From: a bacterium
GTDB taxonomy: Bacteria > Orphanbacterota > Orphanbacteria > Orphanbacterales > Orphanbacteraceae
Direction of reading: 5' to 3'
Length of the DNA: 64,000 nucleotides
NCBI GenBank assembly: GCA_025782575.1
Contig: JALGYY010000043.1
Coordinates: forward strand, 229,093 to 293,092
Part shown: positions 1 through 64,000 of the stretch, piece after piece
Position numbering within the stretch: the stretch's first letter is position 1
How the letters are laid out: each line of letters starts with the position of its first letter
Program-made: the position numbers and the translations under genes
The notes under the pieces: generated by a model
Told to the model about the DNA's origin: nothing
What the model saw: the letters and a program-made list of their open reading frames with translations, nothing else
The model's database searches: none

Positions 1-891
1 CAATTTGCTCGTCAATATTCCATCCCCCACTGGTACTCCTGTCTGGATGATCTGATTCATGAGGAACGGCCGGGCGCTCTCCACATCCTGACTCCCCCCC
101 AGACCCATCTCGAAACTGCGCGAACCGGCCTGCAGGGTGGTTGTCACCTCCTGATCGAAAAGCCGTTAGCCATGTGCAAACGGGAATCCGAAGAGATCGC
201 AACGGAAGCGCGATCCGCAAAGCTCCACGTAGCCGTCTGCCACAACTATCTGAACGTCCCCGCCTACTTGAAAGCCGGGCGATTGATAGACAAAGGCTTT
301 GTGGGGAAAGTTGTTTCTGCCGAAGTCTACTGGCGGGGCTCATCTTCCGCGGTCGGGGACCGGTACGAATCCACGGAGTGGGTCAACAAGATGCCCGGTG
401 GCCCGTTTCAAGAAATTGCGCCCCACTGCGTTTACATGTTGAGTGACGTTCTCGGCCCATTGACATTTTCATCGGCGTCGGTGCGGACCCGGGATGGCGA
501 ACTGAAAGCTCTTTACGAGTCAAAAAGCGGCCTTGCCTCAATGTCCATTTCCTTGCGGTCTAATCCGGTCCGCAAGGTTCTTCGCATTCATGGGACGGAA
601 GCGTCTCTCCATGTCGACCTCAGTACGAGCACGCTCATCCGCCTCCGGGCGAAGAGAGACAGCATGCAATCCCGAACGACGGTCAATCTTCACCAGGCAT
701 TTCAGTGGGCGGCAGAGACCGGCATGAACATAGGACGCACGATTCTAGGCCGACTGCCACGGGGACACGAGTCACTGATTGCCGGGTTCTACTCTTCCCT
801 CGCCCGGGGGGAGGCCCCTTTTCCCGACATCGAAAGCGGCATCTCGACCATAGCCGCTATCGATCCTCTATGGGAGGCACTTCGAAGATAA
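1..891 (+). CDS. Gfo/Idh/MocA-family oxidoreductase (5' truncated by window edge)
   Basis: Frame 1 is open from base 1; upstream of the listed Met it reads ...HWYSCLDDLIHEERPGALHILTPPQTHLETARTGLQGGCHLLIEKPLAMCKRE, the typical Gfo/Idh/MocA EKP motif region; stop TAA at 889-891. Confidence 0.85.
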   Translation, partial: QFARQYSIPHWYSCLDDLIHEERPGALHILTPPQTHLETARTGLQGGCHLLIEKPLAMCKRESEEIATEARSAKLHVAVCHNYLNVPAYLKAGRLIDKGFVGKVVSAEVYWRGSSSAVGDRYESTEWVNKMPGGPFQEIAPHCVYMLSDVLGPLTFSSASVRTRDGELKALYESKSGLASMSISLRSNPVRKVLRIHGTEASLHVDLSTSTLIRLRAKRDSMQSRTTVNLHQAFQWAAETGMNIGRTILGRLPRGHESLIAGFYSSLARGEAPFPDIESGISTIAAIDPLWEALRR

Positions 892-949
892 TGAAGGGGG
901 CGAGGCCGGTCTGATCCTGCTATGCTCCGGCAATGCTGGAGTTCCCCCG

Positions 950-3619
950 TTGAGTCGAACGCCGAAAGAGGATCGTCAGGTTCCGGCCATCCCCGGTGAT
1001 CGCGTCGGCCGCTATATGATCGTGGAAGAGATCGGTCATGGCGGAATGGGTGTCGTATTTCGCGCCACAGATGTTGAACTCGGACGGGATGTGGCGCTCA
1101 AGTTCCCCTGGGCAGACCTGGAGGAGAGTGATCACGGCATCCGGCGGTTCCGCCGGGAAGCGAAATCCTCTTCCAGGCTGAGCCATCCCAACATCGTCCC
1201 CGTTATCGAAATCCTGGAACATAAAGGTTCCCCCTGCATCGTTCTTCAACTGGTGGAAGGGGAGGATCTGCGGAACTATCTGAAGCGGATCGGCTCGATC
1301 GAATCGGGCCGCATTCTCCGTTTGAGCGAAGACATCGGGAAGGGGCTCGCTCATGCTCACTCCCAACGGATCCTTCATCGCGATGTGAATCCCAAAAACA
1401 TCATGATCACTCCTGAAGGACGGGCTCTCCTGACCGACTTCGGCCTGGCCCGCCTCCTCCCCGGCCCAGAGGTTCTCTCGGCCGACACGACAGTCTCCAC
1501 CAGCCTGACCGCCAAAGGCGCGGCCATCGGCACGCCCCGCTACATGTCTCCGGAGCAGGCGCTCGGCCGCACGCTTGATGAGCGAAGCGATATATTCTCC
1601 CTCGGCACGGTGATGTATGAAATGTGCACGGGGAGCCCGGCATTTTCAGGCGGCGAAATGGGTGAGCTTTATGATCGAATTATTCATGGTGCACCTAAGC
1701 CGATTTCGAAATTTACGTCTGCTGTCCCGGCCGAACTCGAAAGAGTCATTCGAAAGTGTATGGCCAAGCGACCCGACGAGCGGTATCAGAACGTGGAGGA
1801 TCTACTGGTTGACCTCCGTTCGCTCCGCAGGGAACTTGACCATGAGACGTACCCGGGCAGCCATGGGATCGGTGATAGAAGAGGGGTTGATCGCCGTAAA
1901 GGGCAACGGAGCATCTGGATACCGGCGTTACTCGCCCTCCCCCTGATTGCCGGCGGGATCTGGTACGCGTTTTTCCGTGATAGTGACGCATTGCCGAAAG
2001 GTCGGCCGATCCAGATAACCAGCAACGCGGCATGGGAAGGGATGCCATCCCTTTCTCCCGATGGAAACCAGATCGCCTATGTCTCCAACGCCTCGGGAAA
2101 CCTCGACATCTATTTGATCGGCGTCGAAGGAGGAGAGTCGCTTCAACTTACTGACGATGCTGGTGAGGATCGCAATCCTTTCTGGTTTCCCGACGGCAGC
2201 TCGGTAGGATTCGCGTCCAATCGAAGCGGGGACTGGGGAGTGTGGAAGGTCGGGCGGTTCGGAGGAGGCCCCATAATGGTCGTTTCTCATGCAACGTACG
2301 GCGCAATCTCTCCTGAGGGTGATCGAATGGCTGTGGAGACCAAGACAGAACCGATCGGTTCTGTCGGTATCGGACTGGTTGACATGATCAGGCCGGCCGA
2401 ACCGCGACTCCTGACAATTGCCGAAGACGGGTCCTGGAAACATGAAACGCCGAGCTGGTCACCCGACGGGGAGCGGATCTGCTATGCCGATCTCAATTCC
2501 CTCCGGCTCGTATCTTCTGACGGTGGTCGGGGACGACGACTGATCGCCGATGGGGGGCCCGACTTCCACCCGGCCTGGTCGCCTTCGGGCAGGCACATCT
2601 ACTTCTCCTCCAGCCGGGCCGGCACCCCGGCAATCTGGAGACTGCATATTTCCTCGGGGAAACTGGAGCGGGTCACAATGGGAACGGGGCCCGAGAGCTG
2701 GCCCGATATTTCGGCCGATGGCAAAAAGCTCGCCTATGGAACCGGAGCCGCCGACCGGGATGTAGTTCTTCTCGACCGCGAACGGGGCTTATTAACCCGA
2801 ATCCCGGGGGTGAGCCAGGTTATGGCGATCGGACCTCGCGCCGACCGCATTCTCTTTGCGCGACCGTGGTCGCGGGGCCGCGTCGATCTGTGGGAGCTGC
2901 TGCTGGAGGGAGGCCTTCCGGCGGGTCCACCGAGAAAACTGACCGATCATCCCGGAGTGTCAACCCATCCCTGCCTCTCCCCCGACGGTAAGTGGATTGC
3001 CTACTATCGGGTGCTGGAAGGGCAGCGAAAAGTATGGGTGATCCCGGCCCGGGGTGGCGAACCGGTTTTGCTCGACAACGACGGGGGGTTCAGCATGCTT
3101 CCCGTCTGGTCGCCCGACGGATCACGTCTTGCCTACTTGTCGAAGCGAGGAGGAGTGTGGAGAGTACGAACCCTCGCCATGGCGGAAGGCCGGGCAACCA
3201 GTGAACCTCGAGCAATCACACCCGCCGGGATGGTTGCCTCCGGTGTCGCCTGGTCGCCGGACGGGAAATCTCTCGCAGTCGTGGGAATGACGGATGACAA
3301 AAAGGAGGTCTTCGTGATTCCCGCCGGTGGGGGCAGTCCGATTCAGATCACATGGGGAGCTGAACCCCACTCTGTGCGCTGGGATCCGGCGACCGGCCGG
3401 CTTCTTGTCAGCGGCAGTTGGGGAGGAGACAGAATCCGGCTCCGCTCCATCCCGTCCGGCGGGGGAAAACCGGACCCCCTCGATCCATTGATCGAGTTCG
3501 GTGGACTTGATGCGCCCGCTCTCTTCGATATCGATGAACAAGGCAAGCTACTCATTTACTCGAGAAGTAACCTGCACGGTGATATCTGGCTTCTTGCAAC
3601 AGAAGAAGGGAGCTACTGA
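950..3619 (+). CDS. Membrane Ser/Thr protein kinase with C-terminal TolB/PD40-type beta-propeller
   Basis: Kinase motifs IGHGGMGVVF, VALK, HRDVNPKN, DFGLAR, GTPRYMSPEQ; TM segment IPALLALPLIAGGIWYAFF; repeated (P)SWSPDGxxIxY propeller motifs; TTG start. Confidence 0.9.
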   Translation: MSRTPKEDRQVPAIPGDRVGRYMIVEEIGHGGMGVVFRATDVELGRDVALKFPWADLEESDHGIRRFRREAKSSSRLSHPNIVPVIEILEHKGSPCIVLQLVEGEDLRNYLKRIGSIESGRILRLSEDIGKGLAHAHSQRILHRDVNPKNIMITPEGRALLTDFGLARLLPGPEVLSADTTVSTSLTAKGAAIGTPRYMSPEQALGRTLDERSDIFSLGTVMYEMCTGSPAFSGGEMGELYDRIIHGAPKPISKFTSAVPAELERVIRKCMAKRPDERYQNVEDLLVDLRSLRRELDHETYPGSHGIGDRRGVDRRKGQRSIWIPALLALPLIAGGIWYAFFRDSDALPKGRPIQITSNAAWEGMPSLSPDGNQIAYVSNASGNLDIYLIGVEGGESLQLTDDAGEDRNPFWFPDGSSVGFASNRSGDWGVWKVGRFGGGPIMVVSHATYGAISPEGDRMAVETKTEPIGSVGIGLVDMIRPAEPRLLTIAEDGSWKHETPSWSPDGERICYADLNSLRLVSSDGGRGRRLIADGGPDFHPAWSPSGRHIYFSSSRAGTPAIWRLHISSGKLERVTMGTGPESWPDISADGKKLAYGTGAADRDVVLLDRERGLLTRIPGVSQVMAIGPRADRILFARPWSRGRVDLWELLLEGGLPAGPPRKLTDHPGVSTHPCLSPDGKWIAYYRVLEGQRKVWVIPARGGEPVLLDNDGGFSMLPVWSPDGSRLAYLSKRGGVWRVRTLAMAEGRATSEPRAITPAGMVASGVAWSPDGKSLAVVGMTDDKKEVFVIPAGGGSPIQITWGAEPHSVRWDPATGRLLVSGSWGGDRIRLRSIPSGGGKPDPLDPLIEFGGLDAPALFDIDEQGKLLIYSRSNLHGDIWLLATEEGSY

Positions 3620-3783
3620 CAGTATCCCCCGGAAGGAATACAACGCACTCAGCTGAAGGCGATGCTGGACATATGGGAAAGATTGTGATATTCTGCAACA
3701 AATTTCCTCTTATGATTCACTTGTCGTAGGCTGCATCCGTCCGCCTCTGGCGAGCCAATAGGAACACCGGGAGGTAGGGACGG

Positions 3784-4329
3784 GTGTATCGTTCCGTGAT
3801 CCTTCTCACTCTTGCATCTTTGGGGCTTCTATGGGCTCCTTCAATCGACGCGGCCGGATTCGAGCTGAAGTCCTCTGTAATCGGGGCAGCCGGTTCACCC
3901 GGATCGAGTGCGAGCTTCAATTCGAACGGCACTCTTGGTCAATCCTCCTCCATTGGGCCGGGAGGGAGCACTACATTTGTTCTGACAGGCGGTTTCTGGA
4001 GTAAGCTTCAAACGGCAACCGGCATCTTCGAAGCGGCTATCCCTCCTATCTTCCGGAACGCTTTGCTTCCCAATGCTCCGAACCCGTTCAACCCCGTTAC
4101 ATCGATCAACTTTGAAGTAAGCAAACAATCTCCGGTCATCATTACCATTTTCAACATAAAGGGCCAGGCAGTACGAAACCTGGTCCGGGAAGTAAGAGAG
4201 CCGGGCCGGTACGAGATCCTGTGGGACGGAAAGAACAACCAAGGCAGACAGCTCGCTTCGGGCGTTTTCTTCTGCCAGTTTCAGGTCGGCGAGTTCAGCG
4301 ACGTCAGAAAAATGCTTCTATTGAAATAG
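3784..4329 (+). CDS. Small secreted protein with FlgD/T9SS-like C-terminal domain
   Basis: GTG start after GGGAGG-type RBS; signal peptide MYRSVILLTLASLGLLWAPSIDA; C-terminus NAPNPFNPVTSINFEV...ILWDGKNNQGRQLASGVFFCQ...RKMLLLK. Confidence 0.7.
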   Translation: MYRSVILLTLASLGLLWAPSIDAAGFELKSSVIGAAGSPGSSASFNSNGTLGQSSSIGPGGSTTFVLTGGFWSKLQTATGIFEAAIPPIFRNALLPNAPNPFNPVTSINFEVSKQSPVIITIFNIKGQAVRNLVREVREPGRYEILWDGKNNQGRQLASGVFFCQFQVGEFSDVRKMLLLK

Positions 4330-4342
4330 GAAGGAACGTCTC

Positions 4343-6271
4343 GTGAGAACCTCCATCATCATCTGTTTGAGTGTTTGCACCTTGCTTTTTTTCATGACTT
4401 CGCCTCTGGAGGCACAGATTCCCAGGCTCATCAATTACCAGGGGATTCTGACGGACACAGGCGGCAGCCCGATTACCGGCAGCCACGCTCTGATTTTTTC
4501 GCTCTACTCTGACAGCGCGGCAAGCGCGACCCTGCTCTGGACGGATTCCTATCCGGCCGTTTCGGTCGATGAAGGTCTCTTTCACGTGATTCTCGGCAAT
4601 GGGGCGGCCATTCCTGATTCCGCGTTCGTGGAACTCGCCCTCTGGCTCGGCATACAGGTCGACGCCGACCCTGAGATCGCACCCCGCTCCCAGATCACCT
4701 CGACCCCCTGGTCGATTCGGGCCGCCATGGCCGACAGCGCCGGGATGGTCGGCGCTCACAGTCATGACGATCTCTATTTCACTGAATCGGAGTTGAGTAC
4801 GCCGGGCGCACTGAACGATGGGGGGAACCCGGTGGACTGGACCAAGCTGAAGGGTGTGCCGGGCGGCTTCGCCGACGGGACCGACGATGTCGGAGGCCCC
4901 GACGGGGACTGGACGATTAACGGATCCGACATGTCGTCAGCTGTAGCCGGCAACGTCGGAATCGGAACTCCTACGCCGAGCGTGAAGCTGGAAGTAGCCG
5001 GCATGCTCCAGACCGACACGCTCAAGATCCCGACCGGCGCAGCCGCCGGGTTGATTCTGACTACGGATGCGAACGGGGTGGCATCGTGGCAGCCGGCGCC
5101 AGGCACGGGCGACATTACTGCGGTGTTCGCAGGTACGGGACTCACCGGCGGCGGCACAGGTGGCGACGTGACCATGAACGCCGACCTTGCCGGAAGCGGC
5201 GCGGCTACCACGGTCGCCCGCAGCGATCATGAACATGACGCTTATTCCGATACCGCTCATGCACACGATAATCGTTATTTTACGGAGTCCGAGCTGAATA
5301 CATCCGGTGTCTTGAACGACGCCGGGAATCCGGTGGATTGGACAAGATTAAAAGGTGTGCCGGCCGACTTCGCTGATGGTACCGATGACATCAGCACGGA
5401 TACCGACTGGACCATCAATGTCAATGAGATGTATTCCGGTGTATCGGGCAATGTAGGTGTCGGAACGAACTCTCCCGCAGCTAAACTCCACGTATTAAAC
5501 AGCAACGGGAACTACGTCCATCTTGGTCACGACACTTACGGCGTGTTCGGATATCACCAGACAGGAGCCAACTTCGGGTACATCGGTTCGTCTCAATACG
5601 GCGTCTACGGCAAAGATTCCAACACGGGAAGCTACGGTTTTCTCGGGGGCGGAAACACGGGTGTGGCCGGACACAGTTCGACTGCTGCCGGTATTTCCGG
5701 GACGAGTACGAGCGGATACGGCATCTACGGATTCAGCGATTTCTCCTGGGCCGGGTTCTTCCAGGGGGATATCCGCGTCGTCGGTTCGGTCACCGAAGGT
5801 GCGGCTTTCTCGCTGATCGATCATCCCCTCGATCCGGAAAACATGTTGCTCCGAAACAAAGTCGTTGTATCGCCTGAGAACCTGCTGATCTATCGCGGAA
5901 AAGTCACCCTGGATGAAAGCGGAGAGGCGATTGTCACGATGCCCGGCTACTTCAAAGCCCTCGCCAGGGAGGAAGAGGCGACGGTCACGCTCACTTCGGT
6001 GGGAAGACCGTTTCTTACCGGCTACGAGTGGCGCAGCGATGGCGCCGCTTTCATCGTATATGGCGACCCCGGCCGGGACGTCTCGTGGACAGCACTCGCC
6101 GGGCGCGATGACCCGGTAAGCCGCCAGCTCGCCATGCCTGTGGAAGAAGAAAAGGGGCCGGATAACGGTGTTTGTGATCGCGGAGAGTTTCTCTATCCCG
6201 CAGCCTACGGCTATCCGGCCAACCGGGGAGCGGACTACCAGACTCAGCAGGAGCTGGCCCCGGAGAAATAG
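4343..6271 (+). CDS. Secreted tail-fibre/adhesin-like repeat protein
   Basis: Signal peptide; two copies of an ~80-aa module H(S/A)HDxxYFTESELxTxGxLNDxGNPVDWTxLKGVPxxFADGTDD...GNVG(I/V)GTxxPxxKLxV typical of phage-tail/fibre stalk-like proteins. Confidence 0.7.
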   Translation: MRTSIIICLSVCTLLFFMTSPLEAQIPRLINYQGILTDTGGSPITGSHALIFSLYSDSAASATLLWTDSYPAVSVDEGLFHVILGNGAAIPDSAFVELALWLGIQVDADPEIAPRSQITSTPWSIRAAMADSAGMVGAHSHDDLYFTESELSTPGALNDGGNPVDWTKLKGVPGGFADGTDDVGGPDGDWTINGSDMSSAVAGNVGIGTPTPSVKLEVAGMLQTDTLKIPTGAAAGLILTTDANGVASWQPAPGTGDITAVFAGTGLTGGGTGGDVTMNADLAGSGAATTVARSDHEHDAYSDTAHAHDNRYFTESELNTSGVLNDAGNPVDWTRLKGVPADFADGTDDISTDTDWTINVNEMYSGVSGNVGVGTNSPAAKLHVLNSNGNYVHLGHDTYGVFGYHQTGANFGYIGSSQYGVYGKDSNTGSYGFLGGGNTGVAGHSSTAAGISGTSTSGYGIYGFSDFSWAGFFQGDIRVVGSVTEGAAFSLIDHPLDPENMLLRNKVVVSPENLLIYRGKVTLDESGEAIVTMPGYFKALAREEEATVTLTSVGRPFLTGYEWRSDGAAFIVYGDPGRDVSWTALAGRDDPVSRQLAMPVEEEKGPDNGVCDRGEFLYPAAYGYPANRGADYQTQQELAPEK

Positions 6272-6517
6272 GAATCGGCCTCTGATCGGAATCGCATCCG
6301 GCTTCTCCCCGGAAGTACGTGTACGGAGTCGGTGCGCGTCAAAGTATTATCACCTCCGGACCCTGTATGACCTCTCCTCTACGCATTTGATCTCTAGATT
6401 TATCGAAGAATCAAGGCTAGAATACCACAGTAACTCCCCCGGACAGGCCGAGCCTCCTCAATACTGCCGCCAGACCGGGACAGGGTCGCTTCCGACAACT
6501 CTTGCAAAGGAACTGGC

Positions 6518-7897
6518 ATGCCACTCTCACCCGTAGTCGTAACGGGGGTCGGGCCGGTGAGCGCCATCGGGTGCGGCCGGAACGAGTTCTGGGATTCTCT
6601 CGTAAACGGCAGGGACGGCTTCGGCCCGATCACCCTGTGCGATGCTTCTGAATCTCCCTCGAAGATCGGCGCCGAAGTATCGGGCTTCGCTCTAGAGGAC
6701 TTCGTTGCGAAGGGTCACATCATGGGACGTCGAACCCCTCGAGCTGTTCAGCTCGCCCTCGCTTCCGCCGTGCTGGCGCTTCACGACGCCGAGATCGATC
6801 TCGACTCATGCGATGCGGATCGATTCGGTGTGTACGTCGGCACTTCGATGGGAAATATTGACGTAATTCTCAGCTTGAATGCTCGATTGATCAAGCAGGG
6901 CAACGTCCCTGCCCATGCCGCATTTCACGCATTCAATCACTCGGCGGCGTGTGTGATTTCTTCGTTCTTCAATATTCGAGGGCCCATTCAGACAGCCACT
7001 TCGGGGTGTAACTCCGGGATCGACGCGGTCGGCCAGGCGACGAGAATGATCCAGGCAGGTGCAGTCGACGCCATGCTCGTCATCGGCACTGATTGCGAGC
7101 TCGTATCAGAGGTGCTCGCCGCAATGAACGCATCGAATTCACTGACCACCAGATACAACGATGATCCCTCCCGCGCCTCACGACCATGGGACAAGGGGCG
7201 TGACGGCAATGTGATCGGCGAGGGAGCCGCAGGGCTCCTGCTCGAATCCGAGTCCCATGCCCGTTCACGAAACGCACGGATCTATGCGAGCGTCAAGGGA
7301 TACCAGGTTTCATCAGCCGGCCAGAACCGCCAGTACAGTCACGATTCTCCCGAAATCGACATCCGTCCGTGTGTGCGTGCGATGAAAGCCGCAATGGCTG
7401 AGGCCCGCTGGGATGCGAGCGAGGTCGATCTTGTTAACGCAAACGGATCTTCTTCTGTTCTCTACGACAAACTCGAGGGACTCGCGATGGCGGAGGTGTT
7501 CGGGAACCGTCTTTCAGAAACGCGGATCCATTCGCAGAAGTCGATGATGGGACAGCATGGCGCCGGATCGTCCGCCCTGCAGGCGGTGGGAGCCTGTCTG
7601 TCGATCAGGAGGGGAACGGCACCACCGACAATCAATTGTGATGATCCCGATCCCGAATGTGGCCCCCTTCGCATTTCGGGTAAAGCGGAGACTTTCTGGC
7701 CTGAACGTGTCCTGGTTCATTCGATCGGCCTTGGTGGCTTCTACTATTCCGCCGCCGCATTCGAGGCGGTCGAAGATAGCGGATCGATGCAGACCGGCGC
7801 GATCAGCGTTAAGTGGAGCGATGAGAAACACCCGATCTTCCAGCCCACAGAAGAGTTCCAGAAACCGCTCACACCGTGGGAGCCCCGCCGAGACTGA
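6518..7897 (+). CDS. Divergent beta-ketoacyl-ACP synthase (FabF-like fold)
   Basis: VVVTGVGPVSAIG, ATSGCNSGIDAVGQAT nucleophile Cys region, VNANGSSS, KSMMGQHGAGSS, TAPPTINCDDPDPEC. Confidence 0.85.
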   Translation: MPLSPVVVTGVGPVSAIGCGRNEFWDSLVNGRDGFGPITLCDASESPSKIGAEVSGFALEDFVAKGHIMGRRTPRAVQLALASAVLALHDAEIDLDSCDADRFGVYVGTSMGNIDVILSLNARLIKQGNVPAHAAFHAFNHSAACVISSFFNIRGPIQTATSGCNSGIDAVGQATRMIQAGAVDAMLVIGTDCELVSEVLAAMNASNSLTTRYNDDPSRASRPWDKGRDGNVIGEGAAGLLLESESHARSRNARIYASVKGYQVSSAGQNRQYSHDSPEIDIRPCVRAMKAAMAEARWDASEVDLVNANGSSSVLYDKLEGLAMAEVFGNRLSETRIHSQKSMMGQHGAGSSALQAVGACLSIRRGTAPPTINCDDPDPECGPLRISGKAETFWPERVLVHSIGLGGFYYSAAAFEAVEDSGSMQTGAISVKWSDEKHPIFQPTEEFQKPLTPWEPRRD

Positions 7898-10800
7898 TGT
7901 CGAATCCCTCCAGGTATCCGAGCAGGATCGCTCAATTCCGGCTTCTCGAAAAGCTGGGCCGGGGAGGCATGGGCGTGGTATTCAAGGCGCACGATACGCG
8001 CCTCGGGCGGAGTGTGGCCCTCAAGCTATTGAATACCGAGCATGCCGGCGAAGCGGTGTCTCGGAAACGATTGATATCGGAAGCGCAGGCGGCCGCCGCG
8101 CTGAACCATCCTCATATCGCCACGCTGTACGAGATGATCGAGTCCGATCAGGGCCTCTGTCTGGTAATGGAGTATGTGCCGGGTGCGACTCTGGAGAATC
8201 TCCTCCGGCAGAGTCCGGCGACGCCGGACCGGATTATCGTCTGGGCGCGTGCGATCGCCGAGGCAATCGCCGAAGCCCATCGGCACGGGATCGTGCATCG
8301 GGACATCAAAGCGGCGAATGTAATGGTCACGCCGCGCGATTCGATCAAGATTCTCGACTTCGGGCTTGCCCACATGACGAACCGCCTGCTCCAATCAAAC
8401 AAGGAGGGTGCGGATCGTCTCACCGAAGACGGCACGATCGTCGGCACTGTAGACTACCTGGCGCCCGAACTCTTGAGAGGTGAACCGGCTTCACCGGGGA
8501 GCGATGTATTTGCGCTCGGTGTCCTTTTCTATCTGATGACCGGCGGCGCGCTGCCGTTCCGCGGCCGGACCCCCGCTGTGATTCTTACAAAGATACTGAA
8601 CGAGGACGCACCCCCGCTTGAGTGCGAGCCGGGTTCGCCGCTCCAGGCGCTGCATGGTGTGATCCGAAAAGCGCTCGCGAAACAGGCAAGTGAACGATAC
8701 ACCGACGCGGGTGAGCTGGCGACTGATCTCGAAGCCTCAGTCGAATCGCGGAGAATTACCGGCACAGAAGTCGGTGACAAGGGCAAAGAAATTGCCGTCC
8801 CACCGAACAACCTGCCGTCCGACCTGACCCCCTTCATCGGTCACTCGATCGAACTGGACGAACTGGATGCTGCGATCGAAACCGGTCGGCTCATCACACT
8901 CACCGGGCTCGGAGGGACGGGCAAGTCGAGGCTCGCCATTGAACTCGGTCGCCGTCTGATCGATCGCTTTCCGGGCGGAGTGTTCCATATCGATTTCGCC
9001 TCCCTCCAGCCGGATGGTGACGGCATGAGCTTGATCGCCACTGCCGTCGGAATACGCGAGGAATCGCCGAGAACGGTTCTCGATCAATTGATCGATTCGT
9101 TTCGCGATCACCCGACCCTTCTTCTTTTCGATAATTGTGAGCATGTTCTGGATGTGGCAGGGGACTCGGCACGCCGACTTCTGGAAGCCTCCCCCCTTCT
9201 TTGTGTGATCGCGACGAGCCGGGATCGTCTCGAAGTGCCTGGCGAATCGGTTCACCCGGTTCGCGCACTCTCCCTTCCCGATCCGGGCACCAAAAATCTT
9301 TCGATAGAAGAGTTACTGGAGTACGAGTCCGTCCGGCTTTTTGTAGACCGAGCTCTCGCCTCTCACTCTGGCTTCGCCGTGAGCGAGAAGAATGGTGACG
9401 CCGTCGTCAGCATCTGCAGAAAACTCGACGGGATTCCCCTCGCAATTGAACTTGCCGCGGCTCGGACTCGTGTCCTCTCGATCGAACAGATCGATAAACG
9501 ACTTGAAAACCGGTTTCACCTGCTGACCTCCCGGAACCGTAGGACCTCCGCCCGCCATCAGACGTTACGAGCGACGATCGACTGGAGCGTCGATCTTCTG
9601 GACGACCTCGAGAAGCTCCTGTTTTTTCGATCAGGCATATTCCCCGGCAGTTTCGATCTCGGCGCGGCTGAGGTGATCTGTTCAGGCGGGGTGATCGAGG
9701 AGTTCGACGTACTGGACCTTATCTCGACGCTCGTCGACCGCTCGATTGTAGTGGCCGAAGAAGGGGCGGACGGAACGGTTCGATACAGACTCTATGAAAC
9801 TCTTCGAGCCTATGCTTCGGGCGAGCTCGCCGCTGCTGAAATTGAGCCGCTCGGCATTCGCTATGAGAACTATTATTCCGATCTCGCCATGAACGCGGCG
9901 GCCGAGCTGACGGGCCCTGACCAACTCGCCTGGTTTGCGCGGCTTGACCGTGAGTTTGTCAACCTGCGAACCATGCTGGATCGGGCGGCCACGCGAAACG
10001 ATTCGGAAACTCTCCTCGAGACGACCGCCGCACTCGGCCGGTACTGGCTCGTACGAGGGCACCTGTCTGAGGGGCGCCGTCATTCGGAGCGAGCCCTCCA
10101 GTTGGCAAGAAAATCTCGGACTGACGATCTTGTGGCACAGGTGCTTCTCTTTGCCGGCTCCCTCGCGAATGACCAGGGGGATTATGAAACCGCGATTGAA
10201 CGACTGGAAGCGGCCCTTGATATGAGAAAGAAACTGAAAGACAGGAGCGGTGCCGCCGAAGCGGCAGTCAGCCTGGGAATTACCGCCAGGGACCAGGGGG
10301 ACTATGAAAGGGCCGGCCGATTCCTGACCGAGGCAGTTGCGGCGACGAAGAAACTGGGTGAACCGGCGCGGGTCGCCCAGTCAATTCATGCGCTCGGGAT
10401 CACCCGGCATCGTGAAGGCGAGTGCGAACGGGCTGCCGCTCTGTTCGAGGAGGGCCTTGCCATTCGGGAGAGCCTCGGAGATCCGAGAGGAATCGCCGCG
10501 TTTCACGCTCATCTCGGAAGCGTCGCCTACGACCAGGGAGACCTCGACCGATCGACTGAACTGCTGGAACGGGGACTCGCCACGTTTCGTGAAGTAGGAA
10601 ACAGTCGGGGTATTGTTTATGCGTTACTCTATCTGGGCGGTATCGATCGCCGGCATGGTCGCTACGAGGAGGCCCGCACCCGATTCAAGGAATGCCTCGA
10701 TACATCGTATGAACTGGGTGACCGACTTCACGTCGCTCGTTCGATCGAATCATTCGCTCAGCTTGCTGCTGAAGAAGGAAACGGGGAAATTGCCCTTAAG

Positions 10801-10992
10801 TTAGCGGGGGCGGCTGACTCGATTCGATCGTCTCTCGGATCTCTCCGCCCGCCGATCGAAGAGACCGCTTTCCGTGAATCCCTCGCCATGGCGCGAGAAC
10901 AGGCAGGCGAGAAGCGGACGAGGGAATTGATGGAGGCCGGTGCCGCAATATCTTCTGACTCGCAGGGAATCTGTTCTATGCTCACCGACTGA
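7897..10992 (+). CDS. Cytosolic Ser/Thr kinase fused to AfsR/LuxR-type NTPase and TPR repeats
   Basis: LGRGGMGVVFKAHD, HRDIKAANVMV, LDFGLAH; P-loop LTGLGGTGKSRLA, Walker B-like LLLFDNCEHVLD; C-terminal TPR tandem (DQGDYExAxxxxxxAL...). ATG at 7897 overlaps the KS stop (TGATG). Confidence 0.9.
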   Translation: MSNPSRYPSRIAQFRLLEKLGRGGMGVVFKAHDTRLGRSVALKLLNTEHAGEAVSRKRLISEAQAAAALNHPHIATLYEMIESDQGLCLVMEYVPGATLENLLRQSPATPDRIIVWARAIAEAIAEAHRHGIVHRDIKAANVMVTPRDSIKILDFGLAHMTNRLLQSNKEGADRLTEDGTIVGTVDYLAPELLRGEPASPGSDVFALGVLFYLMTGGALPFRGRTPAVILTKILNEDAPPLECEPGSPLQALHGVIRKALAKQASERYTDAGELATDLEASVESRRITGTEVGDKGKEIAVPPNNLPSDLTPFIGHSIELDELDAAIETGRLITLTGLGGTGKSRLAIELGRRLIDRFPGGVFHIDFASLQPDGDGMSLIATAVGIREESPRTVLDQLIDSFRDHPTLLLFDNCEHVLDVAGDSARRLLEASPLLCVIATSRDRLEVPGESVHPVRALSLPDPGTKNLSIEELLEYESVRLFVDRALASHSGFAVSEKNGDAVVSICRKLDGIPLAIELAAARTRVLSIEQIDKRLENRFHLLTSRNRRTSARHQTLRATIDWSVDLLDDLEKLLFFRSGIFPGSFDLGAAEVICSGGVIEEFDVLDLISTLVDRSIVVAEEGADGTVRYRLYETLRAYASGELAAAEIEPLGIRYENYYSDLAMNAAAELTGPDQLAWFARLDREFVNLRTMLDRAATRNDSETLLETTAALGRYWLVRGHLSEGRRHSERALQLARKSRTDDLVAQVLLFAGSLANDQGDYETAIERLEAALDMRKKLKDRSGAAEAAVSLGITARDQGDYERAGRFLTEAVAATKKLGEPARVAQSIHALGITRHREGECERAAALFEEGLAIRESLGDPRGIAAFHAHLGSVAYDQGDLDRSTELLERGLATFREVGNSRGIVYALLYLGGIDRRHGRYEEARTRFKECLDTSYELGDRLHVARSIESFAQLAAEEGNGEIALKLAGAADSIRSSLGSLRPPIEETAFRESLAMAREQAGEKRTRELMEAGAAISSDSQGICSMLTD

Positions 10993-11046
10993 TTACCGGG
11001 TGATCGAGTCGCCGTCCAGTGATTCTCTCCTGAGAGGTGCCTTAGC

Positions 11047-12426
11047 TTGTTAAAGAAAATCTCGTCGAATCTCGGGCTTGGAGGCGGGTTCCGCCGTCTT
11101 ACTGGAGAGATCTGTTTCGCGCTCGTCCTCATGGTAATGATACCTGCTGTTGTCTCGGGCGCCCCGGCAGGTAACGGGACTTCTCCGACCGATTCCACTG
11201 CGGACGCCGCCGACAACCGGTCCATCAGGGGGACGGAGCGTCCCATCGGACGAAACGCGTCTCCTCTGCAGTGGACCGGGCGCACCCTCCTCTTCGTTCC
11301 GTATGCCGCCACTCGGATGGTCACATTCCCACTGGAACGACTCACATGGGCGAATGAACGATACCGCCTGTCGGAGAAGATCGCCGCGACTCTCTTCGGC
11401 ACATACGAATATGGACGAACTGAAGTGGGGACCTTTTTCGGTTACGAAACCGGGATCGGATTCACACTCGCCGGACTCTCTCTCAGGCAGGAAGATTTCA
11501 TTCTACCCGGCACGCAACTCGACTTGAAGGGGGGATACTTTTCGCCCGATCAGAATGTCGTCTCCCTCCATTACAGGGGAGTGCCCCGAACGATCCAGCC
11601 GTGGCTCGTCGGTCGCTTCGACAACCGGGAAGATCGCCCGATCCACGGCATCGGTCCCGGAAGCGGCGAGGACGACTTCGAAGTGAACATGAAAAGGGTT
11701 GCCGCTGAAGGTGGAGTAGTAGTCGGGGCGAACGGCGAGTTTCAGGCAATGGTGACCGGTTTCATTCGAACGCACGATCTCTCGGAACCGAGCAGCGAGA
11801 ATGACGCCGCCATCGCCTTTCCGGAAATCTCCGCGGTGGCCGAAGAGAGCCGGTACGCGGGGGGAGAAGTGGCGATTGCATGGGACGGCCGGAACAACGG
11901 ACCGTTCTCTTCGAAAGGCGGATATCTCAAGGTCGCTGCCGGATTCGACCAGGCTCTATCTGATGAGGATGAGGATTACGATCATCACAGTGTCGAAGCG
12001 CAGGGTTTCTTAAATCTCTTCAATGACAGCCGCGTTCTGGCGTTCCGTGCCTTCGCCGAAGGGATCCGAACAGACGACGCGGCCCAGGTCCCCTGGACGG
12101 AGCAGGAACACCTTGGCGGACGGGACGGGATCCGAGGGTACAGCCGGAACCGGTTTACCGACTTGAAGATGCTTCAGCTCACCGCCGAGTATCGCTATCG
12201 GGTGACCGAGCACGTGTTCGGCGCACTCTTCGGTGACTGGGGAGCGGTCGCCCCCGGCTGGGAGGAGATCCACCCGAATGACCTCGAGTCGGCAATCGGT
12301 CTCAGGCTGCTCTTCGGCGGACGGGGAGATCGCTTCGCGGTCAGCGTAGCCCGCGGCCGTGAAGAGATCGCCATCTACGTCGGAACGGAATCGGTATTCT
12401 CAACGCGGCCCAGGAGATTCCGATGA
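11047..12426 (+). CDS. Omp85/BamA-like outer membrane beta-barrel (surface antigen D15-like)
   Basis: N-terminal hydrophobic signal, beta-barrel alternation, GRDGIRGYSRNRFTD...AEYRYRVTEHVFGALFGDWGAV...SAIGLRLLFGG typical of the Omp85 C-terminal barrel. Confidence 0.75.
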   Translation: MLKKISSNLGLGGGFRRLTGEICFALVLMVMIPAVVSGAPAGNGTSPTDSTADAADNRSIRGTERPIGRNASPLQWTGRTLLFVPYAATRMVTFPLERLTWANERYRLSEKIAATLFGTYEYGRTEVGTFFGYETGIGFTLAGLSLRQEDFILPGTQLDLKGGYFSPDQNVVSLHYRGVPRTIQPWLVGRFDNREDRPIHGIGPGSGEDDFEVNMKRVAAEGGVVVGANGEFQAMVTGFIRTHDLSEPSSENDAAIAFPEISAVAEESRYAGGEVAIAWDGRNNGPFSSKGGYLKVAAGFDQALSDEDEDYDHHSVEAQGFLNLFNDSRVLAFRAFAEGIRTDDAAQVPWTEQEHLGGRDGIRGYSRNRFTDLKMLQLTAEYRYRVTEHVFGALFGDWGAVAPGWEEIHPNDLESAIGLRLLFGGRGDRFAVSVARGREEIAIYVGTESVFSTRPRRFR

Positions 12427-14093
12427 GAAGAGACGGGGGGAATTCCCGCAGGAGCTCGATCCTGCTTGCATGCTTGCTGACAACGGGGATACTGGCGTGC
12501 GCGTCACCACCGGTCAGGTTCGACGGCGGTGCCCCGGTCACCGAGATCGTTGATAGGAAGAACGTAGAAGAGCCGATTGAAACAGAATTTTACAGACAGA
12601 CCCACCATCTGAATAACTTCATCGACCGCCAGATTCGTGTCGGCCTCGACCCGCTCCCCCCTTTGGCCTCGAAAGATGTGAACCGTTATGGCGAGGTCCC
12701 GAATTCCACATGGTACGAGAATCGAAGTGACCGGATCACGCCTGAGAGCGTCGGGCAGGGCGCAGGTGGTGACGATCCGGGACCCGAATCGTACCTGCCC
12801 TGGACGATAGTTCGCATGAAAAGTGGCGGGCGGAATCCCGGATTCATTTTCGAAGATAGTCGGGGGGTAGGCTACATCTGCAAATTCGACAAGCCAGGTG
12901 AACCGGTGATCGCGACCGGAGCGGGAGCGGTTTCAGTGAGACTCTTCTGGGCGCTCGGCTACCACGTGCCGGACGACCGGATCGTCCAGTTCGACAGGGA
13001 CGAACTCATGATCGGCGAAGGGGCGGTCAAAAAGCTGTCAGACGGCAAAAAGGTGCCGATCGAGAAGCAGGATATCGACCGGATGCTCTCCGCTACAGCG
13101 ACCAGGCTCGATGACGGATCGTATCGCGCGCTGGTCAGTCGCTTTCTTCCCGGTCGTCCGGTAGGAGGCTACAGCTATCGCGGCACAAGGGAAGAAGATC
13201 CGAATGACCGGGTACCACACCAGGACCGGCGCTCTCTCCGCGCCCTTCGGGTGTTCGGCGCCTGGCTGAACCATGGTGACCAGAAGATCGACAACACGCT
13301 TGACCTGTATGTCGAAGAGAATGGTATCAACTTCATCCGGCACTATATGGTCGATTTCGACGGCTGTCTCGGCGGCTACTGGGCGGCACGCCACGAAGAG
13401 CGGATCGGATTCGCCTACGAACTGGATATGGGGGAGATGATTTCCGGGATCCCGGCGCTCGGGCTGATCCGGCGCCCCTATGAAAACATGGGAGCTCCCG
13501 TTCATCCTGAAATCGGCCTGTTTGAGTCGGATCGGTTTGATCCGGAGTCGTGGAAGCCGAACTACTTCAATGATCAACTGACTTCGCTTAAAGCCGCGGA
13601 CACCTACTGGGCCGGTACCATTCTCGCCGGGATCGACTCCTCACACATCCGAGAAGCTGTGAAAGCGGCGCGCTTTTCTGACCAGGACGCCGAGACGATT
13701 CTCGCGAACATCCTGGAAGAGCGGCGGATCAAAACGGTCGACTGGGCGCTCCGGCAGGTCACACCCGTTTTCAATCTCGATCGGCTCAAGCAATCGGGTA
13801 TGGAGCTTCGAATTCTAGCGGGGGATGGATTGGTTGATGCGGGTCTTCAATCAGACCTGCAGTACATCGTGGAGTATCTTGACGGGAATGGCCAATCGAT
13901 TGAGAGACGAAAAGCGCCGGCATCGTCGCCGGAAACCGCGATTGCAATTGACCGGCTCAGCGGACTCGAATATTTGATCGTTCGCTGGACTGCGCGGGAT
14001 CAGAACGGCCGCAAACTCCCTCCCACCGAAGCACATTACATTATGGATCAAGCAGATTGGCGACTCGCAGGAATTCTTCGGGACGGCGAGTAA
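12423..14093 (+). CDS. Exported lipoprotein with protein-kinase-like/HipA-CotH-like motifs
   Basis: N-terminal lipobox-like LLTTGILAC; YICKFDKPGEPVIATGAGAVSVRLFWALGYHVPDD; RVFGAWLNHGDQKIDNTLDLYV; HYMVDFDGCLG. ATGA overlap with the Omp85-like gene. Confidence 0.6.
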   Translation: MRRDGGNSRRSSILLACLLTTGILACASPPVRFDGGAPVTEIVDRKNVEEPIETEFYRQTHHLNNFIDRQIRVGLDPLPPLASKDVNRYGEVPNSTWYENRSDRITPESVGQGAGGDDPGPESYLPWTIVRMKSGGRNPGFIFEDSRGVGYICKFDKPGEPVIATGAGAVSVRLFWALGYHVPDDRIVQFDRDELMIGEGAVKKLSDGKKVPIEKQDIDRMLSATATRLDDGSYRALVSRFLPGRPVGGYSYRGTREEDPNDRVPHQDRRSLRALRVFGAWLNHGDQKIDNTLDLYVEENGINFIRHYMVDFDGCLGGYWAARHEERIGFAYELDMGEMISGIPALGLIRRPYENMGAPVHPEIGLFESDRFDPESWKPNYFNDQLTSLKAADTYWAGTILAGIDSSHIREAVKAARFSDQDAETILANILEERRIKTVDWALRQVTPVFNLDRLKQSGMELRILAGDGLVDAGLQSDLQYIVEYLDGNGQSIERRKAPASSPETAIAIDRLSGLEYLIVRWTARDQNGRKLPPTEAHYIMDQADWRLAGILRDGE

Positions 14094-14117
14094 GAATCGC
14101 TCCTAACTCCGGGAACA

Positions 14118-15245
14118 TCATCTCCTGGCTGCTAGCTCACCGAGCAGGACATCCGCCACAGCGGCGTGCCCCCCTGCCGTCCAGTGCTGGTTCCAGGGAT
14201 AGTAGAGATAAGGATCGCTCTCCCCTCTTTTGCGGAGCACGCTGAGCAGGTCAACCACCGGAACGCTGAGAGACGCGCCAATCCGGCGAATGCGCTCCTG
14301 GGGCGCGTCACGGTTCCATCGCCTCTCGTCTGCAATGGGATGACGGTCTATGAACTCTTCCCATAGTTCGGGATACACCTGAAACGGCTGAGGAACAACG
14401 ACGAGACGAAGCGAAGCACCCGCCTGTTCGACCTCATCTCGAATCGCGGAGATCAGGCCGCCCATCTCCTGGAAGAGCATGTCCGTCTTTGCATCTAAAG
14501 ACTCCATGAAGAGCGACGCCTCTTCTCCGTAACCCGCTTTCCGCTTCCCGATGATCTCATTCTCTTCGAGTACTCGGCGAAACCAATCGATCCGCGCCCC
14601 GGCCAGAAGCGTGCTGCTGACCAGTCCCGACCGCGCCGCCTGTCGGCGAAGATAGGGCGCTGCCTGGTCAACCGATTCGGTGATCTCCCCCATCCCGACC
14701 TTTGGAACCGGTGTGTTGGTCGCCATGAACCGACCATCAGCCTCTTTCACAACCCGCGGTTTCGGGTAGCCATACCGGACAGTGGCCACGTTGTCGTAAA
14801 GATCGTTCTCCGGATAGATGAACAGGATGACGTCGTCCGGCGCGAAGCGCGCTCCCAGCAAGCGCCAGAGGAGCAGTTCCTGGCCGTTGCCGTAGCCTGA
14901 CACCCCAAGATTCACTACCTCCAAACCGGTCGTCGATTCGACTTCCATGACGCGCGTGAACAGCTGCTCTTCTTCTACGCCGTAACCCCACACGAACGAG
15001 TCTCCCAGCACGACAACCCGTCGGCGATCAGTCCGCTCGAACGGATGTTCCGAGCCTCGAAAACCGTAGCGGTTCTGGCGCACCTCGTGATGCACATCAA
15101 GAGCCGTAAAAGTGGCCGACAGATTCGATTTGCCGACCCACCCGAGCTCCGCATTATAGGTGCAGAATTTTCCCCGCTCGGACTCGATCAGTCCCTGCAG
15201 AACAAAAAGCTGACGCGAATCCGGACGGACCGTACGCAGGGCGAC
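14118..15245 (-). CDS. SGNH/GDSL-type hydrolase; open frame is preceded by an in-frame TAA (15246-15248) that separates it from its N-terminal TM/signal segment
   Basis: VVVLGDSFVWGYGV (block I), VNLGVSGYGNGQE, YPENDLYDN, PWNQHWTAGGHAAVADVL; the frame is open above the GTG at 15095 up to the TAA. Confidence 0.8.
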   Translation of the reverse strand, partial: VALRTVRPDSRQLFVLQGLIESERGKFCTYNAELGWVGKSNLSATFTALDVHHEVRQNRYGFRGSEHPFERTDRRRVVVLGDSFVWGYGVEEEQLFTRVMEVESTTGLEVVNLGVSGYGNGQELLLWRLLGARFAPDDVILFIYPENDLYDNVATVRYGYPKPRVVKEADGRFMATNTPVPKVGMGEITESVDQAAPYLRRQAARSGLVSSTLLAGARIDWFRRVLEENEIIGKRKAGYGEEASLFMESLDAKTDMLFQEMGGLISAIRDEVEQAGASLRLVVVPQPFQVYPELWEEFIDRHPIADERRWNRDAPQERIRRIGASLSVPVVDLLSVLRKRGESDPYLYYPWNQHWTAGGHAAVADVLLGELAARR

Positions 15246-15489
15246 TTAGCCCAGTCCGAGGGCAATGACCGCTGCGATCGCGGCTGTTAGCCAGTGGAGC
15301 AAACGGGCAGACCCGGTATCTGCAGTTTTTGACATGATGTACCTATGCTTCTATGAAATCCGAGGCGTCGCCATTCACGAGTGACAGCCGGCGGCACCAC
15401 AATGACAGACTAGCAAGATCCCCATCCTCGGCGGAAGCGGAGAGGTCGGATGCAGAAGAACCTGTTTGGTTCGGAAACTCCTTTCACTG

Positions 15490-15518
15490 TTGACATTTCC
15501 CGGATAAGTTGCTACATT
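15490..15518 (+). promoter_or_regulatory. Sigma70-like promoter for the GbsR/MarR-type regulator
   Basis: TTGACA (15490-15495), 17-bp spacer, TACATT (15513-15518), 26 bp upstream of the ATG at 15545. Confidence 0.6.
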
Positions 15519-15533
15519 TTATTCTGTAACAAC
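15508..15533. promoter_or_regulatory. Imperfect inverted repeat GTTGcTACA-N8-TGTAaCAAC overlapping the -10: putative autoregulatory operator
   Basis: 9-bp arms, 8/9 complementary, centred on the promoter of the regulator gene. Confidence 0.55.
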
Positions 15534-15544
15534 AGGAAATACTG

Positions 15545-16063
15545 ATGAAACTGACGCCGATAATGAGCAAATACATCCTTCACTGGGGGGAGATGGGCTC
15601 CCGCTGGGGTGTGAATCGGACCGTTTCGCAGATCCACGCGTTGCTCTACCTCGCGCCCATGCCTATGCCGGCTGAAGAGTTGGCGGAAACGTTGTCTGTG
15701 GCACGCTCCAATGTAAGCGCCAGTCTGAAGGAACTTCAGAACTGGGGAATCGTCCGAATGACACACGTGATGGGGGACCGCCGCGACCACTTCGAAGCGG
15801 TGAAGGACAACTGGGATCTGCTGATCGTGATTATCGATGAGCGAAAACGTCGCGAACTCGATCCTACTCTTGCCATGCTGAGTGAATGCGTTGAGCAGGC
15901 AGAGAACGATAAAGTGACAGATCCGGAAATCAAGGGTCGAATCAAGGAGATGTTGGAGTTCACCGAGACACTAAGCACCTGGTCGGATCAAATAAGAAAA
16001 CTCCCCAAGCCGACGCTGATCAAGCTGATGAAAATGGGGGCGAAAATAACGAAGTTTGTCTAA
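15545..16063 (+). CDS. GbsR/MarR-family HTH transcriptional regulator
   Basis: GEMGSRWGVNRTVSQIHALLYLAPMPMPAEELAETLSVARSNVSASLKELQNWGIV winged-HTH signature. Confidence 0.8.
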   Translation: MKLTPIMSKYILHWGEMGSRWGVNRTVSQIHALLYLAPMPMPAEELAETLSVARSNVSASLKELQNWGIVRMTHVMGDRRDHFEAVKDNWDLLIVIIDERKRRELDPTLAMLSECVEQAENDKVTDPEIKGRIKEMLEFTETLSTWSDQIRKLPKPTLIKLMKMGAKITKFV

Positions 16064-16138
16064 TAGGTCATTTTTTTGAGCAGTTATTTCAGTAAATACA
16101 GTAATTGCAGTTATAACGGCACATAGAGGAGGTGGACA

Positions 16139-16786
16139 GTGTTTACCAAGCGCAGCATCGAACGCCTTGCAGGTGCATGCCTGATATCAGGCCTGATGGC
16201 TTTCCTGGCCCACGGCCTCACTCTAGGCCGAGGCGTAGGTCCCATGACCATTCTGCTCGTTCTGATGTACGGTTTCCTCACTATCCTGTCTGCTGTAGCC
16301 GTCTACATGGTTTTTAATTCTCGGGAGCGGTTCCTTGCCATTATCGGCGCTTTCGGGTTGGGAGGGCACGGGTTGTTCGTAGTCCTTGTCAGTGCATTGC
16401 TCGTAGCACAGTTAGAGTTTGCCAGGGAGTTCACTACCACGGGTGAGCCTGGCACTGACTCCGTTACCGCTGCAGCCAGATCCCTGGCGTTGACCATGGG
16501 GAGTATTCGTGCCTTCGCGTTTCTCTTTCTCGGATTTGGCCTGGCGTCGCTGGGCGGCCTGATTGCCTGGAGCGGAGCCTTCGCCCGATGGTTGGGCTGG
16601 CTCGGAGTTTTCGCAGGTGTCCTGGGATTCCTTGGCGCACTAATGGTCATCTTCAACGTCGCCCTGAGCCCTTTCATATTCATGACCGGCGTGTTCCTGA
16701 TGTTTGTTTTCATTCTTGCCCTGGGTATCCGGTTGCTTGTGCGGAGGACTCGGGAGAAGGCTGTCAAAGTAGGAGGCCAGGAATGA
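16139..16786 (+). CDS. Multi-pass membrane protein of unknown function
   Basis: GTG start; several hydrophobic helices; same operon as the regulator. Confidence 0.6.
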   Translation: MFTKRSIERLAGACLISGLMAFLAHGLTLGRGVGPMTILLVLMYGFLTILSAVAVYMVFNSRERFLAIIGAFGLGGHGLFVVLVSALLVAQLEFAREFTTTGEPGTDSVTAAARSLALTMGSIRAFAFLFLGFGLASLGGLIAWSGAFARWLGWLGVFAGVLGFLGALMVIFNVALSPFIFMTGVFLMFVFILALGIRLLVRRTREKAVKVGGQE

Positions 16787-17247
16787 GTAAATCGATCGCA
16801 CCACGAGGACTAACGCGCGGAGTAGCGATCTCACTCGGCACCGTGTTTGCACTGTTGTCTGCGTTCCATATCGTCGGCGCGTTCGGCGTCCTGGATCTCC
16901 CTATTCTCCCTACCATGCCCGACAGACCTCCTGATCTGCCATCGCCTCAGGCGCCGAGTTTCGCCTGGTTGACTGTTGCCGTGGCTCTCGCTCTCGCGGC
17001 ATTGGTCGTTTTCGCTCGCGCCGACTTGATTCTCACTTCAATACCGACAAGGCTCTCGACGCTGGGATGCCTGGTAGTTGGCGCGATCTTCGCTCTCCGG
17101 GCAATCGGAGAATTCGAGGCGCTCGGCTTTTTCAGATCCATCAAGGAAACTGACTTTGCTTTTTGGGACATGTGGCTATACACACCACTCTCTCTGGTGC
17201 TCGGGCTGAGTACGTTGTGGCTGGCAATGACGCCTCGGTCCCGTTGA
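16783..17247 (+). CDS. DUF3995-like membrane protein
   Basis: ATGA overlap with previous gene; LRAIGEFEALGFFRSIKETDFAFWDMWLYTPLSLVLG resembles the DUF3995 C-terminal motif. Confidence 0.6.
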   Translation: MSKSIAPRGLTRGVAISLGTVFALLSAFHIVGAFGVLDLPILPTMPDRPPDLPSPQAPSFAWLTVAVALALAALVVFARADLILTSIPTRLSTLGCLVVGAIFALRAIGEFEALGFFRSIKETDFAFWDMWLYTPLSLVLGLSTLWLAMTPRSR

Positions 17248-17342
17248 CCTCCGGTTCCCCTGCAATGAGCAGGGTGATACGCAATGGACCCACCATCCCT
17301 GGCGGGTCCACTCCTTCTATCTGTTTTCAGTCCGGCAGCAGG

Positions 17343-18164
17343 CTAAAGGGGATTCTGGCTGGTATCCGGAACGTGCTCCGATGCTCCGGTATCCTCCGAG
17401 AGCTCCTCAAGACTCTTGTTCAGTTCCGTGACCTGCTCGTACAGCGTCTCAGCTGTTTTCACCGCCTCCCTTGTCTGATTGATCACATCGATCGTCACAC
17501 CGGGAGCGGCAATGATAAGCTCAGCCATATGCTTCGTTGCGTTCAGCGTGTCCACCGACCAGTCAGCGAGCCACTTGCCGTCCGCCATGAGCGAATCGGC
17601 TGTCTCCTTCGTCAAACCGCCGGCCCACTTCGCCTCACCGGAGGCAAACGCAACTCCTTTATTCGCCTGCTCGAGCGGCGTGGGGTTGCCCGGAACAGGA
17701 TCGGTGATCCCCGGTCCCGTGAGCTGTTCGAAGTGCCCTTCTACTTTATCTCCGAGACTCTGCCGTCCCCGAATTTCCTCGATCTTGGCCTGCATCGCCT
17801 CGAACGGTCCTGTTGCCGTGTCGATCACATCGGTCACATAGTCCGTGACTGTTGACTTGATCCCCTTGATCTGGCCGGCGAGCTTGGCGCCGGTCTCGGC
17901 GACTTCTTCAGCCTGCTTCCCGACAGACTCAACCTTGTCCATATCGGGCGCGGTGAGGTCTGTATTCTCCGCTTTTTCCGCCCCATCGGTCATCAGCTTG
18001 TTCAGTTTGGAATCCTGGTTTTTCTCGAGCCTCCTCGCCGAATCGCCGACCAGAAAGTCGATCTTCATTCGGGATGTCCCGCCGCTCCCCTTCTTCCCCG
18101 ACTTCGCCTTCTTACCAGGGTTCGGAAGCTTGATCTTCGGGGCCTGAATACTCGGGATCTTCAT
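17343..18164 (-). CDS. Hypothetical protein: Lys/Pro-rich basic N-terminus plus helical/coiled-coil region
   Basis: MKIPSIQAPKIKLPNPGKKAKSGKKGSGG... followed by heptad-like helical sequence; ATG with purine-rich upstream. Confidence 0.55.
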   Translation of the reverse strand: MKIPSIQAPKIKLPNPGKKAKSGKKGSGGTSRMKIDFLVGDSARRLEKNQDSKLNKLMTDGAEKAENTDLTAPDMDKVESVGKQAEEVAETGAKLAGQIKGIKSTVTDYVTDVIDTATGPFEAMQAKIEEIRGRQSLGDKVEGHFEQLTGPGITDPVPGNPTPLEQANKGVAFASGEAKWAGGLTKETADSLMADGKWLADWSVDTLNATKHMAELIIAAPGVTIDVINQTREAVKTAETLYEQVTELNKSLEELSEDTGASEHVPDTSQNPL

Positions 18165-18336
18165 CGTTTCTGCTCCTTCCCGGCCGGGCGGGCCAGGTTT
18201 CCGGTTTCTGTGCTATTCGTGATTGACGTCTAACCGGATTGTTTGGGAAGCAGGATGAATCTCCCTCAGGAATAGTCGGAATCTGTTTTTGTGCGGAGTT
18301 TCAACTGACAGAGGGGCAGACCGACGCTCGGCCAAC

Positions 18337-20010
18337 TCAGCGCACCAGCATGACCTTCTTCGTCATTCTCGATCCGACGTCGACAGTCAGGAAATACGTC
18401 CCACTCGGCGCATCACGTCCGCTGTTGTCGCGGCCGTCCCAGGCAATCTCGATCTCACCTGCGGGCCCGTTTGACCGGATCGAACGGACGAGCCGCCCGG
18501 CGACGTCGTGGATCGACAGTTCGTATCGCCCCGATTGCCCGAGGGTGAACCGTACTGTCGTCATCGGATTGAACGGGTTCGGTGAGATTGTAAACGCTCT
18601 CGCCGACGGAAGATCATTATAGGCGATGCTCGTGCTGACGGACGTATTCATCTGAAGATCGTATCGCTGGATGTCATCGCCAGTACCGGTCTTTCGGAAA
18701 ACTCGAATAATAAAAGCTCCCGCATACGGGAGCTGTACTGAACTCATCAATTCGGTCTCTCCGAGTCCCGCCGATGTTCCCGACGCGATCAGCGTCGTCC
18801 CGAGACTGTCATAGAGCTCGACGTCCGGATCAGAAATCATATCGGTGGAGATCGAAACAGGGGGCGGACCGTTTTGAATCCCGAGAAGATAGGTCGATCC
18901 CACCGGAATGACTGCGATGTCTACGAACGGGTCGTTCATTACGACAATGTAATAGTCGTCCTCCGCCCCATGATCGATCGAGAGATCAGTAACAAGAAGA
19001 CTGTCGACCAGAGTGTCGAGGAATGCAGCGGTCGATGGAATATCATTGTTTTCGTAGAGGTCGCCGTAGAGAAGCTGAGCACCCCGGATATCGTCGTCGA
19101 ATGGACCAAGCCCTCCAAGACCCACAAAGGCTTCCATCAGCTTGGTTCCATCTACCGGCGTTACATGGCCAAGCCCCATCCCGTGGCCGTGCTCGTGCAT
19201 CGTCACGTTTTTGAGGAATGTGAAATCGTTCGTGGGATTGGCGAATGCGGCGGCATCATCGGTGTCCAACACCATGTCGCCGCCGTTGAACGGAAAGTTA
19301 TTATACGCGAGAATTCCCGAGTTGCCGTCGATCGACCGCCCACCGATTCGAATATCAGGCCGAACGCCGACGATTCCGGGGGAGTCCGGGAAAGATGCGC
19401 TGTCGTCGTAGGTCACTTCCAGATAGGTCGTGCCGAGCAGCCCGTCCCAGCGGGCCATCGCTTTCCTCATCTTTCTCTTCCACTGGTTCGGGTTTCCGAA
19501 TGTGGATCCGAATACTAAATTGGCAATGTTCGGCCCACCCGGTTCCATGATCTCCGCGTCGCTTGCGATGAAAACACTATCCGGCATAAACCCCCAAAGG
19601 AGAGTAACGGGATCACCTTCAATGCCGGTGGGGCCATCTGTGGCGGTTGTAGTCCAGCGTCCCCATATGCGGTAGTTCGTTTTTCCGGTGACGGAGTACT
19701 TTCGACCCAGTCTCTCCATAAGTTCGGCGAGGCGCTCTGGCTCGGTATTCGGGTCGAGGATGATGTGAGTCGTCTCGAGTTCGAGACAGGCGGGGTGAAT
19801 ATCGGCCCCCTCTTCGTAATACTTTCGTGACAGAACTGATCTGGTCGTTTCCAGGACGATCCGATCGAATGGATCGGGAGACTGAAGCAGCTCCGCGATT
19901 CGTTCCGGTCGAGATTCCGGATCGCCTTGGTCAGGTGTCAACAGTCTGGCGGACGTGAGGCCGCCTGCGAGGATCAGAAGACAGAGTATCGCTGCCGGGC
20001 GCTTACTCAT
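18337..20010 (-). CDS. Matrixin-like secreted metalloprotease with FlgD/T9SS-like C-terminal domain
   Basis: HEHGHGMGLGH zincin motif with downstream Met (TKLMEAF); C-terminus SPNPFNPMTTVRFTL...AWDGRDNSGRDAPSGTYFLTVDV...KKVMLVR. Confidence 0.85.
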   Translation of the reverse strand: MSKRPAAILCLLILAGGLTSARLLTPDQGDPESRPERIAELLQSPDPFDRIVLETTRSVLSRKYYEEGADIHPACLELETTHIILDPNTEPERLAELMERLGRKYSVTGKTNYRIWGRWTTTATDGPTGIEGDPVTLLWGFMPDSVFIASDAEIMEPGGPNIANLVFGSTFGNPNQWKRKMRKAMARWDGLLGTTYLEVTYDDSASFPDSPGIVGVRPDIRIGGRSIDGNSGILAYNNFPFNGGDMVLDTDDAAAFANPTNDFTFLKNVTMHEHGHGMGLGHVTPVDGTKLMEAFVGLGGLGPFDDDIRGAQLLYGDLYENNDIPSTAAFLDTLVDSLLVTDLSIDHGAEDDYYIVVMNDPFVDIAVIPVGSTYLLGIQNGPPPVSISTDMISDPDVELYDSLGTTLIASGTSAGLGETELMSSVQLPYAGAFIIRVFRKTGTGDDIQRYDLQMNTSVSTSIAYNDLPSARAFTISPNPFNPMTTVRFTLGQSGRYELSIHDVAGRLVRSIRSNGPAGEIEIAWDGRDNSGRDAPSGTYFLTVDVGSRMTKKVMLVR

Positions 20011-20147
20011 CCGGGGCTCCTTGTTTTGACGAACATTAGAATGCGGGATATCGAGGGCCTTGCCTGGATTATATCACAAGCGATACAGATCGAGGGGATC
20101 GAGGGGGATCACTTCCAGAGCTGTTCCGGTATTGATTGATTGCGGTA

Positions 20148-20181
20148 GCTCGAGGGAGACCTGGTTGAGACTCCCTCGAGC
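20148..20181 (-). terminator. Perfect 11-bp inverted repeat (GCTCGAGGGAG / CTCCCTCGAGC, 12-nt loop) downstream of the small basic ORF
   Basis: Direct reading; lies 26 bp after the 20207 stop on the minus strand; weak U-tract. Confidence 0.5.
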
Positions 20182-20206
20182 CCGATGCTGGAGCCGGCCG
20201 ATCTGC

Positions 20207-20326
20207 TCATGTCAAACCCTGAGGCCCTTTGGTCTTCTTGGATTTCTTTTCCGCTCTTTTCTCTTTCAGGGTTTTTGACGACTTCTTCTTGGGATCTTTC
20301 TTTCGGGCATCCCTTCCCTTGGCCAT
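20207..20326 (-). CDS. 39-aa highly basic small protein MAKGRDARKKDPKKKSSKTLKEKRAEKKSKKTKGPQGLT
   Basis: Below the ORF-track length cut-off; ATG preceded by AGAGGAGGAAGCTC (strong SD); followed by hairpin 20148-20181. Confidence 0.65.
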   Translation of the reverse strand: MAKGRDARKKDPKKKSSKTLKEKRAEKKSKKTKGPQGLT

Positions 20327-20491
20327 GAGCTTCCTCCTCTATTAAGTGCTGGGAACATCTCGCTCCAATCTGCACCGGATCGACATAAAATGCAAGAACC
20401 TCTGAGCAGAAGCGGCATCAGTACCGCGCTGACAGGAAACCACTTTGTAGGGTACAATTAAGCGAGGTACTGACGATCAAGAGGGCCACAG

Positions 20492-21598
20492 ATGGCATGC
20501 AGAGACCGCGAACGATATCGGCGTCGAACAGCTGCGGCAATTGCGGTCGGTCTGGCAGCCATTCTCCTCGCTCCGATCGATACCATCCATGCTTTTCACG
20601 AAGGCGGAGTCGGTAGCTGCAAGAGCTGTCACATTATGCACCCGACCAAGGACGGCGTGCCGATTGAAACCAACGACATGCTCTTACTCACCGACAACGC
20701 AACTGACATTTGTCTCACATGCCATGCTACCGCGAACGGTTCCGTCCTGGGTTCGGATCCACTCAACCCACCTCCCGAGGTGGGGGGAGGGAACTTCGTC
20801 TATCTTCTCGAGGACAATATCAACGATGCTCCCGGGGGCTCCCTCAATCCGATTTCCGGGAACCACGCAGGTCACAACGTGGTCTCGTTGGCATGGGGGA
20901 TCCAGGAAGACCCGGACCATCCCACCGCCCCGGGTGGCAGCTATCCATCGAGTGAACTCGGCTGCACAAGTTGTCACGACCCGCATGGGAACGGGAACTT
21001 TCGCATGCTCTATGGCGCCGGCCAGGTAGCGGCTGGTGACTATCTATTTCTCAACCCGGCCCCTTTGGGAGACGGAATTCCGCTCGAAGGAAGTCAGGAG
21101 CGCCCCGATCTTCACACGGCCTATAACCAGAACTGGTCCGTCTAGTGCATGAACTGCCACGTCTCCTTCAGAGACCACGGCCCCGGATTCGAACATGATG
21201 TGGATCACGTACTGGAGAGTGATGAGCGTGACTCCTACAATCGTTACAATGGTGACAGCGATCCGCTCGGAGCGGATCTATCGACAGCCTACCTGCCGGA
21301 AGTGCCCATCGAAGATCGAGCGGCGGCAATTTCGAGTACGCTCGGAGCCTGGTCATCCAATCGAGTCTCCTGCATGAGCTGTCACCGTGCCCACGCCACG
21401 AGCGCTCCGAAGGCCGGTCGCTGGGATTTCAACGTCCTTCGTCTGGGGGACGATGGAGTTGAATCAGGATCCTACCCGATACCCAATCCGTACGCGGACC
21501 CCGATCAGCGCCAGCTCTGCGTCAAGTGCCACTATAATGAAGCAGAGGATCATGGGTGGGATCGCGCCTGCATCGAGTGTCATCGCGAATCGCATTAA
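20492..21598 (+). CDS. Multihaem c-type cytochrome (7 CxxCH), interrupted by an in-frame TAG at 21143-21145
   Basis: CKSCH, CLTCH, CTSCH in the first segment; CMNCH (first Cys lies before the listed Met 21149), CMSCH, CVKCH, CIECH in the second; both segments are in the same frame. Confidence 0.8.
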
Positions 21599-21613
21599 GA
21601 CTATTCATACAAA

Positions 21614-21648
21614 TTGCGGGCGGCCCGAATCGGACCGCCCGCAATTGA
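21614..21648. terminator. Long inverted repeat (AATTGCGGGCGGCCCGA...TCGGACCGCCCGCAATT) between convergent genes
   Basis: 17-bp arms, 16/17 complementary, between the cytochrome gene (+) and the peptidase gene (-). Confidence 0.7.
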
Positions 21649-21673
21649 TCAGCCTTCCTCTCTCGCCGATCGC

Positions 21674-24070
21674 TTACCGGACGAGTATCATCTTGCGACT
21701 TTCGACACCGCTATCGGCCTCCATCCGATAGAGGTAGACACCGGAGCCGACCGGGTCGCCGGCGGCTGTTCGGCCGTCCCACGTCACTTCGTGCACACCG
21801 GCATCACGGCGCTCATCCAAAAGAGTTCGCACGAGACGCCCGCCGAGCGTGTAGACGGAGACATTCACCCGCTCGGAACGGTCCAGGTCGAACCGAATCC
21901 TGGTCGTCGGATTAAACGGGTTCGGTGTGGCCGGATGGAGCCGCGTATCGGGCAGCTGCGGTGCCGTCGACGGGTCCACGCTGGTCGGCACGACAAGGGC
22001 TTCGCCAGGCATCATCACGATGGCGTCCCACTCGATGGCGTCTGGGCCGAATACATCAATCGTCAGGAAGAGCGGCTCGGGGAAGATCGTTCCCAGATTG
22101 ACGATCGACTGAGACGGAGCAGCCGCTTTTTGCGTCCCGCCGAGAAAATCGTCCGGTCCGATCGTCGTTGAGAACTGAATCGAACCGCCGCCCATGGACG
22201 GTTGCCAGATACTGACAAACACTTCAGTGAACCCCGCCGGTATCCCCCCGAAAGGATCGACCAGGTCGGCTGCACCGAGAATGAGCACCGTGCTGTCGGC
22301 GAATCCCTGTAGCGGATCGCCTGAGTTGTAGAGCCACGGCCGATCGGGATCGATTTCCATGGGCAGCTCCACTTGGAATTGCTGGAACCAGTTCGGGCCG
22401 GTCGTTGCCGGCACCTCGTCCGTTAACGTGCCGGGAAACCATCCATAATTATAGAATCCGAATGTACCTTGTCCGAGTGTGTCATTGAATTCTGCCGCTG
22501 AAGCGTCCAACCAGCCGATCGAGTGGTTGTTGTAGCGGGATCCGAATGGAGTCGGCGTCACCGGCTCTGACGTATCCCGAAGCCACGTAGCTAGCATGCG
22601 TACGCCCGGTTTGTTGGAGTGCATCACTACTTTGTACTTGCCGGTGGCGTTCGCTGTGCCGTTCCTTCGAAAATAGATCGACTTGCCCAGATTCCAGTTA
22701 TACGTGCTCGAGTTGACCCAGCTGGTTCCGGTCCCGCTCGAAACTTCACACTGCAACGTAAAATTGCCGCACGTATCGGAGCTGGCCCCACCGGGGAAGC
22801 GGAGACAGACAGTGGAACACGCTTCACCGATCTGGAAGCAGAACGGTTCACCTTTGGCGTCATCGAAAGTGTGGACATAGCCGCCAGTTGTGTTGTTGTT
22901 CTTGCAGTCATTCAGCCACTTTCGCCAGTTCGTCGAGTCCGGTCCGTTCTTCAGCGCTTCGGTAATTGCCGTGACCGCTGAATCGGCCCACTCAAATGCT
23001 TCGATCCCGGTGAGACCCTGTTGGATGCAATCCCATAAGGCCAACGGGAATATTGACCCGTCAACCGCATCGCCGTCGCTCTGGAGGAAGTAGCAGGAAC
23101 TATTGGCGCCGTCACTCGACATGGAATGAAAGCCGTTTACCTTCTTTTCCGCGAGCTCGTCGAGGAGTGAGCCGGAATGACACGCTTCAACTATTACGCA
23201 ATACTCATCGGCCGCCTGATCCTTCAGCTTGCAGGCGAACTCTTTTGCCGTGATGAACTTCCCGCCGGGCAGCCATAGTGTGTCGGGCGTGCCGTGGCCG
23301 GTCCAGAAGACATAAAGCTTGTCACATCCCTGCGGCAGGGCATCGATCGCGCTGAGAATTTCAGCTTTCGTCTTGCCCACCTGAACATCCGGTGTGACTC
23401 CGAGCGATTCGAAGCTCTCAATGGCACAACGAATATCGGCACCGAATTCTTTGTCCGCCGCCGTATCGTACGGCGTGATGATGATGCCCCAGACATCAGC
23501 GGCTTCGGTTTTCGGCACGATGTTTTGGCGCTTGATGTCGTCCGGGATCTCAATTCGTGGGAACCGGAAGCGGCCGTCCTCCGTTCCCGGAATAGCCCCA
23601 CCCGAACCGAACGATGTTAGGAAGGCATCGGCCGTCAGATCACGGTCCACGTTCGTCGCGTAGAGCTCCACCCCTCCGACCGACGGCCACCATTGGCCGT
23701 CAGCCGTCCAGGCGATGGTGCCGCTCGCATCGTCGACGAGCACGAACTTTGTGGGATGCCCGAACTGGGCGCGAGGGTTCAGATCGAGCCAGATGAACCA
23801 TGACGATGATACGGTCGTGGTGAGTGTATCGATTGTGTTTTGTGCGATAAAAGTTCCGCCGGGGATAGTGACTTGCATGGCGAAACCGTTAAGCGCGTAG
23901 TTCACGCTCAGCGTGTCGATAATATCGGTTGTGACAAGATCGATAGCGTCTTGCCGGGTGATGGCGCCGGCTGGTGATACCGCGCCGAGAATCGGCAGGA
24001 ACAGTGTCAGGAAGATTATGGCACTGATCCGTTTGTCACTGCTTGAGCGGGGCGTATTGGTTCCGATCAT
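21674..24070 (-). CDS. Secreted clan CD (C13/caspase-like) cysteine peptidase with FlgD/T9SS-like C-terminal domain
   Basis: ATG 24070 with GAGGAGG SD; signal peptide; YVFWTGHGTPD (His) and CVIVEACHSGSLLDEL (Cys) dyad; C-terminus NPFNPTTRIRFDL...TWDGRTAAGDPVGSGVYLYR...RKMILVR. Confidence 0.8.
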   Translation of the reverse strand: MIGTNTPRSSSDKRISAIIFLTLFLPILGAVSPAGAITRQDAIDLVTTDIIDTLSVNYALNGFAMQVTIPGGTFIAQNTIDTLTTTVSSSWFIWLDLNPRAQFGHPTKFVLVDDASGTIAWTADGQWWPSVGGVELYATNVDRDLTADAFLTSFGSGGAIPGTEDGRFRFPRIEIPDDIKRQNIVPKTEAADVWGIIITPYDTAADKEFGADIRCAIESFESLGVTPDVQVGKTKAEILSAIDALPQGCDKLYVFWTGHGTPDTLWLPGGKFITAKEFACKLKDQAADEYCVIVEACHSGSLLDELAEKKVNGFHSMSSDGANSSCYFLQSDGDAVDGSIFPLALWDCIQQGLTGIEAFEWADSAVTAITEALKNGPDSTNWRKWLNDCKNNNTTGGYVHTFDDAKGEPFCFQIGEACSTVCLRFPGGASSDTCGNFTLQCEVSSGTGTSWVNSSTYNWNLGKSIYFRRNGTANATGKYKVVMHSNKPGVRMLATWLRDTSEPVTPTPFGSRYNNHSIGWLDASAAEFNDTLGQGTFGFYNYGWFPGTLTDEVPATTGPNWFQQFQVELPMEIDPDRPWLYNSGDPLQGFADSTVLILGAADLVDPFGGIPAGFTEVFVSIWQPSMGGGSIQFSTTIGPDDFLGGTQKAAAPSQSIVNLGTIFPEPLFLTIDVFGPDAIEWDAIVMMPGEALVVPTSVDPSTAPQLPDTRLHPATPNPFNPTTRIRFDLDRSERVNVSVYTLGGRLVRTLLDERRDAGVHEVTWDGRTAAGDPVGSGVYLYRMEADSGVESRKMILVR

Positions 24071-24166
24071 GTGACCTCCTCTTTTCCGGGAGAGTGTCGG
24101 CCGCATTCCGGGGATAGCGGTGAGGAGTGCGGCTCTCCCCCCGCCGATTGATCCATGGATATAGTA

Positions 24167-24182
24167 CGGACCGATCGGTCCG
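24167..24182. promoter_or_regulatory. Perfect 16-bp palindrome CGGACCGATCGGTCCG in a divergent intergenic region
   Basis: Direct reading; lies between the divergent peptidase (-) and kinase (+) genes. Confidence 0.4.
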
Positions 24183-24282
24183 ATATTGCGGACTGAAATC
24201 GAATGGCGAAATAGATATCGGGATTTGCATACTGTCGAGGTAATATACCATCCTATAAAGAGCTTAACCGATAGGTGCTGTT

Positions 24283-27234
24283 ATGTCCGATAATGATGAC
24301 AAAACTCAACCTGCCTTCCAGCCCGATGTGGGGAAGATGGTCAACCACTATCTTATTCTCGCCAAACTCGGCGCGGGTGGCATGGGAGAGGTCTATCTTG
24401 CGGAGGACGCCAAACTCTCTCGAAGTGTAGCCCTCAAATTTCTTCCCCCTTCGCTAGCCACCGACTCTACAATCCGCGCACGCTTTGCCCGCGAAGCAAA
24501 AGCAGCCGCCTCGCTCCATCACCCGAACATCGTCCATGTATATGAGGTTGGCGAGCATGAAGGCCGTCCCTATATTGCAATGGAGCATGTCGATGGTTCC
24601 CCGTTGCGAAAGGTTCTGTCAGAAGGTCCGGTCGCGCTGGAGACGGCCATTGCCTATGCTGAGGCTTTGGCGGGCGCGGTGGAAGAAGCGCATCGCGCCG
24701 GAGTCATTCACCGCGATATCAAACCGGGCAATATCGTAGTTGATTCGAATGACCGGCCGAAGCTGCTCGATTTCGGACTCGCGGCGCTCCCCCGCGCTGA
24801 AGCGATCACGAAGACGGGAACTACACTAGGTACCGTCGGCTACATGGCACCGGAACAGGCGCGCGGCGACAGTGTGGACCAACGATCGGATCTCTTCTCG
24901 CTCGGCGTGGTTCTCTACGAAATGATTGCGGGGCACCAGCCGTTTCAAGCCGACACAGAGGTCGCCACACTCGATCTGGTTCTGCATCGGGTACAGGATC
25001 CGCTTGCTCGGTACCGCGCGGGTGTTCCGATCGGGTTGGAGCAGATCGTATCCAAGCTTCTCGAGAAGGATCCCGCACTGCGCTACCAGACTGCCGCCGA
25101 CCTCGCAGCGGATATCAGGCGAGAACGGAAAGTTCAGGACGGATCCATCCAGGCATCAGCACTGGATATTCCCCGAAAGAACGATCGACCCGGTTGGCTG
25201 ACTCCCGCGATCATCGCCGGTACTCTTGTCGTTGCCGGATTGCTCTGGAAACCCTGGAACCGTGGACCCGTGATCGTGGCACCTGCAGAGGCGAGTCAGA
25301 GCCGGCTCGTTATTTTTGACTTTGAAAACCTCGTCAGGGATGAAGGAAGCAAGAACCTCGGCATGATCATATCCAGCCTTCTCGTTGCCGACCTATCAGA
25401 ATCCCATTTCCTGCAGGTCATCTCGCGGCAGCGCATCTTCGATGTGGCCAAATCACTCGGCCACGATTCCACCCTCCCGATCGATGGAGGTCTCTCTGAA
25501 GCGGTCGCACGGAAAGCGGGCGGGCAATGGATGCTGACGGGCACGATTCTCCAGACAGAACCCGTTCTCGTGCTCACGAGTCAGGTCGCGGATGTGGCGA
25601 GCGGAAACGTCTCGACCTCACAGAGAGTCGTCGGCAAACCGAGTGAAGACATATTTGCAGTCGTCGACAGATTGACCAGTGAGCTGAAGCGCGATCTCGA
25701 TCTGCCGGATGATTCAGAGCACGAACCGGATCCCAGGGTTTCGGAGATTACCACGGACTCGCCTGAAGCCTACCGCCACTTTGTCCTCGGCGTTGATAAG
25801 TTGCAACAGTTCTCCAAGATTGAAGCGTTCGAGGAGCTGACCCGGGCTGTCGAGATTGACTCAACATTTGCTTCAGCATATTACATGTTGTCCGTCTTGA
25901 GATTGACCGAACAGAGGGACAAGGATGCGCTTATCTACATTCAGGCCGCGCTTCGCCACATCGACCGGACGACCTGGCGAGAGCGACTGGAAATCCAGGC
26001 CCTCGATTTCGAACTTCACGGAGAGCTCAATGCCGCGACGGCAAAACTCCGAGAGATTACAGATCGGCTCCCTGATGATCCGACTGCCTGGTTTAAGCTC
26101 GGGATGGCACACGAGTCGAACTCATTGAAAGCCCTTGAGGCGTACGAACGGGCGATTATCGCCGATTCGTCGCACGCGCCGGCGTATAATCAGCTCGCTT
26201 ATGCCTATCAGAAGGTCGGTCGGTGGGATGATGCGATCCAGGCAATCAACAGATACATCGACTTGCGGCCGAACGAACCGAATCCTCGCGATAGTCGTGG
26301 CGATCTCTACGCGCTGCAGGGTCGTCTCGAAGAGGCACGCGCTTCTTACGAAAAGGCGCGCGCCATCAAGCCCGACTTCATGCCGAGTTCTCGCTATAAG
26401 CTTGCAATAGTGAATCTATTGCTGGGTGACGACGTCGAGGCCATACGGATCTTCCGCGAGCTCGCGGATGGGAGCATCGATAACGGCGGACGCCTGGGGA
26501 AACGGGGCTTGATCGAAGTCCTTTTGTATCAAGGCCGTTATCAAGCAGCACTACAACGCCTGCAGACTGAGATTGCGCATGCCGAAGCTCGCGGAGACTA
26601 CGATATGTGGGCCTTCCTCACACAGTACTCCGCTTTCGCTTACTCGATTCTCGAACAACACAAAGATGCACTCCATGCGATTCGGTCGGCTATCGCGATC
26701 GCCAGTGATCACGAGACTCACGATTTCCACTGGATGTACGAGGCTGCAATATGGGTCTCCCTTCGCGCCGGGCGGGTGGATCTGGCGGATGACCATGTCG
26801 AAACCCTGAGAGAACTGGCCCTGTTGACTCGGAGTACGGAAGAGCATTACCTCGGGGCACGGGGCGCCCTTGCAGAGGCACACGGAGACTTTGGGGAGAT
26901 GGCGCGATTCTACCGCCTTTGCGTCGATCAGCAGAAGGACCTGTACTGGTTCTATCGCCTAGGTAAAGCATCGCGCCTGGTCGGGCGTCTCGACGAGGCG
27001 GTCGAGTGGCTGGTCATGGCACGGGACTACGTCGACATGGATCGACTGTCTCTATTTCCGTTTTCGATTCTTGTCTACTACGAACTTGGCCTCGCCTACG
27101 AGGCGTCCGGCTGGAACGAAAAGGCGATCGACTCCTTCGAGACTTTCCTGCAGATCTGGCAGAATGCAGACTACCGCCCTCCGGAAATGAACGATGCGGA
27201 ACAGCAGTTAACCAAGCTCAGGTCTGATTCCTAA
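24283..27234 (+). CDS. Membrane Ser/Thr protein kinase with TolB/FlgO-like domain and TPR repeats
   Basis: LGAGGMGEVYLAED, HRDIKPGNIVV, LDFGLAAL, GTVGYMAPEQARG; TM WLTPAIIAGTLVVAGLLW; LVIFDFENL... domain; TPR array. Confidence 0.9.
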   Translation: MSDNDDKTQPAFQPDVGKMVNHYLILAKLGAGGMGEVYLAEDAKLSRSVALKFLPPSLATDSTIRARFAREAKAAASLHHPNIVHVYEVGEHEGRPYIAMEHVDGSPLRKVLSEGPVALETAIAYAEALAGAVEEAHRAGVIHRDIKPGNIVVDSNDRPKLLDFGLAALPRAEAITKTGTTLGTVGYMAPEQARGDSVDQRSDLFSLGVVLYEMIAGHQPFQADTEVATLDLVLHRVQDPLARYRAGVPIGLEQIVSKLLEKDPALRYQTAADLAADIRRERKVQDGSIQASALDIPRKNDRPGWLTPAIIAGTLVVAGLLWKPWNRGPVIVAPAEASQSRLVIFDFENLVRDEGSKNLGMIISSLLVADLSESHFLQVISRQRIFDVAKSLGHDSTLPIDGGLSEAVARKAGGQWMLTGTILQTEPVLVLTSQVADVASGNVSTSQRVVGKPSEDIFAVVDRLTSELKRDLDLPDDSEHEPDPRVSEITTDSPEAYRHFVLGVDKLQQFSKIEAFEELTRAVEIDSTFASAYYMLSVLRLTEQRDKDALIYIQAALRHIDRTTWRERLEIQALDFELHGELNAATAKLREITDRLPDDPTAWFKLGMAHESNSLKALEAYERAIIADSSHAPAYNQLAYAYQKVGRWDDAIQAINRYIDLRPNEPNPRDSRGDLYALQGRLEEARASYEKARAIKPDFMPSSRYKLAIVNLLLGDDVEAIRIFRELADGSIDNGGRLGKRGLIEVLLYQGRYQAALQRLQTEIAHAEARGDYDMWAFLTQYSAFAYSILEQHKDALHAIRSAIAIASDHETHDFHWMYEAAIWVSLRAGRVDLADDHVETLRELALLTRSTEEHYLGARGALAEAHGDFGEMARFYRLCVDQQKDLYWFYRLGKASRLVGRLDEAVEWLVMARDYVDMDRLSLFPFSILVYYELGLAYEASGWNEKAIDSFETFLQIWQNADYRPPEMNDAEQQLTKLRSDS

Positions 27235-27348
27235 GGCGTTAGTCCGGGCCAGCATGAAACGGGGGTACGAAGCTCGGCCTCGTCGCCAAGAACAAGACGC
27301 CTTTTGATTAGTCACACCGGAAGAGTCAGCTGATATTGGAGGAATTCG

Positions 27349-28143
27349 GTGGTCCCGGACATTGATGCCGCCGCGTGGCTGCTGAAAAGCGAAATCGAAT
27401 ATTTCTCATTGGACGCAGAGCGTGAGTCTCTCCGGCCCGGACTATTGTTCCGAGCGCACGGCGCCGAATCGTTCCCGCCGGGAGCGGTTGCGTTTCTCGG
27501 TTCGGGCGAGGGCGCTGCCACGAGCGACTGGGTTCAGCGAACCGAAGAACGGTTTCGAGAGATCGGCGCCGGATTGGCGCGGATTTATACACCAATCGAT
27601 TTCATTGGTAGCGATCGACTTCTACAAGCCGGTTTCAATCATCGAATAGAGGTCGGCTACTTCGCCAGGCCGATCCATACGGCCTCTCGACATCACAAAA
27701 CGTTCCGATTGATAGCGGATGAACGCGACTGGGCATTGAAGCTCACGATTCACCAAGCTGGAGAAGGAGTCCCCGACGGCCATGAGATCCCGGCAGAAGA
27801 CTGGGTCGCGATCGAAAAACGCAAGAGCACAACAGGCGGAATTCAGATGTTCCTGGTCGAAGTCGACGGAGAGCCACGTGCGACTGTCGGTCTTATGGAA
27901 TTCGAATTCGCGCTGCGGCTGAAGAACCTGCTGGTTCATCCTGATCACAGGAGAAGCGGAGTCGGTGGTGAGATCCTGCGTGCCGCCCGTAGAGCGGCCC
28001 GCGAGAGGGATCTCGCCGGTGTCGGATGCTTCGCGATCGCGGGCGAGGAGGGGGAGGCCCTTTACAAGGGTGAGAACTTCCAACCCGTCTGCGCCCAGAT
28101 GGAGTGGACTAAAATGATGGTACCGGAGGGAACGAGGAAATGA
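27349..28143 (+). CDS. GNAT-family N-acetyltransferase
   Basis: GTG start after GGAGG; LVHPDHRRSGVGGEILRAARRAARERD acetyl-CoA binding motif. Confidence 0.8.
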   Translation: MVPDIDAAAWLLKSEIEYFSLDAERESLRPGLLFRAHGAESFPPGAVAFLGSGEGAATSDWVQRTEERFREIGAGLARIYTPIDFIGSDRLLQAGFNHRIEVGYFARPIHTASRHHKTFRLIADERDWALKLTIHQAGEGVPDGHEIPAEDWVAIEKRKSTTGGIQMFLVEVDGEPRATVGLMEFEFALRLKNLLVHPDHRRSGVGGEILRAARRAARERDLAGVGCFAIAGEEGEALYKGENFQPVCAQMEWTKMMVPEGTRK

Positions 28144-28907
28144 CCAAAGGCCTAAGCAAGGAGCAAATCGAGCAGTTCGGTGCGGAGGGCTACCTGAAAC
28201 TCGATCGTCAATTCGACGAGAAAGAAGTGGCGATCATGCGAGCGGAGAGTGAGCGAATATTCGCGGACTCTTCACTTGCCGACATCGCTAATCTCCGCGC
28301 TTATACCCGGAACACTCTCTCAGGAGAGCCCGTCATCGACCGATTCGATCCGGTGAGAGACCTCTCGCCCCAATTCGACGCGTTATCCCGCGACAAGAGG
28401 ATGATCGCCGCCGCCGCCGATCTTCTTGGCGAAGATGTACTCCTGTTCAAGGATAAGTTGATTGCCAAATTTCCAGGCGTTTGTGGTTACTCCCTTCATC
28501 AGGACTTTGCCTATTGGCAGGGAGTGGGCATTCCCGCCGAAGATATCATCACCGCCTACATATCCATCGACAAGGCGGGAGCCGATAACGGAGCGATGGA
28601 GCTCTTTCTCGGCTATCACGACATTGTATTCAACCGACCGGGCAAGATGGATGACATCGAGGAAGACCGGATCGATACGTCGAATGCTCTCCTTCTTGAA
28701 ACAGAACCGGGTGATGTCGTTTTCTTTCATACTCTCGTTCCCCATCGCTCCGGGCCGAATCGATCCGATCGACACCGAAGATACCTCTATTTCAGTTACT
28801 CGCCGGCCAGACATGGCGATCTTTACGATCGCTATTATGAGACCTATCGAGAGCGCCGGTTGCGTGAACTACCTGGGGACCTCCGCGACCGAGCTTACTT
28901 CCGGTAG
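28140..28907 (+). CDS. Phytanoyl-CoA dioxygenase (PhyH)-like Fe(II)/2OG oxygenase
   Basis: SLHQDFAYW (HxD), FFHTLVPHRSGPNRSDRHRRYLYFSYSP distal His/Arg motif; ATGA overlap with GNAT gene. Confidence 0.8.
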   Translation: MTKGLSKEQIEQFGAEGYLKLDRQFDEKEVAIMRAESERIFADSSLADIANLRAYTRNTLSGEPVIDRFDPVRDLSPQFDALSRDKRMIAAAADLLGEDVLLFKDKLIAKFPGVCGYSLHQDFAYWQGVGIPAEDIITAYISIDKAGADNGAMELFLGYHDIVFNRPGKMDDIEEDRIDTSNALLLETEPGDVVFFHTLVPHRSGPNRSDRHRRYLYFSYSPARHGDLYDRYYETYRERRLRELPGDLRDRAYFR

Positions 28908-28941
28908 CCGGCGCGGATGACACCGCAGGTGCCAAGGCAGG

Positions 28942-29898
28942 CTATAGCTTGAATCGCTCCAGCTCTTCCGCCACATGATACCCGCGTGCCTCGATCTCAC
29001 TGCGAGCATCGGAACCCCTCCAGATAGCCCGGTTCGTGTGATTCAAATGGATGAAGCGCACCTTCGCGCGCTCACTTGCAGGCAACGATTCAAAACGTCG
29101 CATGCTATGTCTGATAAAAGGGTGCGGAAAGCCGGACATATCGCGGCCCGGGATTTCACCGTTATCAAAGAAAGTGCCGTCCAGATAAGCGACATCAACG
29201 TCCGCGATCATCTCTTCGATTCTCGTTCCCCACTCGTCCCATGTTTCCCAGCTATCGATGTCGGGAATGAAGAGCGCAGCCCGTTCCGGACCATGAATGA
29301 CATACCCGACGACTTCGGAAAACTCCTGGCGGTGTGGCACGAGAACAGGCTTTACCCGGAGTCGCCTGTTCAACTCTAATTCTCTATCCTCTTCGAGAGA
29401 TCGAAGAGAAATATTCTTATAGCTAACGAGCTGACTCCAGGGGCCGTTTGTGGTCAGGTACTCGTGCATTCGCGGCATGGCGAAGACAGGTACCTCTTTC
29501 GCGCCGAGCGACTCGTGGCCGAGAAACATCAGCCCGGTATAGTGGCCGATATGGGCGTGCGTCAAAAAGATGCCGTCCAGACCCGGCTTTTCTTCAGCGG
29601 GGGCGATTCTGTCGAGCATCTGGAGCTGCTCCCGGAAGTCAGGCGTCGCTTCAAACATCCAGCGCTCGGAGCTTGCCGGGTCGACAACGGCAAGGCTGAC
29701 GACCCGGCGGCGCCTTGCTTCGTCGATCCAGCCGGGATGCTCTTTTGTACCTGCTTGCGGCACCCCTCCGTCCTGGGCAATACCGAGCACGACAATATAC
29801 GGCGACAACTTCTTATCGTGCGAGTCTGCTCCGACGCCTGAGGCTGCCAGAGCAAGAAGCGCGGCTAGTACCAGATAAGATGGGATTGAGACTGTCAT
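28942..29898 (-). CDS. PqqB-like metallo-beta-lactamase-fold hydrolase
   Basis: VLGIAQDGGVPQAG, FLTHAHIGHYTGLMFLGHESLG, AYLDGTFF, FIHLNHTN; signal peptide at N-terminus. Confidence 0.75.
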   Translation of the reverse strand: MTVSIPSYLVLAALLALAASGVGADSHDKKLSPYIVVLGIAQDGGVPQAGTKEHPGWIDEARRRRVVSLAVVDPASSERWMFEATPDFREQLQMLDRIAPAEEKPGLDGIFLTHAHIGHYTGLMFLGHESLGAKEVPVFAMPRMHEYLTTNGPWSQLVSYKNISLRSLEEDRELELNRRLRVKPVLVPHRQEFSEVVGYVIHGPERAALFIPDIDSWETWDEWGTRIEEMIADVDVAYLDGTFFDNGEIPGRDMSGFPHPFIRHSMRRFESLPASERAKVRFIHLNHTNRAIWRGSDARSEIEARGYHVAEELERFKL

Positions 29899-29984
29899 AC
29901 TGTCACGGCCCGATTGACCTCCCTACGGTTACATGCTAAACTATTCTGGTCGCGGAATATATAAATTCTAAAAGGAGTGTCACC

Positions 29985-32900
29985 ATGGTCTCCGGTCACA
30001 GGAGTCATCCCCCGGCATTCTTCATTTGTTTTTTCCTCGCGTTCCTATGCCCGAAAGTATCCGCCGATTTCATAGGTCTCGACAGAAACGGGGACTTGCT
30101 CTGTGACTCCCCTTCGGACATGGGGGTCGCCACCGGAGTCGCGGGCGTCCGCGATACATTCGATCTCTTTATGGATGCCTCGGTGGGAATATTTTCTTGG
30201 GGCTGCACTTTCTGCGTCAACGACTCGAACTCTATCATTATTGACACATTTCTCTACAACGCCCCACAGAACTGGACACAGATCGATCTGCACAGCGTCA
30301 CAGTGCCGCTCGAATTGCGCGCCTTCTTCCCGAGAGCGAAGTGCCTGATCGCTCAGGCAGTTGACTTCGACCTTACGAACCCGATTCAATTGCCGGCACG
30401 ACTCGGGTCATTCGCCTACGAGATTGCAGAGGCCACATGCGTCGGTTTTGTGATCGACGGTTCACTCAGCGGTTATTTTTCGACCGGTCTTCAATCAGTT
30501 GTTTTTGATAACCCGGCCGATGTCTGCTCGCAGCAACCGTGCGGACTCTCCCTGACCGTCAATGGAGTCTCTCCTGAATGTCCGGTTCCACCCGGTCATG
30601 TCGGCGAGACTTATCCCGGCGAAGTTGTATTCACGGCAGCGGGCGGGTCCCCCCCTTACACATGGTCCCAAACCGGTATGCCCACCGGGCTCGACATCGA
30701 CCCACCGACCGGCGAGGTGGTCGGCACGCCGACCACCATGGGCGATTTCTCGTTTGTCGCTACCGTGACCGACAGTCTGGGCGATCAGGCATCGCGTGCC
30801 TGTTCGCTCGTGATAGTCGAAGATGTCATGGTCGATCCCGACAATCCTGCTTGCCCCCTTCCCCATGGGATGAGGACGGAACCGTACTCTGAGAGCGTGC
30901 AATTCAAGGCACTCGGAGGAGCGCCGCCATACATATGGTCGAGCGTCGGCCTCCCGACAGGGATGGCAATCATTTCGAATACGGGATTTGTCGTCGGCAT
31001 ACCGGCAAATACCGGGAAATACGTATTTACGGTAACCGTGGCGGACTCGGAACTGAAGCAGTTCGCATCCACCGATTCACGAACCTGCTCGATGCGCGTC
31101 TTTCGAGAACTCAAAGTTGGTACGCTCCAGCCCGAGTGCCCGATTCCACCAGCGACGCCTGGCGAGCCGTACCCCGCAGGGACGACGTTCCAGGCTTCGG
31201 GAGGGCTTCCCCCCTATGGCTGGACCGCGTCCGGGTTACCCACGGGGATTTTCATATCGCCGTCCGGCGAAATCAGCGGTCAGACAAATGAGACAGGCCC
31301 GTTCTTATTTACTGTAACCGTCACCGACTCTTTGGGGCAATCCGACAACCGCGAATGTTCCATCGATGCTGGATTCCCCGTATTGATCGACACGTTAGAT
31401 CCGATCTGTCCACTGCCTTTCGTCCTCCGCGGCGCGCCGATTCCGGCGGCGTATTCTTTCCATTTCTTTGAGGGCATTCCCCCGATCGGCTGGTCGGCTT
31501 CCGGACTGCCTCCAGGCGTCACGATCGATCCAGGGTCCGGGCAGCTGGTCGGCAGCGCGACTTCCGTCGAAAACTATCCTTTCACCGTTTCCGTTACAGA
31601 CAAGTACGTCACCAGCTCTCGTGATTGTGCACTGCGTGTGGTGGATCCACTCCAGATCGACGAAAGCGTCCCCGCCTGCCCCCTTCCCACCTCAGATCCG
31701 AACGAGCCATACCCGGCCGGGTCAGTCTTTTCCGCGAACGGAGGGCTGAATCCTTACATCTGGTCACAAGCCGGTCTACCCGGAGGAATGCTTATTGACT
31801 CTCTTAGCGGGGAGATCGGCGGCACGCCCCTAGAGGCGGGCACATTCTTGTTCGAAGTCTCGGCGGTCGACCAGTTGGGACTGACAGACACTGTAAGCTG
31901 CGAAGTCACCATCGGCCCCAGCTTTCTGGGGTTCGACCGGAACGGCGACATGCTCTGTGATCCCTCCGTCGATCTGGGAACAATCCTTGCTCCGATCGGC
32001 TCGGTCGATACTCTTGATCTGTTCATCGATGGATTCGCTTCGACCACCAGCTGGGCATGTACATTCTGCCTGCTCGATTCCAATTCCGTTCTTCTCGACA
32101 CGTTCATCTACAACACTCCACCCGCATGGACCGATATTCCTTTGCAGTCCGCCGCCGTTCCGGCTGAGCTCCAGAGTCAGTACCCCTTGATGAACTGCTT
32201 CATCGTACAATCGACCGACTTCAGTTTCACAGAGCCGGTTGCCATTCCATCAACTCTCGGTTCGCTCATCTATGAAGTCGCCTCGGAACCATGCGTCGGT
32301 TTCCTGCTTCACGGTCCTGGGTCCGGATATCTGTCGACCGAGCTCGAGCCCGTAATTTTCACCGACCCTCACTCTACGTGCGGAACGTATTCCGATTGCG
32401 CTGTCACGGTCGCAATCGACGAACAGGACCCGGTCTGCCCGCTTCCACAGGCGAAACGGAATCAACCGTACGTCGCGCCAGGCCCGTTCATCGCCGCCGA
32501 GGGATTCCCGCCGTTCACCTGGTCCCAGGTCGGACTTCCGAGCGGTCTGGATATTGATCCTCAAACGGGCCTTGTCTCAGGAACGTCGAGCGCCGGGCGC
32601 GGCACCTATCCGTTTACGGTTACGATGCAGGATGAGTTTGACAGAGTTGCAACACGGGAATGCCGGGTCAGACTTTGCGCCGGCGCGCTTTGCACGTTTT
32701 TCCCGATGCAGGTCGAGATCGGCGGAATCACTCTGGTCGAGCAGGAAGCTGGGGTCAGAGTAAACTGGACGGTAGTTGACGTATCACAATTCCTGCGAGT
32801 CCATCTGATCGGCGGTCCCGCTCCGTCAGGTGACTACGAAGTTCTAGCTACCGAAGATGTGTCCCTCTTGAGTGGGGGAGCAGGCTTCGTGTATTTCGAT

Positions 32901-33302
32901 TCGATCGCGCCTCTCGATCGAGAATACTACCTGCAAGGCGATTTGATAACCGGCGGGGTTGAAACGTATGGGCCGGTACTCAGAGTTTCGGCAACCGGCC
33001 TGCCGGGATCCGAAGTGCCGGCACCCGGCAAGCTCACAATCAGGAGCGAGCCGAATCCGTTCAATCCAACGACGACGTTGTCATTCGCTCTCTCCGGAGC
33101 TGGCCATGTCCGGCTCGACATCTATGACGCCCGCGGATCGCATGTGAAGCGGTTGGTGGACGAGAGCCTCTTGTCCGGGGCGCATCAGATCGTATGGGGA
33201 GGGAAACGTTCGGGCGGAAGCGCCGCGCCGTCCGGAATCTACTTTGCCAGGCTACGCGTCGGAGACAAAAGGGTCGTGACGAAGCTGGTGCTTATCAGAT
33301 AG
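29985..33302 (+). CDS. Secreted multi-domain protein with putative-Ig (He_PIG-like) repeats and FlgD/T9SS-like C-terminal domain
   Basis: Six repeats of (E/D)xxCPxPxxxxGEPYPxxxxFxAxGGxPPYxWSxxGLPxGxxIDPxTGxxxGTP...FTVTVTDSLG; a second duplicated ~165-aa module; NPFNPTTTLSFAL...TKLVLIR. Confidence 0.8.
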   Translation: MVSGHRSHPPAFFICFFLAFLCPKVSADFIGLDRNGDLLCDSPSDMGVATGVAGVRDTFDLFMDASVGIFSWGCTFCVNDSNSIIIDTFLYNAPQNWTQIDLHSVTVPLELRAFFPRAKCLIAQAVDFDLTNPIQLPARLGSFAYEIAEATCVGFVIDGSLSGYFSTGLQSVVFDNPADVCSQQPCGLSLTVNGVSPECPVPPGHVGETYPGEVVFTAAGGSPPYTWSQTGMPTGLDIDPPTGEVVGTPTTMGDFSFVATVTDSLGDQASRACSLVIVEDVMVDPDNPACPLPHGMRTEPYSESVQFKALGGAPPYIWSSVGLPTGMAIISNTGFVVGIPANTGKYVFTVTVADSELKQFASTDSRTCSMRVFRELKVGTLQPECPIPPATPGEPYPAGTTFQASGGLPPYGWTASGLPTGIFISPSGEISGQTNETGPFLFTVTVTDSLGQSDNRECSIDAGFPVLIDTLDPICPLPFVLRGAPIPAAYSFHFFEGIPPIGWSASGLPPGVTIDPGSGQLVGSATSVENYPFTVSVTDKYVTSSRDCALRVVDPLQIDESVPACPLPTSDPNEPYPAGSVFSANGGLNPYIWSQAGLPGGMLIDSLSGEIGGTPLEAGTFLFEVSAVDQLGLTDTVSCEVTIGPSFLGFDRNGDMLCDPSVDLGTILAPIGSVDTLDLFIDGFASTTSWACTFCLLDSNSVLLDTFIYNTPPAWTDIPLQSAAVPAELQSQYPLMNCFIVQSTDFSFTEPVAIPSTLGSLIYEVASEPCVGFLLHGPGSGYLSTELEPVIFTDPHSTCGTYSDCAVTVAIDEQDPVCPLPQAKRNQPYVAPGPFIAAEGFPPFTWSQVGLPSGLDIDPQTGLVSGTSSAGRGTYPFTVTMQDEFDRVATRECRVRLCAGALCTFFPMQVEIGGITLVEQEAGVRVNWTVVDVSQFLRVHLIGGPAPSGDYEVLATEDVSLLSGGAGFVYFDSIAPLDREYYLQGDLITGGVETYGPVLRVSATGLPGSEVPAPGKLTIRSEPNPFNPTTTLSFALSGAGHVRLDIYDARGSHVKRLVDESLLSGAHQIVWGGKRSGGSAAPSGIYFARLRVGDKRVVTKLVLIR

Positions 33303-33476
33303 AGAGGCACCTTTCAGGATCAGCTCTCATCCTACCGGTTGGAATCCCGTTCTCGCTGTGGTGCGACTTACTCCCAGCACGGGGAGAAGCACCAGCGGTA
33401 CTTCCTGAGTCAGAGCGTCCACCAGCGCCTTGAACGGTGGATACCCTGCCGATCGCTGTGCTACTATTAAGATCGT

Positions 33477-34883
33477 ATGCTTTTCAACTCATCGATATTC
33501 GCCGTTTTCATCGCCCTTCTGCTCCCGCTCTACGCGATCCTTCCTGCATCCCGTCCCCGGAAGCTTCTACTGCTTGTAGCGAGTTACCTCTTCTATGCCA
33601 ACTGGGATTGGCGTTATCTATCGCTCCTGCTCATTTCCACGGCGATCGACTACCACGCCGGAAAACGTCTTGCGAGGACGGATCGTCTCGGCGCGCGGCG
33701 TGGCTGGCTCTTCGCAAGTCTATTCACCAACTTAGGCTTTCTTGGTGTTTTCAAGTACGGGAACTTCTTTATTGAACTTGCTGAGCCGATCTGGTCATCG
33801 CTCGGCATAGTGCCGATTCGTTTCCCGGGAAACATCCCCGTTGGAATATCGTTCTACACGTTCCAGACAATGAGCTACACGATCGATATATATCGGAAGA
33901 AAACGTCACCTTGTGGCTGCCTTCTCGATTTCGCGCTCTACGTTTCGTTTTTCGCGCAGCTCGTGGCGGGGCCGATCGTGCGGAGTACGCAGTTCCTCCC
34001 TCAAATCGTATCGATGAAGCAACTGCGCATGGGAAACGTTTCGAGCGGCACGCATCGCTTCCTGCTCGGTCTCTTCAAGAAGGTAGCAATCGCCGACAAC
34101 GTAGGTCTCTTCGTCGACACCATATTTCAAGCCCCCGGAGGTTACGGAGCAATCACGCTCTGGGGCGGCGCTTTCGCATTCGTGCTCCAGGTATACTGCG
34201 ATTTCTCCGCCTACTCCGACATGGCGGTCGGTATCGGCCGCGCGTTCGGCATCAAACTCCCTGAGAACTTCAAGAATCCGTATCTGGCACGATCGATCAC
34301 CGAGTTCTGGCAGCGGTGGCATATCTCGCTCTCCACGTGGCTGCGCGACTATCTGTTCATCCCGCTCGGCGGAAGCAGGAAAGGTCTTTCCCGCACTTAT
34401 GCGAATCTCTTTATCACCATGTTCCTCGGGGGGCTCTGGCACGGTGCAGCGCTTACCTATGTCGTATGGGGCGGGTTGCACGGGCTGATCCTGATGCTGG
34501 AGAGGATCCTCGGGATCGGCACCAGCGTAAGAGACGAGAATCGCGGTGGCTTCTTCGGAGTCGTGCGCGGAATCATCACCGTCAGCATTCACGCGGTGGG
34601 GCTCGTCATCTTTCGATCGGCCGACCTCCCGACGGCGTGGCAATACATCACGCGAATGGTGACCGCGTGGGAGAGTCTGGGGGGGGAACAGATGGCGCTC
34701 GGTTGGACGGGCGCGCTCATTCTGCTCTGCACAGGACAGTACTTCATCGAGCGGCACGGAATCGACCGTCCGCTCTGGATTGAGATGCCGGCGGCAGTAC
34801 AAGGCGCTGCGCTCGCTATGTTGCTCTATCTGACCGCATGGTTTCAGGCGGACAAAGTGGCGTTCATTTACTTTCAATTCTAG
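33477..34883 (+). CDS. MBOAT-family O-acyltransferase (AlgI-like)
   Basis: LFNSSIFAVFIALLLPLYAI, NWDWRYLSLLLISTAIDY, SYTIDIYRKK, FWQRWHISLSTWLRDYLFIPLGGSRKG, MFLGGLWHGAALTYVVWGGLHG. Confidence 0.92.
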   Translation: MLFNSSIFAVFIALLLPLYAILPASRPRKLLLLVASYLFYANWDWRYLSLLLISTAIDYHAGKRLARTDRLGARRGWLFASLFTNLGFLGVFKYGNFFIELAEPIWSSLGIVPIRFPGNIPVGISFYTFQTMSYTIDIYRKKTSPCGCLLDFALYVSFFAQLVAGPIVRSTQFLPQIVSMKQLRMGNVSSGTHRFLLGLFKKVAIADNVGLFVDTIFQAPGGYGAITLWGGAFAFVLQVYCDFSAYSDMAVGIGRAFGIKLPENFKNPYLARSITEFWQRWHISLSTWLRDYLFIPLGGSRKGLSRTYANLFITMFLGGLWHGAALTYVVWGGLHGLILMLERILGIGTSVRDENRGGFFGVVRGIITVSIHAVGLVIFRSADLPTAWQYITRMVTAWESLGGEQMALGWTGALILLCTGQYFIERHGIDRPLWIEMPAAVQGAALAMLLYLTAWFQADKVAFIYFQF

Positions 34884-34891
34884 GGGCGAGA

Positions 34892-35977
34892 TTGAACAAG
34901 GCGACGAAAGCTCTGATCTGGTGTGCGGCGCTCATGATCGCGAGTGAGGTCGGCATTCGAACTCTCGAATCGGGGCCGATCCGGGTCGTCGATGACGCGC
35001 CGAGTTTCGAAACCAGACGCCCATTCGTTTTCGTGCTTGGCACATCGCGGGTGCGGCGCGGCATCTGGCCGAGGGTAATCGAAAAAGCATGGGCGGAAGA
35101 GACAGGGCATCGGCCGTGGGTCGCGAGTATCTGGGAGCTGGCGGTTACCAACATCGGCCTCTACAAGATCTACTTAGACGAAATCCGGCCGTGGGCCAAG
35201 AAGTCGACAATCCCCAACGGTGTGCTCGCCATCGAGATCTGCGGTGCCTCGATGAACGACTCGTACATGCGAGACGAAGAGGCACGCTACGCACATGTGA
35301 GCACATTCGGTAAGCACTTGCGTGCCGGCGATCTGAGCGACGCCTCGAGCCAGCTCCTTGTCAGTTCCGCCCGATTCACCGAGATTAAGGGAATCATCGA
35401 GGATCGATTCGGGAAGGGCGAGCGGCAGGAGGAGATCCGGATCGAGGATGGCGAAAAAATGGAGGACAATGGGGAAAGCGCCCCCCAGTCCGGGAAACGA
35501 AAGACATCGCTTGCCCAATATCTGCATCGCTATTCATGGGGGCGAGGTTACAAAGGATTCGACCCGCACCACGGCACGATGGATGACCTCAGGCTCGAAA
35601 AGATCCGGGAGCAGTACACAGGGACGCTACTCAAGGACTACGCGCTCGGCGGCATCCAGATAAAGTATTTAAAAAAACTGGTAAAGTCCGCACGGGAAGA
35701 CGGCCTGAAAGTCGTCTTCTTCATTTTGCCGATCACCGCTGATCATAGAGAATTCTGGGACGGGGACATGTACGCGGCGTATGTAGCGGCGGCGGAAGAA
35801 GTGGCCGCCGAACTCGGCGTGCCGCTCCATAACTTCGATCGCGATTTCGAAATCTCTCCCGACGAGTTCCGCGACACCAATCACCTGAAGGAGGTCGGCG
35901 CGGTAAGATTGTCGCGGGAATTCGCAAGCCGGCTGCTTGGAGACGGATTAGTGCCTGAGGCTGGGAATCAAAACTAA
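34892..35977 (+). CDS. Membrane-anchored SGNH/AlgX-like partner of the MBOAT acyltransferase
   Basis: TTG start after AGGGGCGAG; N-terminal TM; FVLGTSRVRRGI (Ser block) and DTNHLKEVGAVRLSREFA (DxxH). Confidence 0.65.
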   Translation: MNKATKALIWCAALMIASEVGIRTLESGPIRVVDDAPSFETRRPFVFVLGTSRVRRGIWPRVIEKAWAEETGHRPWVASIWELAVTNIGLYKIYLDEIRPWAKKSTIPNGVLAIEICGASMNDSYMRDEEARYAHVSTFGKHLRAGDLSDASSQLLVSSARFTEIKGIIEDRFGKGERQEEIRIEDGEKMEDNGESAPQSGKRKTSLAQYLHRYSWGRGYKGFDPHHGTMDDLRLEKIREQYTGTLLKDYALGGIQIKYLKKLVKSAREDGLKVVFFILPITADHREFWDGDMYAAYVAAAEEVAAELGVPLHNFDRDFEISPDEFRDTNHLKEVGAVRLSREFASRLLGDGLVPEAGNQN

Positions 35978-36163
35978 TTCAGTTAGTGGAGGCGGCCAGG
36001 CTGCGTGTTCTGTCCCTCGCCCTCCCCGTCTATGAAGGGAGGGCCGGGATAATGAAGCGCGTGGCGACGCGGTGCATCGGAGGAGGCGACCTTTCCGTGA
36101 AACCCGGACGACTCCGGCGACCGACATGGCGACATGCCAGGTTGCACCGCCATGCCTTCGCGA

Positions 36164-36889
36164 TCAGATGTTGTTCAGGATGGAGTCCACGTTTTTCTCG
36201 AACTTATCCAGGATCTCACTCTGCGTCTCTTTGGCCTCCGCCAACTTTTCCTCCGTGGACTGCAGTTCGCGCGCGAGTTGGCTCTCGAGGCCGCTCAGCT
36301 CCTGACTCGTTTGATCGATCAGTTCTCGGGCATCCTTGAATTTTGCCGCCCACTCGGCTGGTGAGCTGTTCTGGTCGAGATCAGCGGTCTGTTCCATGAG
36401 TCGTGTGAGTCCAGGCGATCCATCTCCCGCACCGGCCCCCAACTCCTTGAGCCGCAGGCCTGCCTTTTTGATCTCTTCCTCGTTTTCATCGCCATGCTTG
36501 CTTCCGAGGCGAACGACATACCCGAGTTCGTGATGCCTTAGCATGATATTATTAAAACGGTCGACTCTGAGTGTAAGTCTAGCCATTCTCCGCTTCGCAA
36601 TCCGGATGGTCCTCCTCACGATGTTCTTCATGAGCCCGCTCAGATTTTTCGCTTTGCCCTTGCCGGCGACCGCCGCGCGGTTTCCTGCCGCCGGCTTTCC
36701 CTTGATAAGCTTCCCCATGCGGCTCGTCTTTGACTTGGTGAAGCCGGCAGCCGTCTTCCCGTGATCGGGTGCCTGGTCGACGGCAGGCTTCGTCTCTTCG
36801 CTCGTCCGTTTCTGTATCTGTTTCGAAGCGCTAGGTTTCCCGGTACGGAGCGGTGCCGTGGGTTTATTGTTCGGTCGAATCTTCGACAT
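36164..36889 (-). CDS. Hypothetical protein: Lys/Arg-rich N-terminus plus C-terminal coiled coil
   Basis: ATG 36889 preceded by AGGAGA; MSKIRPNNKPTAPLRTGKPSASKQIQKRTSEE...; C-terminal ELSGLESQLARELQSTEEKLAEAKETQSEILDKFEKN. Confidence 0.6.
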   Translation of the reverse strand: MSKIRPNNKPTAPLRTGKPSASKQIQKRTSEETKPAVDQAPDHGKTAAGFTKSKTSRMGKLIKGKPAAGNRAAVAGKGKAKNLSGLMKNIVRRTIRIAKRRMARLTLRVDRFNNIMLRHHELGYVVRLGSKHGDENEEEIKKAGLRLKELGAGAGDGSPGLTRLMEQTADLDQNSSPAEWAAKFKDARELIDQTSQELSGLESQLARELQSTEEKLAEAKETQSEILDKFEKNVDSILNNI

Positions 36890-37079
36890 GACGGTCTCCT
36901 TTCTCGGCGTAGGCCAGCCTGATAGGCTCAGGCTTGCAATCCGTCTATTGTGCCACGGGACAGAGTCTCCCGCAAGGCTCCGATCACTGTTGTATCGTGC
37001 AATCTGTCCGGTTAGTTGCGTGAAAACCGTCGATCGGCCTCCCTCAAAGAGAAATCCCGCTGCATGGCAACGGGTTACC

Positions 37080-37106
37080 TGGTGGAGGCGGCGGGAATCG
37101 AACCCG
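37080..37106 (-). repeat. 27-bp exact copy of the ssrA 3' end (att-like direct repeat)
   Basis: TGGTGGAGGCGGCGGGAATCGAACCCG identical to 38335-38361; flanks diverge immediately on both sides. Confidence 0.85.
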
Positions 37107-37628
37107 ATTGAGGCATAATTCTTAACCTGGTGATGGCGCACGGCTTACGTCCTAATTGGTTTGTACAACTGGAGTTTAGACACCTCTCGTTGTCCACGGG
37201 AGTCTACGCCAGTCCACTCCCGTACGCCCCGGTCGTGGAGATATTTTGGAGACGGATTAAAACATCTCTCCAGCGTTGGCCGTGACACTGAACGCCCCGA
37301 TGACGGGGACCCTGGCCCGGTGCTCTCGGGGGACATCTTTGGGGATCACAGGTCACCCATCTCCGACACCACCATACTCACTTCGATGGCAACCGGGTGC
37401 GACAATGCCGCGCACGTCAATACGCAGTTTCCTTACGCTCTGCTTACCGGATTCGCAGCGCTTCTGTAGTTTATAGTGGCGGGCACGACGATGCATCCCG
37501 CGTCGGGTGTCGTGGGGTGGTGGTACTGTTGGCACTGATCGTGGGTCTGACGCGCGGTGGTGAGGTCATCCAGGGAGAGCTACGTGGGGTCGCATCCTGA
37601 ACAGTGCATCCTAACCGGATGATTCCGG

Positions 37629-38009
37629 TCAACGAATCTCGATGTTGTTGCCTTCGGCCGGGTAGTGCGCATGCCACTTGTTGGTCGAACCGGAGTGAGC
37701 GAGATGCATGTGGATCGACTGCACGCCGTTCTTGAGAATTACACTGAATTTGTCCCACGTGACCCCTGGAGAGAGAGCGAATCCCGTGGAGGCTTCAAAG
37801 ACGGCGTAGTTGGGAGGCAAGGAGCTGAATTGGATGGAGTAGTCTTCCAGGGCCATCATGGCTGAGTGCAAGTCGGATTTCATTGACGCGTCGAAGGCGC
37901 GGCTTTTCATGGAGACATAATTCGGAACGGCAATCGCGGCTAGTATCCCGATGATCACGATCACGATCATGAGCTCTATGAGAGTAAAGCCCTGTTCTTG
38001 ATTAGACAT
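37629..38009 (-). CDS. Type IV pilin-like / prepilin-type N-methylation protein
   Basis: MSNQEQGFTLIELMIVIVIIGILAAIAVPNYVSMKSRA: canonical class III prepilin signal G^FTLIE. Confidence 0.9.
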   Translation of the reverse strand: MSNQEQGFTLIELMIVIVIIGILAAIAVPNYVSMKSRAFDASMKSDLHSAMMALEDYSIQFSSLPPNYAVFEASTGFALSPGVTWDKFSVILKNGVQSIHMHLAHSGSTNKWHAHYPAEGNNIEIR

Positions 38010-38334
38010 AGTGAGCTCCGGCGGACGTCATCGTAGCGACTATACATGCAGGAAGTATGCCACCCCCAACCTGCCCCTTGGTTGGCTTCCCAAGCGGTCT
38101 CCAGTCACCGGCCCGAATAGGGAGGACAAGAAGTTTGCATCTTGCAAGAGGTAGCGCCTGCCGTCATGCAGAGTACCATTACCCCCGACCGGCCGCCATT
38201 CGGAGCACCTATTGCCGATTCATCGTGGAATTACTCAAGATCTTCGATCTTCGCATCCACGTTGTTTTTCGATAGCTCGAGAGTACTCGGGTCGGCGGCA
38301 GCGGGCGCATTCGCCCGAGAAAAAGCAGACTTAG

Positions 38335-38691
38335 TGGTGGAGGCGGCGGGAATCGAACCCGCGTCCGAGAGTGGTTCAAAACAGGAGTCTACGTGCGTAG
38401 CCAAGTCTATTATTGTGTCGCCTTTATCGGACTCCGGCCGGCAGGATTCCAACAAGGTCTAGCCCTAAAATTTCGCCTCTCCTCTCGGGCCGTGACTTGA
38501 GGCTAGCCTGTATAGTCGTCGCTCGAGTCCGCCCCCTACAGGCGAGGAGTGGTCGAACGCACCGCTTTAATTAAGCGGCGAGTGCCAGATCGTTATTGGC
38601 AGTTGGTTTTTGCCGCCGTTATTACAAGGTCGACGACATCCTCGGCACGCGGCCAGTCCTTACTTCACACCCGTCGAGTCCATTCGCCCCC
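38335..38691 (-). ncRNA. ssrA: tmRNA (SsrA); predicted tag ANNDLALAA
   Basis: 5' GGGGGCGAATGGACTCGACGG and 3' ...GGACGCGGGTTCGATTCCCGCCGCCTCCACCA pair as acceptor stem; reading frame ACT|GCC AAT AAC GAT CTG GCA CTC GCC GCT TAA (38600-38571). Confidence 0.95.
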
Positions 38692-38785
38692 ATATTGCGA
38701 TGCGTGGTCCCCTGGGTGGGGCCGTTCACTATTATTATCGTTCAAATCGAGGGAAACTGCAACCAAAGCGTGGGATAAGAGATTA

Positions 38786-38858
<73 letters not shown>

Positions 38859-38930
38859 CTGAGCCACGCCGGAACGGGCCAGACGAGAAAGATAGCACCA
38901 GGGTCGAAGTTGAGTCAACGGAAAGAGGGG

Positions 38931-40691
38931 TCAGCGGGGCCTGTCTTGAGACTGTTCGATCGCACGCCGGACCTGCCCCAGATGTCGCTCGGCCTCCTCC
39001 CTCGACCCCCTCTCTTCGGGGGCAAAGAGGGGGATCGCCTCTTCGAAGGCCTCGGCCGCATGATCGAGCCGCCCCTGTTTGAAGAGAACCCAGCCGAGAC
39101 TGTCGAGATAGAAGCGCCGCCGCCCCGGCTCACGGGCGATTGCCCCCCGAATGAGCTCTTCCGCCCGATCGAGATTCCGGCCGAGTTCGGCGTACAGGAA
39201 TCCAAGTGCGTTTCGAGTGAGTGGGACATCGGGATTTCTGGTAAAGGACTCTTCGAACGAAAGGACCGCCCGGTCGGGATCACCCTTCCGGTAAAACGTA
39301 TCGCCGCATAGATAATGGTAGTGCCACGACATGTCCCGATTGATGCCGAACCAGGGAAGAAGTGACAGATTGAGTACGATGAAGAAAAGCAGAATCGGAC
39401 TTGCCCGTTCTTTCCACGAAACCGAGTTCCATCGGCGGATCGTTTGAACGATATCGATCGCTCCCGCAGCACCGGCAACCGCGAGAAACGGAAGAAGGGG
39501 CAATCGGAAACGGCCGACCACGAAGAAGAGGATCGGCGGGAGTGCGACAGCCATTCCATAGAGTGCCAGAAGCCGTCCTTCCCGTGTGCGAAGAACTCGA
39601 CGTAAACCGACGGCACCGAGTGCCAGCAACAGCCCGAATCGTAAGGGCGTCAGCTTAAGCGGCAGGCTCACTTCACGAAGAGTATGGAAGTCGATGTTGT
39701 CAGATATTTCGCGGTCATTCAGAAGATAGATGGTTCGCTTGCAAGTGAGCGCAGCCCAACCGGCCGGGTCCCCTGCGATCCAGTTGATTCCTTTCCGAAA
39801 CCAGTAGAATGAGACCTCACTTGGCTTGAGTGACCGGCCGGACTCAGCCGCGGCGATTCGTTCGGCCGCCCGTCTCGCCTCCCCCGGTTCATTCGGGAGT
39901 TCCGGTGCCCGCGCCGACCGTCCGTCCGTCCCTTCATGGTTCCCCATGTAGAAGTTGAGACCCCCATTCGACGAGACGAGGACGAAATCGCCGGCCATCA
40001 TATTCTGGATCGTTACAGGCACGATGGCGATCGCGATCCCGGCGAGGAGCATCCCCGCCCGGCGTGGCATGCGCCCGTATCGAATCAGAAGCAACAGCGC
40101 GAACAGCAGGATCGTCGGCCTTGTGATGGCGGAGAGTCCGAGCAGGAGGCCACCTGTTAGAAACAGTGCGGCCCCGCCTCCCCTCCCCCGCTCTTCGGCG
40201 CAGAGAAGCAGGACGAGCATGGTGCCGTTCAGTAGGAGCACGGTAGAAGCGCTCAGGAGCTCCGCTCCGTAAAAGACGGCAGGCGCGTAAAACGCAACCA
40301 GCATGCCGGCCGCGAGGCTCCCCCCCCGGCCTAGAATGGGCCGGGCGAGCGCACAGACAGCAGGCGCCGTGAGCGAAGAAAGAAGGGCAAGAGCCCAGCG
40401 GGCGGCACCGGCATCCCCCCCGAAAAGCTTCACAAGTGCAGCGAGCACCCATTTAAAAAGGGGCGGCGTGTAATATACCCCGGCGCTCGCGGCATCGCCG
40501 GCAGGGCCACTCCCCCCTCCTGCGATCCGAATCGCCTCATCCCAGTAGACCCGCGCGTCCACCTGGGGAAAGTCAAAGAGCGGCTCTCCCTGAATCGAAA
40601 ACAGGTAGACCATACGGACAGCGAGCGCCGCCACGGTCACAATCAAAAGATCCATCCCTGTCGATTTTGACTGCAATCCGGCGCGCCCCAT
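38931..40691 (-). CDS. GT39/PMT-like membrane glycosyltransferase with C-terminal TPR repeats
   Basis: PQVDARVYWDEAIRIAGG..., multiple TM helices, RPTILLFALLLLIRYGR, C-terminal GDPDRAVLSFEESFTRNPDVP...LDHAAEAFEEAIPL TPRs. Confidence 0.75.
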   Translation of the reverse strand: MGRAGLQSKSTGMDLLIVTVAALAVRMVYLFSIQGEPLFDFPQVDARVYWDEAIRIAGGGSGPAGDAASAGVYYTPPLFKWVLAALVKLFGGDAGAARWALALLSSLTAPAVCALARPILGRGGSLAAGMLVAFYAPAVFYGAELLSASTVLLLNGTMLVLLLCAEERGRGGGAALFLTGGLLLGLSAITRPTILLFALLLLIRYGRMPRRAGMLLAGIAIAIVPVTIQNMMAGDFVLVSSNGGLNFYMGNHEGTDGRSARAPELPNEPGEARRAAERIAAAESGRSLKPSEVSFYWFRKGINWIAGDPAGWAALTCKRTIYLLNDREISDNIDFHTLREVSLPLKLTPLRFGLLLALGAVGLRRVLRTREGRLLALYGMAVALPPILFFVVGRFRLPLLPFLAVAGAAGAIDIVQTIRRWNSVSWKERASPILLFFIVLNLSLLPWFGINRDMSWHYHYLCGDTFYRKGDPDRAVLSFEESFTRNPDVPLTRNALGFLYAELGRNLDRAEELIRGAIAREPGRRRFYLDSLGWVLFKQGRLDHAAEAFEEAIPLFAPEERGSREEAERHLGQVRRAIEQSQDRPR

Positions 40692-40839
40692 TCCGTATTA
40701 ATATCTACCCCGACCGTAACAGATGAACGAGCGATTGACACCCATGGGGGCGGTTTGTACCCTCACAGGGACCGCATGATGGCGGAGTGGCCAGGGCCGC
40801 TCCACTTCCCCACCCGGATACCGGGGCAAGGAGAACCGC

Positions 40840-42108
40840 TTGGGACGCTATGTCGGCATAATCGGTGTTCTGGTGATTCTGGGGATCGCGTGGCTCCTCT
40901 CAACCGACAAAAAGAAGATCGACTATCGGCTCGTCCTGGTCGGTCTCGCCCTCCAGTGGATCTTCGCCCTTCTCATATTGAAAACAGGACCAGGCCAGGT
41001 GGTCTTTACGTTCGCCCGGGTATCAGCGGCGAAAATGCTCAGCTTCACGGACCACGGCGCCGCGTTTCTCTTCAACAATCTCTATCGGGGTGTGCCGGGC
41101 GTTGTGGAAGGGATCGGCGGCCCGGGACCGTACGGCCTGATTGACCTCGCGACGGGAGACCCGGTTCCCATCGGCACGATCTTCGCCCTTCACGTCCTGA
41201 CGACAATCATCTTCTTCTCGTCCCTTATGGGTGTTCTCTATCACCTGGGAATCATGCAAAGAATCGTCAGTGTCTTCGCATGGGTCATGCGGAAGTCACT
41301 TCGAACGAGCGGCGCGGAGACACTCTCCGCATCGGCCAACATTTTTGTCGGTCAGACCGAAGCGCCTCTCGTCATCCGACCTTATGTCGGCAAGATGACA
41401 ATGTCGGAACTCATGGTCGTGATGACAGGTGGATTTGCCACAGTGGCCGGCGGCGTTCTGGCCGCCTATGTCCGTTTCGGAATCGACGCCGGGCATCTGC
41501 TCGCCGCGTCGGTCATGTCCGCTCCCGCTGCGCTTGTGATCGCCAAGATCATGATCCCCGAAACCGGTAAGCCGATCACCATGGACGGCGCTCTGATGTC
41601 CGATGACAAGCCGGCTGCCAACGTGATCGATGCCGCCGCCGCCGGCGCGGGCCAGGGTCTCAAGCTCGCTCTGAACGTGGGCGCCATGTTGCTCGCTTTT
41701 TTAAGCCTCGTGGCCATGCTCGACTTCTTTCTGGGATTCGCCGGCGTCAGTATCAAGCAGATTCTGGGTTATGCATTCGCACCCCTCGCCTGGTGCATGG
41801 GGGTCCCCAAAGAAGATATGCTCGCCGTGGGAAGTATGTTGGGAACCAAAATCTCGATCAATGAGTTCATCGGGTATCTGGAACTAGGCAGTATCAAGGA
41901 CCAACTTCAGGAGCGCTCGGTGATTATTGCGACTTACGCGCTGTGCGGATTCGCCAATCTGGGATCGATCGGCATCCAGATCGGCGGCATATCGGGTATC
42001 GCACCTGAGCGGCGAGGCGATCTTGCCAGAATCGGCTTGAAGGCGATGTTCGCCGGTGCCCTCGCCTCATGGATGACGGCCGCCATTGCAGGGACGCTTC
42101 TATCATGA
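40840..42108 (+). CDS. Concentrative nucleoside transporter (NupC/CNT family)
   Basis: FFSSLMGVLYHLGIMQRIV, SGAETLSASANIFVGQTEAPLVIRPY, MTGGFATVAGGVLAAYV, GTKISINEFIGYLEL, CGFANLGSIGIQIGG. Confidence 0.92.
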   Translation: MGRYVGIIGVLVILGIAWLLSTDKKKIDYRLVLVGLALQWIFALLILKTGPGQVVFTFARVSAAKMLSFTDHGAAFLFNNLYRGVPGVVEGIGGPGPYGLIDLATGDPVPIGTIFALHVLTTIIFFSSLMGVLYHLGIMQRIVSVFAWVMRKSLRTSGAETLSASANIFVGQTEAPLVIRPYVGKMTMSELMVVMTGGFATVAGGVLAAYVRFGIDAGHLLAASVMSAPAALVIAKIMIPETGKPITMDGALMSDDKPAANVIDAAAAGAGQGLKLALNVGAMLLAFLSLVAMLDFFLGFAGVSIKQILGYAFAPLAWCMGVPKEDMLAVGSMLGTKISINEFIGYLELGSIKDQLQERSVIIATYALCGFANLGSIGIQIGGISGIAPERRGDLARIGLKAMFAGALASWMTAAIAGTLLS

Positions 42109-42824
42109 CGATTTCCCGCCGTCGCCCCACCACGATCGCCATTCTCGCGCTGACCGCTCTCCTCTCTCCGGCACTGACATCGGTTCACGCCGCACCGAGC
42201 CTTGTATTTGACCCGCCCCGCGTCGAGTTGGGCGTGATCGAGGGAGACGATGTCGTCCCCTACTCGATCCGGATTCGAAACGACGGAGACGAAACGCTTA
42301 TCATCGAGAGCGTGAATACCACATGCGGCTGCACGGTAGCCACGCTGGCCGACTCTCTCATCCAGCCCGGCGAATCGGTCGAGGTGAGCGGCACATACGA
42401 TTCGAGAAAAATGACGGGCGAAATCAGGAAGACGATCTTTCTCCGCTCCAACGATGATTCACGAAAGCGCGCGGTGCTCATGATCAAGGCGTTCGTCGTT
42501 CGAGGTGTATCGCTCTCCAAGAAACGAATTCACTTTGCGAGCGTTCGGCCGAAAGAGGAATCGGTCCGTACGATCGAAATACGCTCGGACTCCTCGATTC
42601 CACTCAAAATCGAGAGTGTCTCATTGACTCACGACTATTTTTGTTGGAACATAGAAGAGTTGGAGAGACCGGGAGACTATAAGATCGATATCATTCTCGA
42701 TCCTCCGAAGGGCAACATGGCGCTTAAGGACAGTGTCGTCATTCGGACGAACATCGAAGAGTTTCGCGAATTCTACGTGCCCATTGTGGGCAGAATCAAA
42801 GCACGGGGAAAACGAAAACTATGA
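42105..42824 (+). CDS. DUF1573-domain secreted protein
   Basis: Signal peptide; FDPPRVELGVIEGDDVVPYSIRIRNDGDETLIIESVNTTCGCTVA; ATGA overlap with transporter. Confidence 0.8.
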   Translation: MTISRRRPTTIAILALTALLSPALTSVHAAPSLVFDPPRVELGVIEGDDVVPYSIRIRNDGDETLIIESVNTTCGCTVATLADSLIQPGESVEVSGTYDSRKMTGEIRKTIFLRSNDDSRKRAVLMIKAFVVRGVSLSKKRIHFASVRPKEESVRTIEIRSDSSIPLKIESVSLTHDYFCWNIEELERPGDYKIDIILDPPKGNMALKDSVVIRTNIEEFREFYVPIVGRIKARGKRKL

Positions 42825-43882
42825 ACGAACGCGCGGATCAGAGGGAAGAAATCCGACTGACCCAGTTCGCCACAAAAGCGGGCTGAGCGGCCAAGCATCC
42901 CCGCGCGTACCTTCAAGAGGTGCTGGCGGGGCTATCCGGTCCGGCGGGCCGGAATGTGATTGTCGGGAGCGCGACATCGGACGACGCGGGAGTGGTACGC
43001 CTGACCGAGGATATCGCGCTCATACTGACAACGGACTTCTTCACCCCTATCGTTGACGATCCGTTCGACTTCGGCCGGATCGCAGCATCCAATTCGCTGA
43101 GCGATGTTTACGCCATGGGCGGCGAACCACTCTCCGCACTGAACATCGTCGGCTTCCCGGAGAAGACCCTTCCTCGTTGGGTGTTGAAAGAGATTCTACG
43201 TGGCGGCCAGTCCGTAGCGGCGGAAGCGGGAATCGATATTGTGGGTGGCCATACATTGAAAAGCGATGAACCGATTTACGGTCTCGCCGTGACAGGAACG
43301 ATTCATCCCGATCGTGTAATGACGAACGGAGGCGCGAAACCGGGTGATTGTCTCGTTCTCACCAAGCCTCTCGGGAGCGGCCTCGTAACTACCGCCTACA
43401 AGGGAGGTAACGACACGCACAGCTCGATCGGCGAAGCGATCGAGATCATGATTGAACTGAATCGCGCCGCCTGCGAAGCGATGATGGAAACGGGCGCCAA
43501 CGCCTCGACCGACGTCACCGGTTTCGGTCTTCTCGGCCATCTCGTGAACATGCTGGAAGCGAGTCATGTAGGTGCCGAAATCGACATGGCCACGCTTCCT
43601 CTTATTACGGGCGCAGCGGACTATCTGGAAGCCGGCTATGTTTGTGGCGGCTCGATGACCAACTGGAAGCAGCTTCAGGAAAACGTCGCGCCCGATAACC
43701 GGTCCGAAAAAGCGGGCATTCTGCTCTCTGACGCCCAGACATCAGGTGGCCTTCTGATCGCCGTCTCGGAGGAGCGAGAAGAGACGCTCCACCAGGAGCT
43801 CGCGAAGCGTGGCGTTTCGCGTGCCGCCACGATCGGCCGGATCACCGCCGATCGATCGCCCAGAATCACGCTGAATCCATAG
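42821..43882 (+). CDS. selD: Selenide, water dikinase, itself a selenoprotein (Sec encoded by TGA 42884-42886)
   Basis: MNERADQREEIRLTQFATKAG-U-AAKHPRAYLQEVLAGL...DDAGVVRLTEDIALILTTDFFTPIVDDPFDFGRIAASNSLSDVYAMGG; the listed ORF begins downstream of the TGA in the same frame; ATGA overlap with DUF1573 gene. Confidence 0.93.
42884..42931 (+). promoter_or_regulatory. Putative bacterial SECIS element following the Sec UGA of selD
   Basis: CCCCGC(42899-42904)...ACCTT-CAA-GAGGT(42909-42921)...GCGGGG(42926-42931); apical loop about 28 nt after the UGA. Confidence 0.65.
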
Positions 43883-44024
43883 AGAAGGTCCTTTTCCCCT
43901 CGTTCCGAACCTCCCGTTCCTGTCACTCCAGCCGACCGAATTGTGTTATAATTACAGGAATAGAACACGTTCCGGTAAATTGCTTCCGAAGCCCCGCGGA
44001 AGCTGTCTCTCCGAATCACAACGA

Positions 44025-45701
44025 ATGAGGAAACTGAGCACTCCAATGGTACGAGCATCGATCGGGCGAGACCCGGAGACGGCGACATTCAGAGGACTCG
44101 GATTGTCCCTGATGCTCGCGCTGGTCATGATCACTTGGATGTTACTCTGGCCCGGCGCCGTCAGCGGATCGAGTTCCCGCAATGCCGCGCTGATCACACG
44201 GGAACCGTTTCTTCAGACGAGCACGTCGACGAGTATCATCGTCCGGTGGCGAACGAATGTCCTGACAACGAGCCGGGTTCGCTACGGCAATGTTCTCGGA
44301 GTCTATGGCTCATCTGCCATTGACACCACTCTGACGACGGAGCACGAGATCGTCGTAGACGGACTCAGCCCAGGCTCTCTCTACTACTACGTCGTAGGGA
44401 CGGCCGACACCGATCTTACAGGGGGCGGACCGACGTACTATTTTCGAACCCACCCTTCGCCGGGGGCTGAAGTTCCCGTTCGCGTCTGGATCCTGGGCGA
44501 TTCCGGAACCGCCGACAGTAACGCTGTCGCAGTCCGCGATGCCTATTCACTCTATCCCGGCGCCGATAGTACCGATGTCTGGCTGACGCTCGGAGACAAT
44601 GCCTACTTAGATGGATTCGACATCGAATACCGGTTGGCGCTCTTCGACATGTATCCGGCGTTTCTCCGAAACACAACTCTCTGGCCCGCCCAGGGAAACC
44701 ACGACCGGCCGCATGCACCTAACCCCGATTACTTCAGCATTTTCTCGCTCCCCATGGCCGGAGAGGCGGGCGGGATCCCGTCGGGAAGTGAGGCGTACTA
44801 CTCTTTCGATTATGCAAACGTACACTTTATCTGCCTCGGCACATACCTGACGGACATGAATCCCGGAGGGCCGATGCTCACCTGGCTCGTCGCCGATCTC
44901 GCGGCCACCGGCCAGGAGTGGACCATCGCTTACTGGCATCATCCGCCATACTCCCGGGGATCTCACGATTCAGATATTGACTGGGCAATGAAGAAGATCA
45001 GGGAGAATGCCCTCTCGATCCTGGAATCCCGGGGGGTTGACCTCGTTCTGGGCGGACACAGTCACTCCTACGAGCGATCCTTCCTGCTGAACGGCCACTA
45101 CGATCTCTCCTCGACGCTCGCTGACAGCATGAAGATCGATCCGGGGAACGGCGCGATCGACGGGGACGGGGCCTACCTGAAACTTCCCGGCGCGAAGGGA
45201 ACGGTTTACGCCGTCTGTGGAAGTTCAGGATGGACCGGCGGGGGCCCCCTCGATCACCCGGTCATGGTCACTTCACTCAATGTTCTGGGATCGATGGTGC
45301 TCGATATCTTCGGGGATGAACTGACCGGACGGTTCATCGATGACCTGGGCGTGGTACGAGACAGCTTCACGATTTCCAAGAGTCTCGTGACGGACGTCTC
45401 CGGCCCGGCGAGTGTAACTCTGACCACCTCGGACCCCTTGCTCTGTTTCCCGAATCCATTTTCTACGTCGACGAAGATCAACTTCAGCGCCTTGCCATCG
45501 TCTCCTGTTCAGCTGACGGTCTACGACATTCGGGGACGAATCGTACGGCACCTTCTGAACGGAGTTCCGGGAAGAGCTTCCCACTCTATTATCTGGGACG
45601 GTATGAACGAGGAGAGACGACCGGTGACCAGCGGAGTTTACTTTATCGTTGTCCGCGAACCAGGCAGGGAACGATCGATTCGGCTTAACGTATTACATTA
45701 A
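44025..45701 (+). CDS. Secreted purple-acid-phosphatase-like metallophosphoesterase (Fn3-like N-domain) with FlgD/T9SS-like C-terminal domain
   Basis: LGDSGTADSN, LTLGDNAYLDG, PAQGNHD, YWHHPPYSRGSHDSD, LVLGGHSHSYERS; C-terminus FPNPFSTSTKINFSAL...IIWDGMNEERRPVTSGVYFIV. Confidence 0.85.
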   Translation: MRKLSTPMVRASIGRDPETATFRGLGLSLMLALVMITWMLLWPGAVSGSSSRNAALITREPFLQTSTSTSIIVRWRTNVLTTSRVRYGNVLGVYGSSAIDTTLTTEHEIVVDGLSPGSLYYYVVGTADTDLTGGGPTYYFRTHPSPGAEVPVRVWILGDSGTADSNAVAVRDAYSLYPGADSTDVWLTLGDNAYLDGFDIEYRLALFDMYPAFLRNTTLWPAQGNHDRPHAPNPDYFSIFSLPMAGEAGGIPSGSEAYYSFDYANVHFICLGTYLTDMNPGGPMLTWLVADLAATGQEWTIAYWHHPPYSRGSHDSDIDWAMKKIRENALSILESRGVDLVLGGHSHSYERSFLLNGHYDLSSTLADSMKIDPGNGAIDGDGAYLKLPGAKGTVYAVCGSSGWTGGGPLDHPVMVTSLNVLGSMVLDIFGDELTGRFIDDLGVVRDSFTISKSLVTDVSGPASVTLTTSDPLLCFPNPFSTSTKINFSALPSSPVQLTVYDIRGRIVRHLLNGVPGRASHSIIWDGMNEERRPVTSGVYFIVVREPGRERSIRLNVLH

Positions 45702-45736
45702 AAGTATCACGTTGAAATTCCGCATGAGACAGCTCC

Positions 45737-46609
45737 TCAATGGAGCCGAAAAAGCCTTACCCCCATCACCACCGCCCCTTCCCGGAAAAACAGATACTGC
45801 GACGCCCGGTCGGAACCGCCGCCGCTTCGCGTGAGGATGCTTGGAAGATTCATGTACCCCCCGCTCCCGTACCCCTGCAAGAACAAACGATCAAGGAACT
45901 CCAGCCTGAGTCCCAGATTGGACGAGAATCCGTATCCCGCAAGATGGGCCTGATTGATACGTCGGGTGTTGAAGAGGGTGACGTCGCTGACCGGCACGAC
46001 CACCCCGCCGCCTCCCCCTACGGTCGCGAAGAGACCGATCGACCGGCCCGAATTCAGCCAGAGGGGAAACAACCTCTCCAGCTCCAGCGACAGATAGTTC
46101 AAACCGTTAGTATGTTCGAACCGGAGAAACGACTCTTCCATCGTGATGGGCGTATTTTCATATTCACCGGCAAAATCCTCCGACCCCTCGGCGCCGATCC
46201 GACCGGAGATTCTGGTACGCTGGTTCTGGACGGCAATGTACTTCAGATGGCTGAAAACGAGAGAGATGCTGGTCCTCTCGTTGAAGAAGTAGCCGACACG
46301 ACCGACATACTGGGGAATCGACAACTGTGAGGGGTTCAGATAGATTTCCGCACTGAGCGGCGTCGGGCGATCGACGGCGCTGATGTCGTGCAGGGTGAAG
46401 TCGTAATCCGGCCCGGTGAAATGGATGTCGCTCGATGAGTAGCCCGATCGGTTATATCCCCATGAAAGAAAGAAAGATCCCTTACGGTTCCGTTTCTTAC
46501 CCTGCGCGCTCCCCGCACGGGACGGCGCCGGCGTCAGGATGAGAAGGGCCAAACATCCAAGCAGGACGGCGAACCGGAACGGGCTTGATTGAGGACTGTG
46601 CATGATCAT
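45737..46609 (-). CDS. Putative outer-membrane beta-barrel protein
   Basis: Signal peptide; aromatic/polar alternation in barrel-like strands; terminal VVMGVRLFRLH; ATGA overlap with upstream gene. Confidence 0.6.
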   Translation of the reverse strand: MIMHSPQSSPFRFAVLLGCLALLILTPAPSRAGSAQGKKRNRKGSFFLSWGYNRSGYSSSDIHFTGPDYDFTLHDISAVDRPTPLSAEIYLNPSQLSIPQYVGRVGYFFNERTSISLVFSHLKYIAVQNQRTRISGRIGAEGSEDFAGEYENTPITMEESFLRFEHTNGLNYLSLELERLFPLWLNSGRSIGLFATVGGGGGVVVPVSDVTLFNTRRINQAHLAGYGFSSNLGLRLEFLDRLFLQGYGSGGYMNLPSILTRSGGGSDRASQYLFFREGAVVMGVRLFRLH

Positions 46610-48642
46610 GTTCGCTCGATCATCTTCATGAGTTCCGCAAATCGATCGAACGTGAGCGCCTGGGGCCCGTCTGAGAGCGCCTTGGCCGGCTCCGGGTGGA
46701 TCTCCACCATGATTCCATGGGCGCCGGCTGCGAGCGCCGCCAGAGAAAGGGAGGTGATGTATTGCCATGCCCCCGCAGCATGGGAGGGGTCGACGATAAC
46801 AGGTAGATGAGTCCGCTCGCGGAGTACAGGTACCGCGGAGAGATCGAGCGTAAATCTGGTGGCCGTCTCGAATGTTCTGATCCCTCGCTCGCAGAGAACA
46901 ACCTGCTGATTCCCTGCCGCAAGCAGATATTCAGACGCCGCAAGGAACTCGTCGATCGACGCCATGGCCCCCCGCTTGAGAAGCACCGGCCTGTCGATCC
47001 GACCCACTTCGCGTAGAAGCGAAAAATTCTGCATGTTTCTCGCGCCGATCTGGATCATGTCCGCAAGCTGCGCCACACGACCCACATCGGCCGGATGCAT
47101 CACTTCGGTTACCACCGGGAGCCCGTTGTTTCGCCCCGTCTCCACGAGGAGATCCAGCCCCTCGAATCCGAGCCCCTGAAAACTGTATGTCGACGTCCTG
47201 GGCTTGAAGACACCCCCTCTTAAGATATGCCCGCCATGCTTCTGCACAGCCTCCCCGCAAATCCGAATCTGCTCTTCCGATTCGACTGAACAGGGGCCGG
47301 CCATGATCACGACGTCATCCCCCCCGATCGCCACCTCTCCGACACGCACGATCGAATCGTCAGACCTGTAAGCGCGGGAAGCGAGTTTGTAACCTTTCTT
47401 TTCCGCAAGCTCGATGGAGTGGACCTTTCCCGGCTTCGGCGCGGGAGCGGAAACAGTCGTCTTCTCCCCCTTCGACCGTTTCTTCGGGCTGGCCGGGCGG
47501 GCGGATTCGGTCGTGAGCGCGGGATAGCTGCCGAGCACTTTCAGATAGCTCACTTCAGCCGTCAGATCGTGTAATGCCTGCTGCACGTTCTTATCGGAGG
47601 CGTTTCCCTCAAAATCAATATAGAAATAATATTCCCACGGCACATTCAGGCGGGGTCTCGACTCCAGTTTGGTCATGTTGAGTTTGTGATGATGGAGTAC
47701 GTTCAGGCAGTTCATGAGCGCACCCTCTTTGTGACCGGTGGCAAGGATGAGCGAAGTCTTGCACGGAATCCGGACGTCATGGTCGATCACCTCTTTGGCG
47801 ACAATGACAAACCGTGTGAAGTTCTCTCTTTGATTCGCCACATCCCGGCGAAGGACGCTCAGTCCGTAATGCCTGGCGGCGTCATCACTGGCGATCGCCG
47901 CCAGAGACTCATCACCGGCATCCCGCACCATGGCGACAGCCATCGCCGTATCGGCATGAGACTCCACTTTGCAATGAGAGAGACCTGCAAGGAATTCACT
48001 GCATTGCGCGAGCGCCTGGGGGTGAGAAAAAATGCGACGGATACGGGCAAGCGGGACGTCGGCGAGACCGACCAGGCAATGTTCGATCGGGATAACCTCT
48101 TCACCGACGATGAAGAGCGGCATGCGGTTCAGCAGGTCGTATGCTTCGTTGATAGAGCCCGCCGTTGTGTTCTCGATCGGCTGAACCGCATAGTCGCACT
48201 CACCTGACTCCGCCGCTTCGAGCAGCTCGCGAAACGAATCGTAGCCTCGATAGAGAACTTCGGCCCCCCGGGAACCGAAATGTTTTCTCGCCGCCTCGTG
48301 ACTATACGCACCTTCCGTCCCCTGATAGCCGACGGAAATGATCTCACCACTTTGATCGGGGTTCCGGCTCGCCAGCAGGAAATCTTTTTGCATGCGAAGG
48401 GAGTTCTCCAGGATCTCCCGAAAGATTCGAGTGACGAACCAGCCGTCGAGCCCAAGGCGGCGACCCCGGTCGAGGCGATCGGCCAGAAGATTCTCCTCAC
48501 GATCGAGATCGCGCACGAAGTCCGCGTCCTGATCCTTGAGGCGAACGACCTCTTCCACCGCCTTCCGGCGGCGGGCCAGCGCATCCAGAATCGAGTGATC
48601 GATTTCGTCCAGTTTTTTTCTGAGATCATCAATTGATGACAT
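46606..48642 (-). CDS. Trifunctional chorismate mutase / prephenate dehydratase (ACT) / DAHP synthase fusion
   Basis: N-term SIDDLRKKLDEIDHSILDALARRRKAVEEVVRLK (AroQ CM); ISVGYQGTEGAYSHEAA, PIENTTAGSINEAYDLL, NFTRFVIV (PDT); TSLILATGHKEGAL...LESRPR (ACT); C-term VIMAGPCSVESEEQI, LRGGVFKPRTSTYSFQG, VIVDPSHAAG (DAHPS). Confidence 0.93.
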   Translation of the reverse strand: MSSIDDLRKKLDEIDHSILDALARRRKAVEEVVRLKDQDADFVRDLDREENLLADRLDRGRRLGLDGWFVTRIFREILENSLRMQKDFLLASRNPDQSGEIISVGYQGTEGAYSHEAARKHFGSRGAEVLYRGYDSFRELLEAAESGECDYAVQPIENTTAGSINEAYDLLNRMPLFIVGEEVIPIEHCLVGLADVPLARIRRIFSHPQALAQCSEFLAGLSHCKVESHADTAMAVAMVRDAGDESLAAIASDDAARHYGLSVLRRDVANQRENFTRFVIVAKEVIDHDVRIPCKTSLILATGHKEGALMNCLNVLHHHKLNMTKLESRPRLNVPWEYYFYIDFEGNASDKNVQQALHDLTAEVSYLKVLGSYPALTTESARPASPKKRSKGEKTTVSAPAPKPGKVHSIELAEKKGYKLASRAYRSDDSIVRVGEVAIGGDDVVIMAGPCSVESEEQIRICGEAVQKHGGHILRGGVFKPRTSTYSFQGLGFEGLDLLVETGRNNGLPVVTEVMHPADVGRVAQLADMIQIGARNMQNFSLLREVGRIDRPVLLKRGAMASIDEFLAASEYLLAAGNQQVVLCERGIRTFETATRFTLDLSAVPVLRERTHLPVIVDPSHAAGAWQYITSLSLAALAAGAHGIMVEIHPEPAKALSDGPQALTFDRFAELMKMIERT

Positions 48643-48672
48643 CGGGGCTCCTGGGAGGTTCGGTTTGTGCCG

Positions 48673-50214
48673 TCAGGAATTCAGTATAGCAGCCGCGGCG
48701 ATCATGCCGGGCCCGCAGGTGATTCCGCCGCCGGGATGGGAGCCGCTTCCACAGAGCCAGAGCCCTTCCAATGGTGTCGAGTACTGCGCGCACGTCGGAA
48801 CGGGACGCATGAACAAGACCTGATCAAGCCCCTGCTCACCGTGATAGAGATGCCCGCCGTTCAGGCCGTACTCCCGTTCCAGATCGAGGGGCGTCAGCAC
48901 TTCCCGTCCCACGATCCGGTCTCGAAGCTCCGGGGCGTAGGATGCCAGCCGGGACACGACCAGATCACCCAGCTCCTCCCGACGGGCGTCGGTCCATTCC
49001 AGCGTTCCTGTCGGCGGAACGGCGTAGACCAGAATCGAGACAACATGCCCTCCATCCGGCGCAAGCGACGGGTCAGAGAGTGAAGGGACCGCCACGTCCA
49101 GACAGGGTTCCACGGGCATCTCGCCGTACTTGACGCAATCGAACGCCTTCTCTAGCGAAACGAGCGACTCGCCGATCCGAATGTTCTCCGGCTCCAGATC
49201 GGGACGGCAGGCAAACGCGAGGGGACCTGTGAGAGCGAGGTGAACCTTCGCGACATTTCCCCTGGCTTTGAAATTCTGCATTCCTCTCTCGAGATCGAGG
49301 GGAAGATCGCGTGGGGTCATGAGATCGAGGAAAGTCGTACGGGGATCGCATGACGAGGCGACCATCGAACCATCGAGCTCTTCGCCGCCGGCGAGAGTGA
49401 CCCCCACAACCACACCGGCCCGTAGACGAATCCGGGAGACCGACTCATTCAGCCGGACCTCCACTCCCCGCGATTCGCATGCGGCGAGAAGCGCGCGAAC
49501 GAGCGCCGGTGCCCCCCCCTGGATACCCGCGCCTCTTACTGCTTCATACATCATAAGTCCGGTAGCTGTGCCGGGCGACCAGGGGCCGAGCAGGCTGGCA
49601 CTCAATCCGGGTGCCGCAAGCGCCGATTGAAGAAGAGGCGTTTCGAAACTCTCCTCCATCCAGTCCCGAAGAGGCATGGGAGCTAACCGGAGGAATTCGA
49701 TCATCTCCTTCCTGCCCAGGCGCCGCATGTTCATTCCCGCTTTGATCATCCCCCAGAAATCGCTCCGGTCGTTTCCGGCGACAGGCGGGGAGGGACCGTT
49801 CAACAGGGGGAGAAGAAAACGACCGAGCCGGGAATGAAATGCCTGGTACTTCGCGTAGCGATCCGCGTCCCGTGCAGAGAATGAGTTGATCTCCGGCGCC
49901 GCTTTTGAAGGATCCCGGTGCAAGAGAAGCCCCGTGCCTTTCCGTTCGGGAAGAAAAACAGGAACCGGCTCGCTTCTCCTTCTTAATCCATGCTTCTCGA
50001 GGTCGAGATCTTTGATCACCGAGGCGCGTACGCCCGTCGTGTCGTGGAGAATACCCGCGGTCCGGTATCCCGGATTAAACTCGGTGGAAGAGGCGAGTCC
50101 CCCTACCTCTCCGCGCCGTTCGACAACAAGAACCCGCCGCCCCCCTCTGGCCAGAAGGCCGGCGGCAGTGAGCCCGTTGTGTCCCGCTCCGATTACAATC
50201 GTGTCGTAACTCAA
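48673..50214 (-). CDS. FAD-dependent oxidoreductase (phytoene desaturase/PYROXD2-like)
   Basis: TTG start 50214: SYDTIVIGAGHNGLTAAGLLARGGRRVLVVERRGEVGG; C-term GLWLCGSGSHPGGGITCGPGMIAA. Confidence 0.85.
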   Translation of the reverse strand: MSYDTIVIGAGHNGLTAAGLLARGGRRVLVVERRGEVGGLASSTEFNPGYRTAGILHDTTGVRASVIKDLDLEKHGLRRRSEPVPVFLPERKGTGLLLHRDPSKAAPEINSFSARDADRYAKYQAFHSRLGRFLLPLLNGPSPPVAGNDRSDFWGMIKAGMNMRRLGRKEMIEFLRLAPMPLRDWMEESFETPLLQSALAAPGLSASLLGPWSPGTATGLMMYEAVRGAGIQGGAPALVRALLAACESRGVEVRLNESVSRIRLRAGVVVGVTLAGGEELDGSMVASSCDPRTTFLDLMTPRDLPLDLERGMQNFKARGNVAKVHLALTGPLAFACRPDLEPENIRIGESLVSLEKAFDCVKYGEMPVEPCLDVAVPSLSDPSLAPDGGHVVSILVYAVPPTGTLEWTDARREELGDLVVSRLASYAPELRDRIVGREVLTPLDLEREYGLNGGHLYHGEQGLDQVLFMRPVPTCAQYSTPLEGLWLCGSGSHPGGGITCGPGMIAAAAILNS

Positions 50215-51800
50215 ACCGTTCTTGTCCTCAACAGTTCGCGCGCGGCAAGCATGCCGGGCGCCCCCATGATGCCCCCTCCCGGGTGACTCCCTGACGCGCA
50301 CATCCAGAGGTTTTCAATCGGTGTCCGGAACCGGGCCATCTTCGGCGATGGCCGGAGGAAAAAGAGCTGATCGAGCGAGAGTTCCCCGTGGAAAATATTC
50401 CCTTCCGTGAGGCCATACTCCTGCTCCAGATCCCAGGGAGTCAGCACATGTCTGTGCAGGATCGCCTCTTTGATTCCGGGACAGTACTCTGATAGCGTAT
50501 CGATCACCGCGTCACCGAACGCCTCCCGCTTTTTCGGCCAGTACTCCGGCCCCTCTTTGATGTGATAGGGCGCATATTGTACGAAGATCGACATCACATG
50601 CTTGCCGGGAGGGGCGACTGTCGGATCGGTGAGCGACGGGATGACGATGTTCAGATAAGGTCGCTCTGAGAAGTCGCCGTATTTCGCCTGATCGTAGGCC
50701 CGTTCGAGATATTCGATACTCGGCGCGATTGCGATGTCGCCGAAAAGATGGGGGCCGACCCCCGGCCGGCAGGTGAAATCGGGAATACGGTCGAGCGCCA
50801 GATTCACCTTTCCCGAACTCCCCCTCATCTTGAAATTCTTGAGAGCAGAGACCGTTTCATCGTCGAGATTCTCTTCGCCGACGAATCCTAAGAGTGTGAG
50901 GCGGGGATCGGTTCCCGATACGACCACGCGGGCACGGATCTCTTCTCCGCTTTCAAGAACCACCCCTTCTGATGAGCCGTTTTTCAGCAGCACTTTTTGA
51001 ACCGGTGATTCCGTCCGGATCTCGGCCCCGTACGATCGTGCGGCGCTCGCGATCGCCAGGCTGATTCCGCCGGTCCCCCCCTTGGAAAGTCCCCAGGAGC
51101 GAAACGCTCCATCTATTTCGCCCATATAGTGATGAAGAAGTACGTATGCAGTTCCCGGCGAGCGGATCCCCAAAAACGTACCGATAATCCCGCTCACCGA
51201 CATGACCGCCTTCAGGGAATCGCTCTCGAACCAGCCGTCCAGGAAATCGACCGCACTCATGGTGAGCATTCGATACTTTACCGCCTGCAGATCCGGGCCC
51301 AGATTCTGGAAACGCTTTCCAAGACGGAGGAGATCGGAAAGACCGCGGGGATCGAGCGAACCGGGATCGGGAGGGACCATGTCGAGAATCGGCTTCACGA
51401 ACCGGGCCATCTGGACCATCGTCCGGCCGAACTCGGGATAGATTTCGGCATCCCGAGGGCTGAGACGAGCGAGCTCGCGCCTCGTCTTCTCCCAGTCACT
51501 CCAGCGGACGAGCCCCCGCCCGTCATGAAGGGGCTGAAACGACTGCTCAAGCGGCATGATCTCCAGGCCGTGGCTCGGCAGATCAAGATCCCGGATGATC
51601 TTCGGTCGGAGCAGGCTGACCACATAGGAACAGGTTGAGTAGTGATAGCCGGGATAAATCTCTTCGGTCACCGCCGCGCCGCCGAGAACGTGCCGCCGCT
51701 CCAGTACAAGTATCTTCCGGCCCGCCTTGGCGAGATACGCGGCACAGGTCAGGCCGTTATGCCCTCCACCGATCACAATGGCGTCATAATTCGCGCCCAT
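50211..51800 (-). CDS. FAD-dependent oxidoreductase (phytoene desaturase/PYROXD2-like), paralog of neighbour
   Basis: YDAIVIGGGHNGLTCAAYLAKAGRKILVLERRHVLGG; C-term NLWMCASGSHPGGGIMGAPGMLAA; overlaps the next gene (TTGA). Confidence 0.85.
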   Translation of the reverse strand: MGANYDAIVIGGGHNGLTCAAYLAKAGRKILVLERRHVLGGAAVTEEIYPGYHYSTCSYVVSLLRPKIIRDLDLPSHGLEIMPLEQSFQPLHDGRGLVRWSDWEKTRRELARLSPRDAEIYPEFGRTMVQMARFVKPILDMVPPDPGSLDPRGLSDLLRLGKRFQNLGPDLQAVKYRMLTMSAVDFLDGWFESDSLKAVMSVSGIIGTFLGIRSPGTAYVLLHHYMGEIDGAFRSWGLSKGGTGGISLAIASAARSYGAEIRTESPVQKVLLKNGSSEGVVLESGEEIRARVVVSGTDPRLTLLGFVGEENLDDETVSALKNFKMRGSSGKVNLALDRIPDFTCRPGVGPHLFGDIAIAPSIEYLERAYDQAKYGDFSERPYLNIVIPSLTDPTVAPPGKHVMSIFVQYAPYHIKEGPEYWPKKREAFGDAVIDTLSEYCPGIKEAILHRHVLTPWDLEQEYGLTEGNIFHGELSLDQLFFLRPSPKMARFRTPIENLWMCASGSHPGGGIMGAPGMLAARELLRTRTV

Positions 51801-52987
51801 CAGGTTCTCTTCCGTTCGGGATCGAAGAAGGGCTTCGGCACGACAACGGCCTTCATTTTCTTTCGTTCGAAGTCGACTGTCGTTTCGATCATCAATTCGG
51901 TGCCCTTTTCAGACCAGCCTTTGTTGACTGTGGCGAGCGCTAGATTCTTCTTCAGTATGGATGACCAGGCACCGCTCGTCGCCTGGCCGACCTGGCGGCC
52001 GTCCCGATAGACGGGGAGTGGATCGCGCCACGCGTGGCGCGGCACCTCCGGGGGGAGCCCTGATTCCTCGAAGACCCTCTCGAGATCATCCCAGTCGAGT
52101 TCGAGCCCGACGAGCCGGCGGGCCACGCCCCTATCCTGTTCCGCGAGAATCGCCGCCTGCCCGACAAAAGATTCGCGCTTCAACTGAACCGCCCAGTCAA
52201 GGCCGATCTCGAATGGTGTCGACTTCTGCGATTCGATCATGCAGGTTCTGGCGCTGAAGTAGTCGACGCCATGGAGAACGAAGCCCGCTTCGATCCTTGT
52301 CACGTCCATGGCATCGAGGCCGCACGGTTCGATTCCGTGAATCTTTCCCGCTTTCATGATGGCATCGTAAACGGGCAAGGCATTCTCGTTCGCCGTCCAG
52401 ACTTCAAATCCGAGATCGCCCGTGTATCCCGTGCGGGTAATCTCGACCGGTTTACCGGCCACCATTCCCGTAGTGGCCCGGAAGAACCGCAGCCCTTCGA
52501 TTTCCGCCTCGGCGGCAGCGGCCAGGATCGTGCGGGAAGCGGGGCCTTGAAGGGCGAGCACGCCGATCCGGTCGGTGCTCTCATGGATCGCCACTTCAAA
52601 GCCGCGGGCACAGCGCTGAAGCCATTGGAGGGCGGGCGAATTCGATGTCACCCGGAAGTGTTCCTCGCTCCACCGGGTGATCGTGCCGTCATCGAGCACC
52701 TTGCCACGGTCATCGCACCAGCAACAGTAGGTCACTCGGCCGACGCGCAGTTTCTCAATATTCCGCACCATGACACGAGCGAGAAACGACGGCGCGTCTT
52801 TGCCTGTCACTTCGTATTTCATGAGAGGGGTGACGTCGATCAGGCCGGCTGCGTGGCGGAAGGCAATGTACTCACGGTCATTCACGGTATCGTACGAGCA
52901 GACCGCGTGATACCCCGCCCACTCCTTCCAGAGAAGGCTCGTGCAGAGCTCGGATGTGCGAGGGTGGAACGGTGTCTGCAGCGGCAT
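51800..52987 (-). CDS. GcvT-family aminomethyltransferase / folate-dependent protein
   Basis: DVTPLMKYEVTGKDAPSFLARVMVRNIEKL, ITRTGYTGDLGFEVW, GLDAMDVTRIEAGFVLHGVDY; TGATG overlap with FAD oxidoreductase. Confidence 0.88.
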   Translation of the reverse strand: MPLQTPFHPRTSELCTSLLWKEWAGYHAVCSYDTVNDREYIAFRHAAGLIDVTPLMKYEVTGKDAPSFLARVMVRNIEKLRVGRVTYCCWCDDRGKVLDDGTITRWSEEHFRVTSNSPALQWLQRCARGFEVAIHESTDRIGVLALQGPASRTILAAAAEAEIEGLRFFRATTGMVAGKPVEITRTGYTGDLGFEVWTANENALPVYDAIMKAGKIHGIEPCGLDAMDVTRIEAGFVLHGVDYFSARTCMIESQKSTPFEIGLDWAVQLKRESFVGQAAILAEQDRGVARRLVGLELDWDDLERVFEESGLPPEVPRHAWRDPLPVYRDGRQVGQATSGAWSSILKKNLALATVNKGWSEKGTELMIETTVDFERKKMKAVVVPKPFFDPERKRT

Positions 52988-53077
52988 ACGATCAGTCCCT
53001 CTATGCTCTCGCCCCTGTCGCCGCCGACAGGTTCTCCGGCGGTACCAGGAAAGTGATCTGGCGAACCGGGACTGATT

Positions 53078-55543
53078 CTATCTGATGAGAACCACCTTTT
53101 GGAAGTGTCGATCCTCATCAACTCGAAGTCGGATGAAATAAGTGCCGCTCGGCGCCTGGCGGCCGCTCCCAAGGCGTCCGTCCCAGAGCACGGAATGCTC
53201 TCCCCCGATGTCCGGCCGGTCAAGGAGTGAACGGACGAGCTGTCCCGCGTGGTTGTAGATATCGATGGTCACGCGGGCGGGATCTGCAAGTGAATAGCGG
53301 ATCGTAGAGGTCGGATTGAAGGGGTTCGGTGATGCGGTAAACCGGGCTGAACGGCCGGGGAGACCCTCGACCACAGCCGTCGCCTGGGAAGAGCTGATAT
53401 CGAACGAGAGTACATAGGCATCGGTGACGAACGTGCCGTTTAATGTCGTGTCATATGCGCCGGTGGTAAGCGGGAAGTCAGAGGAATTCGTTTCCCCGGA
53501 CAAGATGACGTCACCTGCTGCGTTCAAGCAGAAGTCCCAGCAATATTCATCGATCGATCCCCCCAGATAGGTCGAGTGCCCGGCATCTGCCAGATCCGCT
53601 GAGAATCTGGTAAGAAACAGATCATATGTGCCGCCGTTGAAGTCCGGGTCCCATGCGTTCGCCGTTACAGGAAAATCGGTTGAAAGAGTGTGCCCTCCCA
53701 GAACGACTTCGCCTGTCGGGAGGAGTCCCAGTCTCCATCCGAAGTCGGCAAGAAAGCCACCTTGATACGTACAGGCCGTCAGCGTGCTTCCTGTCGCGTC
53801 AAACTGGGCGATGAAGGCATCCGAGTCGCGACCGATTGTCGTCTGGAACGCGCCGGGGGTTACCGGAAAATTGTTGGACTTCGTGGTTCCGCAAACATAG
53901 ACAGGACCAGCGGGGTCTACCACCACCGATATTCCTTCATCATCATCTCTTCCGCCAAGCAGGGTGGAGAATTCGAGTTGGGCCCCGTCGGCTGAAAGCT
54001 TAACGAGAAATGCATCAGAGGAATCGTCGGGCGTCGTGTCAAAGGCTCCTGCTGTGACAGGGAATGTACTCGACCGTGTCAACCCGGTCAGATAAATACT
54101 CCCGGCTTCGTCAGTCTCCATGCCCCAGATCCGATCACCCAGGTTCCCCCCGATAAACGTCGAGAACATCAGCTGACTCCCTGTGCCATCCAGTTTACTG
54201 ACGAACCCATCGCCGAACCCGTTGTAATCGAGGTCGAACGCCCCGGCGGTAGTTTGATAGAGCGCCGAAAACGTGCGGCCGGCCACCAGGACCTCTCCGG
54301 CGTGCGTTGTCTTCAAAGCAATCGCCTCATCGAAGTTCGACCCGCCGAGATACGTGGAAAAGTGGATGGAATCGAGCCTGGCATCCAGCTTCAACAGAAA
54401 AACGTCCTGTGATCCGTTCGCCTCTCCGTCGAAAGCGGACGAGGTAATCGGGAAGTCACTCGACCGGGTCATGCCGGCAAGAAGAATCGCCCCGGTATCA
54501 TCCAGCACGAGAGCCTGGGCCGCTTCGAAATCGGCGCCGCCGATAAATGTCGATGCGAGAAGCTCGCTCCCGGTGGGGTCGAGCCTGCTTACGAACACAT
54601 CCGCCAGAGAGGCGAGTGTCGTCTGATAGGCGCCCATTGTAGTGGGATAGTCATCGGAAAGCGTGTAGCCCGCGATTATGATGTTGCCGTCCGACTCGAC
54701 CGCCGAAGTGAGAGCGGACTCGAGGCTTCCCCCGCCGATCAGCGTGCTCCACAGCAGCCCCGGGTCGAATACGATCGCCGCGGACGGGTCGGTCTCCTCC
54801 ACTTCAAAGCCTAGGAGGTTAGGACCTAAAATACGATAGCGACCCTTGCGGGACGTGTCATGGTCATCATATTCCTGCCACACTTGCGGGCTTGTCTCGA
54901 GCATCTCACCTGCAGGACCATGCAGAACGAGTTCGCCTGCGCCGTTGATTGAAAGATCTGAGATACCCTCATAACGGAACACTACTTGAGAAAGGTCAGC
55001 GCCGGGTGCGACCAGAAGATCGTACTTAAGGTGCCCTGCCGAAGTCCGCTCGTAGAGAAGATCGATGCCCGGATATAGGTCCCTATATAGAACCTGTCCA
55101 TACATGGCGGCACCCCGGCTGCTGCTTCCCCCATCAGTACCGGTCATGTAACGAATCTGAGCCGGTCCCCTGTCGATCCCGGCGGGGAGAACATCCATGG
55201 ATGAACCGGGAAAGTCGATTCGAAAAGCGTGTCGCTCCAGAATACCGTCTGCGACGGCAGCGGAATCGACCGGCATCCGGCCCCGTTCGCGGGGGAGGGA
55301 GAAGCCACTGGTTCCGGTAATCCGATCAACTATGATGCCGTTGTCAGTAAAGAAGAGCGTGCCACCGGGACCGCTGGCGTAGAAGTAGACCTCGTCCGGA
55401 TATCTGCCGTTGTTCTCCACAAATGGGGCCGAGGCTGATGCCTCTGCCGCGAATGATCCGGAAAAGAAGAGAAGCAGGAATAGAGAGAACGCACGAAAGA
55501 AGACCGCATTACGCGGGACACCGCCGGGGTTGATGCCGTTCAT
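53078..55543 (-). CDS. SBBP-repeat secreted protein with FlgD/T9SS-like C-terminal domain
   Basis: Repeats STFIGGxxxExAxALxxDxxGxIxLAGxTxSxDFPxTxxAFD...D(V/A)FLxKLDAxG; terminus SPNPFNPTSTIRYSL...VLWDGRLGSGRQAPSGTYFIRL...FQKVVLIR. Confidence 0.85.
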   Translation of the reverse strand: MNGINPGGVPRNAVFFRAFSLFLLLFFSGSFAAEASASAPFVENNGRYPDEVYFYASGPGGTLFFTDNGIIVDRITGTSGFSLPRERGRMPVDSAAVADGILERHAFRIDFPGSSMDVLPAGIDRGPAQIRYMTGTDGGSSSRGAAMYGQVLYRDLYPGIDLLYERTSAGHLKYDLLVAPGADLSQVVFRYEGISDLSINGAGELVLHGPAGEMLETSPQVWQEYDDHDTSRKGRYRILGPNLLGFEVEETDPSAAIVFDPGLLWSTLIGGGSLESALTSAVESDGNIIIAGYTLSDDYPTTMGAYQTTLASLADVFVSRLDPTGSELLASTFIGGADFEAAQALVLDDTGAILLAGMTRSSDFPITSSAFDGEANGSQDVFLLKLDARLDSIHFSTYLGGSNFDEAIALKTTHAGEVLVAGRTFSALYQTTAGAFDLDYNGFGDGFVSKLDGTGSQLMFSTFIGGNLGDRIWGMETDEAGSIYLTGLTRSSTFPVTAGAFDTTPDDSSDAFLVKLSADGAQLEFSTLLGGRDDDEGISVVVDPAGPVYVCGTTKSNNFPVTPGAFQTTIGRDSDAFIAQFDATGSTLTACTYQGGFLADFGWRLGLLPTGEVVLGGHTLSTDFPVTANAWDPDFNGGTYDLFLTRFSADLADAGHSTYLGGSIDEYCWDFCLNAAGDVILSGETNSSDFPLTTGAYDTTLNGTFVTDAYVLSFDISSSQATAVVEGLPGRSARFTASPNPFNPTSTIRYSLADPARVTIDIYNHAGQLVRSLLDRPDIGGEHSVLWDGRLGSGRQAPSGTYFIRLRVDEDRHFQKVVLIR

Positions 55544-55650
55544 CGATAGGCCTTTCCGCTGGATTACCGGTTTAACTGCCTCCGGGATAATCAGTTACGC
55601 CATTTGAACCGAAGGGGGATCGCATTAGGGATGAGTACATGCTACCAGAT

Positions 55651-56232
55651 TCAGGGGAGGCTGTCACGTCCGAACAGGATCTCGTACTCGCTCTCCAGTT
55701 CGAGGACAAGCGAGTTGATTCCAGGGTCTTCCTTCCCTGATCTTAAAGCCTGAATCATACCGGCATAATACCAGCGCTGCTTTTCCGGGCCTCGGCTGAA
55801 ACGCTCCCACACCCGGGCTCCTACCTGTTCATGGTCTGTTCGAATCGACCGCAGATTATGAAGCTTGTCTGCGGCTACTACAACTCGGACCTCCCGGCTC
55901 GCTTCGGGAATCCGGGCGAGAATCGCCTCTTTTCGCGCCTCCCAGGGAAGCGAGCGGTCACTCTCGGTGCAGCCTTCGACAATCGCCGCGACATCGTCCC
56001 CGAACCGGGCACGAAGCTCCTCGAATGTCGCCTCCGTATCCTCCACCGTATCGTGAAGAATCGCTGCTGCGATCACCGCTTCTCCCTCTCCCATCCTGGC
56101 GAGCTTCATGGCGACAGCAAAGGGGTGAGTGACATAAGGGATGTCGGTCATCTTCCGGAACTGACCTTCGTGAGCACGGCCCGCAAACTCGATGGCCACC
56201 TCTACGATACCCCCCTCTCTCTTTCGATTCAT
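55651..56232 (-). CDS. HD-domain protein, RelA/SpoT-type (ppGpp) hydrolase-like
   Basis: HEGQFRKMTDIPYVTHPFAVA, AAAILHDTVEDTEATFEELRARFG, AADKLHNLRSI. Confidence 0.82.
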   Translation of the reverse strand: MNRKREGGIVEVAIEFAGRAHEGQFRKMTDIPYVTHPFAVAMKLARMGEGEAVIAAAILHDTVEDTEATFEELRARFGDDVAAIVEGCTESDRSLPWEARKEAILARIPEASREVRVVVAADKLHNLRSIRTDHEQVGARVWERFSRGPEKQRWYYAGMIQALRSGKEDPGINSLVLELESEYEILFGRDSLP

Positions 56233-57359
56233 CAGGGAGCATCTCCTTCAGGTGCATCGTAGCTGATTCTGTAAATCACTCCCGCATAATCATCGGAGAC
56301 GAGCAGCGATCCGTCATGCAATTCCATAACATCGACCGGCCGACCGTATACGGTCTGTCCATCGAACCATCCATCTGCGAATGTCACGTAGTCCCCTGCC
56401 ACGCCGTCTTCGACAGAGACCATGGAAATCCGGTAGCCGACCGGCTCCGAGCGATTCCACGATCCATGCTCGGCAATCAGAATCCGGCCTTGATATTCGG
56501 ATGGGAAAAGGTCGCCCCGATAGAACCGCATGCCGAGGGACGCCACATGCGGGCCGAGCGCCCGGGCGGGCGGGATGAACTCGTCACACATTCTCCCTTC
56601 CCCCAGGTCGGGATCGATCATGACCCCCCCGTGACAATAGGGGAAACCGAAGTGCATCCCCTTCTCAGGTGCGCGGTTCAGCTCGTCCGGCGGCAGATCG
56701 TCCCCCAGCCAGTCCCTCCCGTTATCTGTAAACCAGAATATTCCTGATTCCGGGTTCCAGTCGAAGCCGACCGAGTTCCGAACACCGGACGCAAACAGTT
56801 CGAGGCCGGTCCCGTCCCGGTTCATGCGGTGAATCGCCGCATAACGGGGATCATCCCGGAGACAGGCGTTACACGGAGCACCTACCGGAATGTAGAGCTT
56901 GCCGTCCGGGCCGAAAGCGATGAACTTCCAACCATGGTGGGCGTCCGCGGGAAACTCGTTGTTTACCACCTGAGGCACCACTTTTCTGATTCCCAGGTTC
57001 TCTTCGACATCTTCGTAGACCAGTATGCGGCTCACTTCGGCTACGAACAACGCGCCGTCACGAAACGCCACGCCGTTCGGCATCCGAAGCCCCTCATCCA
57101 GGATGAGCGTCGTATCGGCATGGCCATCACCATCCCGGTCGGGGATCGCGTAGATCCGCCCTTCCCGGCGGGTCCCTACATAAACGGTCCCCTCAGGGGA
57201 GAGTGCGAGAGAACGCGCGTTCGGCACATCATCGGCGAATATTGTGATGGAAAAGCCGGCGGGAAGCCGGATTGAGTCGAGGTCAGGGGGAGCGGCCGAG
57301 ACCGCGCCGGCCGCGAGAGGGATGGCGGCTATCAATATCAAAAAAAACGGTTTCATCAT
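56232..57359 (-). CDS. Sorbosone/glucose dehydrogenase-like PQQ-type six-bladed propeller
   Basis: Signal peptide; LPAGFSITIFADDVPNARSLALSPEGTVYVGTR, HGWKFIAFGPDGKLYIPVGAPCNAC, GVRNSVGFDWNPESGIFWFTDNGRDWLGDDLPPDELN; TGATG overlap with HD gene. Confidence 0.85.
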   Translation of the reverse strand: MMKPFFLILIAAIPLAAGAVSAAPPDLDSIRLPAGFSITIFADDVPNARSLALSPEGTVYVGTRREGRIYAIPDRDGDGHADTTLILDEGLRMPNGVAFRDGALFVAEVSRILVYEDVEENLGIRKVVPQVVNNEFPADAHHGWKFIAFGPDGKLYIPVGAPCNACLRDDPRYAAIHRMNRDGTGLELFASGVRNSVGFDWNPESGIFWFTDNGRDWLGDDLPPDELNRAPEKGMHFGFPYCHGGVMIDPDLGEGRMCDEFIPPARALGPHVASLGMRFYRGDLFPSEYQGRILIAEHGSWNRSEPVGYRISMVSVEDGVAGDYVTFADGWFDGQTVYGRPVDVMELHDGSLLVSDDYAGVIYRISYDAPEGDAP

Positions 57360-57390
57360 GTAAACCGGAGGACCGAGAGAGAAAAAAAGA

Positions 57391-57467
57391 TGGGGTGAGT
57401 GACGGGGATTGAACCCGCGACAACCAGAGCCACAGTCTGGGGCTCTACCAACTGAGCTACACCCACC
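57391..57467 (-). tRNA. tRNA-His (anticodon GTG), CCA encoded
   Basis: G-1 plus GTGGGTGTAGCTCAGTTGGTAGAGCCCCAGACTGTGGCTCTGGTTGTCGCGGGTTCAATCCCCGTCACTCACCCCA. Confidence 0.95.
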
Positions 57468-57517
57468 ACAGAGCTAATAGTAATAGAGGCCACCCGGAGC
57501 GACAAGCGGAAATGAAC

Positions 57518-57590
<73 letters not shown>

Positions 57591-57639
57591 TATCCCGGAC
57601 GTCTCTCGATAAATCTTCGTGAGAAGTCCGGGTAAAATT

Positions 57640-57713
57640 TCGGGGCGATAGGATTCGAACCTACGACTCCCTGCTCCCAAAGCAGGTGCGCTACCGGACT
57701 GCGCCACGCCCCG
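57640..57713 (-). tRNA. tRNA-Pro (anticodon TGG)
   Basis: CGGGGCGTGGCGCAGTCCGGTAGCGCACCTGCTTTGGGAGCAGGGAGTCGTAGGTTCGAATCCTATCGCCCCGA. Confidence 0.95.
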
Positions 57714-57736
57714 TCCGAACAGTTTCCCATTCCAAG

Positions 57737-57760
57737 AAAAAGGCCGGTCCCCCGACCGGC
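57737..57760 (-). terminator. Rho-independent terminator of the smpB...rdgB operon
   Basis: Minus strand GCCGGTC-GGGG-GACCGGC followed by CTTTTTC, 6 bp after the rdgB stop region. Confidence 0.8.
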
Positions 57761-57765
57761 GCTCC

Positions 57766-58386
57766 CTACTCGGACCTTGATTCTAGGTGCCCCTCCAGTA
57801 ACCGGGCAAGGATTTTCTTCGCCCCGGCGAGTGCGAGGCCTCGATGGCTGATCCTGTTCTTCTGCTCCAGGGGGATCTCGGCGAATGTCCCTTTGGATGG
57901 CGGGTGATAGAAGAGAGGGTCATAGCCGAACCCTCCCTCACCTCTTCCTTCGGCGATGATGATGCCGTCTACCCGTCCATTGGTAGTCCCGATCAATCCA
58001 TCCGGCGAAGCGATGGCCACTACGGTTTCAAAATAGGCGGTCCGGTCATCCCCCTCGAGTCCTTCCATACGGGCGACGAGCTTTTTGCAGTTATCTTCAT
58101 AGCTGACGTTCTCGCCGGCGTAGCGGGAAGAGAAGACGCCCGGTTCCCCTCCGATGGCGGGAACCATAAGGCCGGTGTCATCGGCGAGTGCGAGCATGTT
58201 CGCCGCTTTCGCCAGTGTAAGCGCCTTCTTTGCGGCGTTCCCTTCGAGAGTCTCCTGATCTTCCACCACCTCCGGAAGAGCGGGCCGGTCAAAAGTGGTG
58301 ATGATCCGAAACGGGAGATCTGACAGTAGATCCGAGATTTCCCGGATTTTGTCCCTGTTACCCGTGGCCAGCAAGAGCTCTCTCAC
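57766..58386 (-). CDS. rdgB: RdgB/HAM1-family non-canonical purine NTP pyrophosphatase
   Basis: [52 protein letters not shown] overlap with rph. Confidence 0.93.
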
Positions 58387-59105
58387 GAAGCTGATCCGTT
58401 CAGCGCGGCCTCCTGCACGGCCACCAGTTCCGCGCAACCCTTCTTCGCGAGACGGAGGAGCTCATCGAGAGCCTCACTCGCGAACGGCTCTTCCTCCGCC
58501 GTCCCCTGCACCTCGATATATTTCCCGTCGCCGGTCATGACGACGTTCATGTCCACTTCGGCAGCGAAATCCTCGCTGTAATTCAGATCGAGTACGGGCA
58601 CTCCCTTGACAATGCCGACACTCACGGCCGCCACGGCATGTTTCATCGGCCACTTCTTGAGAACACCCTGCTTTTCGAGATACTTGAAACTGTCATGAAG
58701 GGCTACCCATGCGCCGGTGATCGAGGCTGTCCTCGTGCCGCCGTCCGCCTGAATCACGTCGCAATCGAGCAGGATGGTTCTAGGGCCGAGCGCCTTCATG
58801 TCGACTGCCGCCCGTAGGGACCGGCCTATCAATCGCTGGATCTCCTGAGTGCGTCCTTTGGGGCCCCGCGTCTCCCTGCTTATTCTGGAGTGGGACGAGC
58901 GGGGGAGCATGCTGTACTCCGCCGTCAACCACCCGGCGCCCGAATCCCGCCGGAACGGGGGGACTCTCTCTTCGATCGTAGCGGTACAGATTACTTTGGT
59001 GTGTTCCACTTCGATCAGCACTGCCCCTTCACCATGGCGCAGGTAATTCCTTGTGATTTTAACGGGCCGGAGCTGGTCGGGCATTCTTTCGTCAATTCGT
59101 TTCAT
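58383..59105 (-). CDS. rph: Ribonuclease PH
   Basis: [86 protein letters not shown]. Confidence 0.95.
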
Positions 59106-59926
59106 TGTTCTCCGTAGATCTCTTCGAGATGTTCAGGAAAGATGCGCTCCACACGGCCGATCGGCCTCCCCAGAAAGAGCTCGGCCTCTTCGCGAAATCG
59201 GTGGGGCACATCACTCACTACAAAATTATGGCTGCTCTCTCTCCCCGGGTCGGGGTTCGGCCCGATCGAGGCAGCGAGGGAGCGAGCGGTTTCGATTGCG
59301 TTATCAATCAATTTGATCTCGCCCCCTGTCACCTGGCGGATGGCGTTCTTCAAGACGGGAAAGTGGGTGCACCCCAATATGAGAGTGTCGATCGCTTGTT
59401 CGAGAAGCGGTTCGACATACTCGGCAATGACCGATCGGGTGATCTCATGATCCACCCAGCCCTCTTCGGCGAGGGGGACTAGCAGAGGACAGGGGGCCGA
59501 ATGAACCTCGAAGTCGGGGTTGATCGCGAGGAGCGCCTTTTCGTATGCCCCGCTTGCGATCGTGCCCCTCGTGCCGATCACCCCGATCCGGCCTGACTTC
59601 GTTGCGGCCGCCGCCCCTCGCGCTCCCGGCTCGATTACGCCGAGCACAGGGACCGAGTATTCCTGTTTGAGAGCGGGGAGCGCCACTGCCGAAGCTGTAT
59701 TGCAGGCGATCACGATCGATCGAACCCCACGGTTCATCAGAAAGTGGGCGTTCTGCCTGGCAAACAGCATCACCGTTTCTTTTGATTTGGGCCCATAGGG
59801 GAGCCGCGCGGTATCGCCGAAGAAGAGTACGGATTCGCCCGGAAGCTGGCGAATAATCTCCCTTACAACTGTAAGCCCGCCTATCCCTGAGTCGAATACG
59901 CCGATCGGCCGCTCGTCGATCACCAT
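59102..59926 (-). CDS. murI: Glutamate racemase
   Basis: [53 protein letters not shown]. Confidence 0.95.
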
Positions 59927-60510
59927 TCGGCCACCTCGAATGGATTTCTGGCGTCGAGGTGTCCGGCGATCGACTCCGCCCGGGCGCCGTCAATCAGAAA
60001 GATCACGCGCCTCACTTCGGGGAATGCGACCGCCATCGTTCTTACAATTGTTCGTACAAAAAGGAATTCGGACGAACTTCCCCAGCCCCAATCTCGAAGC
60101 GAGCTTCCCACAAAGTCGAAGTAGAGGCCACCCATGTCATCGAAAAATATGCCGGTCACTTCGAGCGAAGGGGGGGTAACCGGATGATGATCAGGCAAAA
60201 TCGGTCCCCGGGCGAGTTCGTCGATCAGCAGGCGGGCGAGAGATTCGCGGGAAGGGTCGGCAGGCGCAAGCTCCCGCTTCTCCCCCACAAGTGTTTCGCC
60301 GTCGCCTTTGACGAAGTAAACGAGCGCGGAACGAAGAAACATCCCCTCGTCGGAGAGGACATCATCTTCTGCGGTTTCCTGCTGCGAACGATCCGGACCG
60401 CACGCCGTGGCGAGAAAGAGCGTGAGTGCCGAAAGCAGGATGAACGAACCGCTGATCTGTCGGAGGTTCGACCATCGGGGTGAGGGCCATGTTTTCAGAA
60501 GAGCCGTCAT
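59920..60510 (-). CDS. GerMN-domain lipoprotein
   Basis: Lipobox LFLATACGPD; ALVYFVKGDGETLVGEKREL...LARLLIDELARGP...GLYFDFVGSSL...IRTIVRTMAVAFPEVRRVIFLIDG pattern. Confidence 0.78.
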   Translation of the reverse strand: MTALLKTWPSPRWSNLRQISGSFILLSALTLFLATACGPDRSQQETAEDDVLSDEGMFLRSALVYFVKGDGETLVGEKRELAPADPSRESLARLLIDELARGPILPDHHPVTPPSLEVTGIFFDDMGGLYFDFVGSSLRDWGWGSSSEFLFVRTIVRTMAVAFPEVRRVIFLIDGARAESIAGHLDARNPFEVAEW

Positions 60511-62081
60511 GACCCCTCCTTTGACATGCCGCTGATCGCGCGGGCGAGGCCGCGCACGATACGATCCTGCACATCCTCCCGGCGAAGCAGTCCGGCACTT
60601 TCGCCGCTGCTCAGAAACCCGATCTCCACAAGGACGGCCGCCATGTTCGCCCCTTCGAGTACGGCGATCGGCGCTTCTTTTACGCCGCGGGCGGGAAAAC
60701 CGTCGAGCGAACCGAGTTCCTTCTGAATCCGGCGGGCTACTCGGCCGCTTCCGCTTTTCTGTCCTTCCTGAACCGCCTCCCAGGGGACGAACCTGAGATC
60801 CTGATCGAGAATGCCGCCGACCACTTCCTGCTCGAATCTTGTCTGAGCGTCCTCTACCGCTGCTGCGATTCGATCGCGTGCGCCGATTCCGGAGGAGTGA
60901 ACATAAACTTCGGTGCCGGCCACGCCGGATACGGGCGAACTGTTGAGATGAATACTGATGAGCAGATCTCCCCGGTTCCGGTTCGCGAATTCCGTGCGAG
61001 CACTGAGTGAAAGATCGAGATCCTCTTCGCGGGTCATGACAACGCCGATCGAATGGTTTTTTTTCAGCTCAGTCGCGAGGCGCTCGGCGAGCGCGAGGGT
61101 CAGATCCTTTTCGAGCAAACCGCCTTCGCCGGAGCAGCCCGGATCGGAACCGCCATGGCCGGGGTCTATGATGACACGGCGAATCGGCCGCCTGGTCGTG
61201 CTCGGTCTGGTCAGCACATCGAGGGCGAATGACGATTCGCTGCCGTCCGGAGGCAATGTGGTATCCGACAATCGGACCACCACTCGCTCGGGCCGACCTT
61301 CCCGTGTCACACGATAATCTTTGAGCGAATCAGACGGCACAATATGAAGGACCGCGGTGTCTCCGTCCATCGCCCAGAAGAGATCCCGAAGACTGGAATC
61401 GGTCGTGTCGTAGAAGAGTTCCTGGTCGGCCACCCGTGCGGCGGCGAATCGCAAAAAGAGACTTCCGTCTTCGTTCTCCCGCGTCTGGTAACGGGCCGGT
61501 CCCGAAGGCCGGACTACGATTTCAACGCCGTCAACCAGTCGGTTCACTCTGGTTTCAATAATCGAGACGCCGGGTGCGCCGAAAGCGAGAAGCCCCTCTT
61601 CACGGTTCCAAACGACCGGGTACGCGTCCACCAGAAAGGGCATGACATCGGTGACAAGCTGCACCGGCAGGAGCAACCTGCCATCAAGATAAAGGACAGG
61701 ATCCCTGAGACGGACCACACGCTCGTCGATCACCACATTCCGGTTATCCGCGGTCAGCTTGAGTCGGTGATCCCCTACGCGAAGCGTCATCTTGAGGAGA
61801 TCGGGGCGCCAGTATTTGCTCGATGAATAGAGAAGGGAAACAACGTCTTCGGAGAGATAGATCGCCCGGCCCACTTCGATCACGGGAACCTCTTCGATAC
61901 GGCCGTCCGGATGGCGGACATCGATCGAGGCGGCGTGACAGTCGCGGGGGGTGCCGGCGATCGAGATTGAGAGCGAGATCAGGAAGAGGAGCGCCAGGGC
62001 GAACGGGCGGGGCCGGAGTGTGGGCGGGTGAACCAGGGTCGGCTGCGAAACCGGGATGCTCCGGGAGCGGTCAGTGTTCAC
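60507..62081 (-). CDS. N-acetylmuramoyl-L-alanine amidase with AMIN/Cu-amine-oxidase-N-like N-terminus
   Basis: GTG start; RVIIDPGHGGSDPGCSGEGGLLEKDLTLALAERL, TREEDLDLSLSARTEFANRNRGDLLISIHLNSS, VLVEIGFLSSGES. Confidence 0.92.
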   Translation of the reverse strand: MNTDRSRSIPVSQPTLVHPPTLRPRPFALALLFLISLSISIAGTPRDCHAASIDVRHPDGRIEEVPVIEVGRAIYLSEDVVSLLYSSSKYWRPDLLKMTLRVGDHRLKLTADNRNVVIDERVVRLRDPVLYLDGRLLLPVQLVTDVMPFLVDAYPVVWNREEGLLAFGAPGVSIIETRVNRLVDGVEIVVRPSGPARYQTRENEDGSLFLRFAAARVADQELFYDTTDSSLRDLFWAMDGDTAVLHIVPSDSLKDYRVTREGRPERVVVRLSDTTLPPDGSESSFALDVLTRPSTTRRPIRRVIIDPGHGGSDPGCSGEGGLLEKDLTLALAERLATELKKNHSIGVVMTREEDLDLSLSARTEFANRNRGDLLISIHLNSSPVSGVAGTEVYVHSSGIGARDRIAAAVEDAQTRFEQEVVGGILDQDLRFVPWEAVQEGQKSGSGRVARRIQKELGSLDGFPARGVKEAPIAVLEGANMAAVLVEIGFLSSGESAGLLRREDVQDRIVRGLARAISGMSKEGS

Positions 62082-62532
62082 GGCCCATCTCCTTCCGAGC
62101 GCGATCCATTTCACGCTTGGCGTCCCGCTCGGCAATAGCGGCACGTTTGTCATAAGCCCGCTTCCCGATCGCCAGGCCGATCTCCACTTTCACCCAGCTC
62201 CCTTTGAAGTAGAGCTTCAGCGGCACGAGAGTCATCCCTTTCGACTCCACCTTGCGAATCAGACGTACGATTTCATGCTTGCTGAGAAGGCACTTCCGCT
62301 TGCGGGTCGGTTCGTGATTGTAGCGCCCCCCCATTTCATACGGCTTGATATTCACGCCGATCAGAAAGACCTCTTCCCCGTCGATACGTGCATAGCTCTC
62401 CTGGAGGCTCGCGTGGCCCGCCCGTAGGGACTTCACTTCGGTCCCGGTCAATACGAGACCAGCCTCGATCGTATCCACAATCTTGTAATTGTGGCGCGCC
62501 TTCCTGTTGGTGCAGATCGTTTTTACGTCCAT
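62071..62532 (-). CDS. smpB: SsrA-binding protein SmpB
   Basis: TNRKARHNYKIVDTIEAGLVLTGTEVKSLRAGHASLQESYARI, HEPTRKRKCLLSKHEI, GLAIGKRAYDKR. Confidence 0.96.
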   Translation of the reverse strand: MDVKTICTNRKARHNYKIVDTIEAGLVLTGTEVKSLRAGHASLQESYARIDGEEVFLIGVNIKPYEMGGRYNHEPTRKRKCLLSKHEIVRLIRKVESKGMTLVPLKLYFKGSWVKVEIGLAIGKRAYDKRAAIAERDAKREMDRARKEMGREH

Positions 62533-62686
62533 TTGGATACGCCTGAGGAGGTTGTCCGCCGCCCGGGCCGGGATGACCGCTGTCCTGGCTCGCGCATGGA
62601 GAGGAATCGAATCGTGACGGCTGAATATACCAGATCCGCCAGTAGGGAACACCCCTTTTCAGGGGCGGAGGGTCCGGGGAGGGGAG

Positions 62687-63364
62687 CTACTCATGCGGGA
62701 TCGGCTCCCTGCGTTCGGCTCGTCTTGTGGACTTCTTCAAGAACCGCTTTTGATGGCGCTTCCCTTTTTTCCCTGATGAATACGTACCGAATCCCATGGA
62801 AGCGAGTGCGCTTCTCTTGCTGTCCTCCAACTTCCAGCTATGAGGTTTCGGCCGTTTCCGGGTCTTTTGCCTGGAGCCATCATATTGAGCGAGCCTTTCT
62901 CTCAACCGGTAAGAGTAGAGGCCTTCTTTACGGATGCTCGCCACACAGGGCAATCGATGTTTCCCGGCGATCTTTTCAGCGACCTTCCAGGCTTCCTCCT
63001 CACCGGTGACCCTGACTTTCGGATGCCGGTTCCGGCTCCACAATTCGAAGTGGCCCAGTTCATGCAGAATCACCGTGACCACATGGCTCGGACGACCTTT
63101 TCCACCTGCCAGGACTACCGGACCTTTGTCCCGATAGTTGTAGCAGAATACCCCCTCCCGCCAGTGACGGGCGAGATCCAGAATGAGCCGACATCCCCTC
63201 CCCTCCACCAGAGCGCGAATGTCACGGACCCACTTCGGATCCTCCACGGCATTCTTCCATCGATCACCGATGAGTAGCGACCGAATCCAGATTTCGATCG
63301 GACGAGGCACGGAACGAGGCCGGGGACTGCGGTATCTTGGTTTTCTCGGCTCTAGATGCTTCAC
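62687..63364 (-). CDS. Putative zincin-type metallopeptidase-like protein with basic C-terminus
   Basis: VVTVILHELGHFELW (HExxH) within an otherwise unrecognised protein; Lys/Arg-rich tail. Confidence 0.55.
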   Translation of the reverse strand: MKHLEPRKPRYRSPRPRSVPRPIEIWIRSLLIGDRWKNAVEDPKWVRDIRALVEGRGCRLILDLARHWREGVFCYNYRDKGPVVLAGGKGRPSHVVTVILHELGHFELWSRNRHPKVRVTGEEEAWKVAEKIAGKHRLPCVASIRKEGLYSYRLRERLAQYDGSRQKTRKRPKPHSWKLEDSKRSALASMGFGTYSSGKKGKRHQKRFLKKSTRRAERREPIPHE

Positions 63365-63959
63365 AGATCAACCTCTTCTTCGGACGGGAGTCAAACTGTT
63401 ATCTTTGATTACAGTCTGAACGAATCTTCGATCGCGCCAGGCACTTCGTTACCGATCCTAGCAGATATCCGTCGCCTGTGAGTATCAAGATGGAACAACC
63501 GAATCCGGCGGACTCTTCGACAAAAAAAGAATCGATCTTGTAATGGAGCCCTGACCGTGGATCCAACTGTTCTCCCCGACCTTCTTTCTCGTCAACATTA
63601 CCAACGGGCCGTTGCATATTGCGAGGGGCGGTCACTTCCTGGGGACTGTCCGGAGGCGTATGAACTTACTTGACGGCACCGATTCGTAGTTCCGCCGTGT
63701 ATTTCAATTAGTTCAACTCTTCTATCGATTTAAAGAAATATTGCTTGACACGTTTTGACTTCGCCGGTTTTCATTATCCTGGGTGATTTTCCGGATTCCT
63801 ATCAGAAGACCTCTCTTGTTCAGGAATCAATTGGAAGCAATCTCCCCTTTCCTTTTTGGGAAATCACTGGCGGCTTCGTTCGTCATGCCTCCCACGAAGC
63901 CGAAAAGGGCATGCTAAAATATCGGTGGGGCTTGGAACGAGATGGGTGGACAGGAGGGG

Positions 63960-64000
63960 ATGAAGATGGCGATGACGACGAAGAATATGGACTCGGTTCT
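63960..64000 (+). CDS. Start of a CDS truncated by the window end (MKMAMTTKNMDSV...)
   Basis: ATG preceded by CAGGAGGGG; open to the last base. Confidence 0.4.
   Translation, partial: MKMAMTTKNMDSV

Follow-up and report, generated by a model that had tools for sequence, protein, structure and literature searches.

An Omp85 barrel gene paired with the gene for an exported kinase-fold lipoprotein, and its linkage to a predicted ATP/ADP exchanger in relatives

Described systems closest to the locus

The periplasm is usually treated as free of ATP, and CotH is an atypical kinase superfamily that can be extracytoplasmic. The route of ATP across the inner membrane has been described as unknown in a review, which also states that no homologue of an ATP/ADP translocase is known from Gram-negative genomes (PMC7432876). 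NTT/TLC proteins are found in free-living bacteria, where their role, direction and substrate are unknown (PMC5381601). The open-licence literature yielded no description of kinases paired with Omp85 proteins, of a kinase in the periplasm or of a system running on periplasmic ATP.

The window, the whole stretch of 64,000 nucleotides from an uncultured bacterium of Orphanbacterota analysed here, carries a gene pair for an Omp85-superfamily barrel and a kinase-fold lipoprotein. The barrel resembles the "noNterm" Omp85 proteins in its Omp85 barrel, its (V/I)RG(F/Y) motif and the lack of a detected POTRA domain, whereas it has a dedicated kinase-fold partner gene and the word "kinase" is absent from the text of the survey of those proteins (PMC4104836). 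The kinase-fold protein is comparable to Fam20C, the Golgi casein kinase (PDB codes: 4kqa, 4kqb), as a kinase-fold protein located outside the cytosol. However, Fam20C is eukaryotic and lacks a barrel partner, the window family shares only its kinase core (TM-score over target of about 0.39), and the window family gives no Fam20C sequence-family match in Pfam or PDB. The likeness to CtkA and HipA (PDB codes: 3akk, 4pu5) lies in the fold, with a TM-score over target of up to 0.54 to CtkA, and perhaps in the N-lobe motif around the β3 lysine. In contrast, HipA is cytoplasmic and belongs to toxin–antitoxin systems with the HipB antitoxin, whereas the window family carries a signal peptide, ends in an Fn3-like tail and is paired with an Omp85 barrel. 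The window's own genome also encodes HipA and CotH, each separate from the window kinase. The exchangers found near relatives of the pair share PF03219, the HEAT fusion and a cNMP-binding gene on the 3' side with the NTT–HEAT–cNBD proteins of free-living bacteria, but here they are linked to an exported kinase-fold protein, whereas no role is assigned to NTT/TLC proteins there (PMC5381601).

The barrel–kinase gene pair

All positions given for the window are on its + strand unless marked otherwise. The barrel gene (11047–12426) has a TTG start, lies 7 bases downstream of the ribosome-binding-like sequence GAGAGGTG (11032–11039) and encodes a protein of 459 aa, which matches the Pfam Omp85 model PF01103 at 38.6 bits (cut-off 24), in agreement with the original prediction of an Omp85-like barrel. 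PF01103 is matched by 28 of 32 barrel homologues, none of which matches POTRA or any family except Omp85. The Omp85 (V/I)RG(F/Y) loop motif, which reads IRGY in the window barrel (12130–12141), is well conserved in barrel homologues, with R in 63/65, G in 64/65 and F or Y in 63/65. A second, weak barrel match lies inside a 903-aa open reading frame of a Latescibacteria locus (L072, 11864–12466).

The kinase-fold lipoprotein gene (12423–14093) encodes 556 aa and overlaps the barrel gene by the predicted ATGA stop/start (12423–12426), a 4-base overlap that recurs in several relatives. Conservation of the pairing, proposed as a check on the original prediction, holds across phyla: a same-strand barrel gene is located immediately 5' of the kinase gene in 80 of 87 mapped kinase domains, and since 6 kinases were counted twice via overlapping loci, the figure is about 74/81. 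Of the seven exceptions, two lie at a contig edge (L025, L032) and one close to the start of its contig (L085); in two the barrel gene is immediately 3' of the kinase gene (L051, L097), and in two no barrel is detectable (L043, L090). Distances among barrels and among kinases are correlated (r 0.91, 0/2000 permutations), a relation confounded by the species tree. The gene immediately 5' of the window barrel gene (7876–10992) encodes a cytoplasmic Ser/Thr protein kinase that contains AAA and TPR regions and apparently lies outside the conserved unit. On the other side, a GDSL/AlgX-like hydrolase gene (14118–15095, − strand) is convergent with the kinase gene and unrelated to it.

Sequence searches of Pfam, NCBIfam and PDB gave no match for the kinase-fold protein, either as a single sequence or as a family profile, and the family is without a name, though the parts of the system belong to known superfamilies. 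About 80 relatives from more than 10 phyla were collected. A scan of GTDB genomes with a five-member alignment produced 64 loci, and the alignment was needed to find them: viral and genome contigs searched with a single sequence gave nothing, and a plasmid search gave no match. The 64 loci come from Krumholzibacteriota, Eiseniibacteriota, Zixibacteria, KSB1, Calditrichota, Gemmatimonadota, Balneolota, Acidobacteriota, Myxococcota, Nitrospirota, Latescibacterota and Marinimicrobia. Among seven genomes of the window's phylum, the kinase is present in the window's own genome and three others (4/7), and matches were obtained in 22 of 189 Myxococcota genomes (strong in 20). The window's own genome has another copy of the pair (C2), with 41% identity. 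The window copy groups with L010 and L011 in a divergent clade of the kinase tree, which suggests some inter-phylum transfer or paralogy, though a tree of this kind cannot prove either.

Fold, active site and export of the kinase-fold protein

The N-terminus of the window protein carries a signal peptide with the lipobox ILAC ending in Cys26 (12423–12500), followed by A-S, as had been predicted. A hydrophobic export signal is found in 67/67 kinase relatives and a lipobox in 47/67, the remainder resembling signal-peptidase-I substrates. From these signals, the kinase-fold protein is predicted to be exported via its signal peptide, in most cases as a lipoprotein of the outer membrane.

AlphaFold2 with a 67-row alignment gave a model with a pLDDT of 93.5 and a pTM of 0.92; with only 5 sequences the model was poor (pLDDT 51), and the Foldseek list obtained from it was uninformative. 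The predicted fold is two-lobed and protein-kinase-like, so that structure prediction, the other proposed check, favors the kinase assignment. Foldseek against PDB places Fam20C (4kqa) first with an E-value of 7.6e-5 and a probability of 1.00, and lists CtkA (3akk; E 1.7e-4, probability 1.00, TM-score over target 0.51–0.54) and, lower, HipA (4pu5; E 9e-3), full-length TM-scores being modest at 0.3 over the query and about 0.5 over CtkA. Beyond residue 450 or so, the matches are to Fn3-like sandwiches, including monobody/Fn3 structures, and together with the model strands this suggests a C-terminal Fn3/Ig-like β-sandwich at residues ~451–556 (13773–14090). Profile comparison with HipA gives a P-value of 6.4e-5 and a probability of 64% over the N-lobe only, around the β3 lysine; this match is as strong as that of CotH with HipA (7e-5), whereas unrelated neighbour families reach only 0.02 or higher. 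The HipA_C model is not matched by the family, and HipA_2 is matched by 1 of 67 members, at 0.004. CotH membership was rejected, because neither a PF08757 match nor a direct profile-comparison match was obtained. The original description as HipA/CotH-like is thus retained on the HipA side, the nearest folds being Fam20C and CtkA/HipA, and given up for CotH. The fold and profile results therefore point to a kinase-fold family of its own, nearest to the HipA/Fam20C side.

The putative N-lobe covers residues ~127–240 (12801–13142), as judged from the model, conservation and the HipA N-lobe profile match, and includes K133, G136 and K154. K154 (codon 12882–12884), in the YICKFDKPGE segment, is the putative ATP-binding β3 lysine and is conserved in 66/67 aligned relatives; K133 is conserved in 65/67 and G136 in 67/67. 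The catalytic loop is assigned to N283–N291 (NHGDQKIDN, 13269–13295), which has the form H-x-D-x-K-x-x-N, and D311–F312 of VDFDG (13353–13358) is the likely metal-binding DFG-like motif. D286, N291 and D311 are each found in 66/66 aligned relatives having the column, and position 288 is K in 46 and R in 20, so that the family consensus is H-x-D-x-K/R-x-x-N followed by D-F/M-G/A. Two search patterns had been used, one of which covered part of the catalytic loop, and conservation was therefore checked on the rows without that pattern: the active-site residues are equally conserved in these 38 rows, and are conserved in 14/14 members of an independent set found by the full-length profile. The kinase-like motifs that had been noticed in the window are not a chance likeness, because they are kept at such frequencies in relatives. 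Alignment and model together show a complete predicted kinase active site, consisting of the β3 lysine, the HxDxK/RxxN loop and the DFG-like aspartate. With this site intact, the most likely activity of the protein is binding of ATP and Mg, with phosphate transfer to a target in the envelope.

Predicted ATP/ADP exchanger genes and the proposed phosphorylation system

Neighbouring genes were identified by ORF clustering and Pfam, and locus counts were obtained by profile mapping. A gene for a predicted ATP/ADP exchanger of the TLC family (PF03219) occurs in 26 or more of the 64 loci, usually immediately 3' of the kinase gene, and a calcineurin-like phosphatase gene (PF00149) in 11 of 64. The neighbouring TLC proteins score 45–63 bits with PF03219, above the cut-off, and are often HEAT-fused; a cNMP-binding protein and, near some pairs, PAP2 phosphatases are further neighbours. 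The order is barrel–kinase–exchanger in L019, L024, L030, L041, L045 and L066 and barrel–kinase–phosphatase–exchanger in L015, L017, L022, L033, L034 and L063. Given 1–6 exchanger matches per genome of 2.5–11 Mb, the chance expectation is estimated at less than about 2 of 64 loci. Among Myxococcota loci with flanks of only 1.5 kb, the exchanger is immediately 3' in 6 of 12 (L081, L082, L086, L088, L089, L091). The Myxococcota loci L096–L103, chosen for exchanger linkage, are left out of the 26/64 rate, and linkage is 35/79 when they are counted in. In three cultured Fodinibius species, exchanger, barrel and kinase genes are located at one locus (L035, L042, L049). The linkage to exchanger and phosphatase genes in relatives is new here and goes beyond the original prediction.

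The co-occurrence statistics, which ignore kinship among genomes, give the exchanger in 4/4 kinase-positive versus 0/3 kinase-negative genomes of the window's phylum (Fisher p 0.03) and in 15/20 strong kinase-positive versus 46/169 other Myxococcota genomes (odds ratio 8, p 4e-5). The exchanger is present in 20/20 kinase-positive genomes examined and in 0/14 well-known control genomes; 5 of the 20 kinase-positive Myxococcota genomes have no TLC match. Since 46/169 kinase-negative Myxococcota genomes carry TLC genes, TLC proteins have other roles as well. The window locus itself consists of barrel and kinase only, and its closest relatives, L010 and L011, are likewise without an adjoining exchanger. 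The own genome has exchanger genes elsewhere (L092, L093), neither of them adjoining a kinase copy, and one copy matches a PDB ADP,ATP carrier at 4.5e-8. The second copy of the pair (L007) has the order barrel–kinase–TPR–phosphatase, and homologues of this TPR–phosphatase module (58% and 53% identity) are found 3' of the exchanger in two relatives (L094, L095); thus one and the same module is linked to the kinase in one genome and to the exchanger elsewhere.

The best reading, held to be slightly more probable than not, places the pair at the heart of a system for phosphorylation in the envelope: the exchanger of the inner membrane would provide ATP, and the kinase at the outer membrane would use it together with the barrel. 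The exported lipoprotein would transfer phosphate from ATP to an envelope target, and the POTRA-less barrel, its constant neighbour, may be an obligate outer-membrane partner that anchors the kinase, presents its substrate or carries it to the surface. In many relatives, the inner-membrane TLC exchanger encoded in the kinase operon would deliver ATP and recover ADP, and the calcineurin-like phosphatase may reverse the mark or process products. The more specific proposal, that TLC exports ATP to the periplasm, that the barrel-tied lipoprotein kinase acts on envelope or surface targets, that the metallophosphatase reverses the modification and that this system is widespread and undescribed in Gram-negative bacteria, is put forward tentatively, at a little under an even chance. 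An exported kinase with a barrel and exchanger and phosphatase neighbours raises the possibility that ATP-powered phosphorylation takes place in a bacterial compartment believed to be ATP-free. The gene cluster ties an exported kinase-fold enzyme to a predicted ATP/ADP exchanger and so gives both orphan families a testable function; if true, the system would parallel, in bacteria, the Fam20C kinases of the secretory pathway together with the supply of ATP to them, and an ATP-exporting exchanger, if shown, would be categorically new.

The main rival is scavenging of nucleotides or phosphate, with the barrel as entry pore, the lipoprotein as a nucleotide-binding or processing subunit, the metallophosphatase as a nucleotidase and TLC as an importer, because nucleotide uptake is what the characterised TLC proteins, those of intracellular bacteria, carry out, and for the free-living bacteria concerned here the direction of transport is unknown (PMC5381601). 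The metallophosphatase in 11/64 loci and the PAP2 phosphatases near some pairs are also consistent with it. However, a pure binding protein needs no invariant D286, N291 and D311, and Omp85 barrels are protein insertion and translocation devices rather than solute pores, so that scavenging is unlikely. The same invariance, extending over more than 10 phyla, and the exchanger linkage argue against a pseudokinase or scaffold whose fold is kept for binding, the lipoprotein being an accessory that helps the POTRA-less barrel to assemble or export proteins; the strict pairing and the resemblance to BAM accessory lipoproteins would suit this reading, which is judged rather unlikely.

Kinase folds can also AMPylate, as SelO does, and a periplasm generally held to be ATP-free leaves room for an AMPylase or for another phosphorylated donor there. 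Nevertheless, the linked exchanger would be a source of ATP and the order of the H-x-D-x-K-x-x-N loop fits ordinary phosphotransfer, which makes a transfer other than that of the γ-phosphate improbable. That the export signal is instead an uncleaved N-terminal anchor and the kinase faces the cytoplasm is very improbable, in view of the signal in all 67 relatives, the lipobox in 47, the signal-peptidase-I-like cleavage regions in the others and the outer-membrane location of the partner barrel.

Gene arrangements vary around the pair. In a Polyangia contig (L051, 1058–9191), an exchanger gene lies between two barrel–kinase pairs, one of them in reversed order, and in a KSB1 genome (L050, 3439–11093) two tandem barrel–kinase pairs are followed by one exchanger gene. 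In Nitrospirota (L057, 7780–12403; also L058, L061, L065 and L069), a lipoprotein-like gene without a Pfam match is found 3' of the pair together with genes for a cNMP-binding protein, a PAS-type sensor and a response regulator, and a PAP2 phosphatase gene is near the barrel gene. In the window's own genome (L093, 9204–13708, C2), the genes 5' of the exchanger encode an MscS-type channel with a cNMP-binding domain, a metallo-β-lactamase-like protein and a CHASE2–adenylate cyclase, suggesting cyclic-nucleotide control.
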